Part shown: one piece after another, positions 1-32,242 of the stretch
Numbering within the stretch: position 1 is the stretch's first letter
How the letters are laid out: each line of letters begins with the position of its first letter
Origin: Prevotella sp.
GTDB taxonomy: Bacteria > Bacteroidota > Bacteroidia > Bacteroidales > Bacteroidaceae
DNA length: 32,242 bases
NCBI GenBank assembly: GCA_017548525.1
Contig: JAFYZV010000101.1
Span: 1-32,242 of the forward strand
Direction: 5' to 3'
Notes under the pieces: generated by a model
Database searches by the model: none
Told to the model about the DNA's origin: nothing
Seen by the model: only the letters and a program-made list of their open reading frames with translations
Made by a program: the position numbers and the translations under genes

Positions 1-63
1 CAAGGCCTTGCACTGCCTAATAGCATCATAGAAACGCCTACGCAATATGGCGTGACGCTCTAA
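1..63 (+). CDS. Possible 3' end of an unidentified gene (partial)
   Basis: Frame 1 is open from the first base to a TAA at 61-63 and gives about 20 residues ending in TQYGVTL. The other two plus frames close within the first 30 bases. The stretch is too short to name. The minus strand also has an open frame here, without an ATG and preceded by a stop, so the coding strand is not certain. An upstream gene running into the window from the left is the simplest reading. Confidence 0.25.
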   Translation, partial: QGLALPNSIIETPTQYGVTL

Positions 64-411
64 ACGCTATTCTATTCTGGCTCGTTTATCATCGAGGTGC
101 AAGTTCGGAGATGTAAGAGCCAATATATGTGTACGCTCTTTCAAGCAATACGCCCCAAAATTACACAATTTTTCTCAATCCACCTTGTTTGTTTACCAAA
201 ATCTGCAATAAAAGGTGAAGGTTTAACCATTTTTACGTAAAAAGAGGCGGAAAACATTATTTCTTTTAGAGAGCCAAAATTCCGCAACGCATTAGTTTAA
301 CTATCTTTATAAGTGAGGGTGTGTCAAAATGTAAATGCCCTATTGAAATCTTACAGTTTAAAACATAAGAACGAGAAAAGTCCATTTATAAACCCTATTT
401 AGGACAAAATT
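64..411. other. Non-coding stretch with small palindromes
   Basis: No credible gene was seen. The stretch is AT-rich. It holds a perfect 14-bp palindrome (TTTTTACGTAAAAA, 230-243) and a minus-strand TAATTTTG (plus 156-163) that fits the Bacteroidetes -7 consensus without a good -33 partner. A TATCTTTA near 304-311 is a weak plus-strand -7 candidate. None of these is linked to a gene with confidence. Confidence 0.4.
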
Positions 412-444
412 TAACTTGCTAGTAATTTGCTGGTAATTTGCCAG
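412..444 (+). repeat. Three tandem 11-bp repeats, cluster 1 (consensus TAATTTGCYRG)
   Basis: Three head-to-tail 11-bp units lie at 412-422, 423-433 and 434-444 (TAACTTGCTAG, TAATTTGCTGG, TAATTTGCCAG). The same motif recurs as a second triplet at 510-542, just in front of an XRE-type regulator. A period of one helical turn puts all units on the same DNA face, as expected for an array of protein-binding sites. The operator role is inferred. Confidence 0.7.
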
Positions 445-509
445 GAGTAAGAAAAAGAATCCTGCGTCTCTCTAAATGGCTATTACACAGCCAGTTATGA
501 ATTACGATT

Positions 510-542
510 TAATTTGCCGGTAATTTGCCGATAATTTGCTGA
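510..542 (+). repeat. Three tandem 11-bp repeats, cluster 2 (likely operator array)
   Basis: Units TAATTTGCCGG (510-520), TAATTTGCCGA (521-531) and TAATTTGCTGA (532-542) repeat cluster 1. The last unit ends 16 bp before the ATG of the XRE regulator. Bound protein here would cover the promoter or the start of the message, so autoregulation by that gene product is the natural hypothesis. Confidence 0.7.
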
Positions 543-558
543 AAGACTAAAAACAGAT

Positions 559-900
559 ATGAACATGTTATTCGGAGATAAGATTAAAGAGTTCAGGGAA
601 GAGCAAGGCTTGTTTCAACGACAGTTGGCAGCATTCTTGGAGATAGACACCCCGATGTTCAGTAAAAATGAACGCAGTGACAGAAGAGCAAAGCGAGAGC
701 AGGTCCTCAAATTTGCGGAATATCTGCATCAGGATGAAAAGGAAATGCTCACCTTATGGTTGGCAGACAAGTTCATTGATGCTGTCGAGGATGAACAAGA
801 GCGTGAGCTTTGCAACGATGCTATTATTGTCGCACAGGAGAAAATAGTTGGTTGTGCTAAAACACCTCTCACAAATAGGGAAATCCCCACTATGAAATAG
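559..900 (+). CDS. XRE-family helix-turn-helix transcriptional regulator
   Basis: A 113-residue cytoplasmic DNA-binding protein. Residues 5-60 form a lambda-repressor-like helix-turn-helix (core QRQLAAFLEIDTPMFSKNE). The C-terminal half is helical and acidic. The family is common in Bacteroidetes and is often found next to restriction-modification genes, where it sets expression of the neighbour. The usual family core reads SKIERGDRRAKREQV; here it is SKNERSDRRAKREQV, with two changes in the recognition segment that may alter specificity. The start at 559 is used, but ATG 565 (MLFGDK) is the more usual family start. Two triplets of 11-bp repeats lie directly upstream. The stop codon is part of the terminator stem at 899-935, so the transcript is probably monocistronic. 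No restriction gene is adjacent in this window; one could lie left of the edge. Confidence 0.85.
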   Translation: MNMLFGDKIKEFREEQGLFQRQLAAFLEIDTPMFSKNERSDRRAKREQVLKFAEYLHQDEKEMLTLWLADKFIDAVEDEQERELCNDAIIVAQEKIVGCAKTPLTNREIPTMK

Positions 901-940
901 GCAAAAGCCGCCTACGATAATGGTGGTTTTTGCCTATTTT
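899..940 (+). terminator. Intrinsic terminator after the XRE gene
   Basis: A 14-bp stem pairs 899-912 with 922-935 through a 9-nt loop (two G-T wobbles), followed by ATTTT. It begins at the stop codon of the XRE gene. The loop and 3' arm contain an ATG at 920, so that ATG cannot sensibly be the start of the next gene. Confidence 0.8.
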
Positions 941-973
941 TGCATCGTTGAACAACTTAAAATGAAGATGACG

Positions 974-1678
974 ATGAAAAAGACTGTATTACTCACCATG
1001 TTGGTTGCCATGTTCGCCACGGCGGCTTCGGCACAGTTTTATCCCAATGGTCGTCCCATCCCGCCCAGCAAACGAGGTGGTTACACCATGTCAAATCGCC
1101 CTCGGTCGCATTCCCATTATGGACCGAGCAGCACATATTATGGTTTCCGCGTGGGGTTGGGCGTGTCTACGGTTAACTCCGACTCGCACTATCTCGACGG
1201 TAATAAGGCTAAAGCTGGCTTGAACGTGGGACTTGCCGTCGGCACGGAGATTGTCCCCAGCACACCGTTGTGCTTTGAGAGTGGCCTTTATTACACGGAA
1301 AAAGGTGGCAAGAGCGGCAGCGGATCTGACAAATTCACCTACCAACTGAATTATTTGGAGGTTCCCCTCTTGCTCAAATACAAGATTTACACCGATAGCA
1401 ATATCTCTATCGAACCATTCCTTGGCGGCTACCTTGCTTGCGGAGTAGGCGGCAAGATCAAGGACTATGAATATCGGGAGGCATATAGCAGCTTCGGGAA
1501 CGAATACTATGACAATTTCAACCGTTTCGACGGCGGTGTCAAACTGGGTTGTGGCGTAAGTTTTGATATGTTTTACTTGGGGGCGAGTTACGATATTGGC
1601 CTCGCCAACGTAGGCAAGGACAACTTCAACGACACCCATACGGGTTGCCTCAACCTCGACTTCGGTATTACTTTTTAA
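974..1678 (+). CDS. Outer-membrane beta-barrel (porin-family) protein
   Basis: About 234 residues. An N-terminal signal peptide (MKKTVLLTMLVAMFATAASA, then Q) is followed by a Pro/Arg/Ser-rich linker and an alternating hydrophobic/aromatic pattern typical of an eight-stranded barrel. Segments such as YYGFRVGLGVS, LNYLEVPLLLKYKI and LGASYDIGLANVG match the OMP_b-brl_2 type (PF13568). The chain ends on an aromatic residue (GITF), as barrels assembled by BAM usually do. The reading frame extends upstream to ATG 920, but that codon lies inside the preceding terminator. ATG 974 gives the best signal peptide; ATG 962 and 968 are alternatives. The gene stands alone between two terminators. The ligand or role cannot be told from sequence. 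Confidence 0.85.
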   Translation: MKKTVLLTMLVAMFATAASAQFYPNGRPIPPSKRGGYTMSNRPRSHSHYGPSSTYYGFRVGLGVSTVNSDSHYLDGNKAKAGLNVGLAVGTEIVPSTPLCFESGLYYTEKGGKSGSGSDKFTYQLNYLEVPLLLKYKIYTDSNISIEPFLGGYLACGVGGKIKDYEYREAYSSFGNEYYDNFNRFDGGVKLGCGVSFDMFYLGASYDIGLANVGKDNFNDTHTGCLNLDFGITF

Positions 1679-1691
1679 GGTTGGATAACAG

Positions 1692-1726
1692 AGTGTAGGG
1701 CTTTGGCAAAAAAGTCCTACACTTTG
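1692..1726 (+). terminator. Intrinsic terminator after the beta-barrel gene
   Basis: A 13-bp stem pairs 1692-1704 with 1711-1723 (one G-T wobble) around a 6-nt loop and is followed by a short T run. It starts 13 bp after the stop of the outer-membrane protein gene. Confidence 0.75.
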
Positions 1727-1864
1727 CGTATATAAAAGTGCTACTTACTAAAAAACTAACTCATTCCATCGTATTTATGCTTACAATTTGACAGTTACAC
1801 CGTCAATTATCTTTTAATCTGTAACTTTTTATCGTTTACTAATATAAAAAAGTTGCTGAAACGT

Positions 1865-1894
1865 TTTGTTTTACGACATTTTGTATTATCTTTG
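1865..1894 (+). promoter_or_regulatory. Promoter of dapF-dapL (Bacteroidetes -33/-7 type)
   Basis: TTTG at 1865-1868 and TATCTTTG at 1887-1894 are separated by 18 bp. This fits the Bacteroidetes housekeeping consensus TTTG...TAnnTTTG. Transcription would start near 1901, about 40 nt before the dapF ATG at 1944, which rules out the in-frame TTG at 1866 as a start. Confidence 0.8.
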
Positions 1895-1943
1895 CACCGA
1901 AAATCGAGCAAAAGGAAAGTTTTTTAGGTCAAAACACGACAAA

Positions 1944-2798
1944 ATGACAACAACAATACCTTTCACGAAGATGCATGGGGCGGGCAATGACTACATCTAC
2001 GTCAACACCTTTTTATATAATATACCCAACCCAGCGGCAGCATCCATCGTCTGGAGTGCGCCACATACGGGCATCGGCAGTGATGGTTTGGTGTTGATAG
2101 GAGAGCCATCAGACAAGTTGAATGCCGATTTCTCGATGCGTATCTTCAACGCCGACGGTTCTGAAGCGATGATGTGTGGCAACGCCAGCAGGTGCATCGG
2201 CAAATATCTTTATGAGAAAAGCATGACCGATAAGTTAGAGATACGGCTTGAGACATTATCGGGTATCAAGGTCTTGAAACTCCATCTACAGGAAGAGAAC
2301 CATGTGGAGAGTGTCACGGTAGACATGTCGGAACCCGTCTTCCATTGTCCAGAACAACATGACGAGACATTGGGCGAAACATTGCAAGCAGACTTCCGCA
2401 CATTCCGAGGCACATTTGTCTCGATGGGAAACCCACATTTTGTCATATTTGTCGATGACCTTAGTCAATTGGATGTTGCTCGCTTTGGGAAGAAATTGGA
2501 GAGACATGAGGCTTTTCCCCAGCGTTGCAACATCGAATTTGCACAAATCGTTGGGAAAGACGAGATACGTACGAGAGTATGGGAGAGAGGAAGCGGCATC
2601 ACCAAGGCATGTGGCACGGGTGCTTGTGCCACTGCCGTTGCCGCCACACTTACCAACCGCGCCTCGCGGAAGAGCCGTGTAGTGATGGATGGTGGCACAT
2701 TAGACATCGAATGGAGTGAGCTCGACGGACACGTATATATGACTGGACCTGCCACCTTCGTGTTTGAGGGTGAAATCCCCTTGCCCATCGACAAATGA
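1944..2798 (+). CDS. dapF: Diaminopimelate epimerase
   Basis: A 284-residue cytoplasmic enzyme that interconverts LL- and meso-diaminopimelate, giving the meso form used for peptidoglycan and lysine. The N-terminal signature [12 protein letters not shown] is at residues 9-20. The two catalytic cysteines sit in MMCGNASRC (Cys78) and KACGTGAC (Cys223), one in each half of the pseudo-symmetric fold. Length is normal for the family. The start at 1944 is set by the family N-terminus and by a promoter at 1865-1894; the frame upstream of it runs through that promoter. dapL follows 38 bp downstream and supplies the LL-diaminopimelate substrate, so the two form a short pathway operon. Confidence 0.97.
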
Positions 2799-2836
2799 CA
2801 AGAGCAAACTTAACAACAATAAAAGATTAGAAGAAA

Positions 2837-4075
2837 ATGGCATTAGTAAACGAACATTTCCTGAAATTGTCGAACAACTACCTGTTCGCTGACATCGCCA
2901 AGAAGGTGAAAGCCTATCAGGTGTCGCACCCCAAGCAGCGGGTGGTGAGTCTCGGCATCGGCGATGTCACCCAGCCCCTGTGCCCTGCCGTGGTGGAAGC
3001 GATGCACAAGGCGGTGGACGAAATGGCGGTGAAAACCAGTTTCCGAGGCTATGGGCCTGAGCGCGGCTATGACTTCCTACGTGAAGCCATCATCAAAAAC
3101 GATTTCCTCCCACGTGGCATTCGCCTCGATGTCAACGAGATATTCATTAGCGACGGGGCAAAGAGCGACACGGGAAACCTCCAAGAAATCGTGCGGTGGG
3201 ACAATTCCATCGGCGTGACCGACCCCATCTATCCCGTCTACATTGACTCCAACGTGATGATAGGACGTGCCGGGGTATTGGAAGACGGCAAATGGAGCAA
3301 CGTCACCTATTTCCCTTGCACGGCAGAGAATGGTTTTATCCCACAAATCCCTGACCATCGTGTGGATATGATTTACCTCTGTTACCCCAACAATCCCACG
3401 GGAACGGTCTTACCCAAGGAGGAATTGCGCAAGTGGGTGAACTATGCCTTACACAATGATACGCTCCTTTTGTACGATGCGGCATACGAGGCATACATCC
3501 AAGACGACAGCATCCCCCACTCCATCTATGAAATCAAGGGTGCACGGAAATGTGCCATCGAATTTCGCAGCTATTCCAAGACAGCAGGATTCACGGGCGT
3601 TCGTTGCGGATATACGGTCATCCCCAAGGAACTAACGGCTGTAACCCTCGACGGCAGTCAGCGTATCGAACTCAACCACCTTTGGGATAGGCGACAATGC
3701 ACCAAGTTCAATGGCACCAGCTATATCAGTCAACGGGCAGCAGAAGCCATCTATTCCCCAGAGGGTAAGGAGCAAGTCAAGGAGACCATCAATTATTATA
3801 TGAGCAATGCCAAGATGATGTACGATGCGTTGACAAAGATGGGATATGACGTCTATGGTGGCTTGAACGCCCCTTATCTATGGGTCAAGACACCACACGG
3901 AGAAACATCGTGGAAATTTTTCGAAAGATTGCTCTACGGCTCAGGTGTCGTATGTACGCCAGGAGTGGGTTTCGGACCCAGCGGGGAGGGATATATCCGA
4001 CTCACCGCTTTTGGTGACCGTGATGATTGTGAGGAGGCTATGAGGAGAATATACAATTGGCAAAACGGGCTGTAA
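2837..4075 (+). CDS. dapL: LL-diaminopimelate aminotransferase
   Basis: A 412-residue PLP-dependent fold-type I aminotransferase that makes LL-diaminopimelate from tetrahydrodipicolinate and glutamate in one step, bypassing the succinylated or acetylated intermediates. Visible marks are: the N-terminal VSLGIGDVTQPL segment (residues 37-48); SFRGYGPERGYDFLR; the PLP-site CYPNNPTGT (182-190); YDAAYEAY; and the Schiff-base lysine in SYSKTAGF (Lys248), with the following GVRCGYT. It is co-directional with dapF, 38 bp away, and no promoter or terminator is visible between them. DapL is the usual lysine-pathway variant in Bacteroidetes, chlamydiae and plants, so presence here agrees with the inferred lineage. 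Confidence 0.96.
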   Translation: MALVNEHFLKLSNNYLFADIAKKVKAYQVSHPKQRVVSLGIGDVTQPLCPAVVEAMHKAVDEMAVKTSFRGYGPERGYDFLREAIIKNDFLPRGIRLDVNEIFISDGAKSDTGNLQEIVRWDNSIGVTDPIYPVYIDSNVMIGRAGVLEDGKWSNVTYFPCTAENGFIPQIPDHRVDMIYLCYPNNPTGTVLPKEELRKWVNYALHNDTLLLYDAAYEAYIQDDSIPHSIYEIKGARKCAIEFRSYSKTAGFTGVRCGYTVIPKELTAVTLDGSQRIELNHLWDRRQCTKFNGTSYISQRAAEAIYSPEGKEQVKETINYYMSNAKMMYDALTKMGYDVYGGLNAPYLWVKTPHGETSWKFFERLLYGSGVVCTPGVGFGPSGEGYIRLTAFGDRDDCEEAMRRIYNWQNGL

Positions 4076-4090
4076 TTCGGGAAAAAGCGT

Positions 4091-4098
4091 TACCTTTG
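4091..4098 (+). promoter_or_regulatory. -7 box of the glnN promoter
   Basis: TACCTTTG fits TAnnTTTG and is followed by CACCCG. No convincing TTTG lies at the -33 position. The predicted start near 4105 leaves a leader of about 90 nt before glnN. In this leader GTAACTCATGAACAG might allow structure, but no known riboswitch was recognised. Confidence 0.6.
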
Positions 4099-4196
4099 CA
4101 CCCGCAAGCTTAAACGTAACTCATGAACAGTTGGCAACAGATGCCGTCAACTAATGAAATAATAACATATAGGTATAACAATAAAAGACAAAGAAA

Positions 4197-6386
4197 ATGG
4201 CAAATTTAAGATTTGAGGTTGTAGCAGAGGCTTTCAAGAAAAAGCCGATGGATGTGATTACTCCCACGGAGAGACCATCCGAGTATTTCGGGAAAAACGT
4301 ATTTAACCGCGCAAAGATGTACAAATACCTACCGCGCGACGTGTACCAGAAACTGATAGATGTCATCGACAACGGCGCACAACTGGACCGTTCCATCGCC
4401 GATGCCGTGGCAAAAGGTATGAAACAATGGGCAGACGACAATGGCGTGACACACTACACACACTGGTTCCAGCCACTCACGGAGGGTACTGCCGAGAAAC
4501 ATGATGCCTTCATTGAACATGATGGCAAGGGCGGAATGATCGAGGAGTTCTCCGGGAAATTGCTTGCACAGCAGGAACCCGATGCCAGCTCGTTCCCTTC
4601 GGGCGGCATCCGCAACACCTTTGAGGCACGTGGATATTCCGCTTGGGACCCGACTTCGCCTGTATTTATCATTGATGACACACTCTGTATTCCCACCATA
4701 TTTATCTCTTATACGGGTGAGGCACTCGACTACAAGGCACCTTTGCTCCGCGCTCTCCATGCCGTCAACGTGGCAGCCACTAACGTATGCCACTATTTCG
4801 ACCCCGACGTGAAGAAAGTCACCAGCAATTTGGGATGGGAACAAGAGTATTTCTTGGTCGACGAGAGTCTCTACTCCGCTCGCCCAGACCTTATGCTTAC
4901 GGGTCGCACATTGATGGGACACGACTCTGCTAAGAACCAGCAGATGGAAGACCATTATTTTGGCACTATCCCAGAGCGTGTGCAAGCGTTTATGAAAGAC
5001 TTGGAAATTCATGCCCTCGAATTAGGCATCCCCTGTAAGACACGCCATAACGAGGTGGCTCCCAATCAGTTTGAGGTAGCTCCCATCTTTGAGGACACCA
5101 ACCTTGCCGTAGACCACAACATGCTCCTGATGTCACTCATGAAGCGCGTGGCACGCAAGCATGGATTCCGCGCATTGCTCCACGAGAAGCCATTTGCGGG
5201 CATCAACGGTAGCGGTAAGCACAACAACTGGTCGCTGAGTACTGACACGGGCGTATTGCTACATAGTCCAGGCAAGACCCCAGAGGACAACTTGCGCTTC
5301 GTGGTGTTCATTGTCGAGACGCTGATGGGTGTTTATAGGCACAACGGACTGCTAAAAGCGAGCATCATGAGTGCCACCAACGCACACCGTCTCGGTGCCA
5401 ATGAGGCTCCGCCAGCTATCATCTCGTCGTTCCTTGGCAAGCAATTATCAGACTTATTAGAGAAAATCGAGACTTCTGACACCAAGACCCTCTTTACCTT
5501 GGAGGGAAAGCAGGGCATGAAACTCGACATCCCAGAGATACCCGAACTGCTTATCGACAACACAGACCGCAACCGCACCAGTCCTTTTGCCTTCACAGGA
5601 AACCGCTTCGAGTTCCGTGCCGTGGGTTCGGAAGCCAACTGTGCCACCGCCATGATTGTGCTGAACACCGCCGTGGCTGAGGCTCTCACCGACTTCAAAA
5701 AGCGCGTGGACGCACTCATTGAGCAAGGGACAGACAAGACAAGTGCCATCATTGACGTAATCCGCGAGGATATCAAGACTTGCAAACCCATCCATTTCGA
5801 CGGTAATGGGTATAGCGACGAATGGGTTGAAGAGGCTACCCGCCGTGGTCTTGACGTGGAAAAGAGCTGTCCTGTCATCTTTGAGCGTTACCTCGACGAG
5901 GACTCCATCAAGATGTTTGAGTCGATGAACGTGATGAAAAAGAACGAGTTGGAAGCTCGCAACGAGGTGAAATGGGAGACTTATACGAAGAAGATACAAA
6001 TTGAGGCGCGTGTCATGGGTGACCTATCAATGAATCACATCATTCCCGTTGTCACACATTACCAAAGCCAGTTGGCAAGGAACGTACAGAACATGTATGA
6101 CATCTTCGACAAGGAGGAGGCTGCCAGTCTCACCGCTCGTAACAAGGAAATCATCAAGGAGATAGCACAGCGCACGCAAATCATCGAAAAAGGCGTAGAG
6201 GAACTTGTCGCAGCACGCAAGGTAGCCAACAAGATAGAGGATGTGCATGACAAAGCCGTCGCCTACCATGACACCATTGCACCCAAGATGGAAGAGATTC
6301 GCTATCAGATAGACAAGCTCGAACTTATCGTTAGCGACGAATGCTGGACATTACCTAAATACAGGGAATTGCTGTTCATTAGGTAA
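4197..6386 (+). CDS. glnN: Glutamine synthetase type III
   Basis: A 729-residue enzyme forming glutamine from glutamate, ammonia and ATP, the entry point of nitrogen assimilation. The length and layout are those of the GSIII class, distinct from the ~450-residue GSI. Class marks include the N-terminal block RPSEYFGKNVFN, WEQEYFLVD, the glutamate/ATP-site regions NEVAPNQFEVAP and HEKPFAGINGSGKHNNWS, NRTSPFAFTGNRFEFRAVGS, and a long helical C-terminal extension rich in charged residues (about residues 590-729). The gene has its own -7 box upstream and is followed by a converging gene 34 bp away. GSIII is the principal glutamine synthetase of many Bacteroidales and is usually nitrogen-regulated; no specific regulator site is recognised. 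Confidence 0.97.
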   Translation: MANLRFEVVAEAFKKKPMDVITPTERPSEYFGKNVFNRAKMYKYLPRDVYQKLIDVIDNGAQLDRSIADAVAKGMKQWADDNGVTHYTHWFQPLTEGTAEKHDAFIEHDGKGGMIEEFSGKLLAQQEPDASSFPSGGIRNTFEARGYSAWDPTSPVFIIDDTLCIPTIFISYTGEALDYKAPLLRALHAVNVAATNVCHYFDPDVKKVTSNLGWEQEYFLVDESLYSARPDLMLTGRTLMGHDSAKNQQMEDHYFGTIPERVQAFMKDLEIHALELGIPCKTRHNEVAPNQFEVAPIFEDTNLAVDHNMLLMSLMKRVARKHGFRALLHEKPFAGINGSGKHNNWSLSTDTGVLLHSPGKTPEDNLRFVVFIVETLMGVYRHNGLLKASIMSATNAHRLGANEAPPAIISSFLGKQLSDLLEKIETSDTKTLFTLEGKQGMKLDIPEIPELLIDNTDRNRTSPFAFTGNRFEFRAVGSEANCATAMIVLNTAVAEALTDFKKRVDALIEQGTDKTSAIIDVIREDIKTCKPIHFDGNGYSDEWVEEATRRGLDVEKSCPVIFERYLDEDSIKMFESMNVMKKNELEARNEVKWETYTKKIQIEARVMGDLSMNHIIPVVTHYQSQLARNVQNMYDIFDKEEAASLTARNKEIIKEIAQRTQIIEKGVEELVAARKVANKIEDVHDKAVAYHDTIAPKMEEIRYQIDKLELIVSDECWTLPKYRELLFIR

Positions 6387-6420
6387 AACACTAAGACAAT
6401 CTATTTCTTTTATTGGTTGT

Positions 6421-6975
6421 TTAAGTTTGCGATGAGGCTTTGTCGAGAGACAGAGCCTCAGTTATTTCCTCCAAGTTATTGGCTACGCCGATATAGTCCT
6501 GCCACCTGCCACGTACCATTCCCTTTGCGGAAAGGTCGTCCAACAAAGCTACCAGCGAGCCCCAAAAACCTTTCATGTTATAGAGAATGACATGTTTACA
6601 ATGATACCCGATGGTGGCAGAGGCCGCAATGGTGAAGATTTCATCCAATGTGCCAATGCCGCCAGGAAGGGCTATCACCACATCACATTGTGCCAACATG
6701 ATGTCCTTGCGGTCACTGAGGTTGTCACAAGGGATTACTACTTGGGTGTATTCAGATACGGCCTCGCCCTCCAATAAGAGTGACGGCACAATACCGATAG
6801 TTTGTCCGCCAGCCTCAAAGACGGCCTTGGCGACACATTCCATCAGCCCCAAGTTAGCACCACCAAAAACAAGGGCATGACCGTGAGTGGCTATCCACGT
6901 TCCCAATTCCTGAGTAAAACTAAAGAAATCAGGATCAATGCTTTGATTGGCAGAACAGAATATTGCTATTTTCAT
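6421..6975 (-). CDS. LOG-family protein (nucleoside 5'-monophosphate phosphoribohydrolase-like)
   Basis: A 184-residue Rossmann-like cytoplasmic protein of the LOG family (often mislabelled lysine decarboxylase). The nucleotide/phosphate-binding motif PGGIGTLDE is at residues 104-112, preceded by SDRKDIM (87-93) with the conserved Arg-Lys. The N-terminal FGGANLGLM replaces the more usual GGGxxGLMG. Enzymes of this family cleave cytokinin riboside 5'-phosphates or ordinary nucleoside monophosphates to base plus ribose 5-phosphate; the physiological substrate in Bacteroidetes is not settled. It starts 13 bp after the stop of the upstream glycosidase-like gene and has no promoter of its own, so it is read from the promoter at 9192-9222. 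Confidence 0.88.
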   Translation of the reverse strand: MKIAIFCSANQSIDPDFFSFTQELGTWIATHGHALVFGGANLGLMECVAKAVFEAGGQTIGIVPSLLLEGEAVSEYTQVVIPCDNLSDRKDIMLAQCDVVIALPGGIGTLDEIFTIAASATIGYHCKHVILYNMKGFWGSLVALLDDLSAKGMVRGRWQDYIGVANNLEEITEALSLDKASSQT

Positions 6976-6988
6976 ATCTCTTTTCTTC

Positions 6989-9163
6989 TTATGGTAATGG
7001 CATCAATCCTTCCCATCTCACATCCCAATCAGCAGGGAAGCCTGGGTTTTTGCCCTTCGATCCATCCCACCCCGCACACATCATGGCAACTGCCGTAAGC
7101 AATCCACCATTGCCGGGGAGGTAACAACGTAAACGGTCGTCTTGATAGTTATGCCCATTGGGCAGATAGGTGTTGGTGCGTTTTGGCATAAGCAGGGCAT
7201 CCACGGCACGCTCGGGGTCTCCAAGGCGGGCGGCACACATTGCCACCATGGGGAAGTCCCATCCCCATGTCTTGTCCCAATTCCATTTATCCCACACCCA
7301 GTCGAGGGTCTTCCGCATGATGGCATCATTGACCAAACGGTTCTGTGGGAGTATTCCCATCGCTCCCAAGACAGCAGGGTGGTCGCTTGTGAAGCGGATG
7401 TCGCGGTAGGTTTGCGGTGCTGTCTCTGCCGCGAGGTATAGCGAGTCCTCATTATATGCCAATGGCGACAATTTCTGGATGATGTCATCCCAGAGGGGTT
7501 TGCGTTCCAGGTTCTCCCGCTCACGCCACTTCTGCGCGGTCTCCAATCCCCATAGCCAATAGGAAAGTTCAAATGGAGGATTGATTGTGGAGTCGGCTTT
7601 TAGTGTCTCCTGCGCCGGGATGCAACCCTTCAGTATATAACGGTCATGGACATCATCATACGTGGCGAAAGATGCCATGAAGTCTGCTGTCTTATAGACG
7701 ACTGAGTCGAATGCCTCAATAATTTTCATCCCCAAATCATTCCTCTTCTCTCGTTCAGAAGGAAGGAGTTTGTCGTTGGCTATGGAGTCCTCCAATACCT
7801 GTGTACGGTAGAGCAACTCCAGCAAATGAATGGGATGGGGCTGTTGCCAGATGAGATAAGACCCTACGTTGGAGGGTGCCTCCATGCCTGACGGGTCGGT
7901 CATCTTCATCCAACGGACACCCTCGAAGCCCTGCCGCTGAGCAATATCCTTGGCGATGGGCATCACCTGTTGATACCACAGGAAGGTACGGGCAAGAAGA
8001 TTAGGGTGACCCCAGAGGGCAAATTGCGCTTGATGCCACCACTCCATTTCAAGGTGGAATTTACCAAACCAGGAATTATAAGTGAGACCCGTTTCTTGCG
8101 GTGGGGTATCTCCAGCATCATTGACCAGCATGAGATACCTACTCAAGATGACACGCCGCTCCAATTCCGCAGCCCGTGGGTCTTGCACATGGGAAAAGTC
8201 CACGATACCACCCGTATTCCAATAATTGTTCCACGACTGGGCGGCACGAATGGCATGTTCGGTAAAGGGTTCCATGAAGATATTCCTCGTTCTCTTTGAT
8301 GAGAACTCGCAACTGAAATCCAATGTCCCCGTATCGCTTGTGAGTTTGATGCTTTTCGTTTGAGGAAAAAACACCTTGGCTTTGCCCATCCAGCTGACAG
8401 ACATATAATAGGTACCAATACCTTTGGGGTATCGCTCCACTTCCACGATGCGGTCTCGTGTGTTTTTGGTAAAGGTGATAAAGTCACTGATGTCAGTCTT
8501 CCAATCGCAAGCATCGTCGGTATGCTTGGCCGTGGGGTCAGGGAAACGAATGATAACGGAAATGGGACCATCGGAAGTGATACGCCAAGAGACTGTGTTG
8601 ATACGAACACGAGGGTCACAGACGGTCTCCACATGATACTTCTGTCCTTTGTAGGTGAATCGACTGTCTATCTTTCCCGTCCATAGATCAAGCGTCTGGT
8701 CGATGTCTTTCACCAAATTCATGTCGTCCAAGTCCAATCCTATTGTGCCGAGATGCAGCCGGTGAGGATTGGCGCGGTAATAGTTCTCGGCATCCTTCTG
8801 TCGACCGGGTTCCTTGAACTGTGCGGCATATAGTTCCTTGTGGCCGCGACCGAAGTCACGTTCCACCAAAACATCCTCAAAGTCGAAAGAGGAAGTAGGC
8901 GTCGAATAATGCCACCCCCAGTCGCACATCGTACACAATGGCACACCGTCGGCATACTCCTCGGGAAACGTCTGCATACCCGTGGCATCCACGGTACAGG
9001 CGAAATGTCCATTTCCCACCGACAATGACGAAAGTTTGTCCATCGTCGTCACATGGGGATTATGGCGTCGCACCACCTCCTTGCGGTTTATCGATTGAGC
9101 CGAAAGCTGGCTCACTACCACCACAAGTAACCAAGCCAGCACACATATCTTCTTATTTCTCAT
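6989..9163 (-). CDS. Secreted six-hairpin glycosidase-like protein (GH65/GH95-type fold)
   Basis: A 724-residue exported protein. Residues 1-22 are a signal peptide (hydrophobic core VLAWLLVVVVSQ, then LSAQ). The N-terminal third is beta-rich and includes LSVGNGHFACTVDATGMQTFPEEY. From about residue 330 the chain becomes helical with the aromatic-rich motifs typical of (alpha/alpha)6-barrel hydrolases: WFGKFHLEMEWWHQAQFALWG, HPNLLARTFLWY, and WGWDFPMVAMCAARLG near the end. Such proteins act in the periplasm or on the cell surface on plant or host glycans. The exact GH family and the catalytic acids cannot be assigned by eye. The gene has a good promoter and is followed by the LOG gene 13 bp downstream. 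A cytoplasmic nucleotide hydrolase as operon partner is not obviously related in function. Confidence 0.75.
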   Translation of the reverse strand: MRNKKICVLAWLLVVVVSQLSAQSINRKEVVRRHNPHVTTMDKLSSLSVGNGHFACTVDATGMQTFPEEYADGVPLCTMCDWGWHYSTPTSSFDFEDVLVERDFGRGHKELYAAQFKEPGRQKDAENYYRANPHRLHLGTIGLDLDDMNLVKDIDQTLDLWTGKIDSRFTYKGQKYHVETVCDPRVRINTVSWRITSDGPISVIIRFPDPTAKHTDDACDWKTDISDFITFTKNTRDRIVEVERYPKGIGTYYMSVSWMGKAKVFFPQTKSIKLTSDTGTLDFSCEFSSKRTRNIFMEPFTEHAIRAAQSWNNYWNTGGIVDFSHVQDPRAAELERRVILSRYLMLVNDAGDTPPQETGLTYNSWFGKFHLEMEWWHQAQFALWGHPNLLARTFLWYQQVMPIAKDIAQRQGFEGVRWMKMTDPSGMEAPSNVGSYLIWQQPHPIHLLELLYRTQVLEDSIANDKLLPSEREKRNDLGMKIIEAFDSVVYKTADFMASFATYDDVHDRYILKGCIPAQETLKADSTINPPFELSYWLWGLETAQKWRERENLERKPLWDDIIQKLSPLAYNEDSLYLAAETAPQTYRDIRFTSDHPAVLGAMGILPQNRLVNDAIMRKTLDWVWDKWNWDKTWGWDFPMVAMCAARLGDPERAVDALLMPKRTNTYLPNGHNYQDDRLRCYLPGNGGLLTAVAMMCAGWDGSKGKNPGFPADWDVRWEGLMPLP

Positions 9164-9191
9164 AAAGAATCTTTCATTATGGTTTGTGCCA

Positions 9192-9222
9192 CAAAGATAA
9201 CCATTATCATCGGAATATCAAC
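9192..9222 (-). promoter_or_regulatory. Promoter of the glycosidase-LOG operon
   Basis: On the minus strand TATCTTTG (plus 9192-9199) is preceded, 19 bp upstream, by GTTG (plus 9219-9222), an imperfect -33 box. Transcription would start near 9185, about 20 nt before the start codon at 9163. Confidence 0.7.
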
Positions 9223-9391
9223 TTTTTAAATGGATAAAAAGCTTATTTCCATCTCAAAACCCTTATCTTTCCACCTAATTTATTATTTTGCAAATCAACA
9301 AACCACCATATAAGCATCATCAAATGAGATAAAACGGCAACAACTTTCTTCATGGGAATGACTCTCGTAAGGGTGTATCGCCGTAGGAAAC

Positions 9392-9426
9392 AAAAAACCA
9401 TTGACACTCCTTGGAGTTGCCAATGG
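9392..9426 (-). terminator. Intrinsic terminator of the small XRE gene
   Basis: Read on the minus strand, CCATTG pairs with CAATGG and the inner ACTCC pairs with GGAGT across a two-base loop, with a small internal mismatch. Six T residues (plus 9392-9397) follow. It lies about 30 bp after the stop of the XRE gene at 9459. The rest of 9223-9391 shows nothing recognisable. Confidence 0.75.
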
Positions 9427-9458
9427 TCATATTTGGAATGGGTGTATATTCTTTCCTA

Positions 9459-9695
9459 TCAAGTGTCGTTGCCGTCGCAATTCTCCTTTCTCTTCTTGAG
9501 TTCATCACTATACAATTTGAAGAAATCATAGTCCAAGATGTCCGAAATTTTCAGCAAATAGTCTGTGTCTATCGACCGCTTGCCGAAGATTTTATAGACA
9601 TTCGTCCGTGAACATGATAAATTCGCTGCGAGCCATACGATGGTTCTCTTTCTTTCCTTTAGTTTTTGCCTGATTAGTGTACCTATTTCCAACAT
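9459..9695 (-). CDS. Small XRE-type DNA-binding protein
   Basis: A 78-residue protein made almost entirely of one helix-turn-helix domain: VWLAANLSCSRTNVYKIF at residues 19-36, then the supporting helix DTDYLLKISDILDYDFFKLYS. The highly charged tail (ELKKRKENCDGNDT) is probably disordered. This family is frequent in Bacteroidetes as a short stand-alone regulator; targets are unknown. It is divergent from the pyridoxamine kinase gene, with 295 bp between start codons. Its promoter carries a perfect inverted repeat and short direct repeats that could be self-binding sites. Confidence 0.8.
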   Translation of the reverse strand: MLEIGTLIRQKLKERKRTIVWLAANLSCSRTNVYKIFGKRSIDTDYLLKISDILDYDFFKLYSDELKKRKENCDGNDT

Positions 9696-9762
9696 TGTTG
9701 TTTAGATTAAATAATAAGGTAGCAATTCGACAATTGCCAGTAATATTTGATAATAATTGATG

Positions 9763-9790
9763 CAAAAGTATAGTTTTTCTTTTGAAAAAC
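9763..9790 (-). promoter_or_regulatory. Promoter region of the small XRE gene with an inverted repeat
   Basis: On the minus strand TACTTTTG (plus 9763-9770) fits TAnnTTTG. Immediately upstream is a perfect 7-bp inverted repeat: GTTTTTC at 9773-9779 and GAAAAAC at 9784-9790, separated by four bases. It would sit between -10 and -33 and so is a candidate operator. Two 10-bp near-repeats (TAATATTTGA and TAATAATTGA, 9741-9760) overlap the predicted start of transcription. Confidence 0.5.
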
Positions 9791-9960
9791 ACGAAATTGC
9801 AATATCCAATTAGTTATCATGTAAACCAATTGGAAACAAACTGATGGTAAATTATACAATTAATATTCACAACATCCATCAATTCCGAACAACGTGTTGC
9901 GTTAATTCAAGCAATAGCAAATAATTGCCGATTGTGAATCGTGAATTATAAATTTATTCG

Positions 9961-9968
9961 TATCTTTG
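9961..9968 (+). promoter_or_regulatory. -7 box in front of the pyridoxamine kinase gene
   Basis: TATCTTTG fits TAnnTTTG and is followed by TCGCC. It places the transcription start only about 15 nt before the ATG at 9991. No clear -33 TTTG was found at the expected distance. Confidence 0.65.
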
Positions 9969-9990
9969 TCGCCAAGACAAGAAAAAACAG

Positions 9991-10812
9991 ATGAAAAAGA
10001 ACCAAATTCTCCTCGTGAATGACATGGCGGGCTATGGAAAAGTGGCAACAGCAGCCATGCTTCCTATCCTATCATACATGGGATTGCCTACTTACAATTT
10101 ACCCACGGCACTGGTTTCCAACACGCTCGACTATGGTAAGTTCAACATCCTCGACACTACAGACTATATTATTGGGGTCTTTCCCGTATGGAGAGAACTG
10201 GGATTCACATTCGATGCCATCGCCACAGGATTCATCGCCTCAGAGCGACAGGCAAAAGTCGTGGCAAGTTATTGTCGAGAACAAGCTGCCAAGGGTACCA
10301 TCATCTTCGTAGACCCTATCATGGGCGACGAGGGGAAACTATACAACGGCGTGACCCCTGCCACCATCCAGAGCATGAAAGAGATGATCGGCGTGGCAGA
10401 CTTGACCTATCCCAACTATACAGAAGCATGTTACCTAACGGACACTATATATAATAAGGTGGGGGTAACACACGAGGAGGCATGTGCCTTGGTAGACAAG
10501 TTGAGACGGATTGGGGCAAAGTCAGTACTCATTACCAGCATCCCTATTGAGGGACAAACATCGGTCATTGGTTTCAACCACTTTAATGGTGAGTACTTCA
10601 TCCTCCCCTATACGGAAATACCCGTCCATTTCCCTGGCACGGGCGACATGTTCTCCGCCATCCTCATCGGCAACCTGTTCCATGACCTATCCCTCAAGCA
10701 AAGCACCCGCAAGGCCATGGATGCCCTTTATCGGCTCATTGACCTCAACAAGGACAACATCGACAAGAACCGAGGCATACCCATCGAGCAATTTTTGCAT
10801 GAAATCCAATGA
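9991..10812 (+). CDS. Pyridoxal/pyridoxamine kinase-like protein (PfkB/ribokinase fold)
   Basis: A 273-residue cytoplasmic kinase of the pyridoxal-kinase branch of the ribokinase superfamily. It phosphorylates vitamin B6 forms to feed the PLP pool. Seen features are: the N-terminal LLVNDMAGYGKVA; FVDPIMGDEGKLY (106-118), typical of PdxK/PdxY; the TYPNYTEACYLT block; and the anion-hole/catalytic GTGD (216-219) followed by MFSAIL. Length is normal. It stands after a consensus -7 box and 72 bp before the protease gene; a short AT-rich gap with no visible terminator means read-through into the protease is possible. PdxK, PdxY and ThiD-like relatives are hard to separate by eye. Confidence 0.9.
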   Translation: MKKNQILLVNDMAGYGKVATAAMLPILSYMGLPTYNLPTALVSNTLDYGKFNILDTTDYIIGVFPVWRELGFTFDAIATGFIASERQAKVVASYCREQAAKGTIIFVDPIMGDEGKLYNGVTPATIQSMKEMIGVADLTYPNYTEACYLTDTIYNKVGVTHEEACALVDKLRRIGAKSVLITSIPIEGQTSVIGFNHFNGEYFILPYTEIPVHFPGTGDMFSAILIGNLFHDLSLKQSTRKAMDALYRLIDLNKDNIDKNRGIPIEQFLHEIQ

Positions 10813-10884
10813 TAAATAAATATCTTTTCCTGTTTTTGCAAAACCAAGACATAATCAAAAAACAACTAAAACAACATAATAATA

Positions 10885-13800
10885 ATGAAACGATTTGGCT
10901 TTTTACTCAGTATGCTTTGTCTCTGCATGACTTTGGCAAACGCAGAACCCATCGGGAAATCTCAGGCGCTCTCACGGGCAAAAGCATTCCTCGCCAAGAA
11001 AGGGATGAGCTTGGGGATTGCCAATGATGTTCACAAGGCACCACGTACCTCTTCCAGTATGGAAGATGATGCCTACTATTATGTATTCAACCTTGCCGAA
11101 GACAACGGCTTCGTCATCGTCTCAGGCGACGACCGCACCGCCTCCATTCTCGGTTATTCCGACCAAGGACATTTCAACGAGAAAGAAATCCCATGCAATA
11201 TGAAAGCGTTGCTGCAAGGCTATGTAGACGAAATGAAGAACCTGAAGGAAGTCAGGATTCCTGGGAATCCAACCAACAGACCGCAAGCGCGTATGTCGGA
11301 AACAGTGAAAAGACCTGTCGCCCCATTACTCACGACCCTATGGAATCAAGGTGCGCCATACAACAACACATGTCCCACATACAACGGCAACAGATGCGTG
11401 ACAGGATGCACGGCAACCGCTATGGCACAATTGATGTATTTCTACCGTGAGGGCAGCGCGACGACCGTACAAAAGCAAATACCTTCCTACACCACGAATT
11501 CGCATGGAATCAACGTCCCCGCCATTGCAGCAGGCTCCGCCATCGACTGGAATAACATGTTGGCAGCTTACTCAGGAAGCGAAAGCAATGCGCAAAACCT
11601 TGCCGTCGCCAACCTCATGACCTACTGCGGACGGTCTGTCTATATGGACTACTCCCCTGACGGCTCAGCTGGCTCTGAGTTATACATCCCTTCTGCGCTC
11701 ACCAATTACTTCGGCTATGACGAAGGTGGTAGCATCAAATATCGAAGCGACTACACCATCAAAGAGTGGCAAAACATAATTTTCAACGAACTCACGACCA
11801 AACACCCTGTACTCTACTGCGGCTATTCAGCTGGTGGAGGTCATGCCTTTGTGGTAGACGGCTTCGACGGAGAGAGCCTCTTCCACATCAACTGGGGGTG
11901 GGGCGGCATGTGCGACGGTTACTTCCTCTTGACTGTTGCCAACCCTGATAATAACAGCGGCGTGGGTGCCAGCACAACCAGCGATGGGTACAACATAGGA
12001 CAGACGGCACTCATTGGCGTACGCCTCGTTTCGGAAGGTGAACAAAAGCCACCACTTACCATGACCACCAATTTCACTTCGGTATCAGGAAACACCATAT
12101 ATGTTAATTTCGGGAACAATACAGAAGGAAATGTATCTTTCAGGAGCGGCATTGGCTATGTGGACGAAAACGGTAACTTGCAATATCTCACGAAAAGCCC
12201 TTGGAAATTAGAACTCTCCACTGGATGGTATTATAGCTTAGACTTCACCATTGATGACAATATGTTCAAATCCGCCAATTTGCCCAATGGAACATATACC
12301 CTGAAACCCATTTGCATGATGAACGACGACACCGAGTGGATTGCTACCAACCACGCCCCATCAGATTATGTCATCGCCGTGTATAATGAGAACTCGGTCA
12401 CGCTAACCCTCCACGAGAAGAATATTAGCCTCGCCGCAACCTCTTTCGAATACCCAGGCGACTTGGCGGCAGGTAACGAGCAGCCCGTCAGGGTCAATGT
12501 CAAGAACAATGGCGACGAGTTTTATGGGTTCCTCTACCTCTTCGCCAGCACGACAAGTGATAAGGGCAGTTACCAAGACCAAGTCATCAACACCATCGAG
12601 GTAGGAAAGACGGCTGTCCCAGAATTCAGGTTCACTCCTCAAGAAACAGGAAAATACAACATCTGGATAACTACTGACGAGGAGGGAAACAATGTCATCG
12701 GACAAGACCAAGTGAACATCTCCACCGCCACCATATCAAGCAAAAACCTCACGGCACAAGGTCTAAGCCTCGAGTGTGCCGACAGGGAAGACGTAGTCAC
12801 CTATGGAGCAACTATCTATGGTACACGCATCAAGGGTGTAGCAACTTTAAAGAACGAGGCATCTACACCTTTTGCGGGCGACATCATCATCTACCTATTT
12901 AAATACAACCCCTCTGACGGCCATTACAAGGGGTGCGACAATATGAGAACCAACATCATTGTCGCCGCAAATAAGACAGTTGACATTCCGTTTGAGTTCA
13001 GTGGGCAAGAGCAAACAGACTACCTCATGGTCATTTACTATGACGATTGGACATCTATCGTGCAATATCCAAGGTATAACGTCTACACACTCGCACCAGG
13101 CGTAGAGCTGTTCTACGCTGATGGAACACAAACCGCCACCGCCGCAACGAACAGAGTCAAGATTCCTGAGAATGTAGTGGCTGCTAACATCTCAGGCGTT
13201 GCCGCTAAAGTTAATATGGTCATAACCAATGGCAATCCCAACACCTTATACTATATAGGAGGCAACGAAACTGCACCTACGGGCATCACGAATAACGTCA
13301 TCAAGGGGGCTTATGCCAACAACATCACCCTCGCCGAGGGCCATGACTTCTATGTGCCAATGACATTCACCGCCAACAGCATCAGCTACACCATGACACC
13401 GAAACAGGGAAGCAATGGTAGTGGTGGCTGGAACACCTTAGTTCTACCATTCGACGTACAGGCAGTGCAGACAGGCAGTAAGACCATCGACTGGTTCCAT
13501 AGCAAGAACGACACCAACAAGAACTTCTGGCTCCACCAATTCATCGAGTTGGACGATGACAACTGCGTGGTCTTTGGAGATGTAGACCGCATGGAAGCAA
13601 ACATCCCTTATATCATCGCCTTCCCAACCGATAAATGGGGCGAGCAGTATAACCTTGTAGGCAAGGAAATTTCATTCCTTGGAACCAATGCCACTATAGC
13701 AGCAGACACGAGGATGCTCGTTACTACCAGCCTCTACAACTTTGAAGGAACCACCTACAGCATGTCGGCATCCAACGTTTATGCCCTCGATGATGCAGGG

Positions 13801-14082
13801 GCGATATTCAAGCGCGGCGATGCCACCATCAAACCCTTCCAAGCATACTTCAAACCAAAGGACACCGCCAGTTCTATGCCAGCATACATCAAAATCAAGT
13901 TTGCTGGCGAAGACGATACCAATGGCATCATGACACCATTCACCAAGGATGGCGAGACCATCGACGTATACAACGTAAGTGGCACAAAGGTTGGTACTGC
14001 CAAGGTCACCAATGGCAACATGACCATCGATAGATTGCCCAAGGGAGTGTATATCATCAAAGGAAAGAAAGTCATCTTTTGA
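10885..14082 (+). CDS. Secreted C10-family cysteine protease (interpain/streptopain-like) with C-terminal sorting tail
   Basis: A 1065-residue exported protease. Residues 1-20 are a signal peptide (LLSMLCLCMTLANA). About 21-140 is a Spi_C10-type inhibitory prodomain (YYYVFNLAEDNGFVIVSGDDR). The papain-like catalytic domain follows: nucleophile Cys175 in VTGCTATAMAQ, His320 in GGGHAFVVDG, and the oxyanion/active-site Trp in FHINWGWGG (333-341). Residues about 390-940 are Ig-like or beta-sandwich modules. The later WNTLVLPFDV module is common in Prevotella surface proteins. The last about 45 residues (VYNVSGTKVG to GVYIIKGKKVIF) resemble a type IX secretion sorting domain. The enzyme is far longer than streptococcal SpeB (about 400 residues) but like interpains of Prevotella. 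The GH53 gene starts 7 bp after its stop. It is likely secreted, activated by removal of the prodomain, and kept at the surface. Confidence 0.92.
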   Translation: MKRFGFLLSMLCLCMTLANAEPIGKSQALSRAKAFLAKKGMSLGIANDVHKAPRTSSSMEDDAYYYVFNLAEDNGFVIVSGDDRTASILGYSDQGHFNEKEIPCNMKALLQGYVDEMKNLKEVRIPGNPTNRPQARMSETVKRPVAPLLTTLWNQGAPYNNTCPTYNGNRCVTGCTATAMAQLMYFYREGSATTVQKQIPSYTTNSHGINVPAIAAGSAIDWNNMLAAYSGSESNAQNLAVANLMTYCGRSVYMDYSPDGSAGSELYIPSALTNYFGYDEGGSIKYRSDYTIKEWQNIIFNELTTKHPVLYCGYSAGGGHAFVVDGFDGESLFHINWGWGGMCDGYFLLTVANPDNNSGVGASTTSDGYNIGQTALIGVRLVSEGEQKPPLTMTTNFTSVSGNTIYVNFGNNTEGNVSFRSGIGYVDENGNLQYLTKSPWKLELSTGWYYSLDFTIDDNMFKSANLPNGTYTLKPICMMNDDTEWIATNHAPSDYVIAVYNENSVTLTLHEKNISLAATSFEYPGDLAAGNEQPVRVNVKNNGDEFYGFLYLFASTTSDKGSYQDQVINTIEVGKTAVPEFRFTPQETGKYNIWITTDEEGNNVIGQDQVNISTATISSKNLTAQGLSLECADREDVVTYGATIYGTRIKGVATLKNEASTPFAGDIIIYLFKYNPSDGHYKGCDNMRTNIIVAANKTVDIPFEFSGQEQTDYLMVIYYDDWTSIVQYPRYNVYTLAPGVELFYADGTQTATAATNRVKIPENVVAANISGVAAKVNMVITNGNPNTLYYIGGNETAPTGITNNVIKGAYANNITLAEGHDFYVPMTFTANSISYTMTPKQGSNGSGGWNTLVLPFDVQAVQTGSKTIDWFHSKNDTNKNFWLHQFIELDDDNCVVFGDVDRMEANIPYIIAFPTDKWGEQYNLVGKEISFLGTNATIAADTRMLVTTSLYNFEGTTYSMSASNVYALDDAGAIFKRGDATIKPFQAYFKPKDTASSMPAYIKIKFAGEDDTNGIMTPFTKDGETIDVYNVSGTKVGTAKVTNGNMTIDRLPKGVYIIKGKKVIF

Positions 14083-14089
14083 GTATGGA

Positions 14090-15361
14090 ATGAATAAAAA
14101 AATGAAAGATATGACAAAAAAAGTAATCATATTACTATGGCTCTCTGCTTGCACCATGATGATGCAAGCACAGAAATACGTGGGCGGCGACATCTCGCTG
14201 CTCACTAAATACGAGGAGAATGGCTCCAAGTATTTCGACTATTACGGCAAAGCCATCTCCTCCCCATTGGCTTTCTTCAAGGCAGAGGGGATGAATGCCA
14301 TGCGCGTGAGGCTCTTTGTAGATCCCACACAGGCGTCATCCGAAGACAAGGGGCAAGGAGTATGCCAAGACCTTGCATACGTCAAGGCTCTCGGCAAGCG
14401 CATCAAGGAGGCGGGCTTGCATTTTATGCTCGACTTACACTATTCCGACTCTTGGGCAGACCCGTCCAAGCAATGGACTCCATCATCATGGTTGGGACTT
14501 TCCGACGGACAGCTCTACACGAAGATTTACGACTATACGAAAGACGTGTTGACGCAACTGAACGCAGCGGGAGCTACTCCCGACTTCATCCAGACGGGCA
14601 ACGAAATCAGCTATGGGATGCTCTGGGGGGCGCAAGGGTCGAATGCCAACCGCTGCTATATGGGTAACAACGCCAACTGGAGCCGCTTCATTACATTGTT
14701 GAAGAATGCGGGGAAAGCTTGCAGGGAGGTATGCCCCAATGCCAAAATCATCATCCACACCGAGCGGGCTGCCAACACGGGTGTTTTGCGCAACTTCTAC
14801 ACCCAAATGAACAATGCCAACCTCGATTACGACATCATCGGTTTGAGCTACTACTCCTATTTCCACGGAAAGCTCAATGTGTTGGAAAATGCACTCAACG
14901 TTTTGGAATCGGATTTCCCAAACAAGAAAATCATGATTGTCGAAGCTGGCTATCCGTTGAAATGGGCAGTACCAGGCACCACGATAGACTATACCTCCGA
15001 ATATCCTTACACCGACGCAGGGCAAAAGAAATTCACCGACGACCTCATTGCCTTGCTCAATAAACATACTAACGTGAATGGCTTGTTCTGGTGGTGGATG
15101 GAAGCCAACGAATACGGTCGCACGGGTTCTTCGCAAGTGACGAAAAGTTGGTACAACGCTCCCCTATTCAACAATGAGACGGGACGCGCCACCTCTGCCC
15201 TCTCCGAGATGAGGAAATTCATCACCGAGGACGCAGCCGTTGAATTTATCGAAACGGTAGAAAACGAAGACAGCCCTTGGTACACCATCGACGGGCGGCA
15301 AGTAAACCAACCCACCAAGGGCATCTATATCCACGGAGGCAAGAAACAAGTTGTAAGGTAG
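14090..15361 (+). CDS. Arabinogalactan endo-beta-1,4-galactanase (GH53)
   Basis: A 423-residue secreted glycoside hydrolase that cuts beta-1,4-galactan of pectin side chains. A signal peptide (VIILLWLSACTMMMQA) is followed by the GH53 opening YVGGDISLL and a TIM barrel. The acid/base Glu172 lies in QTGNEISYGMLW and the nucleophile Glu285 in IVEAGYP, numbered from 14090. FWWWMEANEYG is also typical. After the barrel, residues about 385-423 (WYTIDGRQVN to GIYIHGGKK) form a short tail that resembles Prevotella T9SS sorting ends. ATG 14102 or 14111 may be the true start; both keep the signal peptide. It lies 7 bp after the protease gene and is probably co-transcribed, pairing protein and pectin breakdown outside the cell. 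No SusC/SusD pair is nearby. Confidence 0.94.
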   Translation: MNKKMKDMTKKVIILLWLSACTMMMQAQKYVGGDISLLTKYEENGSKYFDYYGKAISSPLAFFKAEGMNAMRVRLFVDPTQASSEDKGQGVCQDLAYVKALGKRIKEAGLHFMLDLHYSDSWADPSKQWTPSSWLGLSDGQLYTKIYDYTKDVLTQLNAAGATPDFIQTGNEISYGMLWGAQGSNANRCYMGNNANWSRFITLLKNAGKACREVCPNAKIIIHTERAANTGVLRNFYTQMNNANLDYDIIGLSYYSYFHGKLNVLENALNVLESDFPNKKIMIVEAGYPLKWAVPGTTIDYTSEYPYTDAGQKKFTDDLIALLNKHTNVNGLFWWWMEANEYGRTGSSQVTKSWYNAPLFNNETGRATSALSEMRKFITEDAAVEFIETVENEDSPWYTIDGRQVNQPTKGIYIHGGKKQVVR

Positions 15362-15393
15362 ATTATCTGCGATAGGGCGTTGTTTTTTCCTGA

Positions 15394-15569
15394 TTTATTT
15401 TGGCTATAGGCGCAAACCCTTTCGGCTATAGCCGCAAACCTTTTTGGCTATAGCCGCAAGGCGACAAAGGACGCATCCGCTCCCTACGAATACCATATCT
15501 GTTCCCGACAAACGCCACATATACGCCCGCAAAACCATGCCTCCGTACACACGAAACCATACCTCCGCA
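15394..15569 (-). repeat. Array of eight degenerate 22-bp repeats (array 1)
   Basis: Read on the minus strand, eight contiguous 22-bp units fit without gaps: 15548-15569, 15526-15547, 15504-15525, 15482-15503, 15460-15481, 15438-15459, 15416-15437 and 15394-15415. The first two contain CGGAGGTATGGTTT and CGGAGGCATGGTTT. The last three contain GGCTATAGCC (a 10-bp palindrome) or a one-base variant of it. The middle ones are divergent but keep the period. The first type matches array 2 at the right end of the window. No fixed-repeat/unique-spacer structure is present, so it is not a CRISPR. Function is unknown. Confidence 0.75.
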
Positions 15570-15587
15570 CACGCAACATACTCAAAT

Positions 15588-15610
15588 TCATGTTTAATCT
15601 TTCATCTTTT
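15588..15610 (+). repeat. Heptamer repeat block A (GTTTAAT/CTTTCAT type)
   Basis: Short run of 7-bp units between repeat array 1 and the methyltransferase promoter. A 23-bp stretch (15587-15609) is identical to 32203-32225 in block E at the other end of the window. Confidence 0.6.
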
Positions 15611-15690
15611 TATTCTGTCATACATCATTCCCTTGTGTCAGTTTTTTCAGTTTTTCTCTAAAAAATACTATCTTTATTCACACTTTTTCG

Positions 15691-15698
15691 TATCTTTG
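15691..15698 (+). promoter_or_regulatory. -7 box of the methyltransferase-nuclease operon
   Basis: TATCTTTG fits TAnnTTTG and is followed by CAACAAATAG. The expected start near 15705 gives a leader of about 80 nt that contains the hairpin at 15742-15757. The -33 region is T-rich without a clear TTTG. Confidence 0.7.
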
Positions 15699-15741
15699 CA
15701 ACAAATAGGTATCCCCTTTCACCTTATAATAGCAATGCTTT

Positions 15742-15757
15742 CACGCCGTTAGGCGTG
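15742..15757 (+). promoter_or_regulatory. GC-rich hairpin in the methyltransferase leader
   Basis: CACGCC (15742-15747) and GGCGTG (15752-15757) form a perfect 6-bp stem with a GTTA loop in an otherwise AT-rich leader, ending 27 bp before the ATG. There is no T run right after it, so it is not a standard terminator. It could tune translation or message stability, or mark an insertion boundary. Confidence 0.5.
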
Positions 15758-15784
15758 GTGTGTTCTTATAAATTATCAATCGTT

Positions 15785-16909
15785 ATGGCAAATACTAACT
15801 TAGCTAATGCGAAGACTGCAAAGAACGATGAGTTCTATACGCAATACACAGATATTCAGAAAGAGATAAACGCCTATCTGGAATATGACCCTAATGTGTT
15901 TCGTGGTAAGACGGTACTGTTGCCTTGCGACGATCCCGAATGGAGCAATTTTACCAAGTTCTTTGCGCAGAACTTTGAAATGTTTGGACTGAAAAAGCTA
16001 ATCAGTACAAGTTATGCCGTTGAATCAAAGAAGATAAAGGACTGGCAGCCGACGCTTTTTGAAACGGACAGTCCATACTACGATGCAGATAAGAGCAGAA
16101 CCAATGGCAAGATATTCGTCTTGGATGAAGACATAAACGGCGATGGGCGTTTCAATATCAATGATTTGCAATGGTCGTATCTTGAAGGTGATGGCGACTT
16201 TCGGAGCGATGAAGTTAAGGCATTGCGGGATGAGGCGGACATCATTATAACCAATCCGCCTTTCTCTCTGTTTCGTGAGTTTATGTTGTGGCTTATAGAA
16301 TCAGGAAAATTGTTTGTGTGCATTGGGAACATGAATGCAGTAGCTTATAAAGAAATATTTCCTCTTATAAAAGCTAATAAGATTTGGTTGGGAAATGGCT
16401 TTAGTGCAGGTAATGCTTATTTCGGAATTCCAGAGTCATCATCAAAAGAATATGTAGAAGGAGTTTATGACGCAAAGACCAATCTCGTGAAATTTCGTAA
16501 TTGCTGTTGGTACACCAACATTGATCATGGTCGTCGCCATGAGCCACTTCCACTGATGACGATGGAGGACAATATCCTTTATTCCAAGCACAAGGAGATA
16601 CGTGGGAAGGGATACACACATTACGAAAACTATGATGCAATAGATGTTCCATTCTATGATGCCATACCTTCTGATTATGAAGGACTAATGGGCGTACCTC
16701 GTTCGTTTCTTGATAAGTTCTGCCCAGAGCAGTTTGAGATTATAGGAAATGCGGAGGGAGATGCAGGCAAAGAACTTGGCTTTAGACCATATCCCCGTGA
16801 ATTGAGAAAGCAAAACAAAAGCCTAAGAGATGGACAGCCATATTACTTTGATGAGGACGGCATCCCGCAAAAGCCTTTTGGTAGAATTATAATCCGCAAA
16901 AAACAATAG
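15785..16909 (+). CDS. EcoRI-family adenine-specific DNA methyltransferase
   Basis: A 374-residue enzyme expected to move a methyl group from S-adenosylmethionine to the N6 of adenine in a specific DNA site. It fits the EcoRI_methylase family (PF13651): N-terminal [11 protein letters not shown] (14-24), the family block [17 protein letters not shown] (44-60), then the catalytic motif IV as TNPPF (156-160, followed by SLFREF). The later [17 protein letters not shown] is near the C-terminus. ATG 15785 matches the family start; the frame upstream to 15755 overlaps the leader hairpin. The nuclease gene begins 2 bp after its stop. The gene is visibly more AT-rich than the flanking genes, which suggests transfer. 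The target need not be GAATTC; that hexamer occurs within this gene at 16425-16430 and elsewhere in the window. Confidence 0.92.
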
Positions 16910-16911
16910 CT

Positions 16912-18087
16912 ATGCAAACAACATTATTGACAGACCTGACGGTCAAAGAGATTTGTGAGGGCTTTGTTTACAATCAGTTGGAGGGCAAAGGCCTGTTTGG
17001 ATGGTCGGGTCGGCTGACCATACAGCCAGAATACCAGCGTAACTATCTCTATGCCGAGAATGAAGGCAAAAAAGAAATGGCTGTCATTGATAGTATGCTA
17101 AAAGGTTATCCCATTGGCCTCATCTATTTCAACGAACCCGAAGAAGGCAAGTATGAAATTCTGGATGGACAACAGCGCATAACAAGTATCGGACGCTTTG
17201 TGACAGGAAAGTTTGCCATCAAGGACAAATTTGGAATGGAACAATACTTTACGGGGCTGACCAAAGAGGAACAGGAAAAGATACTATCATACAGACTGCT
17301 TGTCTATGTTTGCAATGGCACGGAAAAGGAAATCAAGGAATGGTTTGAAACTATTAATATTGCTGGTGTGCCATTGAACAAGCAGGAACTTCTTAATGCT
17401 ACTTATTCTGGGCCATTTGTAACAGAAGCCAAGAAAGTGTATAGCAACTCTCGCAGTCCGCAATTGCAGAAGTGGGGATGCTACATCAAGGGCAATGCAA
17501 ACCGTCAGGACATTCTTCATACAGCTCTTGCATGGGTGGCAAAAGGAGAGGAAAACATTGGCGGTTACATGAGTCTGCACCGCTACGAGAATAGTATCGA
17601 GGAACTACATACTTATTTCGACACGGTGATAGAATGGGCAAAGACATTGTTCGGCGAGACAAAAGATGAAATGAGAGGCTTGGAATGGGGAGCCTTTTAT
17701 GAGAAGTATCATTCCAATTCATATAACCCTGCCAAGTTGCAGCAACGAGTGAACGAACTCTATGCAGACGAGTTCGTAACCAACAAGCGCGGCATCTTTG
17801 AATATGTGCTCGGTGGAGAAACAGACCAATGTCTGCTTAATATCCGCATCTTTGAGGACAGCGTGAAGAAAACAGTCTATGCTCGTCAGACAAACGAAGC
17901 AAAAGAACAAGGTGTTAGCAACTGCCCAGAGTGTGCCAAAGGGCATGAGAATGTGCGAACCAAGATTTATAAGTTCAACGAAATGGATGCCGACCATGTG
18001 ACTGCATGGAGCAAGGGCGGTAGCACGGATATTTCAAACTGCCAAATGCTTTGCAAGACACATAATAGAGCGAAAGGCAATAGATAA
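16912..18087 (+). CDS. DUF262-HNH nuclease (probable restriction partner of the methyltransferase)
   Basis: A 391-residue, two-domain protein. The N-terminal DUF262/ParB-like domain carries [11 protein letters not shown] (37-47) and the signature DGQQR (85-89) within [15 protein letters not shown]. The same domain is found in GmrSD, BrxU and SspE, where it acts in nucleotide-dependent sensing or cleavage of phage DNA. A helical middle follows. The C-terminal HNH domain has Cys338 and Cys341 (CPEC), Asp361-His362 ([12 protein letters not shown]), Asn377, and Cys381/His384 (CKTH), which are zinc-binding and metal-catalytic positions. It begins 2 bp after the methyltransferase stop, so the two are translationally coupled. 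The natural reading is a restriction function held in check by methylation. DUF262 partners are usually seen in systems sensing modified DNA, so a methylation-dependent or phage-triggered role is an alternative. Confidence 0.88.
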
Positions 18088-18124
18088 CAAAAGATTGCCC
18101 ATCTCTGCACTTGTTAAACATATT

Positions 18125-19267
18125 TTATTTGCTGAACAATTCGTCAAGCAATGTATAGAATGACGGGTCTTCGCCGACGATGGTTTTTACAATCTTACCG
18201 TCGGGACCGATAATGACCTTGGTGGGAAAGCCAGTAACGCCATATTCTGCCAAGAGCGTGGATTCCTTCGGGCAATAAACATGCAGCCAGGGAAGTTCAT
18301 GTTTCTTGACGGCAGCTTTCCACTTCTCTTCTGTATCGTTGCAATCCACACCAAGAATCTCGAACTTACCTGGATACTTGGCGTAGTATTCCTTCATCTG
18401 TGGGAAACCCTTGATACACCAAACGCACCATGATCCCCAGAAGTCGAGGATGACGTACTTGCCGCGCAAAGAGGTCAGAGCGAGAGGCTTGCCCTCCAAG
18501 TCGTTGAGGGTAAACACAGGAGCTTCTATTCCAGCAACCTGCTTCTTCTGTGCTTCCATCTCTTCCGCCTCAGCCTTGAGACGGTCTTCAGCATCCTTTA
18601 CCCAACTGTCGAAGAGCGGTCTCATGCGACCATCACGAACAGAGGCATCGAAAAGATTAAAGGTCTCCTTCATCTTGTCGAGACCATCGATGCTTTTGAG
18701 TAGACATACGGCAGCTTCCTGTGTGGGATGAGTCTTCACATAATCTACTATAGCCTGTTGGTAGCGGTCGAAACTGGGCTTGTAAACATCTTGATAGAAC
18801 TTGTTGCGTTCCTCTTTACTGATGGAGTTGCTTGCTTTCATCTCGCGGTATTTGGCAGCATTGTCGTTCTGCTCCTTACCAGCATTCTCATTAAAGAGAT
18901 CCATCTGATGATAGTCGGCATAGAATCCCGTGCCGTCCACGTCGTAACGGGTTTTATCAGTATCCCACACACGTACCGATTCGCCGCCCACAAGAGGTAT
19001 GGAGTAGAAACGTGCGTCCTCCATGTCGCCACGTAGCAGTCTTGGTTGCAACAGAAAACCATTGCAAACCGTATCTACCAGCAGTTCAAACTCAAACTTA
19101 CCGTTCTTGCCTATAAAGGTCTGTTCTTCATGACCAGAACGATAGACGACAACCGTATCGCCAAAGTCGACAAGGTCGAGTTTCACTTTCAAAGTATTAC
19201 CATTGTTTGCAGCCCATCCGCATAGGGAGATGGCTGCGAGCATCGTGCTTAATATCGTTTTCTTCAT
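18125..19267 (-). CDS. TlpA-like thioredoxin-fold lipoprotein or periplasmic protein (DUF4369-type N-terminus)
   Basis: A 380-residue exported protein. Residues 1-19 form a signal peptide (ILSTMLAAISLCGWA, then A). There is a Cys at position 16, but no clear lipobox with the usual spacing. Residues 24-110 form a beta-rich DUF4369-type domain. Residues 130-245 are charged helices, and a TlpA/AhpC-type thioredoxin domain (about 247-380) has the active site WGSWCVWC (Cys281, Cys284) and the cis-Pro loop GVTGFPTKV. Such proteins reduce or exchange disulfides in the Bacteroidetes periplasm. The gene lies 27 bp after the esterase and is probably co-transcribed with it. It converges on the nuclease gene with a 37-bp gap and no visible terminator. 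Confidence 0.9.
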   Translation of the reverse strand: MKKTILSTMLAAISLCGWAANNGNTLKVKLDLVDFGDTVVVYRSGHEEQTFIGKNGKFEFELLVDTVCNGFLLQPRLLRGDMEDARFYSIPLVGGESVRVWDTDKTRYDVDGTGFYADYHQMDLFNENAGKEQNDNAAKYREMKASNSISKEERNKFYQDVYKPSFDRYQQAIVDYVKTHPTQEAAVCLLKSIDGLDKMKETFNLFDASVRDGRMRPLFDSWVKDAEDRLKAEAEEMEAQKKQVAGIEAPVFTLNDLEGKPLALTSLRGKYVILDFWGSWCVWCIKGFPQMKEYYAKYPGKFEILGVDCNDTEEKWKAAVKKHELPWLHVYCPKESTLLAEYGVTGFPTKVIIGPDGKIVKTIVGEDPSFYTLLDELFSK

Positions 19268-19294
19268 ATCGTATTATTCCTTTCTATATACCTT

Positions 19295-20365
<1,071 letters not shown>

Positions 20366-20422
20366 TTAAACAACAAAAAAGTGATGAATAATATATCTAA
20401 AACATATAGTCGTATGAGAACT

Positions 20423-21217
20423 ATGAAGAAACTGGCCGTTTGCGTCGTGTTCGTTTTTGTTTACGCCAATGCCAATGCTCAGAACAAGGACTTTGACAAG
20501 TTGGCGAAGATTGAAGGTGTGGAATTTGTACACTTTGACAAGTCAATGATTAATCTTGCTGCCAAGACAGGAACAGGCATACATATAGGAGAGAGCATCA
20601 ACATCGGCGACCAAAACGGCGATATTCTCAATCAGCTCAACGATGTCAAGGTGTTTGTCTGCGAAGAGAAAAAAGCAGTCGAACAACTGAAAACGGCAGC
20701 CATGAAGTTGCTGAAAGGAAAAGAATGGGAATCACTCATCGATACGAAAGGGGAAGATGGCGAAATGGTGAAAATCTACCAAACAAAGAAAGGTGAACAA
20801 ATCACCAATGCCATTCTTGTCATTGAAGAAGAAGAGGCCCAGTTGGTTATTCTCGATGGTACGTTCGACATCACAAAGATGATGGGAATGACTGGAGACA
20901 AAGAAGTTGAAGCAAATAATGAAGTTGAGAATCCCTCAAAGAACCAGAACATGTCTTTTTCCATTAAAACTACCACATGGGAAGATCTTGATAAAGAGAA
21001 GGAGCCACGCAAATATCGTGATTGTCTGATTGTCATTGACGGGGAAATCCACCCAGAACTTCACACACAGTCTGAGGCAGCCCGCTATATGTATGAACGT
21101 GATTTACAATGGGAACCCATCGTTGACGTGATTGAAGGGAAAGACGTGAAAAAGAAGTATCATGGTACGAAGAAGAATGTAGCAATTGAATATACGACAC
21201 ATAAAAAAGAACAATAA
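20423..21217 (+). CDS. Exported DUF4252-type protein with a TonB-plug-like C-terminal domain
   Basis: A 264-residue exported protein. Signal peptide residues 1-19 (LAVCVVFVFVYANANA, then Q). Residues 22-155 fit the DUF4252 pattern: FDKLAKIEGVEFVHFDKSMINLA, a helical VEQLKTAAMKLL segment, YQTKKGEQITNAILVIEEEEAQLVILDG. A short acidic linker (about 158-185) joins a C-terminal domain, CLIVIDGEIHPELH to KNVAIEYTTHKK (201-261), also present in the next gene product. The frame is open up to 20198, but only ATG 20423 (or 20414) gives a signal peptide. It is the first gene of an operon leading into an ECF sigma factor, one base before the next ATG. The function of DUF4252 is unknown; a periplasmic sensing or stress role is inferred from context. 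Confidence 0.8.
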   Translation: MKKLAVCVVFVFVYANANAQNKDFDKLAKIEGVEFVHFDKSMINLAAKTGTGIHIGESINIGDQNGDILNQLNDVKVFVCEEKKAVEQLKTAAMKLLKGKEWESLIDTKGEDGEMVKIYQTKKGEQITNAILVIEEEEAQLVILDGTFDITKMMGMTGDKEVEANNEVENPSKNQNMSFSIKTTTWEDLDKEKEPRKYRDCLIVIDGEIHPELHTQSEAARYMYERDLQWEPIVDVIEGKDVKKKYHGTKKNVAIEYTTHKKEQ

Positions 21218-21218
21218 T

Positions 21219-22082
21219 ATGAAACAGTTATTACTATCCTTAACAATGCTACTCTTCATGGGCAACGCCTTTGGACAAACGCCAACCAAGTTGATTGAGA
21301 AATACAAGGCAATGCCTGGTGCGATGTATGAAAACACGACAAAAGAGAGTCTTGAGGGACTTGAAAAAGAAGATTCTATTCTGTCTGCCGAAGACATCGC
21401 TAAGTTGAAGAAACACTTCAAAAAGAGCGAGCAGGTGCAGATTCAGAATGCCAGCGAGGAACTACTGGCTCAGATCAATAAAGACATCAAGGCACTAAAG
21501 AATCACGAGTTGTTGTTCGAGACAGTCCGCAATGCCGGTTCAGAGAGTTTAGGAGATTCTGCTAATATGATTAAGCAAATGATTGCTGATTTTCTGAACC
21601 CAACTATCAAACTGCAATGCTACGGCAAGGTGGAAGGCAAGATGGTCAGTGACTTGCTGATTCGCGTTGACATTTGGAATACGGTAGCACTATCACATTT
21701 AGACACCAAAATCGATAGGGACATTTGGATGAAGGCTCTTGAGAGAAGTAACCTTGCTGTCAATGACAACGAAAAAGCAGAAAAGGCAGAAGGTAAAGAA
21801 GCTGTAGAAGCTGTAGGAAAACTCGTCGATGGCATAGGTAACATCGTAGATATGAAGGATATCCTCGAAGATGTGAAAAATGGCGATGCCCTCATTGTCA
21901 TCAATGGCAAAGAGTATCCAGAACTTCACTCGACAAAGGAAGCGGCCGAATATATGAAGAAACATAATATATGGTTCAATAATGAGAGTTGGATTGTAGG
22001 CGAAGCCGTGAAGGAGAAGTATCCACATACTGACAAGAAAGTGGTGATAGAATACTCTGAAAAGGACGAAGACCAACTATAA
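21219..22082 (+). CDS. Second exported protein, DUF4252-like with the same C-terminal domain
   Basis: A 287-residue exported protein. Signal peptide residues 1-19 (LLLSLTMLLFMGNAFG, then Q). The middle (LIEKYKAMPGAMYEN to VDIWNTVALSHLDTKI) shares the layout of DUF4252 but is more diverged and lacks clear identity. The C-terminal about 66 residues (DALIVINGKEYPELHS to KKVVIEYSEK) match the end of the preceding protein: LIVIxG, PELH, EAAxYM, a VxEKY-type turn and VxIEY line up. An Ala/Glu/Lys-rich linker separates the two parts. It starts 1 bp after the previous stop and ends 3 bp before the sigma factor gene, so all are co-translated. The pair probably arose by duplication. Confidence 0.75.
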   Translation: MKQLLLSLTMLLFMGNAFGQTPTKLIEKYKAMPGAMYENTTKESLEGLEKEDSILSAEDIAKLKKHFKKSEQVQIQNASEELLAQINKDIKALKNHELLFETVRNAGSESLGDSANMIKQMIADFLNPTIKLQCYGKVEGKMVSDLLIRVDIWNTVALSHLDTKIDRDIWMKALERSNLAVNDNEKAEKAEGKEAVEAVGKLVDGIGNIVDMKDILEDVKNGDALIVINGKEYPELHSTKEAAEYMKKHNIWFNNESWIVGEAVKEKYPHTDKKVVIEYSEKDEDQL

Positions 22083-22085
22083 CGG

Positions 22086-22598
22086 ATGGACGCACGAGAG
22101 TTCAAGCAACATTTCTTGCCTCATCATAAGCTACTCTACAGGGTAGCTTACCAACTGACGGGGAACGCACAGGATGCCGAAGACCTGCTTCAGGATATGT
22201 ATCTGAAGTTATGGCAGAAGCGCGACAACCTACCCGACAAGGCAAAGAAAGAAGCTTATCTCGTGACCATGATACGACGTTTGTACATTGACCAGCGACG
22301 ATTAAAACACCTTGATACCTCAGCTGAGTTAAAGAACGAAGAGGGACTGCCCGATGAACAAAGCCTCGACCGACAGATAGACTCTAAGGATGAGGCGCAA
22401 CAAATGGAAAAGCTCATCAATGGGCTGCCAGAAAGAGACGGAAAGATTATACAGATGCACTTATTGGAAGACCGCTCATACGAGGAGATAGAACAAGACA
22501 CAGGACTCTCGCAAAGCTACATCCGCATCATCGTGATGCGAACGAAAAAGAAATTAAAACAACAATTCCAAAAAATCACTAAGACATGGACGAGCTGA
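22086..22598 (+). CDS. RNA polymerase ECF-type sigma factor
   Basis: A 170-residue sigma-70 family protein of extracytoplasmic-function size. Region 2 spans about residues 5-75 (LLYRVAYQLTGNAQDAEDLLQDMYLKLWQ), with the DAEDLLQD motif that binds core polymerase and the -10 element. Region 4 spans about 110-165 (LPERDGKIIQMHLLEDRSYEEI, then TGLSQSYIRIIVMRTKKKLK), a helix-turn-helix for the -35 element. Region 3 is absent, as in ECF factors. The next gene, a membrane protein fitting an anti-sigma factor, overlaps its 3' end by 13 bp. The cognate promoter may be the GTAAC-N17-CGTATA at 20288-20315. Confidence 0.92.
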   Translation: MDAREFKQHFLPHHKLLYRVAYQLTGNAQDAEDLLQDMYLKLWQKRDNLPDKAKKEAYLVTMIRRLYIDQRRLKHLDTSAELKNEEGLPDEQSLDRQIDSKDEAQQMEKLINGLPERDGKIIQMHLLEDRSYEEIEQDTGLSQSYIRIIVMRTKKKLKQQFQKITKTWTS

Positions 22599-23008
22599 AT
22601 TACGAAGCATTAGAACGAATCCCGATTCCCGAAGGACTGGAAGAACGACTTTCAGCGAAGATTGATGAATGGGAATTGGAGGAGAATCGGCAGAAGACCC
22701 ACCAGCGCCATCGTCTGCTTCCCAGCGTCCTGCGCTATGCGGCAGTAGCTGCCAGCATCGCCCTTGTCTTCGGCATGGGATTCCACCTGATGCGTCAAGA
22801 CAAAGAAACGAATCTGGGCGAGCAAGACACCTACCAAGACCCTATGCTGGCACAACAGGAAGCTGAACGCGCCCTAAACCTATTGGCTTATCACCTTAAC
22901 AAGGGCATGGGGCACCTAGAAAAGGCAAAAGCCCTGAGCGACAAGGCAGAAAAAACATTTAACAAGCAACTAAAGGTATTGAAACGATATGAAACAGACA
23001 ATCATTAA
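22586..23008 (+). CDS. Membrane-anchored anti-sigma-like protein
   Basis: A 140-residue protein with no strong family signature. Residues 1-45 are acidic and helical (MDELNYEALERIPIPEGLEE) and would be cytoplasmic. A single membrane helix follows at about 49-70 (VLRYAAVAASIALVFGMGFH), flanked on the inside by RHRLLPSVLRY. The outer part (about 75-140) is a helical, Ala/Lys/Glu-rich tail suited to a coiled coil (EAERALNLLAYHLNKGMGHLEKA). Position right after an ECF sigma gene, with a 13-bp overlap, and the one-helix topology argue for an anti-sigma factor. No zinc-binding HxxxCxxC motif is present. Its end overlaps the next gene by 20 bp. Confidence 0.72.
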   Translation: MDELNYEALERIPIPEGLEERLSAKIDEWELEENRQKTHQRHRLLPSVLRYAAVAASIALVFGMGFHLMRQDKETNLGEQDTYQDPMLAQQEAERALNLLAYHLNKGMGHLEKAKALSDKAEKTFNKQLKVLKRYETDNH

Positions 23009-23471
23009 GGCTCTCCTTTGCGTGGTGGTGGCCCTGAGCAGCCTCACCGCCAATGCCCAGGTAAAAGCATTTGAGAAATATGCCGACATGAAGAACGTGT
23101 CGTACGTTTACATCTCAAAGCACATGTTAGGCTTGGCAGGCAAAGTAGCTACATCTGCCGCCATTCCTGGCGTGAATACTAAGGCACTGGCCAGTAAACT
23201 GACAGGCATTCAGATCATTAGAAGTGAGCATAAAGCGACTCAGGCGAAACTAAAGAGCGATGTCAAGGCCATCATGGCAAGGGATAAATATGAGCTGTTG
23301 ATGCAGATGAACGAGGACGATAGTAAGGTAAACATCTTTCATCATGTGAGCAAACAACAGTCGGCAGTTATCATGCAAGTAGAAGAAGACGATGAAATAT
23401 CAATACTCGTCTTCTCTGGCAAATTCACTCTTAACGACGTGATGAAGATGACGAAATATGAATCGCCCTAA
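22989..23471 (+). CDS. Exported DUF4252 protein (short form)
   Basis: A 160-residue exported protein. Signal peptide residues 1-23 (TIIKALLCVVVALSSLTANA, then Q). The whole mature part fits DUF4252: FEKYADMKNVSYVYISKHMLGLA, IQIIRSEHKATQAKLKSDVKAIM, YELLMQMNEDDSKVNIFHHV, ISILVFSGKFTLNDVMKM. Unlike the two genes at the head of the operon it has no added C-terminal domain, so it is the basic form of the family. It overlaps the anti-sigma gene by 20 bp, which implies translational coupling. No terminator is visible after it, before the converging efflux operon. Confidence 0.85.
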   Translation: MKQTIIKALLCVVVALSSLTANAQVKAFEKYADMKNVSYVYISKHMLGLAGKVATSAAIPGVNTKALASKLTGIQIIRSEHKATQAKLKSDVKAIMARDKYELLMQMNEDDSKVNIFHHVSKQQSAVIMQVEEDDEISILVFSGKFTLNDVMKMTKYESP

Positions 23472-23665
23472 ATGCTCCAGTAATGTATAATTGTCGTGAT
23501 TCAGGTCGCTGTCGTCGATAACAAGGACATCGAACTCATAGCCTGGCTCAAAGCTTCCTGCCGACGTGGCTATCCAGAACGCCTCTGACTGGGTGAGGAA
23601 CGACCGATCGTGGACAAAAAACTATTGGAAACAATACGAAAGAAAGAGACTACCAAGAATTAACG
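23472..23665. other. Intergenic stretch with protein-like reading frames (possible remnant)
   Basis: Between two converging operons. One plus frame reads about 60 codons with a single TGA and ends in a lysine-rich tail (DKKLLETIRKKETTKN) with a TAA near 23660. A minus frame is also open for about 80 codons but has no start codon. Both could be chance, or the stretch may be the worn remains of a gene. No family was recognised and no terminator hairpin was seen. Confidence 0.25.
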
Positions 23666-24769
23666 TTATTCCTCTTTCACGATTTTCGGTCCACGAACCA
23701 TGTCCTTGGTAGTGATACCGCTCTTGATTTCGATGTTCAAGCCGTCACTCAGTCCTGTTGTCACCTTGCGCCGCTCATAGCTCTTGTTGTCCCCTGATCC
23801 TTTAATCACATACACAAACATATCATTGCCACTAAACTCGATGGCACTCTCCGGAATGGTCAGCACCTGTTTGGCAGAGGCAAGTTCAATCTCCGCATTG
23901 GCACTATATCCACTCCTGACATGAGCTGTAGCACCAACATGAACGGCAGCCTTGATTTCAAACTGATTGGCACCATTGCTCTCAACTGCCTTGGGCGACA
24001 CATATTCGAGCGAAGCCTCAAAGGAGAGGTCCTGCAAGGCACCAATGGTGATTTGCATGGGCATTCCCGTGACGAGCCGTCCCACCTCCGTCTCGTCAAT
24101 ATTACCACGAAAGATGAGATCGTTCATGTTAGCAACGCTCGCTATTGTCGTACCATCATTGAATGTATTGCTGAGAATCACGGAGTTACCAACTTTGACA
24201 GGGACATCCAATACCAATCCCGAAACGGTGGAGCGAACAAGGGTAGAACTGGCATTGGCATTGCTCTTCGACACACCATCGCGCACCACTTGCAGGTTAT
24301 CGTTGGCAGCAGCCAACTCTTCCTTCGCTTGGGAATATGCTAACTTGATCTTGTCGAATTCATCCGCCGAAACATAGCCTTTGTCAAACAAGGTCTTTTC
24401 ACGCTCATAGTCAATCTTTGATTGGTTGGCATTGACATTGGCGAGCCGCACACGTGCCTCTGCCGAACTGAGTTGTTGCATATCGGGAATGACCTTGACC
24501 TTGGCTATCACCTCACCTGCTTGCACACGGTCGCCCGCCTCCTTATACAGCTGGGTGATGATACCCGAGATTTGGGGCTTGACATTCACCTCATTGCGAG
24601 GCTCAATCTTTCCCGTCACCACCGTTGTCTTACTGATGTCCATGACCTTCGGCGTGAACTCCTCGTATGCAACAGGCTGGGGTTGTGACTTCCTCCAAAG
24701 GAATACAAACGTGCCAATGAAAACCAAGGCAACGAGCAAGGCAATGATAAGCTTTAAATACTTCTTCAT
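23666..24769 (-). CDS. HlyD/MacA-type periplasmic adaptor of an ABC efflux system
   Basis: A 367-residue membrane-fusion protein. An N-terminal membrane anchor (LIIALLVALVFIGTFVFLW, residues 7-25) is followed by the split lipoyl/barrel-sandwich domain (VTGKIEPRNEVNVKPQISGIITQLY and STVSGLVLDVPVKVGNSV) around a helical hairpin (about 100-165, KTLFDKGYVSADEFDKIKL). Then come the beta-barrel and membrane-proximal domains (LTIPESAIEF). It bridges the inner-membrane transporter to an outer-membrane channel. It is the last gene of the operon with the two MacB-type permeases and the ATPase. No TolC-like gene is in the window. A heptamer repeat block lies just in front of it. Confidence 0.93.
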   Translation of the reverse strand: MKKYLKLIIALLVALVFIGTFVFLWRKSQPQPVAYEEFTPKVMDISKTTVVTGKIEPRNEVNVKPQISGIITQLYKEAGDRVQAGEVIAKVKVIPDMQQLSSAEARVRLANVNANQSKIDYEREKTLFDKGYVSADEFDKIKLAYSQAKEELAAANDNLQVVRDGVSKSNANASSTLVRSTVSGLVLDVPVKVGNSVILSNTFNDGTTIASVANMNDLIFRGNIDETEVGRLVTGMPMQITIGALQDLSFEASLEYVSPKAVESNGANQFEIKAAVHVGATAHVRSGYSANAEIELASAKQVLTIPESAIEFSGNDMFVYVIKGSGDNKSYERRKVTTGLSDGLNIEIKSGITTKDMVRGPKIVKEE

Positions 24770-24778
24770 GTTTATATT

Positions 24779-24806
24779 GTTTAATCTTTAATGTTTAATC
24801 TTTAAT
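24779..24806 (+). repeat. Heptamer repeat block B (GTTTAAT/CTTTAAT, four units)
   Basis: Four exact alternating 7-bp units: GTTTAAT 24779-24785, CTTTAAT 24786-24792, GTTTAAT 24793-24799, CTTTAAT 24800-24806. They fill almost the whole gap between the permease stop (24809) and the adaptor start (24769) of the same operon, so they are transcribed as ATTAAAG/ATTAAAC in the message. Confidence 0.85.
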
Positions 24807-24808
24807 TG

Positions 24809-26053
24809 TCATTCATCTCGCATGGCATCCACAGGCTTGATGCCCATGGCACGTGCCGCAGGGGCAAGGCCTGCCAAAACACCCAAGACACTCAACAGGG
24901 CGACTGCTCCTAATGCCGTCCAGAATCCCACTTGGAAATGGGTCTCCACGATGCCATCTGTCGTATTGGCAAGCTCTAACATCTCCAAAATCACCACGGC
25001 AAAGAGGATTCCACTCAGTCCTGCTACCGATGTCAACACAAGGCTCTCACTGATAATCTGTCCGAGGATGTTTCGTGGTGTAGCACCGATAGCACGTCGG
25101 ATGCCTATTTCCGTTGTCCTCTCGCGCACGGTCACCATCATGATGTTCGACACACCAATGGCTCCCGCTAACAAGGTGCCGATGCCAACGAGCCAAATCA
25201 ACAGGTTGACACCCGAAAAGAGGCTATCCACCAAGCCAAACATCATCTCCGTATTAAAGACGGTGAGGGCTTTCTCATCCGTGGGGTCTATCTGATGGGC
25301 ACGGGCAACCACCTCACGGATGCGTGGCGTTATCTTGCTCATCTTGACTCCAGGCTTCGCAGTAGCACAAATCAGATGCACACTGTCTCCCTTGTTGTAT
25401 GATTGTTGCATGAGAGTCATCGGGATGATGACAGCCTCCTCTGCCCTTCCGTTAATATTCATGTTGCCCGAGGCATAGTCAACTCCCACAATACTGAAAT
25501 ACATCGAGTCGAGCCGAATCATCTGGCCGCAGGGATCTCCTCCACCAGGGAACAACGTCTTATAAACTTTCTTTCCAACGACACACACCTTGCGACGCTG
25601 CGCCATGTCCATCTCATTAAGGAAACGACCGTAAAACAACTGAGGAGCTTCGACCTTCTGATAGTCGGGCAAGAGGCCCTTCACGTTGCAACTGCTACTC
25701 TTATCGCCGAATGTTGCCACCGCCCCCCATCTTGATAGCATGGGAGAGACCACATCCAATTCAGGCACTTGTTGTTTCAGGCGTTCCACATCACGATAAG
25801 TCATGCTCCAATATCGACCTTTGCGCATCCCATGATATGGTTTGGTGGTCGGTTGGGCGAAAACGATAGCAGAATTAGACGCAAAACCCTCGAAATTGCT
25901 TGACAGCAACTCCTTGAGTCCTTTGCCTCCGCCGATGAGTGCCACCAACATGAAGACACCCCAAAACACGCCGAAGCCTGTCAGGAACGAGCGCGTCTTG
26001 TTGCGCGTCAGCGTATCAAGAATCTCCTTGTATGAGTCTAAGTCTATCTTCAT
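24809..26053 (-). CDS. MacB/FtsX-type ABC transporter permease (second)
   Basis: A 414-residue inner-membrane protein with the four-helix MacB topology: one membrane helix near the N-terminus (SFLTGFGVFWGVFMLVALIGG), a large periplasmic MacB-PCD domain (about 45-280), and three C-terminal helices (LLIWLVGIGTLLAGAIGVSNIMMVTV, SVAGLSGILFAVVIL, FWTALGAVALLSVLGVLAGLAPA). The coupling segment VRERTTEIGIRRAIGATPRNIL meets the ATPase. The ATPase is a separate gene. It resembles its neighbour at 26160-27419 in layout, so the transporter is probably a heterodimer. Such systems move lipids, lipoproteins, peptides or drugs; the substrate cannot be named. Confidence 0.92.
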   Translation of the reverse strand: MKIDLDSYKEILDTLTRNKTRSFLTGFGVFWGVFMLVALIGGGKGLKELLSSNFEGFASNSAIVFAQPTTKPYHGMRKGRYWSMTYRDVERLKQQVPELDVVSPMLSRWGAVATFGDKSSSCNVKGLLPDYQKVEAPQLFYGRFLNEMDMAQRRKVCVVGKKVYKTLFPGGGDPCGQMIRLDSMYFSIVGVDYASGNMNINGRAEEAVIIPMTLMQQSYNKGDSVHLICATAKPGVKMSKITPRIREVVARAHQIDPTDEKALTVFNTEMMFGLVDSLFSGVNLLIWLVGIGTLLAGAIGVSNIMMVTVRERTTEIGIRRAIGATPRNILGQIISESLVLTSVAGLSGILFAVVILEMLELANTTDGIVETHFQVGFWTALGAVALLSVLGVLAGLAPAARAMGIKPVDAMRDE

Positions 26054-26159
26054 CTATCTTTATCACTCTAAACCCACCCCAAAGAGGGCAGAATTGCACC
26101 TCAAACTTCAACCATCATTCCTTAAAATACTTCATCATTCATAATTCCTCCATCCTACT

Positions 26160-27419
26160 TCACTCTGCCCGTAATGCCTCGATAGGTCGAATCTTTGCCG
26201 CCTTTCTGGCTGGAATCAACCCTGCCAACGTCCCAGCGATAATCATCACTAACGTTGCCTCTATGCACACGTCGAGACCTACAGTAGGATCGACGAACAT
26301 GGTCAATTGGAACAAGCCATTGTCTATCTGTTCATGCCCCAGCGTGGCATCCATATATTCATTCGCTGCAATGCCGAGAATCATTCCCACATAACCAAAG
26401 AATGTGGTGATGATGACACTTTCCACGATGATGAGCCGCAAGATGGACATCGGCGTGGCACCAATCGCCTTACGGATGCCAAACTCGCGTGTCCGCTCCT
26501 TAACAGTAATCAGCATGATGTTGCTCACGCCGACAATACCGCTCAACAACGTGAAGATGCCGATGACCCACAGGGCAATGCGGATGATGTTCATGGCGGT
26601 ATTCATTTGCAGATTCTGCGTGAAGCGATTCCATATCCACGTGGCATCCTCATCGTCAGGAGCAGCTTGATGATTGACATTGAGGCTTGCCTGATATCTT
26701 TTCTCGAAACTATCGTTCTCCTCCACGCTATTCAATCCATGGAAAGAGAAGATGATGTTATCCGCCCTGTCGCCGCGATTATACATCGTTCGAACGGTAC
26801 TGAAAGCCGTATATGCCTCCGCATTCATCTCGCTTTGGTCACTCTTGTAAATGCCGACGATACGGAAACCGATGTTACCAACCTTAGCAAAAGCCCCTAT
26901 CAACGTGGAAATATCACCCATGACGAGCTCTTTCGCCTGATTCTCACTCAACACCAACGACTTGCGTTGCTGCTCTTGGTCTACTTGGTTGACGAAACGT
27001 CCATGCAGCATCTCAATCTTATTGATGGTAGCCTCGTTGGGGAAAACGCCGCATAAACTACTGGAAACATAGTTGTCATGATAAGAAATGACGACACCGC
27101 CCTGCGTGATTTCCGCACCCACATCATCAATATTGGATGAAAAATCCCGAGAAGTAACACGCATGTCCTCATCGTTCAACCGAATCCGCCGACCCTCTTT
27201 CAGACCTTTGTAAGCCTTTGACGTAATCCCGCCGCCTACCATCATCGAATTGTCGAGAAAACGGTCACTGTTTTGCATCGTCGCATGGATGAGCCCATTG
27301 CCCGCACCTAACAAAAAGATAAGCATGAAGATACCCCAAGCCACAGCAAACCCCGTCAAGGCGGTGCGCAGTTTGTTGCGTTTGGCTGTTGCCCAAATCT
27401 CTGAGAGGATATCTTTCAT
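26160..27419 (-). CDS. MacB/FtsX-type ABC transporter permease (first)
   Basis: A 419-residue permease with the same layout as the downstream one: N-terminal helix (LTGFAVAWGIFMLIFLLGAG), periplasmic domain (about 45-290) and three C-terminal helices (IIRIALWVIGIFTLLSGIVGVS, TTFFGYVGMILGI, VCIEATLVMIIAGTLAGLIPA). The ATPase-contact segment is VKERTREFGIRKAIGATPMSIL. It begins 15 bp after the ATPase stop. The 106-bp gap to the next permease contains nothing recognisable. Duplication of an ancestral permease gene explains the pair. Confidence 0.92.
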   Translation of the reverse strand: MKDILSEIWATAKRNKLRTALTGFAVAWGIFMLIFLLGAGNGLIHATMQNSDRFLDNSMMVGGGITSKAYKGLKEGRRIRLNDEDMRVTSRDFSSNIDDVGAEITQGGVVISYHDNYVSSSLCGVFPNEATINKIEMLHGRFVNQVDQEQQRKSLVLSENQAKELVMGDISTLIGAFAKVGNIGFRIVGIYKSDQSEMNAEAYTAFSTVRTMYNRGDRADNIIFSFHGLNSVEENDSFEKRYQASLNVNHQAAPDDEDATWIWNRFTQNLQMNTAMNIIRIALWVIGIFTLLSGIVGVSNIMLITVKERTREFGIRKAIGATPMSILRLIIVESVIITTFFGYVGMILGIAANEYMDATLGHEQIDNGLFQLTMFVDPTVGLDVCIEATLVMIIAGTLAGLIPARKAAKIRPIEALRAE

Positions 27420-27434
27420 GGTGTCAATGGATTG

Positions 27435-28154
27435 TTATTTCATCACGCCATCCACGCCAAAGGGGCTGGCTTGATGGGATTTGTTTTCTTCAATATTACC
27501 GATGAGACCATCCTTGATATGGATAATCTTATCGGTGGCATTTGCCACTCCACTTTCATGCGTGACGACCAGAATCGTCTTATGTTCGTCTTGGTGCAAC
27601 TGCTTGAGCAATTGCATCACCTCCATACTGGTTTTGGAATCAAGTGCACCCGTGGGTTCATCAGCCAATATTATCTTGGGTTGCGTTATCAACGCCCGCG
27701 CAATGGCAACCCGCTGTTTCTGCCCTCCCGACATCTCGTTGGGATAATGCCCTGCCCATGCAGCCAATCCCAAGCGGTCAAGATATTCCATCGCTAAATG
27801 GTGACGCTTGCGACGACCCATGCCTTGGTAAAAAAGTGGCAATTCTACGTTCTCGACGGCTGTCTTGAAGCCGATGAGGTTGAATGACTGGAAGATAAAC
27901 CCTATCATGCGGTTGCGATATTCCGCCGCTTTCTTCTCCGAAAGATTCTTGATAAGGGTATTGGCTAAAATATATTCCCCAGAGTCATAGTTGTCAAGGA
28001 TGCCCAATATATTTAACAAGGTAGACTTCCCCGACCCCGACGCTCCCATGATGGAAACAAACTCGCCCTCTTCGATGTCAAGGCTGATGCCTTTCAACAC
28101 ATGCAACGGCTGTGCGCCAAAATAGGTCTTGTGAATGTCGTTAAGATGAATCAT
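27435..28154 (-). CDS. MacB/LolD-type ABC transporter ATPase
   Basis: A 239-residue nucleotide-binding subunit. Walker [10 protein letters not shown] (37-45), Q-loop FIFQSFNLI (87-95), signature MSGGQKQRV (141-149), Walker [13 protein letters not shown] (161-172) and the switch His in VVTHE are all intact. The opening [11 protein letters not shown] is standard for the LolD/MacB branch. It energises the two permeases encoded downstream; together with the adaptor they form one minus-strand operon. The start codon is part of a perfect 14-bp palindrome, CATATACGTATATG (28152-28165), which is worth testing as an operator. Confidence 0.95.
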
Positions 28155-28165
28155 ATACGTATATG
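28152..28165. promoter_or_regulatory. Perfect 14-bp palindrome at the start of the efflux operon
   Basis: CATATACGTATATG is its own reverse complement and includes the ATG of the ATPase gene. Position and symmetry suit a repressor site. No regulator gene is adjacent. Confidence 0.4.
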
Positions 28166-28181
28166 ACGCTATAAGACGGGA

Positions 28182-28200
28182 AAAAGTTGCAGCAACTTTT
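28182..28200 (-). terminator. Weak hairpin between the thioredoxin-TonB gene and the efflux operon
   Basis: AAAAGTTG and CAACTTTT form an 8-bp stem with a 3-nt loop, followed on the minus strand by one more T and CCC. It lies about 10 bp after the stop at 28209, so it may be a weak terminator. It may equally be a binding site. Confidence 0.4.
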
Positions 28201-28208
28201 CGCCTCTC

Positions 28209-29135
28209 TTAATAATTGTTGTAATGTATCTTGAAATTGAGTGGCAACTCGTATTCTGACTTCACCGCCATGCCATATCTGACAGCAGGTTTCCACTTGG
28301 GCATTGCCAAGATGACACGCTTGCCCTCGTTGGCAAACAGTTCCAACACCTCCTCGCGGAGCTTGCGTCTCTCGTCGGCAGCGAGGCGTTGGAAAGGAAG
28401 CTTGTCCTCCACGGTGATTCTGTTTTGGATTACATGGATGTTGGAAAGGGAGCCATCGGCATTGACCGTGAATTTAAACACGGTCTGCCCCTCCAATCCA
28501 TAATTTGATGCCTTGCGAGGATATTCGATGTTCTTTGCCAAATAGACTTTCAGCGCATCATCACCTCCAGGGAACTGGACTTCGGCAGAGCGTTTGTTGC
28601 GGGGAATGGAAACCTTCGACTTGTCAAGCTTACCCAACTTCGACCGCAATTTGTCAATCATCACTGTGCGCAAGATAACTTTCCCTTCGGTATTGATGAC
28701 ATACATCGAGGGAATCCATTTGATTCCGTAGGCTTGTGCCATTTTCGACTCGCGCATCTTCTTCAACTCACACAACTGCAAGCCCTGCATCCTGCTCTCT
28801 CCGAGATAATTGAGCCATTTCTCCCTCTCGGTGTCGAAAGAGACATGGATGAACACCACGCTGTCCGAGGCATGTTCGTTGTGCAACTGGTTGATGGCGG
28901 GGATGTCTTTGCGACAATCTGGACACCACGATGCCCAGAAATGTAACACGACATAGCGACCCCGTAGGCTCTTCAGGCTCATATTTGACACGCTATCAAT
29001 GACGAAGTCGGGAACCTCCATACCTACCTTCAGCATGTCTTGCGCATACAGGGAATCTAAGTCCTTGTCTGCCTGAGAAAAGCCCGATAGACAAAAGCAT
29101 ACGAAAAGTGATAATAGAATGATGTTTTTTCTCAT
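28209..29135 (-). CDS. Thioredoxin-like protein fused to a TonB C-terminal domain
   Basis: A 308-residue exported protein. Signal peptide residues 1-20 (NIILLSLFVCFCLSGFS, then Q). A TlpA/AhpC-type thioredoxin domain (about 38-175) has the active site WASWCPDC (Cys71, Cys74) and cis-Pro loop IKWIPSMYV. A linker leads to a TonB C-terminal-like domain (about 205-305: GGDDALKVYLAKNIEYP, GQTVFKFTVNADGSL, then PKWKPAVRYGMAVKSEYELPLNF). The frame runs back to 29183 through heptamer repeats; the signal peptide sets the start at 29135. Joining a disulfide reductase to a TonB-type domain would tether redox activity to a TonB-dependent receptor or the envelope. The protein lacks the N-terminal membrane helix of true TonB. 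Confidence 0.88.
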   Translation of the reverse strand: MRKNIILLSLFVCFCLSGFSQADKDLDSLYAQDMLKVGMEVPDFVIDSVSNMSLKSLRGRYVVLHFWASWCPDCRKDIPAINQLHNEHASDSVVFIHVSFDTEREKWLNYLGESRMQGLQLCELKKMRESKMAQAYGIKWIPSMYVINTEGKVILRTVMIDKLRSKLGKLDKSKVSIPRNKRSAEVQFPGGDDALKVYLAKNIEYPRKASNYGLEGQTVFKFTVNADGSLSNIHVIQNRITVEDKLPFQRLAADERRKLREEVLELFANEGKRVILAMPKWKPAVRYGMAVKSEYELPLNFKIHYNNY

Positions 29136-29163
29136 GATTATTCTTGATTTCAAATAGGATGCT

Positions 29164-29191
29164 ATGTAATGCTCAATGCTCAATGCTTAAC
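29164..29191 (+). repeat. Heptamer repeat block C (GCTCAAT type)
   Basis: GCTCAAT at 29171-29177 and 29178-29184, with partial units on both sides. It lies in the leader of the thioredoxin-TonB gene, 36 bp and more before its start codon. Confidence 0.6.
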
Positions 29192-29227
29192 TGATAAACT
29201 GAATTTCCACCAACACCCAAATTAGTA

Positions 29228-29269
29228 ACACAATCTTCAATTTTCAATCTTCAATCTTCAATCTTCAAT
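29228..29269 (+). repeat. Heptamer repeat block D (CTTCAAT, five units)
   Basis: CTTCAAT 29235-29241, TTTCAAT 29242-29248, and CTTCAAT at 29249-29255, 29256-29262 and 29263-29269, with a partial unit before. The stop codon of the ABC exporter (TGA on the minus strand, plus 29265-29267) lies inside the last unit, so the array starts exactly at the gene end. Confidence 0.85.
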
Positions 29270-30938
29270 CCCTTGCCCTAATCCGCTCTATCCGTAATGT
29301 CTGGTCACAATATTCTACCACCGCAGGGCGATGGGTAATGAAGATGACTGTCTTGTCATGGTTCGCCAGGATATTTTGGAGCAATTGCTTCTCCGTCTCT
29401 GGGTCGAGCGCACTCGTCGCCTCGTCAAAGAGCATCACCGAGCGGTTGCGCAACAAGGCACGGGCAATCGTGATGCGCTGTGCCTGTCCCTCGCTCAGTC
29501 CTCCTCCCGACTCGGTGCATTGGGTGTCAAGTCCCTCGGGCAATTCCTTCACAAAGTCGGCACAAGCTTGGTGCAATGCCTCATACATCTCCTCCTCCGT
29601 AGCATCGAGACGACCCAAACGGAGATTTTCGCGGATGGTGCCACTAAGCAGGGTGTTGCCTTGCGGCACATACACGAAGTTGCAGCGTAGACGCGGCGAG
29701 AGTTTCTTGATCTTGTGGTTATTATAAATCTCTGCTTTTCCCTCCGTAGGTTGCACCAACGCCAGAATCAATCGGATGAGGGTTGTCTTGCCTGCTCCTG
29801 TCTCACCGAGGATAGCCGTGCAACTGCCAGGATAAAAGTCGAAATCCAATTGGTTGATGACATTGCCCTTGCCGTCGTCATAGGCATAACTCACCTTGTT
29901 CAACCGAACACCGCAAGGAGCATCTAAATCGATGGGGTCGCCTTGCTCCTCCAATGGGTTTTCCTCCAATTCCATCAATCGCTCGGCAGCAGTGAACACG
30001 CCCACGAAGGCAGGAATCAGCGACGTGAGGTTACGGGCAGGGCCTTGGATTCTATTCACCAACTGCAAGAAAGCCGTCATGCCGCCGAATGTCAGCGTAT
30101 GGTCAATCAGGCGGAGTGCCGCCCAAAGGAACGCAAACAGGTAACCAAGGGCAAACCCCGAGTTGATAATCAAATTAGCTACAAGGCGGAAACGAGTGCG
30201 CTTGATGACATTCTGCCGCAACTCGCTCTGTGTATCTTCCAGCTTATCGACCATGGCGGCATCGATTTCCAAAGTCTTCACAAGCATCCGATTCTGCACC
30301 GTCTCTTGCAAGACGCTCTGCACCTTACTGTCGGAGGTGCGGACATCTTTCGACAATTGCCGCATCCGCCCAATGTAAATCCTACTGAAGCCTAAGAAGA
30401 TGGGCAAAGTACAGACAATGGCAACCGCCAAGAATTTGTCCATGGCGAACAGATAGAAAAATGCGCCAAAGAACATCGCAAGCACAGAGAGCGTGTTGGG
30501 CATTGTCTCCGTGAGGAAGTTGATAACTGTACCCACGTCAGACTCCAAGCGGTTGATGACATCACCCGAATGGCGAGTCTCCTTGCCACGCCATTCAGAG
30601 CGCAAGATACGGTCGAGCATCCGCTGCTGCATACGGTTCTGGGCTTTCACGCCGAGCAGGTTTTTCACCCACACGCCTGATATGCTGAGGGCAAACTCGC
30701 ACAAGACGACCAGCGCCATCACGCCCACAGCCCAATAGATGTTTCCTTCCTTCACACCCGCCGCCACGTCGATGGCTCGCTGCATTGCCCAAATCTGCAA
30801 TAGGCTGACAACCACCTGTCCCAATCCTATCGAGGCATTGAGGATGGTCTGCAAGCGGTTTCCTTTCCATGCGCCCCAAAGCCATTTGAGGATTATGGAA
30901 GCAGTATACTTAAATTTAGGAACTTTAAAGATACTCAT
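29265..30938 (-). CDS. ABC exporter, fused membrane and ATPase domains (half-transporter)
   Basis: A 557-residue inner-membrane protein. An N-terminal six-helix exporter domain (about 20-310; SIGLGQVVVSLLQIWAMQRA, GVMALVVLCEFALSISG, then FFGAFFYLFAMDKFLAVAIVC) is followed by a nucleotide-binding domain (about 330-557): Walker A GETGAGKTT, Q-loop FVYVPQGNTLL, signature LSEGQAQRI (LSEGQ in place of LSGGQ), Walker B VMLFDEATSALD and switch THRPA. It should work as a homodimer pumping a lipid, peptide or drug outward. It starts 12 bp after the NAD kinase stop and is co-transcribed with it. The substrate is not predictable. Confidence 0.9.
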   Translation of the reverse strand: MSIFKVPKFKYTASIILKWLWGAWKGNRLQTILNASIGLGQVVVSLLQIWAMQRAIDVAAGVKEGNIYWAVGVMALVVLCEFALSISGVWVKNLLGVKAQNRMQQRMLDRILRSEWRGKETRHSGDVINRLESDVGTVINFLTETMPNTLSVLAMFFGAFFYLFAMDKFLAVAIVCTLPIFLGFSRIYIGRMRQLSKDVRTSDSKVQSVLQETVQNRMLVKTLEIDAAMVDKLEDTQSELRQNVIKRTRFRLVANLIINSGFALGYLFAFLWAALRLIDHTLTFGGMTAFLQLVNRIQGPARNLTSLIPAFVGVFTAAERLMELEENPLEEQGDPIDLDAPCGVRLNKVSYAYDDGKGNVINQLDFDFYPGSCTAILGETGAGKTTLIRLILALVQPTEGKAEIYNNHKIKKLSPRLRCNFVYVPQGNTLLSGTIRENLRLGRLDATEEEMYEALHQACADFVKELPEGLDTQCTESGGGLSEGQAQRITIARALLRNRSVMLFDEATSALDPETEKQLLQNILANHDKTVIFITHRPAVVEYCDQTLRIERIRARD

Positions 30939-30950
30939 AGCCTAACCTCC

Positions 30951-31838
30951 TCATTGTCGTTGGTCAATTCCCCACATCATCTTCTCACGCAAGGTGGAGA
31001 AATAACGTTGCGACTGCCGCTTGATAATCTGGATATGATGGGATGCCTTACGGATGATGATTCTCGTGCCCTCCTCCATCCTCTCCGACCGCCCGTCAAT
31101 GGCGACGAGGAAGTTATGTGAACGGCTTTCCACCGTCAGCTCCACCGTGCTGCCATCGCCAATGGCAATAGGACGGATGTTCAAACTATGTGGAGCGACA
31201 GGAGTCAGGCAAAGGATGCCAGCCTCTGGCACCACGATGGGACCGCCATTCGACAAATTATAAGCGGTACTTCCGGTGGGCGTTGAGACAATCAAACCGT
31301 CAGCTTGGTAGGTCACCACATACTCGCCATTGACATTGGCGCGGATGGAAATCATCGACGCGTTGTCGCGCTTGAGCACGGCGATGTCGTTCAATGCATA
31401 GGGACAGCCTTGCAAAGTCCCTCCTTCCACCTCGATTTGTATGACAGTATGTTCCTCAATGCAATAAGTGCCATCATAGACTGCTTGCAAGGCATTCTCT
31501 ATCTCGCTCGGCAACACATCGGAAAGAAAGCCAAGACGACCCATGTTTATCCCAAGGATAGGAATCTCGCGTGCTCCTACTCCGCTCGCCGCCTTGAGGA
31601 ATGTGCCGTCGCCACCCAACGAGATGACGTAATCGACGGCAAAGTCCAGCTCGTTAAACACATTCGTCACCTCTAAAGGGAGATGTTGCTGCTGGGTGAT
31701 GAAGTCGTAAAATGCCCTCTCCACATACACCGCCGCCTCTCGCTCGGAGAGGAAAGAGAGGATTTTCTGTATCGCCGTGGACTTCTTGGCTTGATATTCA
31801 TTGCCGAAAAGGGCAAATCGAAGTTTGCGTTGCTCCAT
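30951..31838 (-). CDS. nadK: NAD kinase
   Basis: A 295-residue cytoplasmic enzyme that phosphorylates NAD to NADP using ATP or polyphosphate. The diacylglycerol-kinase-like signature LGGDGTFLKAA (74-84), GINMGRLGFLSDV, the NAD-site YQADGLIVSTPTGSTAYNLS and the GGPIV block are all present. The frame runs back to 31952, but the family N-terminus (MEQRKLRFALFGNEYQ) and a promoter at 31861-31890 place the start at 31838. The ABC exporter gene follows 12 bp after the stop. Confidence 0.95.
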   Translation of the reverse strand: MEQRKLRFALFGNEYQAKKSTAIQKILSFLSEREAAVYVERAFYDFITQQQHLPLEVTNVFNELDFAVDYVISLGGDGTFLKAASGVGAREIPILGINMGRLGFLSDVLPSEIENALQAVYDGTYCIEEHTVIQIEVEGGTLQGCPYALNDIAVLKRDNASMISIRANVNGEYVVTYQADGLIVSTPTGSTAYNLSNGGPIVVPEAGILCLTPVAPHSLNIRPIAIGDGSTVELTVESRSHNFLVAIDGRSERMEEGTRIIIRKASHHIQIIKRQSQRYFSTLREKMMWGIDQRQ

Positions 31839-31860
31839 TCTTATTTCAATTATTCCGATG

Positions 31861-31890
31861 CAAAGATAATGAAAAACCTTTACATACCAA
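31861..31890 (-). promoter_or_regulatory. Promoter of nadK and the ABC exporter
   Basis: On the minus strand TATCTTTG (plus 31861-31868) is preceded, 18 bp upstream, by TTGG (plus 31887-31890), an imperfect -33 box. The predicted start near 31854 gives a short leader before ATG 31838. Confidence 0.72.
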
Positions 31891-31940
31891 TATCCTTTAA
31901 TAAAAAATGGCTTGATTACTCTACGCTTTGCCATTTCCAT

Positions 31941-32095
31941 TCTACATCCCATTCGTTTGTAAGGTATAGAGCTATGGTTTATATGCTACAGAGCTATGGT
32001 TTACGCCATACAAATCAATGGTTTATATTACACGGAGCAATGGTTTACATCATACAGAGCATTGGTTTGTAGCATACAAAACAATAGTCTATCGC
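31941..32095 (+). repeat. Array of about seven degenerate 22-bp repeats (array 2)
   Basis: The core ATGGTTT recurs at 31974, 31996, 32018 and 32040, then as TTGGTTT at 32062 and ATAGTCT at 32084, exactly 22 bp apart each time. An earlier weak unit has TTCGTTT at 31952. A longer shared consensus is TACAGAGCWATGGTTT. The core matches the CGGAGGCATGGTTT units of array 1 in sequence and period. Relative to the nearest downstream gene (nadK) the orientation is the same as in array 1. It lies 5' to the nadK promoter. Confidence 0.8.
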
Positions 32096-32190
32096 CTACG
32101 GCGAGAAATTTTACAAAATCCGCTTCAAAACCTCACAAAAATCATTTAGAATCATTTTGTTCCCATTTTGTACAATTTCTGCACGAAGTG
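32096..32190. other. AT-rich non-coding stretch
   Basis: No gene, promoter pair or known RNA was recognised. TGCAC and GTGCA at 32180-32192 form a small perfect hairpin with a 3-nt loop, just before the heptamer block. Confidence 0.35.
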
Positions 32191-32231
32191 CATCTTTCAT
32201 CTTTCATGTTTAATCTTTCATCTTTCATCTT
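32191..32231 (+). repeat. Heptamer repeat block E (CATCTTT type, six units)
   Basis: CATCTTT 32191-32197 and 32198-32204, CATGTTT 32205-32211, AATCTTT 32212-32218, CATCTTT 32219-32225 and CATCTT at 32226-32231. A 23-bp part is identical to block A, more than 16 kb away. Confidence 0.8.
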
Positions 32232-32242
32232 CTTGTCCCTTG

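Follow-up and report, generated by a model that had tools for sequence, protein, structure and literature searches.

An EcoRI-Family Methyltransferase Paired with a DUF262-HNH Nuclease in Prevotella sp.: A Candidate Methylase-Guided Restriction System

In a 32,242-nucleotide contig of Prevotella sp. (hereinafter the window, i.e., the whole stretch of DNA that was analysed), a gene for an adenine-N6 DNA methyltransferase of the EcoRI family (M) is followed immediately by a gene for a DUF262-HNH nuclease (R). Classical M.EcoRI has a different partner, R.EcoRI. The locus raises the question of where the nuclease of such a pair obtains its target: from a recognition sequence of its own, from the methylation state of the DNA, or from the methyltransferase.

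The Two Genes and Their Surroundings

M (374 aa; positions 15785..16909, forward strand) and R (391 aa; 16912..18087, forward strand) are open reading frames running from ATG to stop and separated by a spacer of 2 bp. The initial annotation, made from the sequence alone, had described an NPPF methylase and a DGQQR-plus-HNH protein at this distance, and the reading frames and Pfam searches agree with it. M matches the whole Pfam model EcoRI_methylase, PF13651 (positions 1–345 of 345; E 1.5e-121; 406 bits at a cut-off of 26.4). This full-length match above the curated cut-off, along with the catalytic motif NPPF (aa 157–160; 16253..16264, forward strand), invariant in 53 aligned M proteins, assigns M to the EcoRI-family N6-adenine methyltransferases. 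Two segments behind the motif stand out in the alignments of relatives as putative DNA-reading modules, namely the hypervariable module 1, occurring in discrete types (aa 196–240; 16370..16504, forward strand), and the variable module 2 (aa 320–374; 16742..16906, forward strand), a segment swapped by inversion in Phocaeicola/Bacteroides-type relatives.

R carries a GmrSD_N/DUF262 domain (aa 36–165; 17017..17406, forward strand; Pfam E 1.7e-22), including the motif DGQQR (aa 85–89; 17164..17178, forward strand), and a C-terminal HNH domain (17923..18084, forward strand; PF01844, E 1.6e-8). In 56 aligned relatives of R, chosen as open frames, the DGQQR motif is invariant, as are Q42-R43, F145 and N149 (the QR and FxxxN motifs), the four cysteines of the HNH domain (C338, C341, C377 and C381) and its D361-H362, N376 and N385. 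R thus displays all three motifs (QR, DGQQR and FxxxN) of the DUF262 definition given in PMC11411939, a feature shared with the GmrSD/Type IV DUF262 nucleases. No C-terminal DUF1524 was found in R by Pfam, HNH PF01844 being present there instead; lacking DUF1524, R is not GmrSD proper. GmrSD_N and HNH were the sole matches of R above the Pfam cut-offs, with no HsdR- or Res-type domain among them. The search of solved structures returned weak matches only for the R profile (E 0.02–0.06), including the HNH protein McrA and the DUF262 chain 7p9k, and no useful relative of M.

The PADLOC models recovered both proteins as parts of Type II restriction-modification systems, M as PDLC03297 (MTase_II; E 1e-84) and R as PDLC03418 (REase_II; aa 10–390, E 4.3e-92), hence the pair is already known to annotation pipelines. 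NCBIfam gave no above-cut-off match, and searches of an open-licence library returned no title or abstract dealing with the pair.

Upstream of M, a promoter-like element TATCTTTGC is located at 15669..15699 (forward strand) with one mismatch and an upstream TTT-like element. The pattern, which we take to be the Bacteroidota -7 type promoter motif, occurs at three places in the window vs. 0.16 expected when one mismatch is allowed. The hairpin CACGCC-GTTA-GGCGTG (15742..15757, forward strand) was the single match in the leader search, with none in 100 shuffles, and it aligns with the CACGC...GCGTG part of the leaders of relatives. The leader hairpin announced earlier was thus recovered, together with a promoter-like element, but the folding of the whole leader is no better than that of shuffles (z -0.39). 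A family leader inverted repeat, GATTGATAGT..ACTATCAATC, is present upstream of 45 of 88 M genes (one gene, L001 = L065, is counted twice among the 45) and absent from the window's M, where the 3' arm ATTATCAATC with one mismatch is found (15772..15781, forward strand) and the 5' arm is missing.

The GC content of M (0.412) and R (0.440) lies below that of the upstream (0.491) and downstream (0.482) sequence and of the window (0.471). The AT-richness claimed for the pair is therefore real but mild, since dips as deep or deeper are present elsewhere in the window, at 1–1.0, 9.0–10.0 and 20–21 kb. Judged by eye, the neighbours are presumably ordinary genes, a glycosidase-like one upstream and a thioredoxin-like one downstream; neither Rfam families (at gathering scores) nor tRNAs were detected in the window. 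The host assembly comprises 3.35 Mb in 255 contigs, is 87% complete and includes the window as contig C80. In 40 genomes of the genus, no empty site for the window's pair was found, the full-length relatives of the downstream thioredoxin-like gene being only ~50% identical.

Conserved Pairing and Exchange of the M Modules

Conserved co-occurrence of the two genes had been suggested as a check of the initial annotation. In 201 genomes of the family, 72 near-full-length M genes (at least 290 of 345 model positions matched) were recorded, of which 67 lie beside R, three beside R.EcoRI (72–76% identical to R.EcoRI), one at a contig end and one alone; the solitary gene resides on contig C45 of the window's own genome. 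R is downstream on the same strand in 65 of the 72 cases, within 60 bp in 46, and the two further paired genes adjoin a cut-off R (G157) or follow R in the order R-M (G007). Viewed from the nuclease, an M match, sometimes only a fragment or a broken gene, precedes R in 51 of 58 genome loci; in six of the remaining seven, the contig extends no further than 571 bp upstream of the R match, and the seventh (L058) holds a solitary R lacking the N-terminus. On viral contigs (the best 80 of 170 confirmed stretches, less the 80th, L226), an M match, in some cases a fragment, is found upstream of R in 75 of 79 loci, the other four having just 0–431 bp of upstream sequence. The genome, viral, family and phylum samples overlap in part (e.g., L100/L101 repeat L010/L011). 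Overall, the M-R pairing is far beyond chance. The view that EcoRI-type methylases do not usually protect DUF262 nucleases is incorrect here, pairing being the rule across the 201 genomes of the family. A conserved, mobile and non-classical restriction pair is supported, with 67 of 72 M genes beside R and with invariant DUF262 and HNH residues.

The two genes are homologous as a unit (15785..18087, forward strand) between unrelated flanks. DNA homology to 10 distinct relatives (12 locus ids) begins at 15768–15785 and ends at 18080–18094 (in L007 it begins at 15826, where the contig of L007 starts), and the flanks are unmatched in these relatives except for one stray 58-bp match in L013. Hence, the moving unit consists of the two genes from start to stop codon, sometimes with the last part of the leader. 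M was present in 64 and R in 60 of the 201 family genomes; of 395 genomes sampled across the phylum, 20 contained M, 16 contained R, and three (two above the cut-off) had a match to PF02963, the R.EcoRI family. Among plasmid records, 98 matched M and 153 matched R at E 1e-5, with 63 (M) and 44 (R) matches covering at least 80% of the protein.

A two-gene unit in unrelated flanks, patchily distributed (64 of 201 genomes) and found on plasmids and viral contigs, with a phase-variable M and several broken R genes (see below), could also serve chiefly as an epigenetic switch or as a mobile cassette of the selfish kind, in which R would aid movement in a homing-like manner or would often be inactive instead of acting as a restriction effector. 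At the same time, the invariance of the key DUF262 and HNH residues in the 56 R proteins, although these were chosen as open frames, argues for selection on the nuclease, and we regard this explanation as improbable.

The two proteins differ sharply in how they vary. In a close set of 30 loci including the window, all with R more than 84% identical to the window's (L036, with an R match lacking the N-terminus, and L007, with M cut by the contig start, were left out), the identity of M in 15-aa bins amounts to 89–100% up to aa 165, falls to 12–26% at aa 211–240 and returns to 87–95% at aa 241–270, M becoming variable again after ~aa 316. R has no hypervariable block in this set, with 0.77 in its lowest 15-aa bin and 0.76 at the single last residue. 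The close set contains seven types of module 1 and four of module 2, and the modules differ even where R is 96–98% identical; for instance, L008 and L010 share 98% of R and 41% of the module-1 region (aa 166–240). Among the 57 locus pairs whose R proteins share 90% identity or more, 40 show less than 50% identity in module 1. In Mantel comparisons, R identity was correlated with the N-terminal backbone of M (r 0.36), and the correlations with module 1 (r 0.13, p 0.02) and module 2 (r 0.12, p 0.09) were weak; given the weak correlation with module 1, the independence of R and the modules may be incomplete.

The pattern extends to 29 diverged M-R pairs (clade 2), with R ~38–44% identical to the window's. 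There, the mean identity of module 2 is 0.04–0.14 on a backbone mostly at 0.5–0.9, and R is more variable than in the close set (bins of 0.33–0.82, lowest at aa 91–105). The same module types reappear on different M backbones: 87 distinct M proteins (including the gene of C155, whose partner is outside the view) yielded 11 module-1 and 21 module-2 types, counts that are approximate since module-1 type 1 is loose (single linkage at 45%). The 80 proteins typed for both modules displayed 34 combinations; the other seven of the 87, without clear module anchors, were left out. In its sequence pattern, the pair thus resembles the variable Mod and constant Res of Type III systems.

In some lineages, the exchange of module 2 can be traced to DNA inversion. 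Loci of the Bacteroides/Phocaeicola type contain silent module-2 copies, mostly inverted, between M and R, and most of these cassettes begin at a common repeat TTGAAATCTTAGG (1–2 mismatches). Two records of Phocaeicola massiliensis, DSM 17679 (L038) and TSDC17.2-1.1 (L221), differ by an inverted segment of 394 bp, 98.2% identical, with 99.6–99.8% identity on its sides. The two M proteins agree completely over aa 1–322 and have different versions of module 2, which is swapped between them; R shows no difference along its 390 aa. A stretch of 97 bp in L038, containing the greater part of a second silent cassette, is missing in L221. The latter record is filed as a plasmid. A tyrosine recombinase (Phage_integrase, E 6.6e-29) is encoded just downstream of R under 19 locus ids representing 13 distinct loci, and silent cassettes or their ends were seen in the recombinase loci whose contig spans the M-R stretch. 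A different kind of switch is suggested by five M genes from four other genomes of the phylum, which carry a poly-G tract just before module 2, three as G9 in frame and two as G10 out of frame, R being open beside both of the G10 genes.

The Likely Source of the R Specificity

M.EcoRI is itself a member of the family of the window's M, which provides a natural control. Eleven M genes beside an R.EcoRI-like gene, six of them from plasmids (Pseudomonadota, Bacillota and Actinomycetota) and five from genomes of the window's phylum, were compared with the 29 beside a clade-2 DUF262-HNH gene; left out were L155, whose R.EcoRI-like gene adjoins another kind of methylase, and L148/L149, which duplicate L166/L167. 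Beside R.EcoRI (55 pairs), the mean identity was 0.60 for the backbone and 0.73 for each of the modules, whereas beside DUF262-HNH (406 pairs), it was 0.65 for the backbone, 0.45 for module 1 and 0.22 for module 2. With the backbone matched at 0.6–0.7, modules 1 and 2 showed 0.74 and 0.76 beside R.EcoRI (22 pairs) vs. 0.36 and 0.21 beside DUF262-HNH (35 pairs). Where R.EcoRI is nearly complete (45 pairs; R identity 0.59–0.92; L167, with a partial R, was left out of these), no module fell below 0.5. Hence, the partner seems to be decisive: a nuclease that reads a target sequence of its own freezes the modules of M, and the DUF262-HNH nuclease does not. Taken together with their position after NPPF, this control suggests that the modules read DNA. 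A plain EcoRI-like Type II system was dropped as the first choice on the basis of the same control.

An ordinary Type II pair, with R possessing a fixed recognition sequence that the variable parts of M leave unchanged, would agree with the PADLOC labels of both proteins, with the homology of M to M.EcoRI, with the existence of HNH enzymes of Type II (noted in PMC4081073) and with the weak correlation between R identity and module 1. It is hard to reconcile with modules conserved beside R.EcoRI and scrambled beside DUF262-HNH, with the within-species inversion of module 2 next to an identical R, and with intact R genes next to M genes broken by poly-G or otherwise disrupted. Hence, this explanation appears highly improbable.

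The broken loci deserve a closer look. Another M of the window's genome is split over contigs C230/C164, the cause apparently being an insertion element with inverted ends of 18 nt and a 6-bp duplication, and the R of this pair (394 aa) is intact. Together with two frameshifted M genes (G022 and L054) and the two G10 genes, this makes five loci with an intact R and a broken M. The reverse, M kept and R broken, was encountered in three or four loci, i.e., G195 (whose M extends past the contig end), G415, G589, a distant one, and L036 (where the N-terminus of R is replaced). An intact R without M is expected if R needs M and would be lethal if R had its own target. From these genes, R without a working M appears to be tolerated, yet no more commonly than the reverse, and polarity, assembly error or another protecting M may also explain the intact R genes; the broken-gene argument for an M-guided R is therefore weak.

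Since the modules of M swap, invert or switch off while R stays (nearly) constant, R seems to take its specificity from M. We consider it fairly probable that the locus encodes a two-gene methylase-guided restriction system, in which M would be the specificity subunit and R would follow M, a Type III-like logic being combined with a GmrSD-like nuclease. M, as its family suggests, would methylate an adenine in a target read by the two exchangeable modules behind NPPF and in this way mark the host DNA. R, which combines an NTPase-type DUF262 domain with an HNH domain and would have no fixed target of its own, presumably hydrolyses NTP and cuts DNA; M would recruit or activate it at unmethylated sites, where cutting would ensue. 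A change of module by allele swap or DNA inversion would re-aim marking and cutting in one step, and loss of M would leave R harmless. Given the free combination of the two modules, the majority of targets probably lack symmetry and receive the methyl group on a single strand. In Type III systems, the problem posed by one-strand methylation is solved by the need for two sites in opposite orientation, as described in PMC12707154 and PMC3874151; by analogy, a similar two-site requirement can be suggested, though only suggested, for M-R.

The main rival to the methylase-guided reading, and one that comes near to the initial annotation, is that R senses modification irrespective of sequence, in the manner of SspE/GmrSD: DUF262 would respond to 6mA or its absence in any context, and M would supply the self mark. 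The DUF262 relatives GmrSD, BrxU and SspE are described as sensing modified DNA, with the domain providing NTP-driven control (PMC10952713, PMC11411939), and a context-blind R would equally tolerate module swaps and a switched-off M. However, context-blind reading of 6mA cannot separate phage DNA with other 6mA marks from self, it leaves unexplained why R is so rare without this one methylase family, and the nuclease domain of GmrSD, DUF1524, is absent from R. Overall, a sensor of this kind seems rather unlikely, albeit by no means negligible. As it was put, the earlier proposal of a DUF262 domain reading the 6mA mark of the host found no support, the evidence favouring an R specificity that comes from M.

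A broader picture can be drawn tentatively, and we hold it possible, if somewhat short of probable, as a whole. The pair would represent a distinct restriction class, where a GmrSD-like NTPase-HNH nuclease draws all its specificity from a monomeric EcoRI-type methylase with two independently interchangeable recognition modules. In some lineages, a dedicated recombinase together with silent module-2 cassettes would redirect marking and cutting at the same time; in others, a poly-G tract would act as an on/off switch. M.EcoRI would stem from the same module pool and would have become frozen through its pairing with R.EcoRI, a sequence-specific enzyme, so that EcoRI could have descended, in a locked state, from an ancestor able to switch. 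If true, the family of the textbook methylase M.EcoRI would provide exchangeable specificity subunits, each with two reading modules that can be swapped, and working out the module pairs in turn could yield a recognition code, in which the GAATTC of M.EcoRI anchors one pair. It would also show how a nuclease from the modification-sensing DUF262 group can become tied to unmodified targets, and for Bacteroidota of the gut and rumen, inversion would offer a second way of redirecting restriction, in addition to Type I hsdS. The automatic Type II labels of the pair may then mislead.

Comparison with Known Restriction Systems

With the Type IIP system EcoRI, whose methyltransferase is described as a single chain of 326 aa specific for GAATTC (PMC4081073), the pair shares the Pfam family of M, and its relatives include carriers of the module-2 type of M.EcoRI (T2-2); the module-1 cluster of M.EcoRI (T1-1) is a loose one. 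It differs from EcoRI in the partner, DUF262-HNH in place of R.EcoRI, in the gene order (R then M in EcoRI; M then R here, with a single exception among the 67 paired genes), and in the modules, shuffled beside DUF262-HNH and conserved beside R.EcoRI.

Type III Mod/Res systems present a similar combination of a constant nuclease with a Mod containing a variable recognition region. In the mod genes of EcoP1 and EcoP15, the central third is non-homologous, so the specificity was inferred to reside there, according to PMC3874151, and phase-variable Mod proteins are known in Type III (e.g., PMC8125046). Unlike Res, R is a DUF262-HNH protein with neither a helicase nor a PD-(D/E)XK domain, and M belongs to the EcoRI family and has two modules. 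The phase-variable hsdS loci of Type I (compare PMC4948785 and PMC7394358) likewise feature two exchangeable modules, inverted silent cassettes and a nearby recombinase, and an inverton survey of gut bacteria includes a discussion of Type I subunit S genes (PMC11892184). In M-R, however, the recognition modules are inside the methylase, and R is without an HsdR-type match. In the absence of Res- and HsdR-type domains from R, the pair belongs to neither Type III nor Type I.

In BREX, PglX is one protein combining a methylase with a defence specificity factor (PMC11341690), a likeness to the role suggested for M; here, the system comprises two genes, and no other BREX gene was recognised by eye among the ORFs of the window. 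Finally, R has in common with the DUF262-DUF1524 enzymes GmrSD, BrxU and SspE the motifs QR, DGQQR and FxxxN and a C-terminal His-Me/HNH nuclease, and is set apart from them by HNH PF01844 instead of DUF1524, by its near-constant methylase partner and by its size of ~390 aa.

The inverted repeat in the methylase leader

An inverted repeat, GATTGATAGT-N-ACTATCAATC, was found in the leader of the EcoRI-family adenine methylase gene (M) at 45 of 88 M genes (one gene counted twice) when up to four mismatches were allowed, its 3' end lying 1–9 nt ahead of the M start codon. It occurs in both clades of the pairs formed by M and its partner, the DUF262-HNH nuclease (R), e.g., at L018:3877-3913 and, in the genome of the window (G000), at 10830-10865 of contig C155, upstream of M in each case; the window itself carries only the 3' arm (15772-15781). 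At the same tolerance, the repeat was found at none of the nine M genes adjoining R.EcoRI, the other partner nuclease, and in 48 of 5000 random stretches taken from the loci.

In its exact form, the repeat occurs once in the 3.35 Mb of G000, ahead of the M gene on C155. G173 and G183 each contain a single exact copy, again ahead of M; genome searches revealed none in G139, G197, G124, G148, or G081. The repeat is possibly a dedicated operator or a means of translation control.

Further methylase genes and altered pairs

The genome of the window harbors additional M genes. One of them, divided between contigs C230 (end of L069) and C164 (start of L068), seems to be interrupted by an insertion element; this putative element is hallmarked by imperfect inverted ends of 18 nt and a 6-bp duplication, ATTAAT, and the cognate R is intact. 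Another, on C45 (L067:3776-4900), is an orphan without R, sharing 75% identity with the window M and, judged by eye, the same type of module 1, the first exchangeable recognition module.

Altered M or R genes were also encountered in other loci. At L036:5150-6250, an unrelated open stretch takes the place of R residues 1–37, and M is intact. At L130:759-2354 (G100, C324), a GldM-like start, recognized by eye, continues into an EcoRI-family M in one open frame, which may represent a natural fusion, an insertion, or an assembly chimera. Immediately 3' of an EcoRI-family M, L138:1187-2320 (G045, C50) encodes a partner of a third kind: this DUF262-like protein carries DGKQR in place of DGQQR and has, by eye, an HNH-like C-terminal part.

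Genes downstream of and within the pairs

A T5orf172 gene lies downstream of R in three loci of the diverged clade 2, as recognized by Pfam (L137:6306-6941) or by sequence likeness (L066:1571-2200 and L216:1-354).

Other genes lie between M and R. On C97 of G000 (L140), two short genes at 5000-5784 separate the apparent 3' end of M from R; by eye, their predicted products look like an MNT nucleotidyltransferase/HEPN-like pair. In the invertible locus L215, a Bro-N family gene (Pfam; 2487-3332) separates R from the silent module-2 cassettes, and it has counterparts at the same position in L038, L040, L057, and L063, which are likewise invertible. Finally, L137:2501-4367 (G148, C57) harbors an AAA_15 ATPase gene and a second gene whose product matches DUF4276 below threshold; these two genes resemble the RloA/RloB-like inserts of Type I loci.
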